A DNA stretch of 47,843 bases from positions 1 through 47,843 of the forward strand of contig NZ_MSIE01000073.1 in NCBI RefSeq assembly GCF_001921205.1. Reading direction: 5' to 3'. Below are positions 1 to 47,843 of this stretch, piece by piece; the stretch's first letter is position 1, and every line of letters starts with the position of its first letter. The position numbers were made by a program, and so were the translations under genes. The DNA comes from Actinophytocola xanthii (GTDB lineage Bacteria > Actinomycetota > Actinomycetes > Mycobacteriales > Pseudonocardiaceae). The notes below the pieces were generated by a model. The model saw only the letters and a list, made by a program, of their open reading frames with translations, was not told the DNA's origin and did not search any database.

Positions 1-45
1 CGCACCGCCACCCGCACCGCCACCCGGACCGGAGTCGGCCAGTGA
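1..45 (+). CDS. C-terminal tail of an upstream gene (partial)
   Basis: The frame starting at base 1 stays open and ends at a TGA at 43-45, giving a short Arg-Thr-Ala repetitive tail. The TGA overlaps the GTG start of the next gene as GTGA, the usual coupling in this window. In actinobacteria the gene before a TgpA-type transglutaminase is often a DUF58 protein after a MoxR ATPase. That identity is inferred from gene order only; the 14 visible residues identify nothing. Confidence 0.4.
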   Translation, partial: RTATRTATRTGVGQ

Positions 46-2591
46 CCGCATCGCCCACGGCGCCCCCGCCACCCGCGCCGCCACCGCCCGCGTCGCCGCA
101 CCCGCCGCGTCGGCCCCGCCCGTCCGCTCCCCCGCCGGCCGGGCCCGCCGAGCTGACCTCGGCGCAGTGGTCGATGACCGTGACCCCGGTGGTCGCGGCG
201 GTCACCACGCTCTGCGCCTCGCTCGCGTTGGCCGGGGTCATCGAGGGGCTGCGGTGGTGGGGGTACGGCGGTGTCGCGGTGACCGTGGTGACGGCGGTCG
301 GGCTGGGGTTGCGCGCGGTGCGCACGCCGGTCCTGCTCGTCGGCCTGCTGCAGATGTTCGCGCTGCTGTGCCTGCTCGTGGTCCTGTTCACCGACAGCGG
401 CGTGCTCGGCATCTTCCCCGGGCCCGAGGCGTTGGCCGACCTGGGCGAGGTGCTGCGGAACTCGGTGGAGGTCGTCCGTACAGGCGTACCCCCGGTCAGC
501 GCCACCACAGCCGTCCTGTGCCTGGTGGTCATCGCGATCGGCATGGTCGCCGTGCTCGTGGACACGCTCGCGGTGTCGGCCGGGACACCGGCCGCCTGCG
601 GACTGGTGCTGCTCTGCGTCTACGCGGTCCCCGCCTCGCTCGCCGACGAGATGCTGCCCTGGTGGGCGTTCGTGCTGGGAGCGGTCTCCTTCGCCGCGCT
701 GCTCGCCGTCGACGGCGCCCACCGCCACCAGCAGTGGCGCAACCGGCCGACGGTCCAGGGCACCGGCGGCGGCTTCGGCTCGCCCGCCGCGCTGGTGTCC
801 GCGGCGGTTGTCGTCGCGCTGTTCGCCGGGGCGACCGTGACCGGGATCGGCACGGTCGGCCAGCTCCCCGGGGGCTCGGGCGGCAGCGGCTCCGGCGGTC
901 TGGGCCTCAACCCGTTCACCTCGCTGCGCGGCATGCTCAACCGGGACGGCAACGCGGAGCTGTTCCGCATCCGCGGCCTCGAGGACCCGCGGTACCTGCG
1001 CGCCCTGACCCTCGCCGAGTACGACGCCAACGGCGGCTGGCGCGGGCGTGAGCAGATGCCGCGCGGGGTGCCGGCCGAGGCCCGCGAGCTGCCGGCCCCG
1101 CCCGGCTCACCGGGCTTCGCGCCGGGCGAACCGGTCGAGGTGCAGATCGAGCCGATCAACTCCAAGGACCACTGGGCACCGGTCGTCGGCACGCCCCGCC
1201 GCCTGCACAACCTCCCGGAGGGCATGCGCTACGACCCGGCGAGCGGCACGGTCTACAGCCAGAACGAGCAGCGGCTGCCCACCTACGTCGAGGAGGCGGA
1301 CCTCACCCTGCCCTCCGCCGAGACGCTGCGCGCCGCGCCGCCGGTCGCCGCAGGTGAGATCGACGAGGTCTACACGCGCAACGAGGGGATCGACGAGCGG
1401 GTCGTGGACCTGGCCAGGCGGCTGACCTCGGGCCCCGGCACCACGTTCGACCATGTGCAGTCGATCAAGTCGTACTTCGACGTGGAGAACGGGTTCACCT
1501 ACGAGACCGAGACCGAGAGCGTGACCGACGAGGACGCGCTGGTCGACTTCCTGTTCGACAGCAAGGCCGGGTTCTGCGAGCAGTACGCCTCGGCGATGGC
1601 GATCCTGCTGCGCGCGGCGAACATCCCCTCGCGGGTGGCGATGGGCTACACCGCGGGCTTCGTCTCCGGCGACTACCGGACGATCACCACGCAGAACGCG
1701 CATGCCTGGGTCGAGGTGTACTTCCCGGGCTCGGGCTGGGTGCAGTTCGACCCGACGCCGCTGGCCGACGGCACGACCTACGACCCGCCCTACGCGACCG
1801 AGAGCGGGGCGCCGACGCCGGAGGACGACCCCACCAACTCGGCGGAGACGTCGGCGCCGCCGACCGCGCCGAGCGGTCCCGCCACCAACCAGGCGGAGCA
1901 GCTCGAGGACGAGGGCGGCGCCGCCGGTGGCGACGCCGACCAGACCAGCTCACCTGGCTGGATGTGGTGGACGATCGGCGCGCTGGTCGCGCTGTCGTTG
2001 CTGGCGAGCGCGGCGGCCATGGCCGCCCGGCGGCGGGCGGGCGACGCCCAGCCCGCGGTCGGCGCGGAGGCCGCACCCCCGCCGTCGCGGCGGCGCGCCG
2101 AGGTGCTGGTCGCGCTGGCCGCGGTGGGCTGGGTGCTCAGCGCGGTGTTCGCGGCCGGGTTCGTGTCCTGGTGGTTGGCGGCGCTCGTGGTGGTCCTGCT
2201 GCTCGCGGCAGCACCCGGGGTCGTGCGGGAGCGCGTCCGGCTGCGTCGGCGCCACGAGGCCCACACCAGCGGTCCGACCGCGGCCTCCTCGGCGTGGGCG
2301 GAGCTGCTGGCGGAGTCGACCGACCGCGGCATCGAGGTCGCGGAGACCGAGACGGTGCGGACCGCCGCCCGCCGCCTGGCCACCCAGCACGAGCTCGACC
2401 AGGACGGACGTCGGGCGCTGCGGACCGTGGTCACCGAGGTCGAGCGGTCCTGGTACGGCGGCCAGACCGCGCCGGATCCCGCGCTCGGGGCGGCGTTCGA
2501 CCAGGTGATCGCCGGGCTGCGGCGCTCCAACCCGATCGGCTGGCGAGCCCGGCTGCTCCCCCGTTCGATCTGGCGGCGCCGGGTCAGGTGA
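42..2591 (+). CDS. TgpA-type transglutaminase-like membrane protein (DUF3488/DUF4129)
   Basis: Large membrane protein of 849 residues. A Pro/Ala-rich cytoplasmic N-terminus is followed by a cluster of hydrophobic segments (about 43-270), then an extracytoplasmic transglutaminase core. The core carries Cys512 in GFCEQYASAM, His554 in NAHAWVEV and Asp570 in QFDPTP, the expected Cys-His-Asp triad. After a Thr/Pro/Glu-rich linker come further membrane segments (about 640-730) and a DUF4129-like C-terminus. Members such as Pseudomonas TgpA are envelope proteins whose substrate is poorly known. The GTG start overlaps the upstream stop, so it is probably cotranscribed with the preceding gene. Its stop overlaps the convergent oxidoreductase stop by 8 bp. 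Confidence 0.9.
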   Translation: MTASPTAPPPPAPPPPASPHPPRRPRPSAPPPAGPAELTSAQWSMTVTPVVAAVTTLCASLALAGVIEGLRWWGYGGVAVTVVTAVGLGLRAVRTPVLLVGLLQMFALLCLLVVLFTDSGVLGIFPGPEALADLGEVLRNSVEVVRTGVPPVSATTAVLCLVVIAIGMVAVLVDTLAVSAGTPAACGLVLLCVYAVPASLADEMLPWWAFVLGAVSFAALLAVDGAHRHQQWRNRPTVQGTGGGFGSPAALVSAAVVVALFAGATVTGIGTVGQLPGGSGGSGSGGLGLNPFTSLRGMLNRDGNAELFRIRGLEDPRYLRALTLAEYDANGGWRGREQMPRGVPAEARELPAPPGSPGFAPGEPVEVQIEPINSKDHWAPVVGTPRRLHNLPEGMRYDPASGTVYSQNEQRLPTYVEEADLTLPSAETLRAAPPVAAGEIDEVYTRNEGIDERVVDLARRLTSGPGTTFDHVQSIKSYFDVENGFTYETETESVTDEDALVDFLFDSKAGFCEQYASAMAILLRAANIPSRVAMGYTAGFVSGDYRTITTQNAHAWVEVYFPGSGWVQFDPTPLADGTTYDPPYATESGAPTPEDDPTNSAETSAPPTAPSGPATNQAEQLEDEGGAAGGDADQTSSPGWMWWTIGALVALSLLASAAAMAARRRAGDAQPAVGAEAAPPPSRRRAEVLVALAAVGWVLSAVFAAGFVSWWLAALVVVLLLAAAPGVVRERVRLRRRHEAHTSGPTAASSAWAELLAESTDRGIEVAETETVRTAARRLATQHELDQDGRRALRTVVTEVERSWYGGQTAPDPALGAAFDQVIAGLRRSNPIGWRARLLPRSIWRRRVR

Positions 2592-5109
2592 GGGTCAGGT
2601 CGCGGAAGCGGGCGCGGCCGGGAGTGGTGCTGTGCGCGCAGCAGAGCACGCCGACGTCCTGGGTGGGCGCCGCCGAGCCGAGGGTGGCGGTGCCGACCTG
2701 GCGCCAGGTGCCGTCGAGGAGCACCGAGCCGGTGAAGCGGGTGCCGGAGCGTGCCAGGCGCAACCGGGTGGGGAACGGGGTCGGCGTGAGCTCCAGCCGG
2801 GACACCGAGTCGAGCGTGCCGTCCCCGTCGGCGTCCCAGAGCAGCAGGAACCCGTTGGCGGGCTTGGCGACGAGCGCGACGTAGCCGGCCGACCGGCCGG
2901 GGGCGCGCAGGTCGTCCCGCATCACCAGGCCGGCGCGGGCGTTCGGGTCGGTCGCGTCCTGGGACAGCAGCGTCACCTCGGCGACGGTCGCCGTGCCGGC
3001 CGCGTCGGGACGCAGGATCGCGCCGTACTCGTCGACGCCGGTCCAGAGGTCGCGTCCGGTGGCCCGGACGGCGAGCTCGGTCCCCCGCTGGCCGAACACG
3101 GCGGTGGTCGAGGACGCGGTCACCAGCGGCGCGGCGACCGGCTCGGCGACGGTCACCGTGGTGGAGGCGTCGACGGACACCGGCCCGCCCGCCGAGTACG
3201 CGGCCCTGGCCGACAGGGTCGCGGGGTCGAGCAGCACCGGCGGGGCGGCGGCGGTGACCGTCCAGGTCGCGGTGAACGACTCCCCCGCGGCCAGCGCGGG
3301 CCGGGTCTGCGGCCCGGCCGGCGTGAGGCTCCAGCCGCTCGGCGCGGACAGCGCCACGGACACGCCGGTGACCTGGACGCCCTCCTCGTTGCGCAGCGTC
3401 GCCGACACCGGTGAGGGCTGCCCGGCGGGGAGCGTGGAGGCGCCCTCGAGTGCGAGCGGGCCGCGGCCGGGTGGCCAGGTGAGCACCATCCCGTCGGCGA
3501 GCAGCCCGCGCCGCAGCGTGGCGTAGTCGACGTCCTGCACGGCGGCGTCGTGCTCGACGGCGAGGCAGGCCGCCGCCGCGGCGGCGTGCCCGAGGAGCAT
3601 GAACACCGGCTCCATCCGGGCCGAGCCGAACGCGATGTGCGAGGCGGACAGCGCCACCGGGACGAGCAGGTTGGCGCACTCGCCGCGGCGGGGGACGATC
3701 GCGCGGTAGGAGATCCCGTACGGTCCGGCGGGGGCGACCTGCACGTCACCCTCGTTGCGCGCCGCACCGCCGACCACGACGCGGGTGCAGTTGTGCGAGT
3801 CCATGGTGTAGGAGGCCAGGCCGACCGGATCCGGGGCGACCCTGGCCCACCGGCAGTCGTGCTCGGTGATCACGTAGTCGGACACCATCCGGCGGGCCTC
3901 GCGCACGTACAGCTCGTGCGGCCAGCCGCCGGTCTCCGGGAACTCGTCCGCCGGCAGGCCCCAGGTGTTGACCTCGGCGCGGACCGCGGCCGGCACCCCC
4001 GGGTCGTTGGCGAGGTAGTGGAGCAGGCCCTGCTGGTAGCGCACGTGGTCCTGGAAGATGGCCTCGCGGGTGGCGTAGTCGCCGGCTGGCCAGCCGTAGT
4101 TGCGCCCGATGTTGTCGGTGCTGACCGCGCCGTTGTTGTTCATGTCGGTCTTGCCGTTCGGCATCGGCGTGTTGAGCCGCATCGCGTCCCAGACGCCGGC
4201 CGCGAGGTAGCGGCGCAGCAGCTCGTAGCGCGCCGGGTCGTAGCCGGCGGGGCGCGGGAACGGCAGCCGGTCGGCCGCCCTGGTCAGGCAGAGCCGGAAG
4301 TTGAACGCCTGGATCCGGTGGTCGCCCGAGCCGGTGGGGCCGGGCACGTCGGGCTGCACGCCGGGGAGCAGCCCGCTGACCGGGTCGCCCGGCACGACGT
4401 ACGGGTCGACCGTGCCCTGGAACTGGTGGCCGGAGCGGAACTGCACGCCGTTGAGCGTCTCCCCGTAGGTCGCGTTGGACTCCCGGCCCACGGTATGCGT
4501 GACGCCGGCGGCGGCCATGAGATCGCCCTCGTAGGAGGCGTCGACGAAGACGCGGGCGCGGAACACCTTCCCGTTCTCGGTGCGCAGCGCGGTGATCCGG
4601 CCGGCCGCGGTGTCCACCCCGGCCAGCCGGTGCTCCCGGTACACGGGCACGCCGGCCTCGGCGACCCACTCGTCGAACACCCGCTCGGCGACGTGCGGCT
4701 CGAACGCGAACGACTCGGGCCGGCCGTAGTGCGCACCGACCCGCCGGTAGAACTCCCGGGAGAGCCCGCCGATGGCCTCGATCCGCCCGGAGTCGGTGGC
4801 CCCGAGCCCGGAGGAGGCCAACCCGCCCAGGTGCCGCCCGAACACGACGAGCACCACCGACCGCCCCGCCCGCGCGACCCGCACCGCGGCGGCGACGCCG
4901 GCAGAGGTCCCGCCGTAGACGCACACGTCGGCGGTGACCTGCCCGGGCGCGGCCGGAACGGGATACCAGTAGTGCAGCCCGGGCGCGGCCGCCGCGCTCC
5001 CGCTGGCACCGGCCACGCGGGACCCGCCCACGGCGAGCCAGGCCGCCGCGGCGCCGGCACCGCCGAGCACCGCCCGCCGGGGGAGATGTTGCCCGTGCTC
5101 GCTCGCCAT
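2584..5109 (-). CDS. Exported FAD-dependent oxidoreductase with C-terminal beta domains
   Basis: 841 residues from ATG at 5109, preceded by GAGG about 10 nt upstream; an in-frame GTG at 5115 is the alternative but has poor spacing. The N-terminus has a Tat-like signal (RRAVLGGAGAAAAWLAVGG). A dinucleotide-binding motif GGTSAGVAAA (66-75) and the following HLGGLASSGLG match the FAD_oxidored family, found in oxidoreductases often linked to carbohydrate breakdown. After about residue 560 there is an NEW3-like beta domain (PAGQPSPVSATLRNEEG) and then a lectin/glucanase-like domain ending in TPGRARFRDLTLT. It is probably a secreted, surface-associated enzyme; the substrate cannot be read from sequence. 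A long inverted repeat upstream suggests control by a local repressor not encoded here. Confidence 0.82.
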   Translation of the reverse strand: MASEHGQHLPRRAVLGGAGAAAAWLAVGGSRVAGASGSAAAAPGLHYWYPVPAAPGQVTADVCVYGGTSAGVAAAVRVARAGRSVVLVVFGRHLGGLASSGLGATDSGRIEAIGGLSREFYRRVGAHYGRPESFAFEPHVAERVFDEWVAEAGVPVYREHRLAGVDTAAGRITALRTENGKVFRARVFVDASYEGDLMAAAGVTHTVGRESNATYGETLNGVQFRSGHQFQGTVDPYVVPGDPVSGLLPGVQPDVPGPTGSGDHRIQAFNFRLCLTRAADRLPFPRPAGYDPARYELLRRYLAAGVWDAMRLNTPMPNGKTDMNNNGAVSTDNIGRNYGWPAGDYATREAIFQDHVRYQQGLLHYLANDPGVPAAVRAEVNTWGLPADEFPETGGWPHELYVREARRMVSDYVITEHDCRWARVAPDPVGLASYTMDSHNCTRVVVGGAARNEGDVQVAPAGPYGISYRAIVPRRGECANLLVPVALSASHIAFGSARMEPVFMLLGHAAAAAACLAVEHDAAVQDVDYATLRRGLLADGMVLTWPPGRGPLALEGASTLPAGQPSPVSATLRNEEGVQVTGVSVALSAPSGWSLTPAGPQTRPALAAGESFTATWTVTAAAPPVLLDPATLSARAAYSAGGPVSVDASTTVTVAEPVAAPLVTASSTTAVFGQRGTELAVRATGRDLWTGVDEYGAILRPDAAGTATVAEVTLLSQDATDPNARAGLVMRDDLRAPGRSAGYVALVAKPANGFLLLWDADGDGTLDSVSRLELTPTPFPTRLRLARSGTRFTGSVLLDGTWRQVGTATLGSAAPTQDVGVLCCAHSTTPGRARFRDLTLT

Positions 5110-5137
5110 GTGCACCCGCCCTCGGCTCGACCCACCG

Positions 5138-5162
5138 ACTTTCGCAACGTAGCAACGAAAGT
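5138..5162 (-). promoter_or_regulatory. Candidate operator upstream of the FAD oxidoreductase
   Basis: Perfect 7-bp inverted repeat ACTTTCG (5138-5144) / CGAAAGT (5156-5162) with an 11-nt spacer, 29 bp upstream of the oxidoreductase ATG. The motif resembles LacI/ROK-type operators of actinobacterial sugar genes, for example CGAAACTTTCG elements. The regulator is unknown. Confidence 0.45.
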
Positions 5163-5174
5163 GAGGTCAAGACA

Positions 5175-5219
5175 GGCAAAAGCCACGGCCTCGGGCACTT
5201 AGCGCAGCGCCCGAGGCCG
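5175..5219 (-). terminator. Intrinsic terminator of the aldehyde dehydrogenase gene
   Basis: Perfect 11-bp stem (CGGCCTCGGGC at 5186-5196 with its complement at 5209-5219) and a 12-nt loop, about 70 nt past the stop at 5287. Read on the minus strand, the stem is followed by TGGCTTTTGCC, which contains a run of four T. Confidence 0.6.
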
Positions 5220-5286
5220 AATGCCAGAAACTACGCCCCCGGGTAGCGGTCACCAGGGACCACGCCCCCAGGAGCGGGAGCGACCA

Positions 5287-6852
5287 TCAGACCGGGTAGC
5301 GGTTGTAGTCGGGGAAGTTGCCGTACAGAAGCTCGTCGGCGGGCCCCTGCGTGACCGCGTGCACCAGGTGTACGCCGCCGACGAAGGCGCCCTTCCACGA
5401 GCCGCCGCGACCGCCGAAGGGCTCCTCGCGGTCGCCACGGGAGCGTGGCTTGTTCACGCCCACCTTGAACGCCTGCACGTGCTCGGCGAGCTCGGTTGCC
5501 AGCTCCTCGTCGTCGCAGGCGATGCTGGCGACCAGGGCACCGTTGGACGCGTTCATCTGGGCGAGCAGCTCGGCCTTGGTGTCGACGACGACGATCGTGT
5601 CGACCGGGCCGAACGGCTCCTCGTGCATGAGCCGCGACGCCCCGGGCGGGGCGAGCAGGGTGGTCGGCGCGACGTAGGCCGAGGTGTCCTGGCCGGGCAG
5701 GAACCGGCCCTCGTCCAGCGATCCCCGGTAGAGCGGAACAGCGCCGTGGTGCAGCGCCTCGTCCACCCGCCTGCGCAGGTCGGCGGCCTTGGCCGCGGAG
5801 ATCATCGGGCCGAAGTCGAGCTGCGGCAGCTCGGCGCCGGCCGCGTCGTCGACCGCGAGCGGGTGGCCGAACCGGACGGAGGAGACCACCGGCAGGTAGG
5901 TCGCCAGGAACGCGTCGACGAGGTCGCGCTGGACGACGAACCTGGGGTAGGCGGTGCAGCGCTGCTTGGCGTACTCGAACCCCTTGCGCAGGTGGGCACC
6001 CAGGCTCGTCCAGTCGGAGAACTCCCAGATGCCCCAGCAGTTGAGGCCTTCCTGCTCGAGCATGTGCCGCTTGCCGGTGTCGACGAGCTGGGTGGCGACC
6101 TTGCCCCCGTTGTCCCGCCCGCCGACGAACGCCAGCGCGCCGATCTCCATCGAGCGGACGAGCGCGCCGGAGAGCTTCGAGCCGTCCCCGGAGAGCAGCG
6201 TGACCGGCAGGCCGGCGTCGTTCATCAGCGCGTGCGCGACCGTCAGGCACACCGCGCCGCCCTGGGTGGGGGTCTTGGCGACGACCGCGTTGCCGGCCAG
6301 CAGCTGGACCAGCTCGGCGTGCACGAGCACCGACATCGGGTAGTTCCAGCTGGCGATGTTGCTCACCGGGCCCGGTAGCGGGGTGCGGTCGAACGGGCGG
6401 CCGTGGGCGTCGGTGGCGAGCATCTCGTCGATGTTGTCGAGGTACCAGCGGACGCCGTCCAGGGCGCGGTCGACGTCGGCGCAGGCGAGCTTCCAGGGCT
6501 TGCCGATCTCCCAGGCCAGGAGCAGGGCCAGGTCGTCGCGGACGTCGCTCATGGCGTCGACGGCGGCGTGGACCCGCGCCTTGCGGTCGGCGAGCGGGAC
6601 GTCGGCCCACTCCCGGTGCTGCTGGTGGGCGGCCGACACCGCCTTGAGCGCGGTCGGCTCATCCACCTTGGAGAGCTGACCGATCGTCGTCTGGTCCACC
6701 GGCGAGACCATGGCGGAGCGCTCCCCGCCGTCCTGCCAGCGCCCCTCGTACAGGTTGCGCAGCCGGTCGCCGGCGAACCCCGACGGGGCTACCCCCGCAA
6801 CTCGCTCGGCCAGTCGTGTCCACTGTGCGTTCTCCGGAATCCGCAGGCCCAC
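5287..6852 (-). CDS. Aldehyde dehydrogenase family protein
   Basis: 521 residues, near the usual length for the NAD(P)-dependent aldehyde dehydrogenase superfamily. Visible landmarks are SNIASWNYPMS (cofactor-domain entry), the glutamate region LEQEGLN in place of the usual LELGGK, the catalytic cysteine in KQRCTAYPR, and HEEPFGPV near the C-terminus. The GTG start has GGAGG about 6 nt upstream. It forms a single-gene unit with its own terminator. The glutamate region and the C-terminus (YGNFPDYNRYPV) are atypical for betaine- or succinate-semialdehyde-type enzymes, so I leave the substrate open. A PaaN-like role was considered but not supported. Confidence 0.85.
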   Translation of the reverse strand: MGLRIPENAQWTRLAERVAGVAPSGFAGDRLRNLYEGRWQDGGERSAMVSPVDQTTIGQLSKVDEPTALKAVSAAHQQHREWADVPLADRKARVHAAVDAMSDVRDDLALLLAWEIGKPWKLACADVDRALDGVRWYLDNIDEMLATDAHGRPFDRTPLPGPVSNIASWNYPMSVLVHAELVQLLAGNAVVAKTPTQGGAVCLTVAHALMNDAGLPVTLLSGDGSKLSGALVRSMEIGALAFVGGRDNGGKVATQLVDTGKRHMLEQEGLNCWGIWEFSDWTSLGAHLRKGFEYAKQRCTAYPRFVVQRDLVDAFLATYLPVVSSVRFGHPLAVDDAAGAELPQLDFGPMISAAKAADLRRRVDEALHHGAVPLYRGSLDEGRFLPGQDTSAYVAPTTLLAPPGASRLMHEEPFGPVDTIVVVDTKAELLAQMNASNGALVASIACDDEELATELAEHVQAFKVGVNKPRSRGDREEPFGGRGGSWKGAFVGGVHLVHAVTQGPADELLYGNFPDYNRYPV

Positions 6853-6998
6853 GGCAAACCTCCATCGTGGCGGACGGGTGCCAGGTCAATGCTGCCGGAT
6901 GACCGCTGACATTCCCCTCGTCATGCGGTCGACCTCACGCACGAAGAATCGCCGGGTGCCGACGTGCGGCGCCCGGCGATCCAGACGAACGAGACTCT

Positions 6999-7406
6999 CT
7001 ACGGCTCCTCGTCGAACCGCTTGCGGAAGCGGTCCTCCATTCGCTGAGAGAACGAGCTGCGGCGCGCCTTCTGCGCTCCTCCGCCGCTCGCGGGTGCCTC
7101 GGCACTTTCCTCACCCTCGCCGCCGCCGTGGCGGATGGCGGAGAGCGTGAGCAACGCACCGAAGAACATCACCAGGAACCCGAGCAAGCTGACTACTGGG
7201 ACACCGCCTGGCTTCAGCGGCAGGATCACACCCAGCACCAGAAGCGCGACACCCAGTACGAACAGCGCGATGCCCTGTAGGCGTCGTCGCCGCGACGGGC
7301 GGCGCAGGCGCGCGCCGCGGACCGTGGATGCGAACTTGGGATCCTCGGCGTAAAGCGCACGCTCAATCTGGTCGAGCAGTCGCTGCTCGTGCTCGGAGAG
7401 TGGCAT
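6999..7406 (-). CDS. DUF3040 domain-containing membrane protein
   Basis: 135 residues starting at ATG 7406 with an excellent GGAGGAACGA ribosome-binding site; an open frame runs further upstream but is unsupported. The N-terminus MPLSEHEQRLLDQIERALYA is the hallmark of DUF3040, followed by a short basic stretch (RLRRPSRRRRLQ), two membrane helices and a basic/acidic tail. The family is restricted to actinobacteria and has no established function. It stands alone here. Confidence 0.88.
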   Translation of the reverse strand: MPLSEHEQRLLDQIERALYAEDPKFASTVRGARLRRPSRRRRLQGIALFVLGVALLVLGVILPLKPGGVPVVSLLGFLVMFFGALLTLSAIRHGGGEGEESAEAPASGGGAQKARRSSFSQRMEDRFRKRFDEEP

Positions 7407-7623
7407 TCGTTCCTCCTCCGGCACAGCGGTCGCGAGCGCCGGGCGATCACGGTTCTTGGCCGCCGGACCCGGCGGGCGCCCCACCCCGGGGGCGTCACCC
7501 CCCAGGATACGAGCCCCGAGCCTCCGCGACTACCCGATCCGGAATCATGGTCGTATGCATCAGCAAAACCAGGCGCGTCACGAGCGTGTCGCGATCCGCC
7601 TCGAGCCCCGCTGGACGGGGTAG

Positions 7624-8625
7624 ATGGATCCGTCTCGAGCCCTGCGGCAGATCGCGTTCCTGCTGGAGCGGGCGGGTGAGCCCACCCACAAGGTGCAGGC
7701 GTTCCGCCGGGCCGCGGGCGTCGTGGACGGCCTGGTCGAGGGCGAGTTGGACGCTCGGCTGCGGGCCGGGACGCTGGTCGAGCTGCCGGGTATCGGCCGC
7801 AGCACGGCCGCCGTGATCACCTCGGCAGCCCGCGGCGAGCAGCCGGCCTACCTGGTGAACCTCCTCGAGCGCGGTGTCACCCCCGTCGCCGACGGCGAGG
7901 CGATGCGCACCCAGCTACGTGGCGATTGCCACACTCACTCGGACTGGTCCGACGGCGGCAGCCCGATCCGGGAGATGGCGGAGACCGCCCGGCTGCTCGG
8001 CCACGACTGGGTGGTGCTCACCGACCACTCCCCCCGGCTCACCGTCGCCAACGGGCTGTCCGCGGAGCGGCTGGAGCGCCAGCTGGACGTGGTGGCCGAG
8101 CTCAACCGGGAGCTGGCGCCGTTCCGCGTGCTGACCGGGATCGAGGTCGACATCCTCGACGACGGTTCGCTGGACCAGACACCGGAGCTGCTCGCCCGCC
8201 TGGACGTCGTGGTGGCCAGCGTCCACTCCAAGCTGCGGATGCCGGCCGCCGAGATGACCCGGCGGATGGTGGCGGCGGCCAGCAACCCGAACGTCGACAT
8301 CCTGGGCCACTGCACCGGGCGCCGGGTGCGCGGCCGCCCACGGCCCGAGTCGGAGTTCGACGCGGCCGAGGTGTTCGCCGCCTGCCGGGACAACAACGTG
8401 GCCGTGGAGATCAACTCCCGCCCGGACCGCCTCGACCCGCCCCGCCGGCTGCTCTCGCTCGCCCTGGAGACCGGCTGCGTGTTCGCCATCGACAGCGACG
8501 CCCACGCCCCAGGCCAACTCGACTGGCTCCCCTACGGCTGCGAACGCGCCGAGGAGTGCGAGGTCCCACCCGAGCGAGTGATCAACACAAAGCCCCTGGA
8601 CGACCTGCTGGCCTGGCGCTCGTGA
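7624..8625 (+). CDS. HhH-PHP phosphoesterase (polymerase X-like PHP protein without polymerase core)
   Basis: 333 residues. The N-terminal 100 residues contain a helix-hairpin-helix signature (LVELPGIGRSTAAVI) like the start of family X DNA polymerases. From about residue 100 a complete PHP metal centre follows: GDCHTHSDWSDG, LTDHSPRL, GIEVDILDDG, ASVHSKLRMP, LGHCTGR, VEINSRPDRLDPP and IDSDAHAPGQLDW. The nucleotidyltransferase palm is absent. Related bacterial PolX PHP domains act as 3'-5' exonuclease or 3'-phosphatase, so a DNA end-processing role is an inference. The stop overlaps the sirtuin start as GTGA, so the two are probably translationally coupled. Confidence 0.85.
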   Translation: MDPSRALRQIAFLLERAGEPTHKVQAFRRAAGVVDGLVEGELDARLRAGTLVELPGIGRSTAAVITSAARGEQPAYLVNLLERGVTPVADGEAMRTQLRGDCHTHSDWSDGGSPIREMAETARLLGHDWVVLTDHSPRLTVANGLSAERLERQLDVVAELNRELAPFRVLTGIEVDILDDGSLDQTPELLARLDVVVASVHSKLRMPAAEMTRRMVAAASNPNVDILGHCTGRRVRGRPRPESEFDAAEVFAACRDNNVAVEINSRPDRLDPPRRLLSLALETGCVFAIDSDAHAPGQLDWLPYGCERAEECEVPPERVINTKPLDDLLAWRS

Positions 8626-9353
8626 ACACCACGCTCGCCGCCGCGTCCCGGATCGTCGTGCTGTCCGGAGCGGGGATCTCCACCGAGTCGGGCATTCCGG
8701 ACTTTCGCGGCCCGAACGGCCTGTGGACCCGCGAGCCCGGCAGCCAGCGCCTGTCCTCGCTGCGGGCCTACACCGAGGACCCGGAGGTCCGCCGCCGGTC
8801 CTGGCAGGCCCGTCTGTCCCACCCGGTCTGGTCGGCCGAGCCCAACCCGGCCCACCGCGCGCTGGTCACGCTCGAGCACACCGGCCGCCTTGCGGCGATC
8901 GTGACCCAGAACATCGACCGGCTGCACCAGAAGGCAGGCTCGGACCCGGAGCGCGTGATCGAGCTGCACGGTTCGATCTTCGACACCGTGTGCCTGTCCT
9001 GCGGTGACCGCCGGCCGATGTCCGAGGCGCTGGACCGGGTGCGGGCGGGCGAGCCGGACCCGCCCTGCCTGGTCTGCGGCGGCATCCTCAAGTCGGCGAC
9101 GATCTCGTTCGGTCAGTCGCTGGACCGGGAGGTGCTGCTGCGCGCGAAGGAAGCCGTCCAGACCTGCGACCTGATGCTGGTCACCGGCAGCTCGCTGGCC
9201 GTCCAACCGGCCGCCGGGCTGGTCGGCCTCGCCGCCCGCGCCGGCGCCACGGTGATGATCTGCAACGCCTCCCCCACCCCCTACGACCACCTGGCCGCCG
9301 TCATCCTCCGCGACCCGCTCGCCGAGCTCCTCCCGGCGCTGACCAACCCCTGA
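8622..9353 (+). CDS. NAD-dependent protein deacylase (sirtuin, Sir2 family)
   Basis: 243 residues from GTG 8622. The sirtuin motifs are intact: GAGISTESGIPDFRG and GPNGLW (NAD loop), VTQNIDRLH, the catalytic histidine in IELHGS, a four-cysteine zinc site (CLSC and CLVCGG), TISFGQSL and VTGSSLAV. The acidic and arginine residues typical of desuccinylases are not obvious, so deacetylation is the best guess. GPNGLW places it nearer the SIRT6/7-like bacterial group. The coupling with the PHP gene hints at a shared function in DNA repair or chromatin. Confidence 0.9.
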   Translation: MNTTLAAASRIVVLSGAGISTESGIPDFRGPNGLWTREPGSQRLSSLRAYTEDPEVRRRSWQARLSHPVWSAEPNPAHRALVTLEHTGRLAAIVTQNIDRLHQKAGSDPERVIELHGSIFDTVCLSCGDRRPMSEALDRVRAGEPDPPCLVCGGILKSATISFGQSLDREVLLRAKEAVQTCDLMLVTGSSLAVQPAAGLVGLAARAGATVMICNASPTPYDHLAAVILRDPLAELLPALTNP

Positions 9354-9356
9354 GGT

Positions 9357-9746
9357 TCAGCTGATACCGGCCCGGCGCAGAGCCTCCTCGACCCGCAGCC
9401 GTTCCACCTCGCGGGCCATTCCCTGCGGCAGCTGGTCGAGGGTGTGCGGCACGTCGACGGCGCGGCAGGCCTGCGCCAGGAGCGCGTCGTAGGCCTCGCC
9501 GGCGGCGCGCCGGCGCACCTGGGGCGTTCCCGGAGGGAACTCGGCGAGCGTGCGACGTACCCGCTCCAGGTCGGCGGCCAGCCGCTCGATGGGCGGGCCC
9601 GTCGGACTCGGCCCCCGTCGCCGCCGCACCGCCGCCCCGAGCCCGTCGACGACCCGAGGCAGCCGCAGCAGCAGCCAGAACAGCACGGTCGGGGCGAGCA
9701 CCGCGACGACCAGCAGCACCACGTTGGTCACCGCCACGTCGCCCAT
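9357..9746 (-). CDS. Hypothetical single-pass membrane protein
   Basis: 129 residues: an N-terminal membrane helix (VVLLVVAVLAPTVLFWLLL), a basic linker and a charged helical C-terminus. No family was recognised. The ATG lies 6 nt after a TAGAAT -10 box, so the mRNA is probably leaderless. It is convergent with the sirtuin gene, with 3 bp between the stops. Confidence 0.65.
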   Translation of the reverse strand: MGDVAVTNVVLLVVAVLAPTVLFWLLLRLPRVVDGLGAAVRRRRGPSPTGPPIERLAADLERVRRTLAEFPPGTPQVRRRAAGEAYDALLAQACRAVDVPHTLDQLPQGMAREVERLRVEEALRRAGIS

Positions 9747-9752
9747 GCCGAG

Positions 9753-9758
9753 ATTCTA
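9753..9758 (-). promoter_or_regulatory. Leaderless -10 box (TAGAAT, 6 nt before ATG)
   Basis: TAGAAT on the minus strand lies six bases before the ATG at 9746, with no Shine-Dalgarno between them. Confidence 0.5.
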
Positions 9759-9830
9759 GGACCCGGGCGTCGACCGGGAGCCCGGTGAAAATCTAACGAT
9801 CCCCATTTATTTTCCGACAGGTAATCACCA

Positions 9831-9836
9831 TAATGT
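9831..9836 (+). promoter_or_regulatory. Leaderless -10 box (TAATGT) of the MepA-like gene
   Basis: TAATGT lies six bases before ATG 9843. The flanking 9789-9836 is unusually AT-rich for this window, as expected of a promoter. Confidence 0.5.
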
Positions 9837-9842
9837 GGCCCC

Positions 9843-10817
9843 ATGGCTACTCCCCGTCGCATGGTGGTCGCACTCGCCACCGTGCTCGCCCTGGCCGGCA
9901 CGCTCCTGGTGAGCACGCCGGCGAACGCCTTCCCCAACGCCTTCTTCCCCACCCAGAGCACCGGCACCCGCGGAGCCGACGTGGTGGCGCTCCAGCACCT
10001 GCTGACCCACCACGGCCACGCCACCACGGCCGACGGCATCTTCGGCAACGCCACCGCCACGGCCGTGCGCGCCTTCCAGTCCAGCAAGGGCCTCGGCGTG
10101 GACGGCATCGTCGGCCCGGCGACCTGGACCGCGCTGGTACCGCAGATCAGCCAGGGCGCGACCGGTCCAGCCGTGCGTGCCCTCCAGGTCCAGCTCAACG
10201 AGAAACGCCGCCTCGCGCTCCCGGTCAACGGGACGTTCGACGCGGCGACGGCCACGGCCGTCCGGTCCTTCCAGGAGCACGCGGGCATCGGCGTCGACGG
10301 CATCGTCGGGCCGACGACCTGGCGCAACCTGCTCTGGCACTACGGCTACCCCGACCTCGCGACCGGCATCTGCGACAAGGACCCGGACGGCAACGGCACG
10401 GCGAACTGGGCGACGGCGGCCGCGGTCGGCCAACTCGAGCAGGCGGTGCGGAACTTCGCCGGCACCGGCAACGGGCAGGTGCCCCTCGGCGACGCCGGCT
10501 TCGAGCACGGCGGCGACATCCCCGGCCACTCCAGCCACGAAGTGGGGCTGGACGTCGACCTGTGGCCGATCCGCACCGACAGCGCCCAGTGCTCGGCGGG
10601 GCGCATCACCTGGCAGTCCTCGACCTACGACCGGGCGGCGACCCGCACCCTCGTCCAGGCGATCCGCAACACCGCACCCGGCCACGTGCGGCTGATCTTC
10701 TTCAACGACCCGGTGCTCGTCCAGGAGGGCCTGACCACGGAGTACCCGAACCACGACAACCACCTGCACGTCCGCTACTGCGAACGCGTCCACCCGAACA
10801 GCCTCTACACCTGCTGA
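9843..10817 (+). CDS. Secreted MepA-like murein endopeptidase with two peptidoglycan-binding domains
   Basis: 324 residues: a Sec signal peptide ending in TPANA, two PG_binding_1 repeats (each with an Asp-Gly-Ile-Phe/Val-Gly type core, about residues 40-100 and 105-160), then a penicillin-insensitive murein endopeptidase domain. Zinc-site motifs are GHSSHEVGLDVDLWP (about 229-243) and HDNHLHVRYC (about 305-314), the pattern of LAS metallopeptidases (M74/M15). It should cut peptide cross-links in the wall. A disulfide is possible between the C-terminal cysteines. The start is fixed by the signal peptide and the leaderless promoter. Confidence 0.88.
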   Translation: MATPRRMVVALATVLALAGTLLVSTPANAFPNAFFPTQSTGTRGADVVALQHLLTHHGHATTADGIFGNATATAVRAFQSSKGLGVDGIVGPATWTALVPQISQGATGPAVRALQVQLNEKRRLALPVNGTFDAATATAVRSFQEHAGIGVDGIVGPTTWRNLLWHYGYPDLATGICDKDPDGNGTANWATAAAVGQLEQAVRNFAGTGNGQVPLGDAGFEHGGDIPGHSSHEVGLDVDLWPIRTDSAQCSAGRITWQSSTYDRAATRTLVQAIRNTAPGHVRLIFFNDPVLVQEGLTTEYPNHDNHLHVRYCERVHPNSLYTC

Positions 10818-11974
10818 GGCGAGCGCTCACGCCGCCCGGACACCCGGTACCCGTAGGTCCGCTCGGAGAGCCGCTGGCTGACCTCGTGCACGACGTCGGC
10901 CAGCAGCTCGACGAGTGCGGTGTCGGCGAGCCGGCCCGGGGCGTAGGCACTGATCCGGCTCATCGAGCGGTCCGCGGTGGCAGCACTCCGCTGCGGGTCA
11001 CGCTCGAGCACCAGGCCACACCGGCGGGTCCGATCGTCGATCGGCAGCCAGTCGGCGAGGTCGGCCAGCACGTCGCGGCGGAAGTTCTCGTCCCCCGAAC
11101 GGACGGCGAACATGACGTCGACCAGGGGGTGGGCGCTCGGGGCCGGCCGGTCGAACCGGGTGGCGTGGTACTGGTCGGTCAGCAGCTCGTAGGCCACGAT
11201 GTCCAGCCGGGGCCAGGCCGCCTCGACCGGGAGGGCGACCCACACCTCCTCGCGCGAGCCACCCACCTGCCAGGCCGCGCCCGCACGGCCGTGGATGTCG
11301 ATCGCCGACGCCCCGGGCGGCGCCGACACCGGAGCGGTGGCCGGGGTGGCGACCGGAGCCTGCTCGCCCCGCAGGACCGACTCGGGGATCTGCCGGTAGA
11401 GCTCGGCGGCGAGGTCGTGCAGGGCCGTGAGCTGACGCCCGCCGACCAGCTCGCCGTCCCGCCAGACGATCATCGCCGTCCCGTCCAGGCGCAGGTTCAC
11501 CCGCTCGAGGGCGGTCCCGGCGACCAGGACACGCATGAACGCGGGGGTCACCACGCCGGCGACGAGCTCCGGGCCGCCGCAGGTGATCCGATAGAGCTGC
11601 TCGAACCGCTCCCCCTCGGCTTCCTCCCTCGCCTCGAGCTGCAGGGGCGCCACCTCGGCCGGCAGCTCCAGCACCAGCGCCAGGCAGGCTCCGTCGACCC
11701 GGCTCGGGTCGCCCCGGTACCAGCCGAAGTAGGCGATCAGCGCGGGCCGCCTCGCGCACTGCCCGACCAGCAGCGCCCGCTCGACGACCCCGTCCCCGCG
11801 GTCGAACGGCGGGCCCTGCACGAACAGGTGAACCCGGCTGTCCGTGCGGTTGACGAAGCCGTTGTCGGCGGCCCAGCGCCCGACGAGGGTCCGCGGTCGC
11901 CTGCGCCGCCGTTGGGCGAGGTAGACGCCGACGAGCACGACCAGGACACCCGCTCCTGCGATGATCCACGACAT
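10805..11974 (-). CDS. Hypothetical membrane-anchored protein
   Basis: 389 residues with one N-terminal membrane helix (IIAGAGVLVVLVGVYLA) and a basic stop-transfer stretch (QRRRRR), then a large soluble domain. A low-complexity Ala/Pro/Thr segment near residues 210-225 splits the soluble part in two. No catalytic motif or family was recognised. Its 3' end overlaps the convergent endopeptidase by 13 bp, with both coding frames intact. The ATG has no convincing Shine-Dalgarno. Confidence 0.65.
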   Translation of the reverse strand: MSWIIAGAGVLVVLVGVYLAQRRRRRPRTLVGRWAADNGFVNRTDSRVHLFVQGPPFDRGDGVVERALLVGQCARRPALIAYFGWYRGDPSRVDGACLALVLELPAEVAPLQLEAREEAEGERFEQLYRITCGGPELVAGVVTPAFMRVLVAGTALERVNLRLDGTAMIVWRDGELVGGRQLTALHDLAAELYRQIPESVLRGEQAPVATPATAPVSAPPGASAIDIHGRAGAAWQVGGSREEVWVALPVEAAWPRLDIVAYELLTDQYHATRFDRPAPSAHPLVDVMFAVRSGDENFRRDVLADLADWLPIDDRTRRCGLVLERDPQRSAATADRSMSRISAYAPGRLADTALVELLADVVHEVSQRLSERTYGYRVSGRRERSPQQV

Positions 11975-12029
11975 CCGCTGACGATCCCCAACCGCTGCTC
12001 GACCGCTCCTGATCGCCGCACATGCGTGA

Positions 12030-13292
12030 TCACTGACGGTAGTGAGTTCGCTCTTCCGGGTTACGCGGCAACAGCGTAGCGGGGCGCACAGCGGCCAGCC
12101 CGAAGCGGGCCCGGGCCTGGTCGGCGGCCTGGTCGGCGTCCCGCCAGCCCCGTTCGGGGGCGTCGAGGAACAGCTGTTGGGCGGACTCCTCGCCCAGCTG
12201 CTCCACGCGGACGCCGATCAGCCGGACCGCACCGGGCGGGGTCTGCTCGTCGAGGAGCCGGCAGGCCGTGCGGTAGATCTCCTGGGTCACGTCGGTGGCG
12301 ACGGACAGGGTGCGGGAGCGGGTGATCGTGGTGAAGTCGGCGAAGCGGACCTTGATCGACACGGTGCGACCGCGCAACCCGCGGCGCCTCAGGGTGGTCG
12401 CGGTGCGCTCGGACAGGTGCAGCAGCTCCTGCCGGAGCGAGGCCCGGTCGGTGCGGTCGACCTCGAACGTCTCCTCCGCACCGACCGACTTGTCCACCGA
12501 CTCCGGCTCGACCGTGCGGTTGTCGTGCCCGTTTGCCAGGGCGTGCAGGTGCTCCGCGGCGGCGTTGCCCAGCGTGCGGCGCAGGCGGGCGAGCGGCGTC
12601 GCGGCCACGTCGGAGACCCGGTGCAGGCCGACCGCCGCCATCCGCTCCGCGGTGCGCTTGCCCACCCCCCACAGCGCCGAGACCGGCAGCGGGTGCAGGA
12701 ACGCGAGCACCTCCTCGCGCGGCACGACCAGCATGCCGTCCGGCTTGCACAACCCCGAGGCGAGCTTGGCGACGAACTTCGTCGGCGCGACACCCACCGA
12801 ACAGGTGATTCCGTGCTCGGCGACGACGCGGGCGCGGATCTGCTCGGCGACCGCTCCCGGCGTCATGCCCAGCCGCCGCAGCGCGCCGGCGACGTCCAGG
12901 AACGCCTCGTCCAGGCTCAGCGGCTCGACCAGCGGCGTGACGTCCCGGAAGATCGCCATCACGCCCGCGGACACCTCCTGGTACAGCGCGAAGGTCGGCG
13001 GCAGGAACACCGCCTTCGGGCAGAGGCGGCGGGCATGGGCGGTGGGCATGGCCGAGCGGACGCCGAACGTGCGGGCCAGGTAGTTGGCCGAGCTCACCAC
13101 GCCCCGGCCGCCGGTGCCGCCGACCACCACCGGGCGGTCGGCCAGCTCGGGGCGCTCGCGGATCTCCACCGAGGCGTAGAAGGCGTCCATGTCGACGTGC
13201 AGCACCGTGCAGCCGGTGTCGTCCGGCCAGCTGCCGTCGCGTGCCTTGAACCGGTCGACGAGACCGCGCGGCAGGTCTCCACTGCGCCCCAT
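12030..13292 (-). CDS. dinB: DNA polymerase IV (DinB1-type, clamp-binding)
   Basis: 420-residue Y-family polymerase. Catalytic motifs are HVDMDAFYASVE (Asp34, Asp36, steric-gate Tyr39) and PLSLDEAFLDV; SVGVAPTKFVAKLAS and VSALWGVGKRTAERM cover the palm and thumb HhH. The C-terminus contains SAQQLFLDAP, a canonical beta-clamp binding motif. It performs translesion synthesis. The gene lies 12 nt downstream of the methyltransferase and is probably cotranscribed from its leaderless promoter. Compare the second, clamp-motif-lacking polymerase at 36587. Confidence 0.93.
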   Translation of the reverse strand: MGRSGDLPRGLVDRFKARDGSWPDDTGCTVLHVDMDAFYASVEIRERPELADRPVVVGGTGGRGVVSSANYLARTFGVRSAMPTAHARRLCPKAVFLPPTFALYQEVSAGVMAIFRDVTPLVEPLSLDEAFLDVAGALRRLGMTPGAVAEQIRARVVAEHGITCSVGVAPTKFVAKLASGLCKPDGMLVVPREEVLAFLHPLPVSALWGVGKRTAERMAAVGLHRVSDVAATPLARLRRTLGNAAAEHLHALANGHDNRTVEPESVDKSVGAEETFEVDRTDRASLRQELLHLSERTATTLRRRGLRGRTVSIKVRFADFTTITRSRTLSVATDVTQEIYRTACRLLDEQTPPGAVRLIGVRVEQLGEESAQQLFLDAPERGWRDADQAADQARARFGLAAVRPATLLPRNPEERTHYRQ

Positions 13293-13304
13293 GCCGCCAG
13301 GCTC

Positions 13305-14045
13305 TCAGACGGGACCGACAGTCCCCCCGCGACGCGCCACGGCGTGCAGGCGGGTGGCGATGTCACGCAGCGGCGCGGTGGCCGCCAGCCGCCGCTCCAG
13401 CTCGGCCAGCGTCTCCGCGGCGCCGGGGTCCTGTCCCAGCGCCGAGCCCGGCACCAGGTCGGTCAGCACCCCTTGGCCCTGCACGAGCTCGACGACCAGG
13501 CCGGCGTCGGTGAGGAGCGCGGTCAGGCCCGCGGTGTCGAACCGGCGCAGCAGCTGCTCGGTGGGCAGGCGCCCCTCGGGGTCGTCGGCGAGCCGGCCGG
13601 CCTCGGCCAACCGGCCGGCGATCGCGTGGTGCAGCAACGCCGCGGTGCGGTTGGCCACCAGGACCGAGACCGTGCCTCCGGGAGCCACCGCCTCGGCCAT
13701 CGCGGCGACGGTGTTCTTCGGTTCGTCGACCACCTCGAGCAGGCCGTGCGCGAGCACGAGGTCGAAGCCCGCGGCGGCCACCACCTGTCCGAGCGCGTCG
13801 CTGTCGGCGGCGACCGCGGTGATCCGCGCGGCGACCGCGGCGTCCTCGGCCCGCCGGGAGAGCGTCGCCAGCGCGTTGGGGTTCGGCTCGACGACGGTCA
13901 CCACGCACCCGGCGGCGGCCAGCGGCACGGCGAGAACCCCGCTGCCGCCGCCGACGTCCAGCACCCGCGGGTCGTCGCCACCGCGCCGCCGGCGTGCGGC
14001 GGCCAGCTCGACATCGAGCGAGTGACGAACTGCATCCGGACGCAT
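13305..14045 (-). CDS. SAM-dependent methyltransferase (class I)
   Basis: 246 residues from ATG 14045. Motif I is VLDVGGGSGVLAVPLA, followed by VEPNPNAL and VLAHGLLEVVDEP, the Rossmann-fold SAM site of class I methyltransferases. The small-molecule, tRNA or protein target cannot be told from this, although CmoA/SmtA-like enzymes are similar in layout. The longer open frame upstream is antisense to parA and is rejected; a TACCCT -10 box sits 8 nt before this ATG. It is the first gene of a two-gene unit with dinB. Confidence 0.85.
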   Translation of the reverse strand: MRPDAVRHSLDVELAAARRRRGGDDPRVLDVGGGSGVLAVPLAAAGCVVTVVEPNPNALATLSRRAEDAAVAARITAVAADSDALGQVVAAAGFDLVLAHGLLEVVDEPKNTVAAMAEAVAPGGTVSVLVANRTAALLHHAIAGRLAEAGRLADDPEGRLPTEQLLRRFDTAGLTALLTDAGLVVELVQGQGVLTDLVPGSALGQDPGAAETLAELERRLAATAPLRDIATRLHAVARRGGTVGPV

Positions 14046-14053
14046 GGACGCAC

Positions 14054-14072
14054 AGGGTATGCCCCGTAGGGT
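14054..14072. promoter_or_regulatory. Back-to-back leaderless promoters for the methyltransferase and parA
   Basis: TACCCT on the minus strand (14054-14059) is 8 nt before the methyltransferase ATG 14045. TAGGGT on the plus strand (14067-14072) is 7 nt before the parA GTG 14080. Only 34 bp separate the two start codons, so the two -35 regions must lie inside the opposing genes. Confidence 0.6.
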
Positions 14073-14079
14073 TGTCGCC

Positions 14080-14970
14080 GTGCAAACGGTGGCGGTGCTC
14101 AGCCTCAAGGGTGGTGTCGGCAAGACCACCATCGCGCTCGGCCTTGCCTCGGCCGCGCTGCGCCGCGGTGCGCGGACGCTGGTGGTCGACCTGGACCCGC
14201 AGTGCAACGCGACGGCCACGCTCGACCCGGAGGAGACCGACGCGACGCTGGCCGACGTGCTCGAGACGCCACGCCCGGCGGTGCTGCGCGACGCGATCGC
14301 GCGCAGCGGGTGGGGCGAGGAGGTCGACGTGCTGGTCGGCTCGGAGAACCTCGAGCTGCTCAACGACCAGGACCCGGACCCCAGGCGGCTGGAGAAGCTG
14401 GCCAGGGCGCTGACCGAGCTCGGCCCGATGCTCGAGGACGGCCAGCTCCCCTACCAGCTGGTGCTGCTGGACTGCCCGCCCTCGCTGGGCAGGTTGACCC
14501 GCTCCGCGCTGATGGCCGCACACGGGGCCCTGCTGGTCACCGAGCCGACGCTGTTCGCCGTGTCCGGCGCGCAGCGGGCGTTCGAGGCGGTCGAGCAGGC
14601 TCGCGAGGAGCACAACCCGGTCCTCTCGCCGCTGGGCGTGGTGGTCAACCGGGTGCGGCCGCAGTCCTACGAGCACCAGTACCGGATCGCCGAGCTGCGG
14701 GAGCACTTCGGTCGGCTGGTGATGCCGGTCGCGCTGCCCGACCGGCTCGCCGTGCAGCAGGCACAGGGCGCGTGCATGCCGATCCACCACTGGGGCACGC
14801 CCGGCGCGCGAGAGGTCGCGTTGGCACTGAACCTGCTGCTGGCGCGCGTGTTGCGGACCAGCGGGCGGGGCCGGCACCGGACCAGGAACTGGCCCGAGGA
14901 GTCCGATGCGGACACCCACCAGGACGAGAACGACGGCGACAACGACGGCAAGGTCGTCGTCGAGACCTGA
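14080..14970 (+). CDS. ParA-family ATPase (orphan)
   Basis: 296 residues from GTG 14080, chosen because the protein then begins with MQTVAVLSLKGGVGKTT and a TAGGGT box sits 7 nt upstream; ATG 14044 would overlap the divergent methyltransferase. The deviant Walker A KGGVGKTT, VVDLDPQCNAT (switch I), LLDCPPSLG (Walker B) and VVNRVRPQ identify a ParA/MinD-type ATPase. No parB or parS-like gene is adjacent, so this is an orphan positioning ATPase rather than the chromosomal pair. The C-terminus is a highly acidic Asp/Glu/Asn tail. Confidence 0.85.
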   Translation: MQTVAVLSLKGGVGKTTIALGLASAALRRGARTLVVDLDPQCNATATLDPEETDATLADVLETPRPAVLRDAIARSGWGEEVDVLVGSENLELLNDQDPDPRRLEKLARALTELGPMLEDGQLPYQLVLLDCPPSLGRLTRSALMAAHGALLVTEPTLFAVSGAQRAFEAVEQAREEHNPVLSPLGVVVNRVRPQSYEHQYRIAELREHFGRLVMPVALPDRLAVQQAQGACMPIHHWGTPGAREVALALNLLLARVLRTSGRGRHRTRNWPEESDADTHQDENDGDNDGKVVVET

Positions 14971-15068
14971 GCGGAATCCGCCCGATCGTGTGAAGCCGCG
15001 GCCGGCGAGAAAAATCTCTGTGCGTCCGCGACGCGGCACACGTAGGCTCGGTGGTACACGAGAGAGGA

Positions 15069-15127
15069 GGTGGTCCAACGGTGAATTGCTATAGGACTCG
15101 TGAGGTGGCTGTCCGCTAAGGACCACC
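15069..15127 (+). repeat. Inverted repeat enclosing a mini-ORF and covering its Shine-Dalgarno
   Basis: GGTGGTCC (15069-15076) and GGACCACC (15120-15127) are perfect 8-bp complements. The left arm overlaps the AGGAGGT ribosome-binding site at 15065-15071, and the right arm starts directly after the TAA of the mini-ORF. An RNA pairing of the two arms would hide the ribosome-binding site. Confidence 0.5.
15081..15119 (+). CDS. Candidate 12-codon ORF (possible leader or small peptide)
   Basis: GTG 15081 to TAA 15117-15119 encodes MNCYRTREVAVR. The Shine-Dalgarno GAGAGGAGGTGG is near-ideal and 8-10 nt upstream, stronger than that of most long genes here. A TAGGCT hexamer at 15043-15048 could be its -10 box. 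No downstream same-strand gene lies close enough to be attenuated, since the next gene is antisense and then pyrD more than 1.1 kb away. The transcript may therefore be a small RNA with a coding part. No homologue is recognised from memory. The rest of 14971-15306 holds no other gene I can support. Confidence 0.35.
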   Translation: MNCYRTREVAVR

Positions 15128-15306
15128 CAACCGGACATGGTTTGGCCGGCTGCGCAACACGGCTGACATCGGCTCTGCCGGTGCCGTAGACGCGCGGTGT
15201 GGTCGGCGAATACCAGGCAGTCACCCGGCCCCCGGAGCTCTCAGGACCTCGTCCGATCCTGAGCCTGTGCTCGCTCGGCGAACGCAGGAGCCGCCCGGGG
15301 GTCGTC

Positions 15307-16206
15307 CTATTTCCCGTTCTGTTTTCCGCCCAGCTCGTCGAGCGCCCGCTCGGCCTGCTGCACCGAGCGCCACGCCTGGCTGGCCCGGCGCTCGGCGTCC
15401 TTCACCGACCGGCTCGCGGAGCCGACCCGACGGCGTGCCTCCTTCTCGTGGGCCTCCGCCGCGTCGAGCTCCTCGTAGACCCGCCGGACCGCGTCGGTCG
15501 CCTCGTCGGCGAGCCGCTGGGCCTCGGCCAGGATGCGTTCCTCCTCGGCCCGGTCGGCCTCGGCCTCCTTGACCGCCCCGCGCGCCCGCTCGAGCTCCTC
15601 CCTGGCCGCCTCGACCTTCGCCGCGTGTTCGGCCTCCTCCCGCGCGGACCGCTCCTTCTTCGGCTTGGCGGGACGGGGACGGCTCACCGGCGCGGTAGCC
15701 GCGCCCGAGCTGCTCGCGGTGATGTCGGGCCAGGCGGCCACGGCGGCGAGCTCCTTGGCCGAGGTCAGCCGGCCGGCGAGCAGCACCCTGGCCACCTCGG
15801 GGTCAGCGACCGCCGTCGTGAAGATCTCCTCGAGCTCCCGGACGATCGCCTCGGTCAGCGGGGCGTCCTGGAATCGGCCGGCCTGCTTGACCAGGGTCGC
15901 GACCAGCGCGGTGCGCTTCTGCGACAACGTCCTGAGCTCGGCGCCGGCGAGGGCGGCGTGGGCCTCGCGCAGGGCGTCGCCGAGCTCGGCGACCTGGCCG
16001 AGGTCGGCGTCGGGGTCGCGGGCCAGCTGGTTGGCGAGCCAGGCCGAGGTGGTGGGCTTGGCGAGCTTGTCGATCGCGGCGGCCGTCTTCTGGTCGCCCT
16101 GGGCCCTGGCCGCCTTGGCCAGCTCCTTGCGCCGGGCGGTGAACTCCTCGCGGGTGCCGGCGTAGAGCTGCTCGGCGGCCGAGTCCAGGTCGACGGTGTC
16201 TGGCAC
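15307..16206 (-). CDS. Hypothetical protein, coiled-coil rich
   Basis: 299 residues from GTG 16206, with AGGAG about 13 nt upstream. The N-terminal part (about 1-150) is helical with regular Lys/Glu/Ala content. A Pro/Lys linker ([12 protein letters not shown]) leads into a long predicted coiled coil of heptads ([19 protein letters not shown]) ending in a Gly-Lys-Asn tail. No membrane segment, signal peptide or catalytic motif is seen. It is divergent from pyrD by 42 bp. Proteins of this layout are frequent and uncharacterised in actinobacteria. The reading frame stays open for 380 more codons antisense to pyrD, which is a GC-rich artefact. Confidence 0.7.
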
Positions 16207-16248
16207 ACCACCATCTTCTCCTGCCGCCGCCGGTGCGACGATGATCGG

Positions 16249-17295
16249 GTGGTCTACCAGCATGTGGTGCGCCGGGCGCTGTTCCGCCTCGGTGGTGGCG
16301 ACCCCGAGATCGCCCACGAGCGCACGCTCGCGGCCCTGGCACGCCTTGGCCCCGCGATGGGCGGGCTCCGCCGGCTCGCCGGGAGGCCAACGCCGCGCAC
16401 CGTCTTCGGCGTCCGCTTCCCGGGCCCGGTGGGGTTGGCGGCGGGGGTCGACAAGAACGGCGTCGCGCTGCGGGCCTGGCCCGGTCTGGGCTTCGGGTTC
16501 GTCGAGGTCGGCACCGTCACCTGGCACGCCCAGCCCGGGAACCCGCGGCCCCGGCTGTACCGCCTGCCGCGCAGCGAGGCCCTGATCAACCGGATGGGCT
16601 TCAACAACGAGGGCGCCAGCACGCTGGCCCGGCGGCTGAGCGCGCTGGGCACCTCGCGCGTGCCGATCGGGGTGAGCATCGGGAAGTCCAAGGCCACCCC
16701 GGTGGAGGAGGCGGTAGCGGACTACTCGGCGTCGCTGCGGGAGCTGCACCCCTTCGCCGACTACTTCGCGATCAACGTCAGCTCGCCGAACACCCCCGGT
16801 CTGCGGGGCCTGCAGGACCGCTCGGCGCTGGGGGAGCTGCTGGCGGAGCTCCGCCGGGAGTCGGACTCGCTGGCGAGTGCCGAGCGCAACCCGCCGCTGC
16901 TGGTGAAGATCGCCCCCGACCTGACCCTGGAGGCGGTCGACGACGTGCTCGAGGTCTGCGCGGAGCATGGTGTCGCGGGTCTGGTCGCGACCAACACCAC
17001 CCTCTCCCGGCCGGGGGTGGAGGCCGACGAGGCGCACCTCGCCGAGCAGCCCGGCGGGCTGTCGGGCAGGCCGCTGCGCGAGCGGGCCCTGGAGGTGGTG
17101 GGCCATGTGGTGAAGCGGACCGAGGGCCGGCTCCCGGTGATCGGCGTCGGCGGGATCCTGACACCGGAGGACGCGATGCGGATGTTCGACGCCGGTGCGG
17201 CCCTGGTCCAGCTGTACACCGGGTTCATCTACCGGGGACCTGCCCTCGTCCGCCGGATCAACCGGCTTGACAGGCAAGTGACGACTTGCATATAA
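16249..17295 (+). CDS. pyrD: Dihydroorotate dehydrogenase (quinone), class 2
   Basis: 348 residues from GTG 16249. The hydrophobic/basic N-terminus ([11 protein letters not shown]) and the motifs [69 protein letters not shown] and [12 protein letters not shown] are those of class 2, membrane-associated PyrD with FMN. It oxidises dihydroorotate to orotate in pyrimidine synthesis using the quinone pool. Its last codons contain the promoter and operator of the next gene, so termination must occur within or after arsR. Confidence 0.95.
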
Positions 17296-17296
17296 C
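17267..17296 (+). promoter_or_regulatory. Promoter and operator of the arsR-VOC operon
   Basis: Consensus -35 TTGACA (17267-17272), an 18-nt spacer and -10 TATAAC (17291-17296), followed 6 nt later by the arsR GTG (leaderless). The spacer contains a perfect inverted repeat GCAAGT-gacg-ACTTGC (17274-17289). A repressor bound there would block RNA polymerase, which fits autorepression by the ArsR protein. The element overlaps the 3' end of pyrD. Confidence 0.75.
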
Positions 17297-17302
17297 TGGC
17301 GC

Positions 17303-17595
17303 GTGGACGCGAACCCCGAACTGTTCAAGGCACTCGGCGACGCGACGCGACGGCTCATCCTCGACGAGCTGACCGACCGGGACGGTCAGACGCTGTTCGA
17401 GATCTGCGGTCGGCTGACCATGAAGCACGGCCTGGCGTCCTCACGCCAGGCCATCTCACAGCACCTCGCGGTGCTCGAAGAAGCCGGCCTGGTGCGTACC
17501 CGGCGCCAGGGCCGGTACAAGTTCCACCACCTCGACCCGAGCCCGCTGCGCTCGATCGTCGAGCGGTGGCCCATCGACCGAGAGGCACCGAACCC

Positions 17596-17599
<4 letters not shown>
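17303..17599 (+). CDS. ArsR-family winged-helix regulator
   Basis: 98 residues, typical ArsR/SmtB length. It opens with ELFKALGDATRRLILDELTD, then the recognition region SSRQAISQHLAVLEEAGLVRTRRQGRYKFHHLD, the classic winged helix. There is no CxC metal-binding motif near the recognition helix, so it is probably not an arsenic or zinc sensor; it resembles the group that pairs with VOC or SRPBCC proteins. It overlaps the VOC gene as GTGA and probably represses both. Confidence 0.9.
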
Positions 17600-17985
<386 letters not shown>

Positions 17986-18031
17986 GCGGAGCAGCCGCGC
18001 GGCCCGTGCTGGACGTGCTGGACGCGCCCTA

Positions 18032-18193
18032 GGGCGCGTCCTCAAAGTCCCGGTCGATGGGCTTCGTGATCCAGGTCGTCGCTGGCAAGGCGGAGGGCAG
18101 GCCTCGTACCGGGTCGTACTCGGCCTGTCCGACAACGCCGCCAGCGGCGGGCTGGGCGCGAAGACCGCGACCGAGGGCTGTGAGGACGCTCCC
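18032..18193. mobile_element. MITE-like element, copy A (162 bp)
   Basis: 162-bp repeat, about 94% identical (nine substitutions, no indels) to copy B at 25086-25247. Ends are imperfect inverted repeats beginning GGGCGCGTCCTCA and ending TGAGGACGCTCCC. It is flanked by TA (18030-18031 and 18194-18195), so the reconstructed target is CTAG. It encodes no transposase. It lies between the convergent VOC and pspM genes, and its terminal base completes the TAG stop of pspM. Confidence 0.8.
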
Positions 18194-19032
18194 TAGGAAG
18201 CCGACTCGGACAGCTCGCGGAGGGCGGCGGCCAGACCGGCCAGGTGGTCGGTCGCCTCGGTGAGCTCCTGTTTGGGGCCGGGCGCCGAGGTGGCGGCGAC
18301 AACGCGGCCGGCAGCGGCCACCAGGCTGCGGTAGCCGTCCAGGCCCTCGTCCAGCTGTTCGCGCAGCCGCGTGACGCCCTCGACCAGGGGGCCGCGCTCC
18401 AGGGGCGGGGCGTGGTCCCTGGCCACCTCCACCGCGGCCAGCTGGGCGGCCACCGCCCGCAGGGCGTTGGCCGCCTCCGTGCCCGTGGCCCTGGCCTGTG
18501 CCACCGACTCGGCGGGCACCGCGGCGTTGGCGCCGGTCAGCTGGGCGAGGACCTGGGCCAGCGCCGTCTCCGCCTCGGCCAGGCGCTGCATGGGCTCGCG
18601 GGCCGCCGAGCCCTTGGGGGGCAGCGCGGTGGGCGCGGGCCGGACCGCGGCCGGAGCGTGTTGCTCGTCGAACTCCCGCTGCGCCCGCTTGAGCAGCGTC
18701 ATCTTCCGCGCAGCGCGGATGGCGAGCGTGCCGGTCACCAGGCTGACGGCGATACCACCCGCCGCGGTCAGCGGATCGTCGTCGGTACCGATCGCGCCGG
18801 TGAGCGCCCCGACGACGAACACCATGCAGATCGCCGTGATCAGCGCCCAGGCCGTCGCCCAGCGCGACGCCCACATCCGGCGCCGTTCGAGCTTGCGGCG
18901 CTGGCGCTCGATCCGCACCGCCTCGTCGCCTCGGCGGGCGAGCGCGTCCTGCACCTGCTGGACGACCTGCCCGTTGACGTACCGGCTGGCCAGCCGGGTC
19001 AGCTGGTTGATGTCCCGACCGCTTAGTGCCAT
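18193..19032 (-). CDS. pspM: Phage shock envelope stress protein PspM
   Basis: 279 residues from ATG 19032, preceded by GGGGAGG. Layout: N-terminal charged helical region, two close membrane helices (about 53-110: ALITAICMVFVVGALTGAIG and the following IAVSLVTGTLAI), then a long helical C-terminal part. It lies directly behind pspA in a clgR unit, as for the actinobacterial PspM membrane partner of PspA (Rv2743c type). It probably recruits PspA to the membrane under envelope stress. Its TAG stop is formed with the first base of the adjacent MITE. Confidence 0.78.
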   Translation of the reverse strand: MALSGRDINQLTRLASRYVNGQVVQQVQDALARRGDEAVRIERQRRKLERRRMWASRWATAWALITAICMVFVVGALTGAIGTDDDPLTAAGGIAVSLVTGTLAIRAARKMTLLKRAQREFDEQHAPAAVRPAPTALPPKGSAAREPMQRLAEAETALAQVLAQLTGANAAVPAESVAQARATGTEAANALRAVAAQLAAVEVARDHAPPLERGPLVEGVTRLREQLDEGLDGYRSLVAAAGRVVAATSAPGPKQELTEATDHLAGLAAALRELSESAS

Positions 19033-19062
19033 GGTGCCGGTACCTCCCCGGGGTAGCTGGGG

Positions 19063-19914
19063 TCAGGAGCTCTGCGGGTTCGCCTTCTGCTCCTGCGCGA
19101 CCCGCTGCGCGATCTCCGCCTGGATGTTCTGCGTCGCCGCGCTCGTCGAGGCCGAGGCGCCGGTGCCGCTGGTCACCTGGGGGGTGACCGAGCCACCGGA
19201 CATCGACGCGCGGATCTGCTCCAGGCGCGACTGGCCGGCCATCTCGGTGGTGGACGCCTGGACCTCCATCATGCGGCCCTGCACCGAGTTCGAGGCGAGC
19301 TCGGCGGACCCGAGGGCGGTGGTGTACCGCTTCTCGATCTTGTCGCGGACCTCCTCGAGCGACGGCGTGTTGCCGGGCGCGGCCAGCTCGCTCATCTGGT
19401 TGAGCGACTTGGACACCTGCTCCTGCATCTTCGCCTGCTCGAGCTGGCTGAGCAGCTTCGTGCGCTCGGCCAGCTTGTTCTGCAGCATCATCGCGTTGCG
19501 CTCGACCGCGGTCTTGGCCTGCGTCGCGGCCTGCAGCGCCTGGTCGTGCAGGGTCTTCAGGTCCTCGATGTCCTGCTCGGCCGTGACCAGCTGCGTCGCG
19601 AACGACTGCGCGGCGTTCTCGAACTGGGTGGCCTTGGCCTCATCGCCCTTGGACCGGGCCTCGTCGGCCAGCACGAGCGCCTGGCGCGCGGACGCCTGCA
19701 GCTTCTCGACGTTGCCGAGCTGACGGTTGAGCTTCATCTCCAGCTGGCGCTGGTTGCCGATCACGGCGGCCGCCTGCTGCGAGAGCGCCTGGTGCTGCCG
19801 CTGGGCCTCCTCGATGGCCTGCTGGATCTGCACCTTGGGGTCGGCGTGCTCGTCGATCTTCGACGAGAAGGCCGCCATCAGGTACTTCCAAGCCTTCACG
19901 AACGGGTTGGCCAT
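19063..19914 (-). CDS. pspA: PspA/IM30 family membrane stress protein
   Basis: 283 residues, almost entirely helical. It begins [27 protein letters not shown], the amphipathic membrane-binding helix of PspA, and continues with [21 protein letters not shown] and further coiled coil to about residue 225. A Ser/Thr/Ala-rich linker precedes a short C-terminal helix. The family assembles on the inner leaflet to stabilise damaged membranes. It is 30 bp upstream of pspM, and a 99-bp gap separates it from the gene before it, so it may have an extra promoter. Confidence 0.92.
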
Positions 19915-20013
19915 CTCCTCCGCCTGCCTTCTCCGTGCTGGTCGCTTACGGGTTCCATCGTGTCAGGTGGAACGCGGTCCTCACCACTGAACCCGGCACA
20001 AATCAGGAACTCA

Positions 20014-20679
20014 TCAGGGATAGCCCTGAGTGCCCGGACCCACCTCAGGGTGGGCCACGTCACGCACCTCGACCAGCCCCTCTCTGAGGGCATCGAGCCT
20101 ACCGGTGAGCCGGGCCGTGGCGTTGTCGCCGGGCTCGCCACCGGCGGCGACGGGGTGCGCGAGCTCCCCGACCACCTCGGCGAGCTCGTCGCGGGCGCGT
20201 TCGAGCTCGCCCACCGTGTCCCGCATCGTCGCGAGCAGCGCCTCCCGCGCCGCACGGTGCCGGCGCGCGACCTCCAGCCGTGCCGCGACCGCGTCCCGGG
20301 TCCCGGACGGGGCATCGGCCCCGAGCTCAGGCAGCCGCCGCTCGAGTGCCGGTACGGGGATCGCGGCGAGGGCGTGGTCCAGCTCGGCCACCCGGCTCGC
20401 GGTGATCCGCAGCTCGGCGACGACCCGCGCGGCGTCCTCGGAGATCCCGACCACGGCGCCGTCGGGGTCGGCGTGGTCGGCGAGCAGCGCAGCCAGCTCG
20501 CGCAGGACCCGCTCGCCGCGTTCGGTCCACACCTGGGCCGGGCTGCCGACGGCCGGATGCCGGGCCCCGGGCGGCACGTCGGCCACGAGCTGCCGCCGAG
20601 TGCTCCTGATCATCAGGGGCACGCTCGCCAGGGCCAGCACGCCGATCACGACGAGCAGGACGACCAGGGCGGTGAGCAC
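20014..20679 (-). CDS. Hypothetical membrane protein of the clgR-psp operon
   Basis: 221 residues from GTG 20679: an N-terminal membrane helix (LTALVVLLVVIGVLALASVPL) and a long, charged, mostly helical cytoplasmic or periplasmic part with coiled-coil tendency. No enzyme motif is seen. It begins 15 bp after the clgR stop and precedes pspA, the position of the third, poorly conserved gene in actinobacterial psp units. A possible role in sensing envelope stress is inferred from position only. Confidence 0.65.
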   Translation of the reverse strand: MLTALVVLLVVIGVLALASVPLMIRSTRRQLVADVPPGARHPAVGSPAQVWTERGERVLRELAALLADHADPDGAVVGISEDAARVVAELRITASRVAELDHALAAIPVPALERRLPELGADAPSGTRDAVAARLEVARRHRAAREALLATMRDTVGELERARDELAEVVGELAHPVAAGGEPGDNATARLTGRLDALREGLVEVRDVAHPEVGPGTQGYP

Positions 20680-20694
20680 ACCGCAGAGTATCCG

Positions 20695-21153
20695 TCAGGC
20701 AGCGAAGACGGCGCCCACCCGGCCGCCGAGGGAGCCCTCCATGCGGTGGCTGAGCACGGGCTGGATCCGCAGGTCGGCCAGGTTCTCGCCGACCACGGCG
20801 GGCACCAGCCGACCACCCTCGACACCCTCGACCGAGGCACGGGAAGCCGGGTCGCGGTCCAGGGCCTCGCCACGCTCGGACGTGTCCGAGGGCTTCGGCA
20901 CGGCCTCGGCCATCGAGTCCACGGCACCCATGTCGCTGGCGACGTGGTGCAGCAGCTGGGACAACGGCAGCTCCAGGGCGTCGCAGATTGCCGCCAGCAG
21001 CTCGCTCGACGCCTCCTTGCGGCCGCGTTCGACCTCGGAGAGGTAGCCCAGGCTCACCCGCGCGGCCCGGGAGACCTCGCGCAGCGTGCGGCGCTGGTTG
21101 GTGCGGGCATGCCGGAGCCGATCACCGATCGCCTCGCGCAAGAGCACGGTCAT
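20695..21153 (-). CDS. clgR: ClgR transcriptional activator (XRE/Cro-type HTH)
   Basis: 152 residues with GGAGGGAGG upstream of ATG 21153. The HTH is [42 protein letters not shown] in order (about 12-55), the ClgR signature. ClgR activates clp protease, psp and repair genes in actinobacteria. The protein ends in VFAA. The C-terminal Ala-Ala is known in Streptomyces ClgR as the tag for ClpP-dependent turnover, so feedback by proteolysis is likely. A match to the ClgR box lies upstream. Confidence 0.9.
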
Positions 21154-21260
21154 CGCGCGCGCCTCCCTCCAAAGATCGCTCTACCCGGCCAGTGGCGGTC
21201 GAGCACGGTGACAACGTTACCGAGACCGCTCGATCATCGGCAGCAACATCGCGAGTCGTC

Positions 21261-21274
21261 CGCCACAAGCGAAC
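21261..21274 (-). promoter_or_regulatory. Candidate ClgR-binding site upstream of clgR
   Basis: On the minus strand the sequence reads GTTCGC-TTGTG-GCG, matching the published GTTCGC-N5-GCG ClgR box. It is 107 bp upstream of the clgR start and downstream of the cinA/pncC stop, consistent with autoregulation. Confidence 0.55.
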
Positions 21275-21304
21275 GAGTGAACCGGTCCCGGTGTTCCCGC
21301 GACC

Positions 21305-21853
21305 CTACTGCGCCGAGCTGACGACCGCCTCGCCTCGAGCCGTCGGTGGCTCGTCCAGACACGCTCTGAGCAGGCCCAACACCGCACCGACAGCGGCCGA
21401 GCGGACCTGGTGGCGGTTGCCGTCGACGCCGATCGTGCGCACGGTCGTCCCGTCGGGACCCGACACGCCCAGATGCACCACCCCCGGCTCCACGCCGTCC
21501 TGGGGGTCCGGTCCGGCCACGCCGGTGAGCCCGAGGCCCCAGCTCGCCCCGCAGGTGCGCCGCGCCCCCTCGGCCAACTGCTCGGCGACCACCGGGTGGA
21601 CCGGGCCGTGGTCGGCGAGGTCGGCGGCCGACACGCCGGCCAGGTCGGTCTTGAGCGGGGTGGCGTAGACGACCAGGCCGCCGCGCACCACGGCGCTGGA
21701 GCCGGGCACGCTGGTCAGCACCGCCGCGACCAACCCGCCGGTGAGCGACTCCGCGGTCGCCACGGTCTCCCCGCGCTCGCGCAGGGCCTCGACCAGCGCG
21801 GTCAGGTCCGCCGCGAGGAGGCCGAGCGCGTCGGCGAGCGGGTTCCTAGCCAC
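21305..21853 (-). CDS. CinA C-terminal domain protein (nicotinamide-nucleotide amidase type)
   Basis: 182 residues from GTG 21853, which overlaps the pgsA stop by 8 bp; an in-frame GTG at 21871 is the alternative. Motifs are TVATAESLTGGLVAAVLTSVPGSS in order, VVYATPLKTDL, and GLGLTGVAGPDPQDGVEPG. It contains only the C-terminal amidase half of CinA, like PncC, which deamidates NMN to nicotinate mononucleotide. The MoCF-like N-terminal half is absent, which is common in this family. It lies in the rimO-pgsA-cinA-clgR order. Confidence 0.88.
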   Translation of the reverse strand: MARNPLADALGLLAADLTALVEALRERGETVATAESLTGGLVAAVLTSVPGSSAVVRGGLVVYATPLKTDLAGVSAADLADHGPVHPVVAEQLAEGARRTCGASWGLGLTGVAGPDPQDGVEPGVVHLGVSGPDGTTVRTIGVDGNRHQVRSAAVGAVLGLLRACLDEPPTARGEAVVSSAQ

Positions 21854-22463
21854 GGGTGCGCGAGGAGGCACGCAGGCGCACGGCCCGGAGGACGTAGTCG
21901 ATCCCCGTGCCGACGGTGAGGACCAGCGCGACGCCCATGGCGAACCAGTTCACCGGGCCGAACCCGGCCGGCAGCGGCAGCAGGAACAGCCCGATCGCGA
22001 AGATCTGCGCGATCGTCTTGAGCTTGCCGCCGTAGCTGGCGGCGATCACGCCGTAGCGGATCACCCAGAACCGCAGCACGGTGATCGCGACCTCGCGGCC
22101 GGCGATGGTGAGCGTGACCCACCACGGCAGCTCGCCGAGGATGCTCAGGCCGACCAGCGCGGAGCCGGTCAGCGCCTTGTCCGCGATCGGGTCGATGACC
22201 TTGCCGAAGTCGGTGACCAGGCCGAGCCGCCGGGCGAGCGTCCCGTCGATGTGGTCGGTGACCGAGGCGACCGCGAACACGACCGCGGCGGCGAGCCGCC
22301 ACCCGGTCGAGCCCGGAGCGGCGAACAGGGTGAGCAGGAAGACCGGCACCAGCGCGAGCCGGAGCACGGTCAGCACGTTGGCTACGTTGAACAGCGGCAC
22401 CGGCACGGCCGGCACGGCGACGACGGGCTCCGGCGGCCCACCGCCGGCCGGCGCCGCACTCAT
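21846..22463 (-). CDS. pgsA: CDP-diacylglycerol-glycerol-3-phosphate 3-phosphatidyltransferase
   Basis: 205 residues with several membrane helices. The CDP-alcohol phosphatidyltransferase motif [23 protein letters not shown] shows all the Asp, Gly, Ala and Arg positions. A Pro/Val-rich N-terminus precedes [14 protein letters not shown], typical of PgsA. It makes phosphatidylglycerol phosphate, or possibly phosphatidylinositol phosphate as in related actinobacterial paralogues. The ATG overlaps the rimO stop as ATGA. Confidence 0.9.
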
Positions 22464-23893
22464 GGCCGGGCCCCGACGACCTCGGCCGGCGCGACGACCA
22501 GGTCGACGCCCTCGGAACCAACCACCTTGCCCCGCACCAGGTCGCCCACCACCAGCTCCGCCACCTCACCGGTGAGCAGGCATTCGCCGTCCACCTCGGG
22601 TCCCTGGTGCGCGGCGCGTCCCGCACACCCCTCCTCGTCCACCCGCTCGACGAGCACGAGCACCTCCTCGCCGACCCGGTCCTCCGCGCGCTGCGCGGTG
22701 AGCTGCTCGACCAGGCCCGACACCCGCGCCACCCGCTCGTCGACCACCGCGGGGTCGAGTTTGCCGCCGAGCCGCTCGGCCTCGGTGCCGTCCTCGTCGG
22801 AGTAGCCGAACACGCCGACGACGTCCAGCCGCGCCTCGGTGAGGAAGTGCTCGAGCTCGGCGAGCTCCTCCTCGGTCTCGCCGGGGAAGCCGACGATCAC
22901 GTTGCTGCGGATGCCGGCGTCCGGCGCGAGCTCGCGGATCTGCTCGACCAGCGCGAGGAACGAGTCGGTGCCGCCGAAGCGGCGCATCCGGCGCAGCACG
23001 GTCGGGCTGGCGTGTTGAAAGGACATGTCGAAGTAGTTGGCGACGCCGGGGGTGTCGGCGATCGCGCGCAGCAGCCCGGGACGGGTCTCGGCGGGCTGGA
23101 GGTAGGACACCCGCACGCGGGCCACGCCGTCGATCGCGGCGAGCTCGGGCAGCAGGCGCTCGAGGGCCTGCTGGCCGCCGTGCTCGCGGCCGAGATCCTT
23201 GCCGTAGGAGGTGGAGTTCTCGCTGACCAGGAACAGCTCGCGCACGCCCTGTCCGGCGAGCCACACGCCCTCGGCGAGGACCTCCCCCGGCGGGCGGGAG
23301 ACGAAGGCGCCGCGGAAGGACGGGATCGCGCAGAACGAGCACCGCCGGTCGCATCCGGAGGCGATCTTGAGCGCGGCCACCGGGGCGTCGTCCAGCCGTC
23401 GCCGGAGCACCCGCGGCCCCCAGCCGTGCCCGGGCACGGCGACCTCGGCCGCCGAGCGGGTGACCGGGCTGATCGGCAGCAGCCGGCGGCGGTCGGTCGG
23501 CTGGTGGGAGGGGACCGCGCGCCCCGCCACCACCTCGTCGAGCCGCTCGCCGAGGTTGGGGTAATGGTCGAAGCCCAGCACGGCGGCCGCCTCGGGCAGG
23601 CTCTCGGCCAGCTCGGCGCCGTAGCGCTGTGCCATGCAGCCGACGGCGACGACCTTCGCGCCCGTCGTCTCGCCCACCTCGGCCGCCTCCAGCAGGGTGT
23701 CCACCGAGTCCTTCTTGGCCGACTCCACGAAGCCGCAGGTGTTCACGACGATGACGTCGGCACCCCCGGCGTCCTGCGTGAGCTCCCACCCGTCGGCGGC
23801 GAGGCGACCGGCCAGCTCCTCCGAGTCGACCTCGTTGCGGGCACACCCGAGGGTGAGCAGGGCGGCACGACGGGAGGGTGATGGTGTGGACAC
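22460..23893 (-). CDS. rimO: Ribosomal protein S12 methylthiotransferase RimO
   Basis: 477 residues. The N-terminal UPF0004 domain has [19 protein letters not shown] and [17 protein letters not shown] with its conserved cysteines. The radical-SAM cluster is [12 protein letters not shown] (Cx3Cx2C, about residues 180-188), with a C-terminal TRAM-like region. It methylthiolates Asp of ribosomal protein S12. The GTG start lies 7 nt after a TACCCT -10 box. It is the first gene of the rimO-pgsA-cinA run and divergent from argA by 41 bp. Confidence 0.95.
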
Positions 23894-23900
23894 GGCTCTC

Positions 23901-23927
23901 AGGGTAACCGCCGGCGGCGGCTAGGTT
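23901..23927. promoter_or_regulatory. Divergent leaderless promoters of rimO and argA
   Basis: TACCCT on the minus strand (23901-23906) is 7 nt before the rimO GTG. TAGGTT on the plus strand (23922-23927) is 7 nt before the argA GTG at 23935. Confidence 0.6.
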
Positions 23928-23934
23928 GGCTTCC

Positions 23935-24432
23935 GTGAGCCAAGTAGTGGTCCGCCGGGCGCGGACCGGTGACGTGCGGGGCATCAAGTCGATCATCGAC
24001 ACGTACGTCGGCAAGGTGTTGCTCGCCAAGGAGCTCGTCACGCTCTACGAGGACGTGCAGGAGTTCTGGGTGGCGCAGCGGGGCGAGGATCTGGTCGGCT
24101 GCGGTGCCCTGCACGTGCTGTGGGAGGACCTCGCCGAGATCCGTTCGGTCGCCGTGCTGCCGCACGCGCTCGGCCTCGGCGCCGGCCGGATGCTGGTCGA
24201 GCGGCTGATCTCGGTGGCGCGGGAGCTGGGGCTGTCCCGGGTGTTCGTGCTGACCTTCGAGACCGAGTTCTTCGCCGGGCACGGCTTCGTGGAGATCGAC
24301 GGCACGCCGGTGAGCCCGGAGGTCTACGAGGAGATGCGCCGCTCGCCCGACGAGGGCGTCGCGGAGTTCCTCGACCTGCCCTACGCCAAGCCCAACACCC
24401 TCGGCAACGCCCGCATGCTGTTGGAGCTGTGA
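23935..24432 (+). CDS. argA: Amino-acid N-acetyltransferase (short ArgA type)
   Basis: 165 residues from GTG 23935; an upstream in-frame TTG is inside the -10 box and is rejected. GNAT core: VRRARTGDVRGIKSIIDTYVG, EIRSVAVLPHALGLGAGRMLVERL (acetyl-CoA loop) and FFAGHGFVEID. The length and the position between rimO and ftsK match mycobacterial Rv2747, a glutamine/glutamate N-acetyltransferase that supplies arginine synthesis. The classical kinase-like domain of E. coli ArgA is absent. Confidence 0.88.
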   Translation: MSQVVVRRARTGDVRGIKSIIDTYVGKVLLAKELVTLYEDVQEFWVAQRGEDLVGCGALHVLWEDLAEIRSVAVLPHALGLGAGRMLVERLISVARELGLSRVFVLTFETEFFAGHGFVEIDGTPVSPEVYEEMRRSPDEGVAEFLDLPYAKPNTLGNARMLLEL

Positions 24433-24549
24433 CTTCTTCCCGACACCTGTTGTTAGCCGGTTGGCGGGTACCGCGTTCGTCGTCGTGGCGGCCTAATTGT
24501 TCTGGGTCCACGACCGGTGGACCCGGAGTTCCTCATGAGGGAGACAAGC

Positions 24550-25086
24550 GTGGCCGCGTCAACCCTGCGTCGTGCCGCCCAGGCACTGGTCACCGCCATC
24601 GCGCTCGCCGGCACAGTGCTCGCCGGCACCATGTTCGCCGGGGCCGCGACCGCCCAGGCCGCCCTGGACCCAGCCCAGCTGCGGGCCGAGACCGACAAGT
24701 ACCTGTTCAGCACCTCGCTGAGCGGCTTCCAGACCCTGCGCGCCCAGCAGCCGCACGCCGACCAGCTCAACTGGTCCTCGGACGGCTGCACGAGCGCGCC
24801 GGACAACCCGTTCGGCTTCGACTTCGTCCGGGCGTGCCACCGGCACGACTTCGGCTACCGCAACTACCGGCAGCAGGGTCGGTTCACCGAGGCCAACCGG
24901 CTCACGATCGACAACCGGTTCAAGTCGGACATGTACTCGATCTGCGACGGCAACTGGGCCTGCAACCGGTTCGCCGACGTCTACTACGCGGCCGTCCGCC
25001 AGTTCGGCAACAGCGCGCTGAGCACGGCGGACATCCTCGACCGGGCATCGGTGCGCACGGCGGCGGCGCTGGCCGCCAGCCGCTAG
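24550..25086 (+). CDS. Secreted prokaryotic phospholipase A2
   Basis: 178 residues from GTG 24550 (GGGAG 6 nt upstream); ATG 24535 and GTG 24517 are in frame but leave an odd head before the signal peptide. The signal sequence (AAQALVTAIALAGTVLAGTMF) ends with AQA. The catalytic block is DGCTSAPDNPFGF, FVRACHRHDFGYRNY with the His-Asp pair, and DNRFKSDMYSICD, the actinomycete PLA2 family with calcium-binding and disulfide residues. It releases fatty acids from phospholipids outside the cell. The TAG stop is completed by the first base of MITE copy B. Confidence 0.88.
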   Translation: MAASTLRRAAQALVTAIALAGTVLAGTMFAGAATAQAALDPAQLRAETDKYLFSTSLSGFQTLRAQQPHADQLNWSSDGCTSAPDNPFGFDFVRACHRHDFGYRNYRQQGRFTEANRLTIDNRFKSDMYSICDGNWACNRFADVYYAAVRQFGNSALSTADILDRASVRTAAALAASR

Positions 25087-25247
25087 GGCGCGTCCGCACA
25101 GTCCTGGTCGATGGGCTTCGTGATCCAGGTCGTCGCTGGCAAGGCGGAGGGCAGGCCTCGTACCGGGTCGTACTCGGCCTGTCCGACAACACCGCCAGCG
25201 GCGAGCTGGGCGCGAAGACCGCGATCGAGGGCTGTGCGGACGTGCCC
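25086..25247. mobile_element. MITE-like element, copy B (162 bp)
   Basis: Same length and orientation as copy A. Ends are GGGCGCGTCCGCACAG and CTGTGCGGACGTGCCC, flanked by TA (25084-25085 and 25248-25249); the reconstructed target is CTAA. At terminal position 11 copy A has a T-A pair and copy B a G-C pair, a paired change in both arms. It lies between the convergent phospholipase and lipase genes. Confidence 0.8.
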
Positions 25248-25297
25248 TAAGGCCGACGCGGCGGGGGCACGCCGGCGGCGTGCCCCCGTCGCGCGTC

Positions 25298-26437
25298 TCA
25301 GCAGTCGCCGGCGGTCGCCCGGCCGGCCAGGCGGTCGGCGACCCAGGCCGTCACCGACGGGCTCATCAGGGCGGCCGTGACCGCGTGCGGCCCGGTGTTC
25401 GTGCGCCGGAACGTCACGTTGCCGCCACCGTCACACCAGGCCTCCCGGAGGCCGACGCTGACCGACACGGGAAGGATCTCGTCGCCGTTGGAGTGGTAGA
25501 GCAGCACCGGCGAACGGGGCGTGCTCCCGCCGAGGTTCTGCTCGTCCACCCGGGCCACCCACTCCGGCCGGGCGAGCACGTCCTCGGTGGTGAAGTCGGA
25601 CATCGAGTGCCCGGCGTACTTCGACAGGTCGCTGGTGCAGTCGTCGCGGATGTCGGCGAACGCCACCCGTCCGGCGTCGTTGAGGTACGGGGCGAGCTCG
25701 AGCTCCGGATAGGTGACGTCCATGCCGAAGCCCGCCGCCATGACCAGGCCGACGTTCTCGCCGCCGTCGTTGTGCTCGGCGACCGTGCGCAGGTGTGCCG
25801 GCGGGGCACCGACCGCGTAGCCGACGATGTTCAGCTCCGGCGCGTAGCTCGGCGCGAGCTGGGCGGCCCAGCCGGCGGCGTGGCCGCCCTGCGAGTAGCC
25901 GACGACGGCGACCTCGGTGGTCGGTGAGAGCCCGGTCCCCGGCAGGCGCAGCGCGGCACGCACCACGTCGAGGGTGGCGTTGCCCTCGGCCCGCCCGGCG
26001 ATGTAGGTGTGCTCGCCCGGTGTACCCAGGCCCTCGTAGTCGGTGATCGCGACGGCGAACCCGCGGGTGGCGTACTGGTGGATCAGCAGGCCCTCGGTCT
26101 CGTCGCCCGCCTCGAGGTGGCGGGAGGGCGCGCACTGGTCGCCGAGGCCGTGGGTCCCCGGCGCGAAGCCCACGACCGGGGTGTTCGCGTTCGCGCCCAG
26201 CGGCACCACCACGGTCCCGCTGACCGTGATCGGCGCTCCGGTGGCGGAGGTCGAGCTGTAGGTGATCACCCAGGTGCGGGCGTAGACGAAGCCCGGCGCG
26301 CTGATCTGCCTGGCGGTGACGACGTCACCAGGGGCCGCCGCCGGCTCGACCGACGGTTCGGCGGCGGCCGCCGGTGCGGCGACGGTCAGCGCGACCGTGG
26401 CGGTGGTGACCAGGACCCCGACGAGTACACGACGCAT
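25298..26437 (-). CDS. Secreted lipase (secretory lipase family)
   Basis: 379 residues from ATG 26437. The signal peptide (VLVGVLVTTATVALTVAAPAAAA) is followed by an alpha/beta hydrolase of the LIP family. The nucleophile elbow is VGYSQGGHAA, the acid is in YHSNGDEILPVS and the histidine in TGPHAV; two cysteines flank the cap. The protein ends TAGDC. It probably hydrolyses lipids outside the cell. Together with the phospholipase it forms a small exported lipid-degrading pair, although they are convergent and not an operon. Confidence 0.87.
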   Translation of the reverse strand: MRRVLVGVLVTTATVALTVAAPAAAAEPSVEPAAAPGDVVTARQISAPGFVYARTWVITYSSTSATGAPITVSGTVVVPLGANANTPVVGFAPGTHGLGDQCAPSRHLEAGDETEGLLIHQYATRGFAVAITDYEGLGTPGEHTYIAGRAEGNATLDVVRAALRLPGTGLSPTTEVAVVGYSQGGHAAGWAAQLAPSYAPELNIVGYAVGAPPAHLRTVAEHNDGGENVGLVMAAGFGMDVTYPELELAPYLNDAGRVAFADIRDDCTSDLSKYAGHSMSDFTTEDVLARPEWVARVDEQNLGGSTPRSPVLLYHSNGDEILPVSVSVGLREAWCDGGGNVTFRRTNTGPHAVTAALMSPSVTAWVADRLAGRATAGDC

Positions 26438-26514
26438 AGTGGTGCCCCCTTTGGCACACGGTCGAGTGAGTTCAGAACACCCAACCGTAACGTCGTGGTC
26501 ACAGCCGGTAAAGG

Positions 26515-29103
26515 TCACTCCTCGGCGGGCTCTCCCCCGCCGGCGGTGCCGCCACCGCGGATGACGTACAGGACGCTGTCCAGCTCCTCGGGTTTGATCA
26601 GCACGTCGCGGGCCTTGGAGCCCTCGGACGGGCCGACCACGCCCCGGCTCTCCAGCAGGTCCATCAGCCGGCCCGCCTTGGCGAAGCCCACGCGCAGCTT
26701 GCGCTGCAGCATCGAGGTCGAGCCGAACTGGGAGGTGACGATGAGCTCCGCCGCCTGCAGCAGCAGCTCGAGGTCGTCGCCGATGTCCTCGTCGATCTCG
26801 CGCTTCTCGCCGGCCTTGGCCGCGGTCACCCCCTCGGTGTACTCGGGCTGTGCCTGCTCCTTGACGAACGAGACGATCGCGTTGATCTCCTCGTCGGTGA
26901 TGTACGCGCCCTGGATCCGGACCGGCTTGGACGCGCCCATCGGCAGGTACAGGCCGTCGCCCATGCCGATCAGCTTCTCGGCGCCGGGCTGGTCCAGGAT
27001 CACCCGCGAGTCGGTCAGCGACGAGGTCGCGAACGCGAGGCGGGACGGCACGTTCGTCTTGATCAGGCCGGTCACCACGTCCACCGACGGGCGCTGGGTG
27101 GCGAGGACCAGGTGGATGCCGGCGGCGCGGGCCTTCTGGGTGATCCGGACGATCGCGTCCTCGACGTCGCGGGGCGCGGTCATCATCAGGTCGGCCAGCT
27201 CGTCGACGATCGCGAGGATGTACGGGTAGGGCCGGTACTCCCGCTCGGAGCCGGGCGGCGCGGTGATCTCGCCCGAGCGCACCTTCTTGTTGAAGTCGTC
27301 GATGTGGCGCACCCGGTTGGCCTGCATGTCCTGGTAGCGCTGTTCCATCTCCTCGACCAGCCACGTCAGCGCGGCGGCGGCCTTCTTCGGCTGCGTGATG
27401 ATCGGGGTGATCAGGTGCGGGATCCCCTCGTAGGGGGTCAGCTCGACCATCTTGGGGTCGATGAGCACCATCCGGACCTCGTCCGGGGTCGCGCGGGCGA
27501 GCAGCGACACCAGCATCGAGTTGACGAAGCTCGACTTGCCGGAGCCGGTCGAGCCGGCGCACAGCAGGTGCGGCATCTTCGCCAGGTTCGCGGTGACCAT
27601 GTGGCCCTCGATGTCCTTGCCGAGGCCGATCACCATCGGGTGGTGGTCGTTGACCGCCGTTCCCGAGCGCAGCACGTCGCCGAGGCGCACCATCTCGCGG
27701 TCGGAGTTCGGAACCTCGATGCCGACCGCGGACTTGCCGGGGATCGGGGCGAGCAGCCGGACGTTGTCGGTGGCGACCGCGTAGGCGATGTTCTTGGTCA
27801 GCGCGGTGATTTTCTCGACCTTGACGCCCGGGCCGAGCTCGACCTCGTAGCGGGTCACCGTCGGGCCGCGGGTGAACCCGGTGACCTGGGCGTCGACCGA
27901 GAACTGGTCGAGCACGCCGGTGATCGCCTCGATCATCGCGTCGTTGGCGCGGCTGCGGGCCTTGGGCGGGTCGCCGCCGGCCAGCAGGCCGGGGTCGGGC
28001 AGCCGGTAGTCGCCGTCGACGACCCGGGTGAGCGTGAGCTGGGTCGACTCCTTGGCCGGCGGGTTCTCCTTGACCTGCTCGGCCCGCACGGGCGGCCGCT
28101 TGCGCGGGGGCGGCGGGGGCGGCGGCGCCTCGACCGGCGGCTCCGGCTCCGCCGGCGGTGGCTCCTCGGCCATCGCGGCCTGCCGGCGGCGGGACGGGCG
28201 GCGCAGCTTCGTCTCGGCCGGCGGGACCTCCTCCTCGCCGGGCAGCTCGAGCTCGTCCTCGTAGCCGTCGGCGTAGTCGTCCGGGTAGTCCTCCGGGTCC
28301 ATGCCCAGCTCGCGCAGGCGGGTCGGGATGTCGCGGAAGCGGGTGCCGGTGAACACCAGCACCCCGAAGCCGAGCACGAGCACCAGCAGCGGGATCGCGA
28401 CCCAGGCCGTGACCCCCTTGGCGAGCATCCCGCCGGACAGGTAGCCGACCGCGCCGCCGGCGAACATCCGGCCCTCGTTGTCGTCGGGGGTGTCGCTGAA
28501 CAGGTGCAGGATGCCCAGGAACGCCAGCGAGAACAGCAGCGTGCCGACCACCAGCCGCGGCCGCTTCTCCGGCTGCGGGTCCGAGCGCATCAGCGCGACA
28601 CCGATCACCAGCAGCACCATCGGCAGGGCCATCGCCGCGGCGCCGATCGAGGACCGCACGCCGATCTCCAGCCAGCGTCCCACCGGGCCGCCCGCCTTCC
28701 ACCAGATGCCGGCACCGGCGATCACGCCGACCGCGACCAGCGCGAACGCCAGACCGTCCCGCCGGTGGGCCGGGTCAAGCTCCTTGGTGCGGCCGACGGT
28801 GCGGGCCAGTCCCCCGGCGCCCTTCGCGAGGAGGCTCCAGCTGCCCCGCAGGCCGCGGACCGCGGTACGGCCGACCCCGCCTTTGCGTCGGGCCGGGGGC
28901 CGGCGGCTGGTCGAGGTCCGGGACCTGCCCGACGACGAGCGGGTCGAACCCCGGGTCGAACCCCGGCCGGAGCCACCGCTCGAGGAGCGCGTGTTGGTGC
29001 GGGTGGACGAGCGGCTCGAGGAGGACCGGGTGCGGCCGCCACCTCCGCGGCCACCGCCACCGGCGCCCTTGGAGGACCTCGAGGCTGCTGTCCGGTTCGC
29101 CAT
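26515..29103 (-). CDS. ftsK: DNA translocase FtsK
   Basis: 862 residues from ATG 29103 (GTG 29112 is inside the -10 box). A Ser/Arg/Gly-rich low-complexity head precedes four membrane helices (about 80-250), then an acidic/proline linker. The motor has Walker A AGSTGSGKSSF (about 515), RVVLID-like Walker B (MVLIDPKMVELTPY), and DPxxR-type helices. The C-terminus GVVGPSEGSKARDVLI is the gamma domain that reads KOPS-like sites. It pumps DNA at the septum. The GTG- and GGC-rich coding gives a long antisense open frame, ignored here. Confidence 0.95.
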   Translation of the reverse strand: MANRTAASRSSKGAGGGGRGGGGRTRSSSSRSSTRTNTRSSSGGSGRGSTRGSTRSSSGRSRTSTSRRPPARRKGGVGRTAVRGLRGSWSLLAKGAGGLARTVGRTKELDPAHRRDGLAFALVAVGVIAGAGIWWKAGGPVGRWLEIGVRSSIGAAAMALPMVLLVIGVALMRSDPQPEKRPRLVVGTLLFSLAFLGILHLFSDTPDDNEGRMFAGGAVGYLSGGMLAKGVTAWVAIPLLVLVLGFGVLVFTGTRFRDIPTRLRELGMDPEDYPDDYADGYEDELELPGEEEVPPAETKLRRPSRRRQAAMAEEPPPAEPEPPVEAPPPPPPPRKRPPVRAEQVKENPPAKESTQLTLTRVVDGDYRLPDPGLLAGGDPPKARSRANDAMIEAITGVLDQFSVDAQVTGFTRGPTVTRYEVELGPGVKVEKITALTKNIAYAVATDNVRLLAPIPGKSAVGIEVPNSDREMVRLGDVLRSGTAVNDHHPMVIGLGKDIEGHMVTANLAKMPHLLCAGSTGSGKSSFVNSMLVSLLARATPDEVRMVLIDPKMVELTPYEGIPHLITPIITQPKKAAAALTWLVEEMEQRYQDMQANRVRHIDDFNKKVRSGEITAPPGSEREYRPYPYILAIVDELADLMMTAPRDVEDAIVRITQKARAAGIHLVLATQRPSVDVVTGLIKTNVPSRLAFATSSLTDSRVILDQPGAEKLIGMGDGLYLPMGASKPVRIQGAYITDEEINAIVSFVKEQAQPEYTEGVTAAKAGEKREIDEDIGDDLELLLQAAELIVTSQFGSTSMLQRKLRVGFAKAGRLMDLLESRGVVGPSEGSKARDVLIKPEELDSVLYVIRGGGTAGGGEPAEE

Positions 29104-29110
29104 GGTCCCC

Positions 29111-29116
29111 ACGGTA
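29111..29116 (-). promoter_or_regulatory. Leaderless -10 box (TACCGT) of ftsK
   Basis: TACCGT lies 7 nt before ATG 29103 on the minus strand; it argues against the GTG at 29112. Confidence 0.5.
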
Positions 29117-29227
29117 GTCGGCTTGCACCACAGGAGTCACTTCTGCCACACGGGCATCTTCGAGCAGGAGATCCGGCTCGCCGGACCACCGCGCCGGCGG
29201 CGGACCGGCCCGTGCGATGCTCCGCCC

Positions 29228-30088
29228 ATGGTCGCCCTGTTCCGCCGCCCAGCCGAGCCGACACGCCGTAGCGACGAGAGGCCGCAGGTCTCACCGCTGT
29301 GGCGGGCCCTGACCCAGTTCGACCGCGGCCTGGTCCGCCTGGTGGGCCGCCTGGAGATCACCGGGACGATCCCCGAGGAACTGCGCGGCCGCCCCGGGCT
29401 GATCGCGGCCAACCACATCGGCGTGTTCGACGCGTTCGTGCTGACCGCGGCATTGCGCAAGGCGGGGGTGGACCCGCGGTTCCTGCTGGCCGGCGGGCTG
29501 CTCGACGCGCCGGTGGTCGGCTGGATCCTGCGCCAGGGCGGGCCGGTCCGGGTGGACCGGGGCAGGAGCACCGTCGTGGAGGCGGTCGCCCGGACGATCG
29601 AGGCGCTGCGATCGGCGTCCGGACCCGTGCTCGTCTACCCCGAGGGGCGGATCAGCCGGGAGCCCGGGCTGTGGCCCGAGCGCGGCAAGACCGGGGTGGC
29701 CCGGATCGCGCTGGCCGCGAACGTACCGGTGATGACGATCAGCCAGTGGGGTGCGCACGAGGCCGTGTACTGGGGTACCGAGCGGGTCGAGGGGTGGCGC
29801 GACCTCGTGCCGGTGGTGACCTCGGGGCTGCGCGCGCTCCGGGCCAGGCCGGTGTTCCGCGTCCACTTCGGCCGGGTGGTGGACCTGTCGGACCTGTCCG
29901 CGAGGCGGCCGGGCGACGCGGTGCGCGCGCACCGCCGGATCATGGAGGCCATCACCGCCGACCTGGTGCCGCTGCGCCCCGACGAGCCCGACACCCCCCG
30001 CTTCCACGACCCCACCCGCCCGACCGACAGCACCAGCCCGTGGCGGCCGCGCACCGGGCCTGCCGACCCGCCGCCGGTCACGTCCTGA
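29228..30088 (+). CDS. 1-acyl-sn-glycerol-3-phosphate acyltransferase (PlsC family)
   Basis: 286 residues from ATG 29228. Motif I is NHIGVFDA (NHx4D), motif III is VYPEGRIS, and motif II/IV residues are near PVRVDRGRST. It transfers acyl groups to lysophosphatidic acid or a related lysolipid. No membrane anchor is obvious at the N-terminus. The 3' end overlaps the convergent Lrp gene by 11 bp. The proline-rich C-terminus (about 260-286) looks disordered. Confidence 0.87.
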   Translation: MVALFRRPAEPTRRSDERPQVSPLWRALTQFDRGLVRLVGRLEITGTIPEELRGRPGLIAANHIGVFDAFVLTAALRKAGVDPRFLLAGGLLDAPVVGWILRQGGPVRVDRGRSTVVEAVARTIEALRSASGPVLVYPEGRISREPGLWPERGKTGVARIALAANVPVMTISQWGAHEAVYWGTERVEGWRDLVPVVTSGLRALRARPVFRVHFGRVVDLSDLSARRPGDAVRAHRRIMEAITADLVPLRPDEPDTPRFHDPTRPTDSTSPWRPRTGPADPPPVTS

Positions 30089-30569
30089 GCGCCCCGGTCG
30101 GGATCGTCGAGCCGATGCGGATGGGGTCGAGCACGAACAGCGTCGTGTACTTGCGCACGTTCGGCGCGTCCATCAGCAGGCGCGTGGAGATCTCGCCGTG
30201 GTGGGCCATGCCCGAGGCGGCGAGCACGACGACGTAGTCCCACTCGCCGTAGACCGCGTACACCTGCTGCACCTCGGGTGCGGCCAGCAGCCGGCGGTGG
30301 AACGCCTCGTGCAGCCGGCGGGACTCGCGCTCGACCGAGACCAGGCAGACGGCGAGCACGAGGTCGGGGCTGAACGTCGGGTCCAGTACGGCGGCGGTCC
30401 TGGCCAGCAGACCCGAGCTCCGGTAGCGCTCGACCCGCCGCTGGACCGCGCTCGGGGACAGGCCGACGATCTCGCCGAGCTCACGCAGGGTGCGCCCGGC
30501 GTCGTCCTGCAGCTCGTCGAGCAGGCGGTGGTCGGTGTCATCGAGAACCAGCTCGGTCTTCTTCGGCAC
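30078..30569 (-). CDS. Lrp/AsnC family regulator
   Basis: 163 residues from GTG 30569; the TTG at 30587 lies within the promoter region. The N-terminal HTH is LDDTDHRLLDELQDDAGRTLRELGEIVGLSPSAVQRRVERY in order, and the C-terminal RAM domain includes VYAVYGEWDYVVVL and a ligand-binding loop. It is divergent from an EamA permease, a frequent pairing in which the regulator senses an amino acid and controls its exporter. The candidate operator lies directly upstream. Confidence 0.88.
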   Translation of the reverse strand: MPKKTELVLDDTDHRLLDELQDDAGRTLRELGEIVGLSPSAVQRRVERYRSSGLLARTAAVLDPTFSPDLVLAVCLVSVERESRRLHEAFHRRLLAAPEVQQVYAVYGEWDYVVVLAASGMAHHGEISTRLLMDAPNVRKYTTLFVLDPIRIGSTIPTGALRT

Positions 30570-30582
30570 GCAAAAATATTGC
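30570..30582 (-). promoter_or_regulatory. Candidate Lrp-type operator
   Basis: Plus-strand GCAA-AAATA-TTGC directly before the lrp start, AT-rich as Lrp sites usually are. The divergent EamA gene starts 91 bp further on. Confidence 0.4.
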
Positions 30583-30673
30583 GCCAATCTGGGAAAGATT
30601 TCAAGCGCGGCCTGCGGCCCCTGACATAGCCTTCCGCTGGAGTAGTTACTGGAAGAGAGGGGTATCCGCCCAC

Positions 30674-31678
30674 ATGACCGCGACTGGAGCAGCCGAACCG
30701 GACCTGCACGTTACTACCGACTCTCAAACGCTGGTTAGGCGCAGGGGGACCGTTCTCATCGTGCTGGCCTCGTGCTGCTTCGGCACCTCGGGCGTGCTCG
30801 CCAAGCCGGTGATGGACGCCGGCCTGAGCCCCCAACAGGTGGCCGGCGTCCGCATCGGTCTGGCCGCGCTCGTGCTGCTCGTCGTCGTCGGGCTCACGCG
30901 GCCGTCGCTGTTGCGGGTACGCCGGACCGACCTGCGGCTGCTGGCCGGCTACGGGCTGGTCGGGGTGGCCGCCGTGCAGCTGCTCTACTTCGCGGCGGTG
31001 TCGCGGATCCCGATCGGCATCGCGATGCTGCTGGAGTTCACCTCGCCGATCCTGGTGGCGCTGTGGGTGCGGTTCGTCCGCCGTACGGTCCTGCCGGCCC
31101 GGATGTGGATCGGCACGGTGCTCGCGCTGACCGGGCTCGCGATGGTCGCGCAGGTCTGGCAGGGACTGCGGCTGGACACCCTCGGCCTGCTCGCCGGGGT
31201 GGGTGCCGCCCTCTGCGCCGCCGCGTACTTCCTGCTCGGCGAGCACGGGATGACCACGCTGAACCCGCTCGGCATGGTCACCTGGGGCATGGTCGTCGGC
31301 GCGGTGGCGATGGCGGTCATCGCCCCGCCGTGGGCACTGCCGGGTGACCGGCTGGCCGCGGAGGTGGGGCTCGGCGGCTGGCGGTTGCCGGCGTGGGTGC
31401 TGCTGGTGGCCTGCGCCGTCGTCAGCACGGCACTGGCCTACCTGTTCTCGATCAGCTCGCTGGCGCACCTGCCGGCGAACGTGGCCAGCGTGCTCGCCCT
31501 GGTCGAGCCGGTCGTCGCGACCTCGCTGGCGTGGCTGCTGCTGGACCAGAAGCTCACCCTCGTCCAGGTGGCGGGCGCCGTCGTCCTGCTCGGCGGCGCG
31601 ACGATCGTCCAGCTCGCCTCCGCCCGGGTGCCCCCGGCCGAGACCCGGCTCGAGACCGGGGAGCACCCGGGCGACTGA
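30674..31678 (+). CDS. EamA/DMT family transporter
   Basis: 334 residues with ten predicted membrane helices in two EamA repeats. A hydrophilic N-terminus precedes VLIVLASCCFGTSGVLAKP, the usual start of the first repeat; the second repeat starts near LLAGVGAALCAAAYFLLGE. AGAGGGG precedes ATG 30674 by about 11 nt. The family exports amino acids or metabolites. Substrate is likely an amino acid, inferred from the Lrp neighbour. Confidence 0.87.
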   Translation: MTATGAAEPDLHVTTDSQTLVRRRGTVLIVLASCCFGTSGVLAKPVMDAGLSPQQVAGVRIGLAALVLLVVVGLTRPSLLRVRRTDLRLLAGYGLVGVAAVQLLYFAAVSRIPIGIAMLLEFTSPILVALWVRFVRRTVLPARMWIGTVLALTGLAMVAQVWQGLRLDTLGLLAGVGAALCAAAYFLLGEHGMTTLNPLGMVTWGMVVGAVAMAVIAPPWALPGDRLAAEVGLGGWRLPAWVLLVACAVVSTALAYLFSISSLAHLPANVASVLALVEPVVATSLAWLLLDQKLTLVQVAGAVVLLGGATIVQLASARVPPAETRLETGEHPGD

Positions 31679-31698
31679 GGCGGTCGGTCAGCCGGCGG

Positions 31699-35040
<3,342 letters not shown>

Positions 35041-35047
35041 GCGGGAA

Positions 35048-35053
35048 AGCCTA
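35048..35053 (-). promoter_or_regulatory. Leaderless -10 box (TAGGCT) of the TIGR03085 gene
   Basis: TAGGCT on the minus strand is 7 nt before ATG 35040; the same hexamer and spacing occur at thyX. Confidence 0.5.
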
Positions 35054-35065
35054 CCCGCGAGTCGA

Positions 35066-36553
35066 TCACTCCTGGCCCAGCTGCGGTTCGTCCAGCTGGC
35101 TCCCGTCGCGGCTGTTGACCACGCACCAGATGGCGCGGTCCCCGCCGTTCTCGCTGTCGTCGTCGACCTGGTCGTCCCAGGAGCCCTTCGTGGGCACGAG
35201 CGTGACGTAGGTCAGCGTCCGCTCCTTGTCCGAGGCGGTGACCTCACTGGCGAACAGCATCGCGCAGGTCGCCTCGGCGAAGCGCCGCAGCAGCTCCCCG
35301 CTGGGGTACTCGAGCTCGAGGTTGGCGAACGGGTCGAGCTCCACGGCCTCGAACTCGTGCGGCCCGGCGCAGTCGGTGGACGCGCTCGACGGGTAGCGGC
35401 TCCCGGCCCGCAGCGGAGCCGCCGAGCACCCGTAGTCACCGATCGCGAACTCCTCGACCTCGCCCTCGCGCCCGTAGGTCATCGTCGCCCCCTTGGCCGG
35501 ATCGGCGGGCTCCTCGTCGGCCAGCACCGCCCGGCCGCCGAACCAGCCGCCGGCCAGCCCGGCGACGAGCACTGCCACGAAGGCCGCGGCCAGCCAGCGG
35601 CGACGGTTCGGCGCCGGAGGGCTCGGGACGGTCGTGAACCGGGTGGCCCCGGGCCCGGCGTAGGCCATCGTCGCCGGGCCGGCCCCGGGCGTGCCGCCGG
35701 GCGGGGTGGCGGTGGTCTGGGCGAGCAGCGCCCGGACCTGGGCGGCGGTCGGCCGTGCGGCGGGGACGGGGTTGAGCAGCCCCATGATCGCCGAGGCGAG
35801 CGGCCCCTGGCAGCGGGTCAGGTACGGCACCTCGTTGAGGATGGCGTGCATGGTCGCCGCGGTGGACGCGCGCTCGAACGGCGACCGCCCCTCCACGGCG
35901 AAGAACAGCACGGCCGCCAGAGCCCACAGGTCCGACCCGGCGTCGGCCTCGGCCCCGCGGATCCGCTCCGGGGCGATGTAGGTCGGCGAGCCGACCAGCA
36001 CACCGCTGGTGGTCAGCCGGGGGTCGTCCGCGGCCTGCGCGATGCCGAAGTCGGCGAGCTTCACCCGACCGTTCGGCAACGCCATGATGTTGCTCGGCTT
36101 CACGTCCCGGTGGACGATCCCCGCGGCGTGGGCGCTCTCCAGCGCCGAGAGCAGCTGCTCGGCCAGCCGGACCACGGCGTCCTGGGGCAGCGGGCCCTGT
36201 CGGGCCACCACGTCGGCGAGGTTCGGAGCCGAGATCAGCTCCATGACGATGAACGTGGTGCCGCCCTCCTGGACGACGTCGTACACCGTCACCACCGCCG
36301 GGTCGTTCAGCCGCCCGGCCGCCCGCGCCTCCCGCAGCACGCGCTCCTCGAGCACCCGCCGCTCCTCGGCGGACACCCCGTCGGGTAGGTGCAGCTCCTT
36401 GATCGCCACCCGCCGCCCGATCGTGCGGTCCTCGGCGAGCCACACCACGCCCATCCCGCCGCGACCGATCTCCTGCAGGACGAGGTAGCGCCCGGCGATC
36501 ACGCGCTGCTGCTCCGGCGAGCGCCGCACCGTCTGTTCTGGCTGGTGGGTCAC
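35066..36553 (-). CDS. Transmembrane Ser/Thr protein kinase
   Basis: 495 residues from GTG 36553. Kinase: GRGGMGVVWLA (30-40), catalytic VHRDVKPSN (HRD 148-150), LADFG (167-170), and APE near 190. A juxtamembrane proline-rich linker, one membrane helix (about 315-337) and an extracytoplasmic domain follow. The latter has CSAAPL, TDCAGPHEFEAVE and a distal WCVVNS, resembling the septum-formation (PF13845) Cys-His-Glu pattern. The start is supported by TAGCAT 7 nt upstream. It is divergent from the DinB2-type polymerase. Confidence 0.9.
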   Translation of the reverse strand: MTHQPEQTVRRSPEQQRVIAGRYLVLQEIGRGGMGVVWLAEDRTIGRRVAIKELHLPDGVSAEERRVLEERVLREARAAGRLNDPAVVTVYDVVQEGGTTFIVMELISAPNLADVVARQGPLPQDAVVRLAEQLLSALESAHAAGIVHRDVKPSNIMALPNGRVKLADFGIAQAADDPRLTTSGVLVGSPTYIAPERIRGAEADAGSDLWALAAVLFFAVEGRSPFERASTAATMHAILNEVPYLTRCQGPLASAIMGLLNPVPAARPTAAQVRALLAQTTATPPGGTPGAGPATMAYAGPGATRFTTVPSPPAPNRRRWLAAAFVAVLVAGLAGGWFGGRAVLADEEPADPAKGATMTYGREGEVEEFAIGDYGCSAAPLRAGSRYPSSASTDCAGPHEFEAVELDPFANLELEYPSGELLRRFAEATCAMLFASEVTASDKERTLTYVTLVPTKGSWDDQVDDDSENGGDRAIWCVVNSRDGSQLDEPQLGQE

Positions 36554-36560
36554 CCGCAGG

Positions 36561-36566
36561 ATGCTA
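36561..36566 (-). promoter_or_regulatory. Leaderless -10 box (TAGCAT) of the Ser/Thr kinase
   Basis: TAGCAT on the minus strand is 7 nt before GTG 36553. Confidence 0.5.
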
Positions 36567-36586
36567 CTGCGCGCCACACTGGCGTC

Positions 36587-37651
36587 ATGCCGACCTGGAT
36601 CCTCCACGTCGATCTCGACCAGTTCATCGCCGCGGTCGAGGTGCTGCGCCGGCCGGAGCTGCGGGGGCTGCCGGTCGTGGTCGGCGGCACCGGTGACCCC
36701 ACCCGGCGCGGGGTGGTGGCCACCGCCTCCTACGAGGCCCGGGCGTTCGGGGTGGGCTCGGGCATGCCGCTGCGGGTGGCGGCGCGCCGGTGCCCGGAGG
36801 CGGTGTTCCTGCCGCACGACCCGCCCGCCTACGAGGCGGCGTCGGCCGAGGTGATGGCGGCCCTGCGCACGTTCGACGCCGTGGTGGAGGTGCTGGGCTG
36901 GGACGAGGCCTTCCTCGGTCTCACCACCGAGGACCCGGAGGGCACGGCCGAGGACGTCCGGCGGACCGTGCTCGAGCGCACCCGGCTGTCCTGCTCGGTC
37001 GGCATCGGGGACAACACGCTGCGCGCCAAGCTCGCCACCGGCTTCGCCAAGCCGGCCGGGATCTTCAGGCTGACCAGGGACAACTGGTTCGAGGTGATGG
37101 GTGAGCTGCCGACCGGGGCGCTGTGGGGCATCGGTCGCAGGACCGCGGCCAAGCTCACCGAGCTGGGGTTCACGACCGTGCGCGAGCTGGCCGGGGCCGA
37201 CCCGGCGGTCCTCGCCGACCGGCTCGGCCCGAGGATGGGCCCCTGGTATCGGACCCTGGCGCTGGGCGCCGGTGGTACCGAGCTCAGCCCGACCCCGCAC
37301 CGGGCACGCTCACGCAGTCGGGAGACCACCTTCCAGGAGGATCTGACCTCACCGGCGGAGATCCGCGCCGCGGTCGCCGGCCTCGCCAGGCGGGTCGCCG
37401 AGGACGTGGTCGCGGAGGGCCGGCCGGCCGCGCGGGTGGCGGTGAAGGTCCGGTTCGCCCCGTTCTTCACCCACACCCGCAGCGCCACGCTGCCCAGCCC
37501 GACCAGCGACGCCGACGAGCTGGAGCGGGCCGCGCTGGAGGTGCTGGCCTGGTTCGGCGAGGGCACCGGAGCCGACCGCGCGGTCCGCCTGCTCGGCGTG
37601 CGTGCGGAGTTCGCACCGGACGCGGACGCGGTGACCGCGGCGGAGTCGTAG
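36587..37651 (+). CDS. DinB2-type Y-family polymerase lacking an aromatic steric gate
   Basis: 354 residues from ATG 36587. Catalytic residues are in HVDLDQFIAAVE (Asp9, Asp11) and LGWDEAFLGL. The position after Phe13, an aromatic steric gate in ordinary DinB (Tyr39 in the paralogue at 12030), is Ile14. Mycobacterium smegmatis DinB2 has Leu14 there and readily incorporates ribonucleotides. VGIGDNTLRAKLATGFAKPAGI and ALWGIGRRTAAKL complete the palm and thumb. The C-terminus has no clamp-binding motif. I infer a ribonucleotide-tolerant repair polymerase; activity is untested. Confidence 0.9.
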   Translation: MPTWILHVDLDQFIAAVEVLRRPELRGLPVVVGGTGDPTRRGVVATASYEARAFGVGSGMPLRVAARRCPEAVFLPHDPPAYEAASAEVMAALRTFDAVVEVLGWDEAFLGLTTEDPEGTAEDVRRTVLERTRLSCSVGIGDNTLRAKLATGFAKPAGIFRLTRDNWFEVMGELPTGALWGIGRRTAAKLTELGFTTVRELAGADPAVLADRLGPRMGPWYRTLALGAGGTELSPTPHRARSRSRETTFQEDLTSPAEIRAAVAGLARRVAEDVVAEGRPAARVAVKVRFAPFFTHTRSATLPSPTSDADELERAALEVLAWFGEGTGADRAVRLLGVRAEFAPDADAVTAAES

Positions 37652-37671
37652 TTCGGGCGGGACGGCGACCG

Positions 37672-37693
37672 GGCCCCGCCAGACCGGCGGGCC
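37672..37693. terminator. Weak hairpin between convergent genes
   Basis: GGCCCCGCC (37672-37680) pairs with GGCGGGCC (37686-37693) with one bulged C and a 5-nt loop. There is no T-run. It lies between the stops at 37651 and 37707. Confidence 0.3.
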
Positions 37694-37706
37694 GCGAATG
37701 GGGCGC

Positions 37707-38102
37707 CTACAGAGGGGCGACCTCGTGGCCGGCCTCACGCAGTGCCTTGACCGCGCGTTCCAGGTCGGTCGCCTTCACCAGGACGTGGTCGGTGTCGTAG
37801 GTGGACACGGCGAACAGGCTCACCCCCGCCGCCGCCAGCTCGCCGGCGAGGGCGGCCATGATGCCGGTCAGCGTGAAGTCCAACGGGCCGCGCACCGACA
37901 GCACGCGCCAGCCGTCCTCCCGGGTCTCGGCGGCTGGCGCGTTCCTGGTCGGGCAGACCACGGTCACCCCGTCCGCCGCGCTCACCACCGACACCAGCGC
38001 GCCCGCGCCGAGGCCGAACAGCTCGGGCGGCGGCGGCTGTCCCTCGGCCAGCCGGAGAACGGTGTGCTCGGCCGGGGCGACCTCGATCACCAGGCGACGC
38101 AC
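37707..38102 (-). CDS. ACT domain-containing protein
   Basis: 131 residues with two ACT-like halves; the second (WRVLSVRGPLDFTLTGIMAALAGELAAAGVSLFAVSTYDTDHVLV in segments) is the clearest. Such proteins bind amino acids and are related to the CASTOR/aspartokinase ACT modules. It starts 4 bp after the thyX stop, so it is the second gene of that unit. No catalytic domain is present, so a regulatory or sensor role is inferred. Confidence 0.8.
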   Translation of the reverse strand: MRRLVIEVAPAEHTVLRLAEGQPPPPELFGLGAGALVSVVSAADGVTVVCPTRNAPAAETREDGWRVLSVRGPLDFTLTGIMAALAGELAAAGVSLFAVSTYDTDHVLVKATDLERAVKALREAGHEVAPL

Positions 38103-38106
38103 CGGC

Positions 38107-38859
38107 TCAGCCCTCGGTCACGAACGGGCTGGACGCGACCTCGGTGCCGTCGGCCAGCGTGCCGATGACGAAGTCGTCGAACACGTTCGGCGCCGCCTTC
38201 TGCAGCTGGCGCAGGCACTCCACGGCCAGCTCCCGGATCTCCACGTCCGCGTGCTCGCTCGCGCGCATGGCCACGAAGTGGCGCCAGGCGCGGTAGTTGC
38301 CGGTGACCACGATCCGGGTCTCGGTCGCGTTGGGCAGCACGGCACGGGCGGCCTGGCGCGCCTGCTTGCGGCGCAGCGTCGCGTTCGGCACGTCGGCGAA
38401 CCGCTTCTCCAGCCCCGCGAGCAGCTCGGTGTAGGCGGCGACGCTGGCCTCGGTCGCCGCCAGGAACTTCGCGTGCAGCTCCGGGTCGGCCGCGATCACC
38501 TCCGGCTCGACCATCGCCGCGTCGCGCTCGGGGACGTAGCGCTGGGAGAGCTGCGAGTAGGAGAAGTGCCGGTGGCGGATCAGCTCGTGGGTCAGCGAGC
38601 GGGAGATCCCGGAGACGTAGAAGCTGACCGAGCCGTGCTCGAGCACCGACAGGTGCCCCACCTCGAGGATGTGCCGCAGGTACCCGGCGTTGGTCGCCGT
38701 GGCCGGGTTCGGCTTCTTCCACGACTGGTAGCAGGCCCGGCCGGCGAACTCGGCGAGCGCCTCGCCGCCCTCGGCGTCGGTGGACCACGGCACGTCGGCC
38801 GGCGGGAAGAACTCGGTCTTCGCGATGAGCTGCACCTTGGGCGAGACGGTCTCGGTCAT
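38107..38859 (-). CDS. thyX: FAD-dependent thymidylate synthase
   Basis: 250 residues from ATG 38859; an upstream in-frame ATG at 38880 lies before the -10 box. The diagnostic ThyX motif [14 protein letters not shown] spans residues 95-108. [12 protein letters not shown] and other FAD/dUMP residues are present. It makes dTMP using methylenetetrahydrofolate and NAD(P)H. A TAGGCT box precedes the start by 7 nt. The region just upstream carries binding-site-like repeats shared with the ribbon-helix-helix gene. Confidence 0.96.
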
Positions 38860-38866
38860 GGCACGC

Positions 38867-38872
38867 AGCCTA
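38867..38872 (-). promoter_or_regulatory. Leaderless -10 box (TAGGCT) of thyX
   Basis: TAGGCT on the minus strand is 7 nt before ATG 38859. The GTGACATCA element at 38884-38892 falls between this box and the expected -35. Confidence 0.55.
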
Positions 38873-38891
38873 AACCGCATCCCGTGACATC

Positions 38892-38919
38892 ATTGCTGGT
38901 GTCTGATTGCTGGTGTCTG
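38892..38919 (+). repeat. 14-bp tandem direct repeat
   Basis: ATTGCTGGTGTCTG occurs twice in immediate succession at 38892-38905 and 38906-38919. It lies between the GTGACATCA site on the thyX side and the operator of the ribbon-helix-helix gene. Confidence 0.75.
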
Positions 38920-38935
38920 ATGACGTCTCCGTCGC

Positions 38936-38971
38936 TTGACTGATGTCACTTATGACGTCATAGTGACATCA
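38936..38971 (+). promoter_or_regulatory. Promoter with palindromic operators of the ribbon-helix-helix gene
   Basis: -35 TTGACT (38936-38941), 17-nt spacer, -10 CATAGT (38959-38964), 6 nt to ATG 38971. Inside are TGATGTCAC (38941-38949), the palindrome ATGACGTCAT (38952-38961) and GTGACATCA (38963-38971), together a near-perfect dyad. Confidence 0.65.
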
Positions 38972-39507
38972 TGGATCTCACACCGTACGTCACCTCGCTG
39001 CGGGAGGACCTCACCACGGCCGCGTCCGCCGGCGACGAGAACACCCGTCGCTCCGCCGCCGTCCTGGCCGCCGCGCTGGAGCCCGCCGCCCGCCTGGCGC
39101 TGATGAACGCGCTGTCCGACCTGGCCGCCGAGGTGACCGCCTCGCTGGACGACCACGTCGTCGAGGTTCGGCTCGACGGCCGGGACGTGCAGGTCGTGGT
39201 CACTCCGACCCGGGCGCCCCGCGAGGAGGCACGGCAGGAGCCGCCGCTGCCCCCGCCGGACGAGGGCGGTGACATGAGCCGGATGACCCTGCGGCTGTTC
39301 GAGCAGCTCAAGAGCAAGGCCGAGCAGGCGGCCGCCGCACAGGGGGTCTCGCTGAACACGTTCGTCCAGCAGGCCGTCCAGGGCGCGCTGCACGGCAAGG
39401 GCCGCGGCCGGGGCCGAGAGTGGGGCGGCTGGGGCGAGTGGCCCGACGCGGGCAGGGGCCCCCGTGGCGACTCGTCCTCCCGCGTCCACGGCTGGTACGA
39501 GGGGTGA
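38971..39507 (+). CDS. Ribbon-helix-helix DNA-binding protein (HicB/CopG-like)
   Basis: 178 residues. The first 75 are an Ala-rich helical and beta-strand region (DVQVVVTPTRAP). Then SRMTLRLFEQLKSKAEQAAAAQGVSLNTFVQQAVQGAL in sequence (about 100-140) is a ribbon-helix-helix motif as in HicB/CopG antitoxins. A Gly/Arg/Trp-rich tail follows. It is leaderless and its promoter is packed with short palindromes, so autorepression is expected. No HicA-like toxin is adjacent; the partner is the DUF4097 gene 5 bp downstream. Confidence 0.78.
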   Translation: MDLTPYVTSLREDLTTAASAGDENTRRSAAVLAAALEPAARLALMNALSDLAAEVTASLDDHVVEVRLDGRDVQVVVTPTRAPREEARQEPPLPPPDEGGDMSRMTLRLFEQLKSKAEQAAAAQGVSLNTFVQQAVQGALHGKGRGRGREWGGWGEWPDAGRGPRGDSSSRVHGWYEG

Positions 39508-39512
39508 GGCCG

Positions 39513-40430
39513 ATGAGCGAGGGAAACGCCTTCGGCGGCGTGGAGGCCGAGGACCTGGTCCGCCGGCAGAGCTTCGAGGTCGAGGGGCCCGTCGAGCTCG
39601 ACCTGGGCATCGGCGCCGGCCGCATCGAGGTGCGGCTGGTCGAGGAGCCGGGGGTGCATGTCGAGGTGCGCCACGACTCCCGGGAGGCCCACCCGTTCGC
39701 CGAAGGGGTGTCCAGCCTGATGAGCTGGATCGGCACCCAGTTCGGCAACCTCGAGCCCACCGAGGGCAGCCTCACCGCCGAGGCCGTCCGCCAGACCAGG
39801 ATCGACTACACACCGGGCCGGCTCGTCGTGCGTGCGCCCAAGGACATGCACCTGCGCAACATCGGCGTCGCGGTCTCGGTCCGGGCACCGGTCGGGAGCC
39901 ACGTCTCGGCCAGGTCCAGCTCCGGGGCCCTGCGCGTCTCCGGGTCCGCCGGGCGGCTACAGCTGGGCACCGGCACCGGCCGGGTCGAGACCGACCAGGC
40001 CACCGGGACCGCGAAGGTCGACTCCGGCTCCGGCGTGGTGCGCCTCGGCGCGATGACCGAAGGCGTTCGGGTCAAAACCGGCGGCGGTGACGTCGAGATC
40101 GCCGCCGTCGGCGGCGCCGGCACCGTGGTGACCGGCGGCGGCGACGTCTGGCTCGGCACCGTCGACGGTGACGTGCTGGTCCGCACCGGCAGCGGCAACC
40201 TCACCATCGCCAACGCGCTCGCCGGCCAGCTCGAGCTGCACAGCGGCTCGGGCGCGATCCGGATCGGGATCCGGCCGGGCAACCGCGCCGAGATCGACCT
40301 GTCCTCCGGCTCCGGCGAGGCCCGCAGCGACCTCGACCTGTCCACCACCCCACCCGAGACCGCGCCACCGCTGCGCATCCGCGGCCGCACCGGCTCGGGC
40401 TCGGCGCTGGTGACCACCGCGCTCGACTGA
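39513..40430 (+). CDS. DUF4097 beta-strand repeat protein
   Basis: 305 residues from ATG 39513 (GTG 39504 overlaps the upstream stop and is the alternative). From about residue 110 the protein is a ladder of short repeats rich in Gly, Ser, Thr and Val (SSSGALRVSG, GTGTGRVETD, DSGSGVVRLG, TGGGDVEIAA, TGSGNLTIAN), the DUF4097 beta-helix. Members such as LiaX act in envelope stress. No signal peptide is seen, so the protein may be cytoplasmic or membrane-bound through a partner. Confidence 0.87.
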   Translation: MSEGNAFGGVEAEDLVRRQSFEVEGPVELDLGIGAGRIEVRLVEEPGVHVEVRHDSREAHPFAEGVSSLMSWIGTQFGNLEPTEGSLTAEAVRQTRIDYTPGRLVVRAPKDMHLRNIGVAVSVRAPVGSHVSARSSSGALRVSGSAGRLQLGTGTGRVETDQATGTAKVDSGSGVVRLGAMTEGVRVKTGGGDVEIAAVGGAGTVVTGGGDVWLGTVDGDVLVRTGSGNLTIANALAGQLELHSGSGAIRIGIRPGNRAEIDLSSGSGEARSDLDLSTTPPETAPPLRIRGRTGSGSALVTTALD

Positions 40431-40454
40431 GCCAAGGCGGACCGAGGGGGTTCG

Positions 40455-40489
40455 GGCCCGGGCGGCGCGTGGGACGCGCCGCCCGGGCC
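40455..40489. terminator. Strong bidirectional hairpin
   Basis: Perfect 16-bp stem (40455-40470 with 40474-40489, left arm GGCCCGGGCGGCGCGT) and a GGG loop. It lies between convergent stops at 40430 and 40496. There is no T-run, so it is terminator-like but unusual. Confidence 0.6.
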
Positions 40490-40495
40490 GGCTGC

Positions 40496-41728
40496 TCACG
40501 CCAGCACAGCCCGCAGGGCGGGAGCGAGCGACCCCCGCTCCTCGGCCACCACCGCGTCCAGCTCGAGCCACTCGGCCATCACCTGGAGCTCCGCCGCCAG
40601 CTCCGCGGCCACCCGCGGGGTGTGGACGCCCGGCTCGGCGAAGGCACCGCGCACCCGCAGCAGGCCGGCGGCCCGGTCGGCCTTGAGGTCGACCCGGCCC
40701 ACGAGCTCGCCGTCGAGCAGGAACGGGAAGACGTAGTAGCCGAAGACCCGCTTGGGCTCGGGAACGTAGATCTCGATCCGGTAGTGGAAGCCGAAGATCC
40801 GCTCGGTCCGGGCCCGCTCCCAGATCAGCGGGTCGAACGGAGACAGCAGAGCCCGCCCCGCCACCCGCCGCGGTGCACGCGCCCCCACGTGCCGGTAGGC
40901 CGGCTGCGCCCAGCCCTCGACCCTGACCGGCTCCAGCTCCCCCGCCTCGACCAGCTCGGCCACCGCCCGCCGGCTGCGCTCCGGCGGCCTGATCCGGTAG
41001 TAGTCCCGCAGGTCGGCCTCGGTCGCGATGCCGTGCGCGGTGGCCGCCCGGCGGGTCAGCTCCCGGATCGCGTCCTCGTCGGCGACGTGCGTGGCGTACA
41101 CCTCCGGCGGCAGCACCCGCTCCGGCAGGTCGTAGAGCCGCTGGAAGCCCCGGCGGGTCCCCGTGGTCAGCTCCCCGACCGCGAACAGGTACTCGCACGC
41201 GTGCTTGACCGAGGAGCGGTTCCACCAGCCGCCGCGGGCCCGGGCACCCTCGACGCCCAGCTCCTGCTCCAACGTGCCGGCGCCCACCGGACCGAGGTCC
41301 TTGACCGCGGCCAGCACGTCGTCGAGCAGGCCCGGCGAGCCCTTCAGCAGGGAGCGGTAGCGGACGCCCAGTCGCTCCTCGTAGTCCCGCATGCGCCAGC
41401 GGAACAGCGGCCAGTCCGCGACGGGCAGCAGGCTCGCCTCGTGCGCCCAGTACTCCACGAGCAGCCGAGGCCGCCTGCCCGAGTGCACCCAGGCGGCGTC
41501 GTCGACCAGCGCCGCCGGGTAGGGCCCGACCCGGCTGAACAGCGGCATGTAGTGCGCGCGCACCGCCACGTTCACCGAGTCCAGCTGGATCAGCCGCACG
41601 CGGTCCAGCACCCGCCTCAGATGCCGCCGGGTGACCTCGCCCCCCGGCCGCGCATCCGCGAAACCCTGCGCAGCTAAGGCGATCCGCCGGGCGGTGAAAT
41701 TGTTCGCTTCGCTCAGTCGCTTAACCAC
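40496..41728 (-). CDS. YcaQ/AlkZ-like DNA glycosylase (winged-helix protein)
   Basis: 410 residues from GTG 41728 with an AAGGAAGGA ribosome-binding site. It carries RLIQLDSVNVAVRAHYMPLFSR (as RLIQLDSVN and HYMPLFSR), LVEYWAHEASLLP, and ALLSPFDPLIWERARTERIFGF in parts, the signature of the YcaQ family. The Q-hydrophobic-D form (QLD) is that of YcaQ-type enzymes that unhook DNA interstrand crosslinks, rather than the QxQ of Streptomyces AlkZ. It overlaps the upstream EamA gene by 16 bp. No biosynthetic cluster is present, so a housekeeping crosslink-repair role is inferred. Confidence 0.85.
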   Translation of the reverse strand: MVKRLSEANNFTARRIALAAQGFADARPGGEVTRRHLRRVLDRVRLIQLDSVNVAVRAHYMPLFSRVGPYPAALVDDAAWVHSGRRPRLLVEYWAHEASLLPVADWPLFRWRMRDYEERLGVRYRSLLKGSPGLLDDVLAAVKDLGPVGAGTLEQELGVEGARARGGWWNRSSVKHACEYLFAVGELTTGTRRGFQRLYDLPERVLPPEVYATHVADEDAIRELTRRAATAHGIATEADLRDYYRIRPPERSRRAVAELVEAGELEPVRVEGWAQPAYRHVGARAPRRVAGRALLSPFDPLIWERARTERIFGFHYRIEIYVPEPKRVFGYYVFPFLLDGELVGRVDLKADRAAGLLRVRGAFAEPGVHTPRVAAELAAELQVMAEWLELDAVVAEERGSLAPALRAVLA

Positions 41729-42822
41729 CGTCTTCCTTCCTTCGCGTCCTCGGCGCCTGGGGCGCCTGCGGGCGCTGCGTCGGTCCAGACGGTGGACGCT
41801 CCTTCGCTCTCGCTCACGCAGCCGCGGGCCTCACCTCGCCCGAAGGAGTTAGCTCCTGTGCGTCCCGGCTTTTGCATGGCTGGCGCAGCGGTTGCCTGGT
41901 CTGGGGAGGTGGCTGCTGTGCTTGCGCGGGCCTCGGCTCTGATCACCAGTACCACGGCGGCGAGCACGATCAGTCCCCCGGCCAGCTGTGCTGGGCCGAA
42001 GCGCTCTCCGGCGAGCCACACTCCCAGTAGGACGGCGATCACGGGGTTCACGTAGGCGTAGGTGGCCACGGTCGAGACCGGGAGGCGGCCAAGGGCGTAG
42101 ACGTAGGCGCTGAACGCGATCGAGCCGAACACGACGCAGTAGGCCCAGCCGAGCCAGGACTCGGTGCTCACGGCGGCCAGGTTCAGCGACTCCCCCGACG
42201 CCCAGCCGCCGGCGCTCAGCACCGCGCCGCCGATCAGCATGCCCACGGCGGAGAACGTCACCGGGTTCGGGGGCACCGGTAGGCGGGAGCCGGCGACCGT
42301 GCCGCAGGCCCAGCCGAGCGCGGCCAGCAGCACGAGCCAGGGGCCGAACCAGGCCGAGCCGTGCGCGCCGGCCACGGGGCCGCCGAGCAGCAGGACGACC
42401 AGGCCGGCGAAGCCCACCGCCACCCCGAGCAGGGTCACCGGCGGGGGGCGCTGGCCGATGATCCGGCGCAGCACGACGACGTAGAGCGGGATGCTCGCCA
42501 CGAGCAGCGCGGCCAGGCCCGAGGCGACGTCGCGCTCGGCGACGACGACCAGGCCGTTGCCCCAGGCCGGGAGCAGGAACCCGACCAGCGCGGCGGTGCC
42601 GAACTGCGGCCTTGTCATCCGGAACGCACGCGGGCCGGCGAACAGCAGGACCCCGAGGCAGAGCAGCGCGCCGGACACCAGGAACCGGAAGCCGGCCGAC
42701 AGCAGCGCCGGCATCGTCTCCACGCTGAAGCGGATGGCCAGGTACGTCGACCCCCACACCACGTAGACGACCCCGAGCGCGGCCCACGCCAACCACGGCG
42801 GGTGGGTCCTGGTGTCGGTCAT
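41713..42822 (-). CDS. EamA/RhaT-type transporter with long hydrophilic tail
   Basis: 369 residues from ATG 42822 (ATG 42840 is an alternative; neither has a good ribosome-binding site). Ten membrane helices, with VVYVVWGSTYLAIRFSVET typical of the RhaT branch. After about residue 300 a 65-residue tail of Ala/Thr/Gly/Glu (SPDQATAAPAMQ, RGCVSESEGAS) follows. Its codons (TCG, AGC, GAA, GCT) differ from the body and its DNA contains inverted segments, suggesting later addition or frame extension. Substrate unknown. Confidence 0.83.
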   Translation of the reverse strand: MTDTRTHPPWLAWAALGVVYVVWGSTYLAIRFSVETMPALLSAGFRFLVSGALLCLGVLLFAGPRAFRMTRPQFGTAALVGFLLPAWGNGLVVVAERDVASGLAALLVASIPLYVVVLRRIIGQRPPPVTLLGVAVGFAGLVVLLLGGPVAGAHGSAWFGPWLVLLAALGWACGTVAGSRLPVPPNPVTFSAVGMLIGGAVLSAGGWASGESLNLAAVSTESWLGWAYCVVFGSIAFSAYVYALGRLPVSTVATYAYVNPVIAVLLGVWLAGERFGPAQLAGGLIVLAAVVLVIRAEARASTAATSPDQATAAPAMQKPGRTGANSFGRGEARGCVSESEGASTVWTDAAPAGAPGAEDAKEGRRWLSD

Positions 42823-42865
42823 GGGGTCACCGTCCCACATGGCACCGACGAAAACTGATCGGCGG

Positions 42866-44425
42866 TTAGTTCCGGGGGCGGAAGGCCGAGCCGGCGACGC
42901 TGTTGACGTCGGTGATCGAGCCGAGGCACCGGTAGACGTTGTCGCGGCCCTGCTCGCGGTCGCCGGGGGTCGGGGGCAGCACCGACACCTCCCAGCGCTC
43001 GGGCGCGATCTCCAGCGCGTCGCCGAAGCGGGAGGCCACCAGGACCTCCTTGGCGCACACCTTCTTCACCACCGGGTGCGCCTCCAGCACGTCCTGGTAG
43101 GGGTCGGCCACGTCACCGGGCACGACGGCGATCGCGAACGTCTCGAAGGGGTGCCCCTGCTCGCAGGGCAGGGTGCGGATGTTCTGCACCTCCCCCTGCA
43201 CGACGAACATGCCGCTCCAGCACTCGGCCCGCCGGGTGCAGGCCGCCTCGCCACCCTTCACCCGCGCCGCGGGGCAGCCCTCGCTCGTGGTGCGCACGCC
43301 GAAGACGTCGGCGTTGGGTGGGCTGGACGTGGGGGCGGAGGTCGGGCTGGTCGACCGGTCGGCGGCGCGCTGGTCCGGCTGCAGGCCGTCGAGTACGAAC
43401 CACCCGACGGCGAGCAGCACGAGGACCGTGGCGAGCGCGGCGGCGGCGAGCAGCGCCGGACGGCGGCGCCAAGAGGGCTTGCGCGGAGGTGGTGACGACC
43501 CGGAGGACGGCGGCGCGGACAGGGCGCTGGGCGGAGGCGGCGTGGGCGTGGACGGGGCGGGCGTGGACGGGATGGCGACGGTGGTCACCGCCGAGGTGAC
43601 CGCGTGGCGTGGGCCGGCCAGGCCGCCGACCGTGAGCTGGCTCAGGTCCGCGCGTAGCGCCGCGGCCTCCGGGTAGCGGTGGGCGGGGTCCTTGGCGAGG
43701 CCCCGGCGCAGGATCGCCATGAACTCCGGCGAGACACCCGGCAGGTCCAGCACCGGCGTGTCGTGGCGCCGCACGATCTCGGGCACGCTCAGCTCGCCCT
43801 CGCGCGGGAACCGTGGCGGGAAGCCGGCGATGAGCGTGTAGAGCGTCGCGGTCAGGGCGTAGACGTCGGACTGCGGCGTCGGGGGATGCAGGTGGAACGC
43901 CTCGGGCGCGGCGTAGGCGGGGGTGAGCGCGGCGAGCGTGACCGAGGAGTCCCGGCCGGCCTCGACCAGGGCGGCCAGCCCGAAGTCGGCCAGCCCCACG
44001 GTGCCGTACCGCTTGACGAGGATGTTGCCGGGCTTGATGTCGCGGTGCAGCACGCCGAGGTCGTGCGCGGCGGCCAGGGCGTCGGCGATCCGCTGGCCGA
44101 TCTCGGCCACCTCGCCCGGCGGCATCGGGACGCGGTCGGCGAGCGATCCGCCCGGGCAGAGCTCCATCACCAGGTAGGGACGGGCGTCGGGGAGCACGCC
44201 GGCGTCGTGGATCTCGACCACGTGCGGGTGCCCGGAGAGCCGGCCGGCGGCCCGCACCTCGCGCAGGAACCGGCGTTGGTCCCGGTCGTCGAGGATGATC
44301 CGGGTGTCGACCTTGACCGCGACCTCGCGGTCGATCGTGATGTGGCGTGCGCGGTAGACCACGCCGAACCCGCCCCTGCCGAGCACGCCCATGATCTCGT
44401 AGCCGGGGATGGCGAGGCTCGACAC
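42866..44425 (-). CDS. Transmembrane Ser/Thr protein kinase
   Basis: 519 residues from GTG 44425 (TTG 44434 also in frame). Kinase: GRGGFGVVYRARH (16-28), LHRDIKPGN (HRD 127-129) and LADFG (145-149). A Pro/Ser linker (about 285-320), a membrane helix (LLAAAALATVLVLLAVGWFVL) and an extracytoplasmic domain with CPAARV, LPCEQGHPFETFAI, VCAKEVL and YRCLGS follow. The last domain shares the Cys-Gly/x-His-x-Phe-Glu arrangement with the kinase at 35066. It is divergent from a GNAT gene. Confidence 0.88.
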   Translation of the reverse strand: MSSLAIPGYEIMGVLGRGGFGVVYRARHITIDREVAVKVDTRIILDDRDQRRFLREVRAAGRLSGHPHVVEIHDAGVLPDARPYLVMELCPGGSLADRVPMPPGEVAEIGQRIADALAAAHDLGVLHRDIKPGNILVKRYGTVGLADFGLAALVEAGRDSSVTLAALTPAYAAPEAFHLHPPTPQSDVYALTATLYTLIAGFPPRFPREGELSVPEIVRRHDTPVLDLPGVSPEFMAILRRGLAKDPAHRYPEAAALRADLSQLTVGGLAGPRHAVTSAVTTVAIPSTPAPSTPTPPPPSALSAPPSSGSSPPPRKPSWRRRPALLAAAALATVLVLLAVGWFVLDGLQPDQRAADRSTSPTSAPTSSPPNADVFGVRTTSEGCPAARVKGGEAACTRRAECWSGMFVVQGEVQNIRTLPCEQGHPFETFAIAVVPGDVADPYQDVLEAHPVVKKVCAKEVLVASRFGDALEIAPERWEVSVLPPTPGDREQGRDNVYRCLGSITDVNSVAGSAFRPRN

Positions 44426-44435
44426 GAGCGCCAAG

Positions 44436-44445
44436 CGTATAGGTT
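44436..44445. promoter_or_regulatory. Overlapping divergent -10 boxes
   Basis: TAGGTT on the plus strand (44440-44445) is 6 nt before the GNAT ATG 44452. TATACG on the minus strand (44436-44441) is 10 nt before the kinase GTG 44425. The two hexamers share bases, so the promoters should exclude each other. Confidence 0.45.
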
Positions 44446-44451
44446 GCGGTC

Positions 44452-45009
44452 ATGGCCGAAGCCACCGTGCGCCCCGCCGTTCCCGCCGACGCGGGGGAGA
44501 TCGCGCGGATCCAGCTCGACACCTGGCGCACCGCCTATGCCGACCTGCTGCCCGAGGCCGTGCTCGAGGGCCTCGACGCCGAGCAGGCCGCGCTGACCTG
44601 GCGACAGACCATCGAGCAGGGCCCCGCCCTGGTGTTCGTCGCGGTCGAGGGCCCGTACCTGGTCGGCTTCTGCGCGGCCGGCCCCGCACCGCAGGACGAG
44701 ACGGCGGACGCGGCGGGCTCCCCCGCCAAGGACGTGGAGACGGTCGCGCTGGTCAGCACGCTGCTCGTGGAGCCCCGCTGGGGGCGCCGGGGCCACGGCG
44801 GGCGGCTGCTGGCGGAGGCCGGCCGCGCCATGCGCGACGCGGGCTCCACCCGGGGCATCACCTGGGTCCCCGAGGCGGACAAGGCGACGCTCGGGTTCTT
44901 CGAGCGGGCGAGGTGGGTGCGGGACGGGACGGTGCGGACGTTGGACGCCGGCGGCCGCCCGCTGAGGGAGGTCAGGATGACCGGAACACTCAGTATCGAA
45001 CTGATCTGA
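44452..45009 (+). CDS. GNAT family N-acetyltransferase
   Basis: 185 residues. VRPAVPADAGEIARIQLDTWR opens the fold, LLVEPRWGRRGHGGRLLAEA is the acetyl-CoA motif (R-x-x-G-x-G/H), and LGFFERARWVRDG closes it. RimI-like proportions, but the substrate cannot be told. It is leaderless and divergent from the kinase, and shares its control region. Confidence 0.86.
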   Translation: MAEATVRPAVPADAGEIARIQLDTWRTAYADLLPEAVLEGLDAEQAALTWRQTIEQGPALVFVAVEGPYLVGFCAAGPAPQDETADAAGSPAKDVETVALVSTLLVEPRWGRRGHGGRLLAEAGRAMRDAGSTRGITWVPEADKATLGFFERARWVRDGTVRTLDAGGRPLREVRMTGTLSIELI

Positions 45010-45087
45010 CCGACGACACGTACAAGTAGTAGATACTCTGGTGGCCGTTCGGCCGATCGGGTTGTCGATGTGCAAGGGGTAGGACTG

Positions 45088-45606
45088 GTGCTTGCGTGGC
45101 TGTGCCTCACCATGGGTGTCGCATTCGGCTCCGCGCTCATTCCCCTGATCAGCATCGAGATCTTCCTCGTCGGGCTCGTCATGCAGGAGCCGCACATCCC
45201 GTGGCTGGCGCTGGGGGCCGTGGTGGCGGTCGGGCAGGTGGGCGGGAAGCTCGTGTACTACTACGCCGCCCGCGGCGACCTGCACCTGCCGCACTGGATG
45301 CACCGCCGGCACCGCAGGTCGAAGCCGGTGACCGCTCGCCGGGTGCGCTGGCAGCTGCGGACCAAGCGGATCCGCGGCTGGCTCGAGGTCGTGCGGGAGA
45401 AGTGCCACCGCCACCCGAAGTGGATGGTCGGCACCTACGGGGTGAGCTCGCTGCTCGGGCTGCCGCCGTACATGGCCACCGCCGTCCTGGCCGGGATGGC
45501 CAGGATGAGCCTGTCGGCGTTCCTGTCGGCCGGTCTGCTCGGACGGTTCGTCCGGTTCAGCGCGATCGCCGCCTCGCCGGCGTTGTTCGCGAGCTGGCTC
45601 CTCTGA
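45088..45606 (+). CDS. DedA/VTT-like membrane protein
   Basis: 172 residues from GTG 45088 (GGGGT about 8 nt upstream); GTG 45070 gives six more residues. An N-terminal hydrophobic pair (WLCLTMGVAFGSALIPLISIEIFLVG) starts with a conserved-looking Pro/Glu, a basic middle (HRRHRRSKPVTARRVRWQLR) follows, then GTYGVSSLLGLPPYMATAVLAGMARMSL as in the VTT fold. It is shorter than classical DedA. TACTCT near 45045 may be its promoter. Flippase or scramblase activity is a family-level guess. Confidence 0.68.
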   Translation: MLAWLCLTMGVAFGSALIPLISIEIFLVGLVMQEPHIPWLALGAVVAVGQVGGKLVYYYAARGDLHLPHWMHRRHRRSKPVTARRVRWQLRTKRIRGWLEVVREKCHRHPKWMVGTYGVSSLLGLPPYMATAVLAGMARMSLSAFLSAGLLGRFVRFSAIAASPALFASWLL

Positions 45607-45610
45607 CCGC

Positions 45611-46408
45611 TCACACCGGGCTCGGCTCCGGTTCGGGCACCAGGGCCACCCGGATCTCCTCGGGGCGGTAGTCCCGCAGCGGCACGGCGAACACCGCGGT
45701 CGCCGGGCCCTCCGCGGTGGCCGCGGCGTAGGTGAGCAGCCGCCAGTCACCCTCCTCCCAGGAGTCCAGCAGGTCCGAGCGCAGGTGGTTCACCGCCGCG
45801 CGGTAGGCGTCGCTGCGCTCCAGCTGCTGGACGCTGGACTCTAGGGGCACCATCGCCGGCACCGAGCCGAGCGGGTGGCTCATCCGCACCCGCCAGCGGC
45901 GCAGCGGGAGGAGCCAGCGGCGGTCCAGCTCGGGCGACAGCGCGACGACGACCGCCACCTCCAGCACGAGCAGCGCTACCGCGGCGAGCGGCCGTTGCGG
46001 CCACCAGCCGGTGCTCCAGCCGGCCAGGCCGGCGGCGACGAGCAGGAACCCGACCCGGCCGAAGGCGCGGCCCCGAACCGGGACCTGCGTGTCGCCGAGG
46101 CACCCGCAGCCCGATTCGGGAGCCCGCAGCCTGGCGTAGGCGAGGTAGCCGAGCATCCCGGCCAGGAGCGCCGTCGCGAGGTACGCCTCGACCACGACCG
46201 CGGGCGGGAGCACCAGCAGAGCACCCAGCAGCAGCTCGACGACCCCCACCGCGCGGTACGCCACCACCGCGAACCGCTCACCGACGAGCCGCCGCAACGC
46301 CGAGCGGCGCGCGGCCGCCGGAGCGCCGGTGCCGAGCTTCACCGTGCTGGCCCAGACCAGCACGCCACCCACCAGGAACTGCTGCACACCCGCAAGCCAG
46401 TCGAGCAC
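45611..46408 (-). CDS. MauE/DoxX-like redox-associated membrane protein
   Basis: 265 residues from GTG 46408, chosen for the GGAGGA ribosome-binding site; GTG 46453 is upstream but falls in the hairpin. Four membrane helices follow LDWLAGVQQFLVGGVLVWASTVKL, with the cysteine pair in ESGCGCLGD after the third. This is the layout of MauE, needed for disulfide formation in methylamine dehydrogenase light chain. A hydrophilic C-terminal domain of about 90 residues is extra to the family. It is the third gene of the Cys-rich operon. Confidence 0.78.
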   Translation of the reverse strand: MLDWLAGVQQFLVGGVLVWASTVKLGTGAPAAARRSALRRLVGERFAVVAYRAVGVVELLLGALLVLPPAVVVEAYLATALLAGMLGYLAYARLRAPESGCGCLGDTQVPVRGRAFGRVGFLLVAAGLAGWSTGWWPQRPLAAVALLVLEVAVVVALSPELDRRWLLPLRRWRVRMSHPLGSVPAMVPLESSVQQLERSDAYRAAVNHLRSDLLDSWEEGDWRLLTYAAATAEGPATAVFAVPLRDYRPEEIRVALVPEPEPSPV

Positions 46409-46434
46409 GACGTCCTCCAGCCGGGAACGAGGGA

Positions 46435-46466
46435 GCCCCGGGCCGCCCGGCACGGCGGCCCGGGGC
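46435..46466 (-). terminator. Intra-operon hairpin
   Basis: Perfect 13-bp stem GCCCCGGGCCGCC (46435-46447) with its complement (46454-46466) and a 6-nt loop, between the Tat-gene stop and the MauE-like start. There is no T-run; partial termination or mRNA stabilisation is possible. Confidence 0.5.
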
Positions 46467-46472
46467 GTGGAA

Positions 46473-47081
46473 TCACGCCGCCGCGTACACGGTGGCCAGG
46501 TCGACCTCGTTGGTGTCCGGGCGCCACGCGCCGACCACCTGGGCGTGCTTGCCCACCTGCAGCAGCGAGAGGTCGCTGACCGCGGGCGTGCTGTTGTAGA
46601 CGGCCGCCGTGGTGCCCGCGACGACGTGGCCGACGATCCGGTCGCCGCGGTGGTCCAGGTGCAGCACCGAGCGGCCGATCGAGGTGATGTGCACCTGGAG
46701 GTTGACGATGTTCAGCCAGACGGCGTCGGCGGCCAGGGTCCCGTCGGGCATGCGCACCCCGCGCGCGTAGAGGCCGTCGCCGACCGTCGCCGCGTCCGAG
46801 GTTGTCGGTCGCAGCTTCCACACGCTGGTCGCCCCGGTGAGGTGGATCCGGTGCATGCTCCGGTCGGAGCTGGTGACGAGCAGCAGGCCCTTGGTGATGC
46901 CGATGATCCGCCCCTCTACGAAGTTCGGGTCCAGCTCGCCGGCCCCCACGTCGAGCGCCGGCCGGGGACTCGCCGCCGCCTCCGGCGCGAACGAGCCGAG
47001 CGCACTCGCCCCGACCACACCGGCCGCCGTCGTACCCAGCACCGCGCTGGTGAGAAAACGCCTACGCCCCAACGGATCCAT
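46473..47081 (-). CDS. Tat-exported beta-rich protein
   Basis: 202 residues from ATG 47081 with GGAG about 7 nt upstream. The Tat signal is GRRRFLTSAVLGTTAAGVVGA. The mature part is made of beta-strand segments with VEGRIIGITKGLLLV, GDGLYARGVRMPDG and HVVAGTTAAVYNS, similar in style to DUF5666-type OB repeats. It has no cysteines. No enzyme motif is seen. It starts 3 bp after the Cys-rich gene and is followed by the MauE-like gene. Confidence 0.75.
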   Translation of the reverse strand: MDPLGRRRFLTSAVLGTTAAGVVGASALGSFAPEAAASPRPALDVGAGELDPNFVEGRIIGITKGLLLVTSSDRSMHRIHLTGATSVWKLRPTTSDAATVGDGLYARGVRMPDGTLAADAVWLNIVNLQVHITSIGRSVLHLDHRGDRIVGHVVAGTTAAVYNSTPAVSDLSLLQVGKHAQVVGAWRPDTNEVDLATVYAAA

Positions 47082-47084
47082 TGG

Positions 47085-47510
47085 TCAGCTCCGAATCGTG
47101 ACGGGCATGATGCCGCTGGACAGGTTGCCGATCGCGCTGTACGCGGCCGGGGTCAGGTCGAGCAGCCGGTCCTCGCCGCAGCTGCCGGAGCAGCAGGACT
47201 GCTCGCCGCACCAGAGGTCGGTCTGCGGCCCGCAGTCGGCGATGGCCACCGCGATCTCGGTGGAGCCGCACAGATGCTGGACGTAGAAGGTGTGCCCGCA
47301 GGTGCGACGCAGCAGCGTGTTGCCGCAGGTGTCCGGACGGGTGATCGCGAAGCAGTTGTCGGAGGTGTTGGGCCAGGCGCAGTGCCGACTGCCGGACCGG
47401 CAGTTGCCACAGGCCCCGCCTCCGGCCGAACCACAGGGCCCCCAGGCGGCCCCACAGCAGAACCACGACGTCTCGGCGGTCGTTGGCGCCCTGGGATCTG
47501 TTTGTGCCAT
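47085..47510 (-). CDS. Cysteine-rich protein, 15 Cys in 141 residues
   Basis: ATG 47510, ribosome-binding site AAGGGA about 8 nt upstream. The protein has no signal peptide and no membrane helix. Fifteen cysteines lie in CC, CxxC and C-x(3-8)-C spacings between residues 17 and 115, with three tryptophans close to cysteines (SWFCC, HCAWP, LWCGEQSCC). After GEDRLLD the last 27 residues are Cys-free. It resembles in style, not in provable homology, the many-disulfide light chain of methylamine dehydrogenase. It heads the operon with the Tat protein and the MauE-like protein. No family was recognised. Confidence 0.7.
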   Translation of the reverse strand: MAQTDPRAPTTAETSWFCCGAAWGPCGSAGGGACGNCRSGSRHCAWPNTSDNCFAITRPDTCGNTLLRRTCGHTFYVQHLCGSTEIAVAIADCGPQTDLWCGEQSCCSGSCGEDRLLDLTPAAYSAIGNLSSGIMPVTIRS

Positions 47511-47843
47511 GGGTCATTCCCTTCGGAAAGCCCCGGCATCGCCGCCACCACACGGAAAAAGGCATGACGAGTAGGGGGGCCCGCGCGCGCCAACGCAACG
47601 GGCCCACCCAGAACCCTCGTTCGGCCCTCTCCGAGCTGGGTCCCATGACGATGGCAGGGGGTGGGACTTTCGCACGGACGAACGTGAGTTGGTTAGCCAC
47701 TGACAGCGCAAGACGCTACTGGCTGGTCACCCAGAACGCACCGTCCACCCGGAGCAGCGTTGCGCAGCAAACGGCCCAAACCACATAACGTTTTCCCACT
47801 TAGACAGTGTCTCGTATGGCTCTTCTGAGTGATGGTGCATGAT
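47511..47843. other. Right-edge intergenic stretch
   Basis: No supported gene. It must contain the promoter of the Cys-rich operon; a TAGCGT hexamer on the minus strand at 47713-47718 is a weak candidate. The last 60 bases are much poorer in GC than the rest of the window, and contain the imperfect palindrome AGACAGTGTCT near 47803-47813. Confidence 0.4.

Follow-up and report, generated by a model that had tools for sequence, protein, structure and literature searches.

The window analysed here, a stretch of 47,843 nucleotides of Actinophytocola xanthii, carries two 162-bp repeats, one beside pspM (NCBIfam NF047839, PspM_Rv2743c, 208 bits) and the other beside a prokaryotic phospholipase A2 gene (Pfam PF09056, 141 bits). 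Gene coordinates and stop positions come from a simple gene caller based on codon usage, written for the purpose and trained on the window's own genome (G000), and all counts of stops and gene contexts below are calls of this program. The initial annotation had described the repeats as a pair with terminal inverted repeats and TA flanks, whose end bases complete the stop codons of the genes they abut. This description is borne out. By direct comparison the copies are equal in length and unlike at exactly nine positions, and their terminal inverted repeats, aligned without gaps, match at 17/22 positions in copy 1 and 19/22 in copy 2. The gene calls and the sequence agree that in each of the two genes the TA of the flank and a G of the element make up the stop codon TAG. 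Removing the element and one TA in silico gives the two targets that had been proposed, CTAG for copy 1 and CTAA for copy 2.

Table 1. The two repeats of the window, their flanks and the genes they abut.
Feature	Position	Strand	Remarks
MITE copy 1, 162 bp	18032..18193	+ (strand with the more stable fold)	mixed ends: left of TCAAAG type, right CTGTGA
Left TA of copy 1	18030..18031		target duplication, CTA|G
Right TA of copy 1	18194..18195		with element base 18193 forms the pspM stop TAG on the minus strand
Conserved structured core of copy 1	18052..18177	+	match to covariance model R1, 136.6 bits
pspM	18193..19032	-	stop TAG takes in the last base of copy 1
MITE copy 2, 162 bp	25086..25247	+	left of GCACAG type, right CTGTGC
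Left TA of copy 2	25084..25085		with element base 25086 forms the phospholipase A2 stop TAG
Right TA of copy 2	25248..25249		reconstructed target CTAA
Conserved structured core of copy 2	25106..25231	+	match to covariance model R1, 133.2 bits
Prokaryotic phospholipase A2 gene	24517..25086	+	stop completed by copy 2

Immediately to the left of copy 1, positions 18020-18031 read GGACGCGCCCTA, the mirror image of an element end, so that a 22-bp palindrome spans the CTAG; this is possibly the remnant of an earlier copy. Behind copy 2, a separate GC-rich palindrome (25257-25293) is perhaps the native terminator of the phospholipase and lipase genes, which converge there. At 15056-15310 the window also matches the Rfam family Ms_IGR-5 (RF02471) at 80.5 bits.

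A BLAST search of the own genome returned 43 matches, including two reverse self-matches and one partial tandem, and covariance model R1 returned 48 at E <= 1e-3. We tabulated 37 copies, leaving out two at contig edges (L010, L011), a truncated one (L045), a partial tandem, a short one (L065), the copies of a second family except L046, and weak matches. TA stands on both sides of 26 of the 37, with reconstructed targets of CTAG (21 copies), TTAG (three), CTAA (one) and CTAC (one). In the other 11, TA is missing on one or both sides as the script set the boundary, which was misplaced for L032 and L046. Within the main family of 38 copies the mean pairwise difference is 5.2%, and no two copies are identical. 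Short, without a transposase gene, bounded by terminal inverted repeats, present in many copies and flanked by TA on both sides, the repeats are MITEs, confirmed beyond chance by copy number and TA flanks. Tandem copies ~165 bp apart, which would be expected if a rebuilt CTAG were hit again, occur at L032 and on contigs C138, C74 and C206 of genome G132.

The target is C-TA-G, and the outermost bases of the element are G on the left and C on the right, so that each junction of an insertion reads CTAG. A TAG stop is therefore restored automatically, for a gene on either strand. The restored stop and the CTAG/TA target of the initial annotation are supported, and restoration is the arithmetic of ends and target, with no adaptation to stops. 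This CTAG rule gives a mechanical reason for the low cost of insertion at a stop codon: the target holds the stop, and the element ends rebuild it on both strands.

R1 matched 104 of the 249 genomes sampled from the window's family at E <= 1e-5, in 29 of 46 genera, and 17 of 396 genomes of a phylum sample at E <= 1e-3, the own genome included; both counts are lower bounds, as few candidates per genome were scored. Beyond the window's family, the phylum sample gave matches in another family of its order, in other parts of the class and in genomes outside it. Named carriers are Pseudonocardia (now Actinospineispora) acaciae, one Amycolatopsis MAG and two Actinophytocola MAGs; Actinophytocola and A. 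acaciae belong to the Pseudonocardiaceae. With the L104 element as query, BLAST returned 34 Streptomyces plasmid records, and the three that were inspected hold hairpins of the same kind. With a window copy as query it returned six such records, one of them a chance match. Four of nine genome-contig matches (L110, L111, L112, L117) were chance matches of a 20-mer and were excluded. One query of phage records gave no match, and in the open PubMed Central literature, searched by titles and abstract starts, no paper on the element was found.

The element is predicted to be very stable as a hairpin (-123.7 kcal/mol, z -10.5). We aligned the core of 34 sequences, the window and 33 relatives, and took the structure by RNAalifold from the same alignment. 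Paired cells make up 95.6%, and in 28 of the 42 pairs both partners change. The covariation score of 0.451 compares with 0.169 for shuffled alignments (0/500 as high) and with at most 0.097 for slid controls. The compensatory changes go beyond both kinds of control, counted over related sequences in which the events are non-independent, with a structure drawn from the same alignment and with template switching as a possible source. By this alignment, the element folds into a single long and imperfect hairpin, and its core is conserved between genera, with compensatory changes in the pairs. No curated Rfam family fell on the element, either in the window at gathering scores (where only Ms_IGR-5 matched, elsewhere) or at six element loci at E <= 1 (one weak match, off the element).

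The fold also distinguishes the two strands. G.T cells number 229 and A.C cells 16 (71 vs. 14 in the 35 columns dominated by Watson-Crick pairs), and columns 19-114 form a U-G pair in 32 of the 34 sequences. In 49/49 sequences the fold of the + strand is the more stable of the two, each beyond its own shuffled mean, the strand having been set by homology to the window for 34 and, for the other 15, by R1, which itself favours that strand. The loop motif GCAAGGC occurs together with CAACG or GAACGC in 13/17 aligned sequences, a set of which 15 members come from outside the window's family; matches of this kind are favoured by the model. Within the own family, C>T changes exceed G>A changes both in G-C pairs (15 vs. 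5 distinct) and at unpaired sites (20 vs. 5 by copies), and mutation may therefore account for some of the surplus of G.T. That the core is kept because the fold of one strand does something is the weakest inference we draw.

The ends behave differently from the core. When family 1 and family 2 of the own genome are compared, identity is 9/9 at positions 1-9, 4/12 at positions 10-21 and 39/43 at positions 22-64; on the right side it is 4/12 at positions 142-153 and 8/8 at 154-162. Positions ~10-21 of each end are thus variable, and in many cases they match the ends of different IS5 elements. Among the 38 main-family copies, 22 are of GCACAG type at both ends and six of TCAAAG type at both ends. 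Seven of the remaining ten mix the letters of both types (copy 1 of the window, w18032, with L020, L024, L027, L030, L031 and L044), while L017, L025 and L038 have other single changes in their ends. TCAAAG stands at the same place in an IS5-type element of another genome (L159). The differing ends may have arisen by recombination, by arm-to-arm copying or by drift alongside the transposase.

Shorter and longer arrangements of such ends were also seen. On a Streptomyces albidoflavus plasmid, an Imm21 immunity gene lies between ends that read CTAAGGGCTGTCCCGTAA and face opposite ways (L304:1804-3328), a possible cargo-bearing non-autonomous element. A 38-bp palindrome comprising little beyond the two ends lies at the stop of a Rid hydrolase gene (L306:1804-1841), and L058 contains a derivative of ~50 bp that resembles it.

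For a transposase with ends of this kind, the own genome offers a 973-bp element on contig C165 with ends GGGCGTGTCTGGTGGATC / GGGCGTGTCTGACGGATC and flanks CTA and TAG. Its two overlapping frames carry DUF4096 and DDE domains by Pfam, and both score above the cut-off of NF033580 (IS5). A family-2 MITE adjoins this IS, with one CTAG common to the two, and has like ends (11/13 at positions 6-18); the gene whose stop this MITE abuts encodes a glycosyl hydrolase 16. Partner searches, which used the IS5-type domains PF13586 and PF13340, gave DDE_Tnp_1_2 matches in 15 of the 23 core-bearing genomes searched. TA-flanked IS ends could be recognised in some of the fetched partner loci, and the partners in own and related genomes are mostly ~940-1040 bp long. 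We compared 28 MITE ends with 21 IS ends, both lists being hand-picked. At positions 6-18, L113 and L114 agree with L274, L103 with L153, and L096 with L166 (the last pair both in G124) at 13/13 bases; the own TCAAAG type agrees with L159, L086 with L274, and L101 with L166 at 12/13. Ends in common with an IS5 element were therefore found for family 2 (C165), for the TCAAAG type (L159) and for the four 13/13 ends. About two thirds of the MITE end types compared match IS5 ends above shuffled ones (P 0.05, uncorrected for multiple comparisons), and nine of the 28 have no such match (L088, L089, L090, L098, L099, L104, L108, L116, L126). No IS in the own genome was found to have exactly the ends of the main family; of the four DDE_Tnp_1_2 matches there, one has recognisable ends of such a type. 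Nor was an IS with the same ends found in G115, a genome of the same genus, where a pattern search and PF13586 each gave 0 hits and four DUF4096 matches showed no recognisable TA-flanked ends.

On Streptomyces plasmids the core lies between ends that begin CTAAGGGCTGTCCCGTAATCCC (L301). A 1.4-kb element, L303, has 18 bases of such an end in common with L301, its second end being weaker, and its transposase scores best with an IS5 model, at 114.1 below the cut-off of 140. A match in a gene labelled 'IS5 family transposase' on a Streptomyces coelicoflavus plasmid (H31) was rejected as progenitor, being a chance match of 56 coding bases.

In the stretches examined, CTAG occurs ~15-fold less often than expected from base composition. 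The own genome has 98 non-element sites (25 stops, 62 intergenic, 11 coding) in 566 kb, where ~1436 would be expected, and G115 has 71 sites (20 stops, 43 intergenic, 8 coding) in 400 kb, where the expectation is ~1076. About a quarter of the occurrences are stop codons. In the own genome 18/37 copies abut a stop, compared with 25/98 non-element CTAG sites (Fisher p 0.013). Copies are in excess in convergent gaps (16/36 vs. 16/80 background sites, p 0.012) and depleted in divergent gaps (5/36 vs. 31/80, p 0.009); these context counts leave out one copy and seven background sites that are not flanked by genes on both sides. When divergent gaps are excluded, the excess at stops is non-significant (18/31 vs. 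25/56, p 0.27), and promoter avoidance therefore accounts for much of it. In relatives, 21/33 loci abut a stop and none lies inside a called gene; for this count the near-duplicate L082 and four chance loci were removed, L113 and L114 share a MAG, and L098, which belongs to G115, is counted again under that genome.

G115 has a younger family, with 12 full-length copies of which 28/66 pairs are identical. Eleven of the 12 abut a stop, compared with 20 of the 71 CTAG sites (p 5e-5), and outside divergent gaps the proportions are 11/11 and 20/47 (p 0.0004). Five of the 12 split a CTAG that serves as the stop of both convergent neighbours, an arrangement found at 4/71 background sites (p 0.0025). 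The element shows no orientation bias to the abutted gene in the own genome (10 sense, 11 antisense) or in G115 and the relatives (21/20). The suggestion that 3' ends between convergent genes are a low-cost niche is supported by these counts, and non-random placement at stops holds for the own genome overall and for G115, but not for the own genome outside divergent gaps. The element is absent from both loci in 5/5 same-genus genomes (10 loci, best model score 14.3 bits), but the exact junctions were not recovered because the 3' flanks of these genomes are too diverged. Scanning with a looser motif yielded no more than scattered hits, on which we do not rely.

Taken together, we consider it highly probable that the 162-bp repeats are MITEs, hairpin-forming and non-autonomous, and that they are mobilised by IS5-family transposases. 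Such a transposase would cut at the element ends and duplicate TA; insertions would survive mainly at 3' ends, where the protein is unchanged and no promoter is hit; and the core would persist while the ends are exchanged, with a change of transposase partner. The initial annotation had pointed to IS630-type (Tc1/mariner-like) elements. TA duplication and a preference for CTAG would fit IS630 equally (compare RUP and IS630-Spn1 in the passages of PMC2229807), and an IS630 partner is possible for unmatched end types (G115, G648, L108) given searches directed at IS5-type domains. The attribution itself is very improbable, as the C165 transposase is IS5 by NF033580 in both frames and that of L303 scores best with an IS5 model, though below its cut-off. 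From sequence comparison, an IS5-family transposase is the best-supported candidate carrier. The stop position could also be a by-product, with CTAG rare, a quarter of its occurrences stops, promoter sites lost by selection and no further preference. We regard this as somewhat probable: the scarcity of CTAG and the own-genome counts outside divergent gaps agree with it, while the stop-abutting copies and double stops of G115 speak against it, in small numbers from one genome under our own gene caller.

Two further alternatives concern the hairpin. If its compensatory changes came from template switching between the palindrome arms, and not from selection on a folded strand, end types should tend to change on both arms, as the 22 and six copies with like ends do, and the C>T excess at unpaired sites may likewise leave part of the G.T excess to mutation. 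Yet template switching should erase wobble pairs and asymmetric loops, and the persistent U-G pair, the preponderance of G.T over A.C, the uniformly more stable + strand and the recurring loop motifs, the last two subject to the influence of the model, make this account rather unlikely. The host might instead keep the element as a bidirectional transcription terminator or 3'-end stabiliser, a role that the predicted stability, the 3'-end placement and the excess in convergent gaps would suit. We judge this distinctly unlikely: the element is absent at the orthologous loci of all five same-genus genomes, it stands either way round to the abutted gene at random, in spite of the better fold of one strand, and a separate palindrome persists behind copy 2.

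On the strength of their ends and cores, we read the repeats as a putative superfamily of MITEs in which a structured core passes from one transposase partner to another. In its fullest form, which we offer tentatively as possible but doubtful, the conserved hairpin of one strand (RNA or single-stranded DNA) would be the lasting unit of an actinobacterial mobile superfamily. It would swap the specificity segments of its ends arm by arm to change transposase system, with mixed copies such as that at 18032 as intermediates, and would be specialised on CTAG at stop codons, including shared convergent stops, prising genes apart with both stops intact.

MITEs are usually regarded as derived from one IS. 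Here a single structured core is seen, throughout a family and in Streptomyces, joined to ends from several IS5 lineages. The idea that a parasite of parasites switches partners thereby becomes open to test, and R1 can be used for annotating such intergenic hairpins in actinobacterial genomes. REP/BIME palindromes resemble the element in being intergenic and present in many copies, but are not known to duplicate TA and are associated with a REP-associated tyrosine transposase. The RUP element of pneumococcus is small, has IS-like ends and a TA target, and is inferred to move in trans with IS630-Spn1 (PMC2229807); it differs in its IS630 partner and its length of 107 bp, and a structured core shared across genera is not mentioned in the passages of that paper on which we draw. 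According to the same passages, Correia/NEMIS and ERIC/RU-1 are hairpin MITEs of 100-200 bp whose transcripts are predicted to form long stem-loops, and Correia/NEMIS have TA at their termini, as here; one core with different terminal repeats, or placement at stop codons, is not reported there (PMC2229807). IS5-family insertion sequences (NCBIfam transpos_IS5_3; DUF4096 and DDE) are like our element in their ends and their CTAG/CTAA-type targets, and unlike it in carrying a transposase gene. E. coli IS5 has a 4-bp target duplication in the passages describing it, whereas we read the duplication here as TA; the two readings are indistinguishable where an element has CTAG at either end. In kind, the element is an IS5-family MITE, and what is unusual about it is a common structured core with different ends, a fold that favours one strand and, in a young family, a concentration at stop codons.
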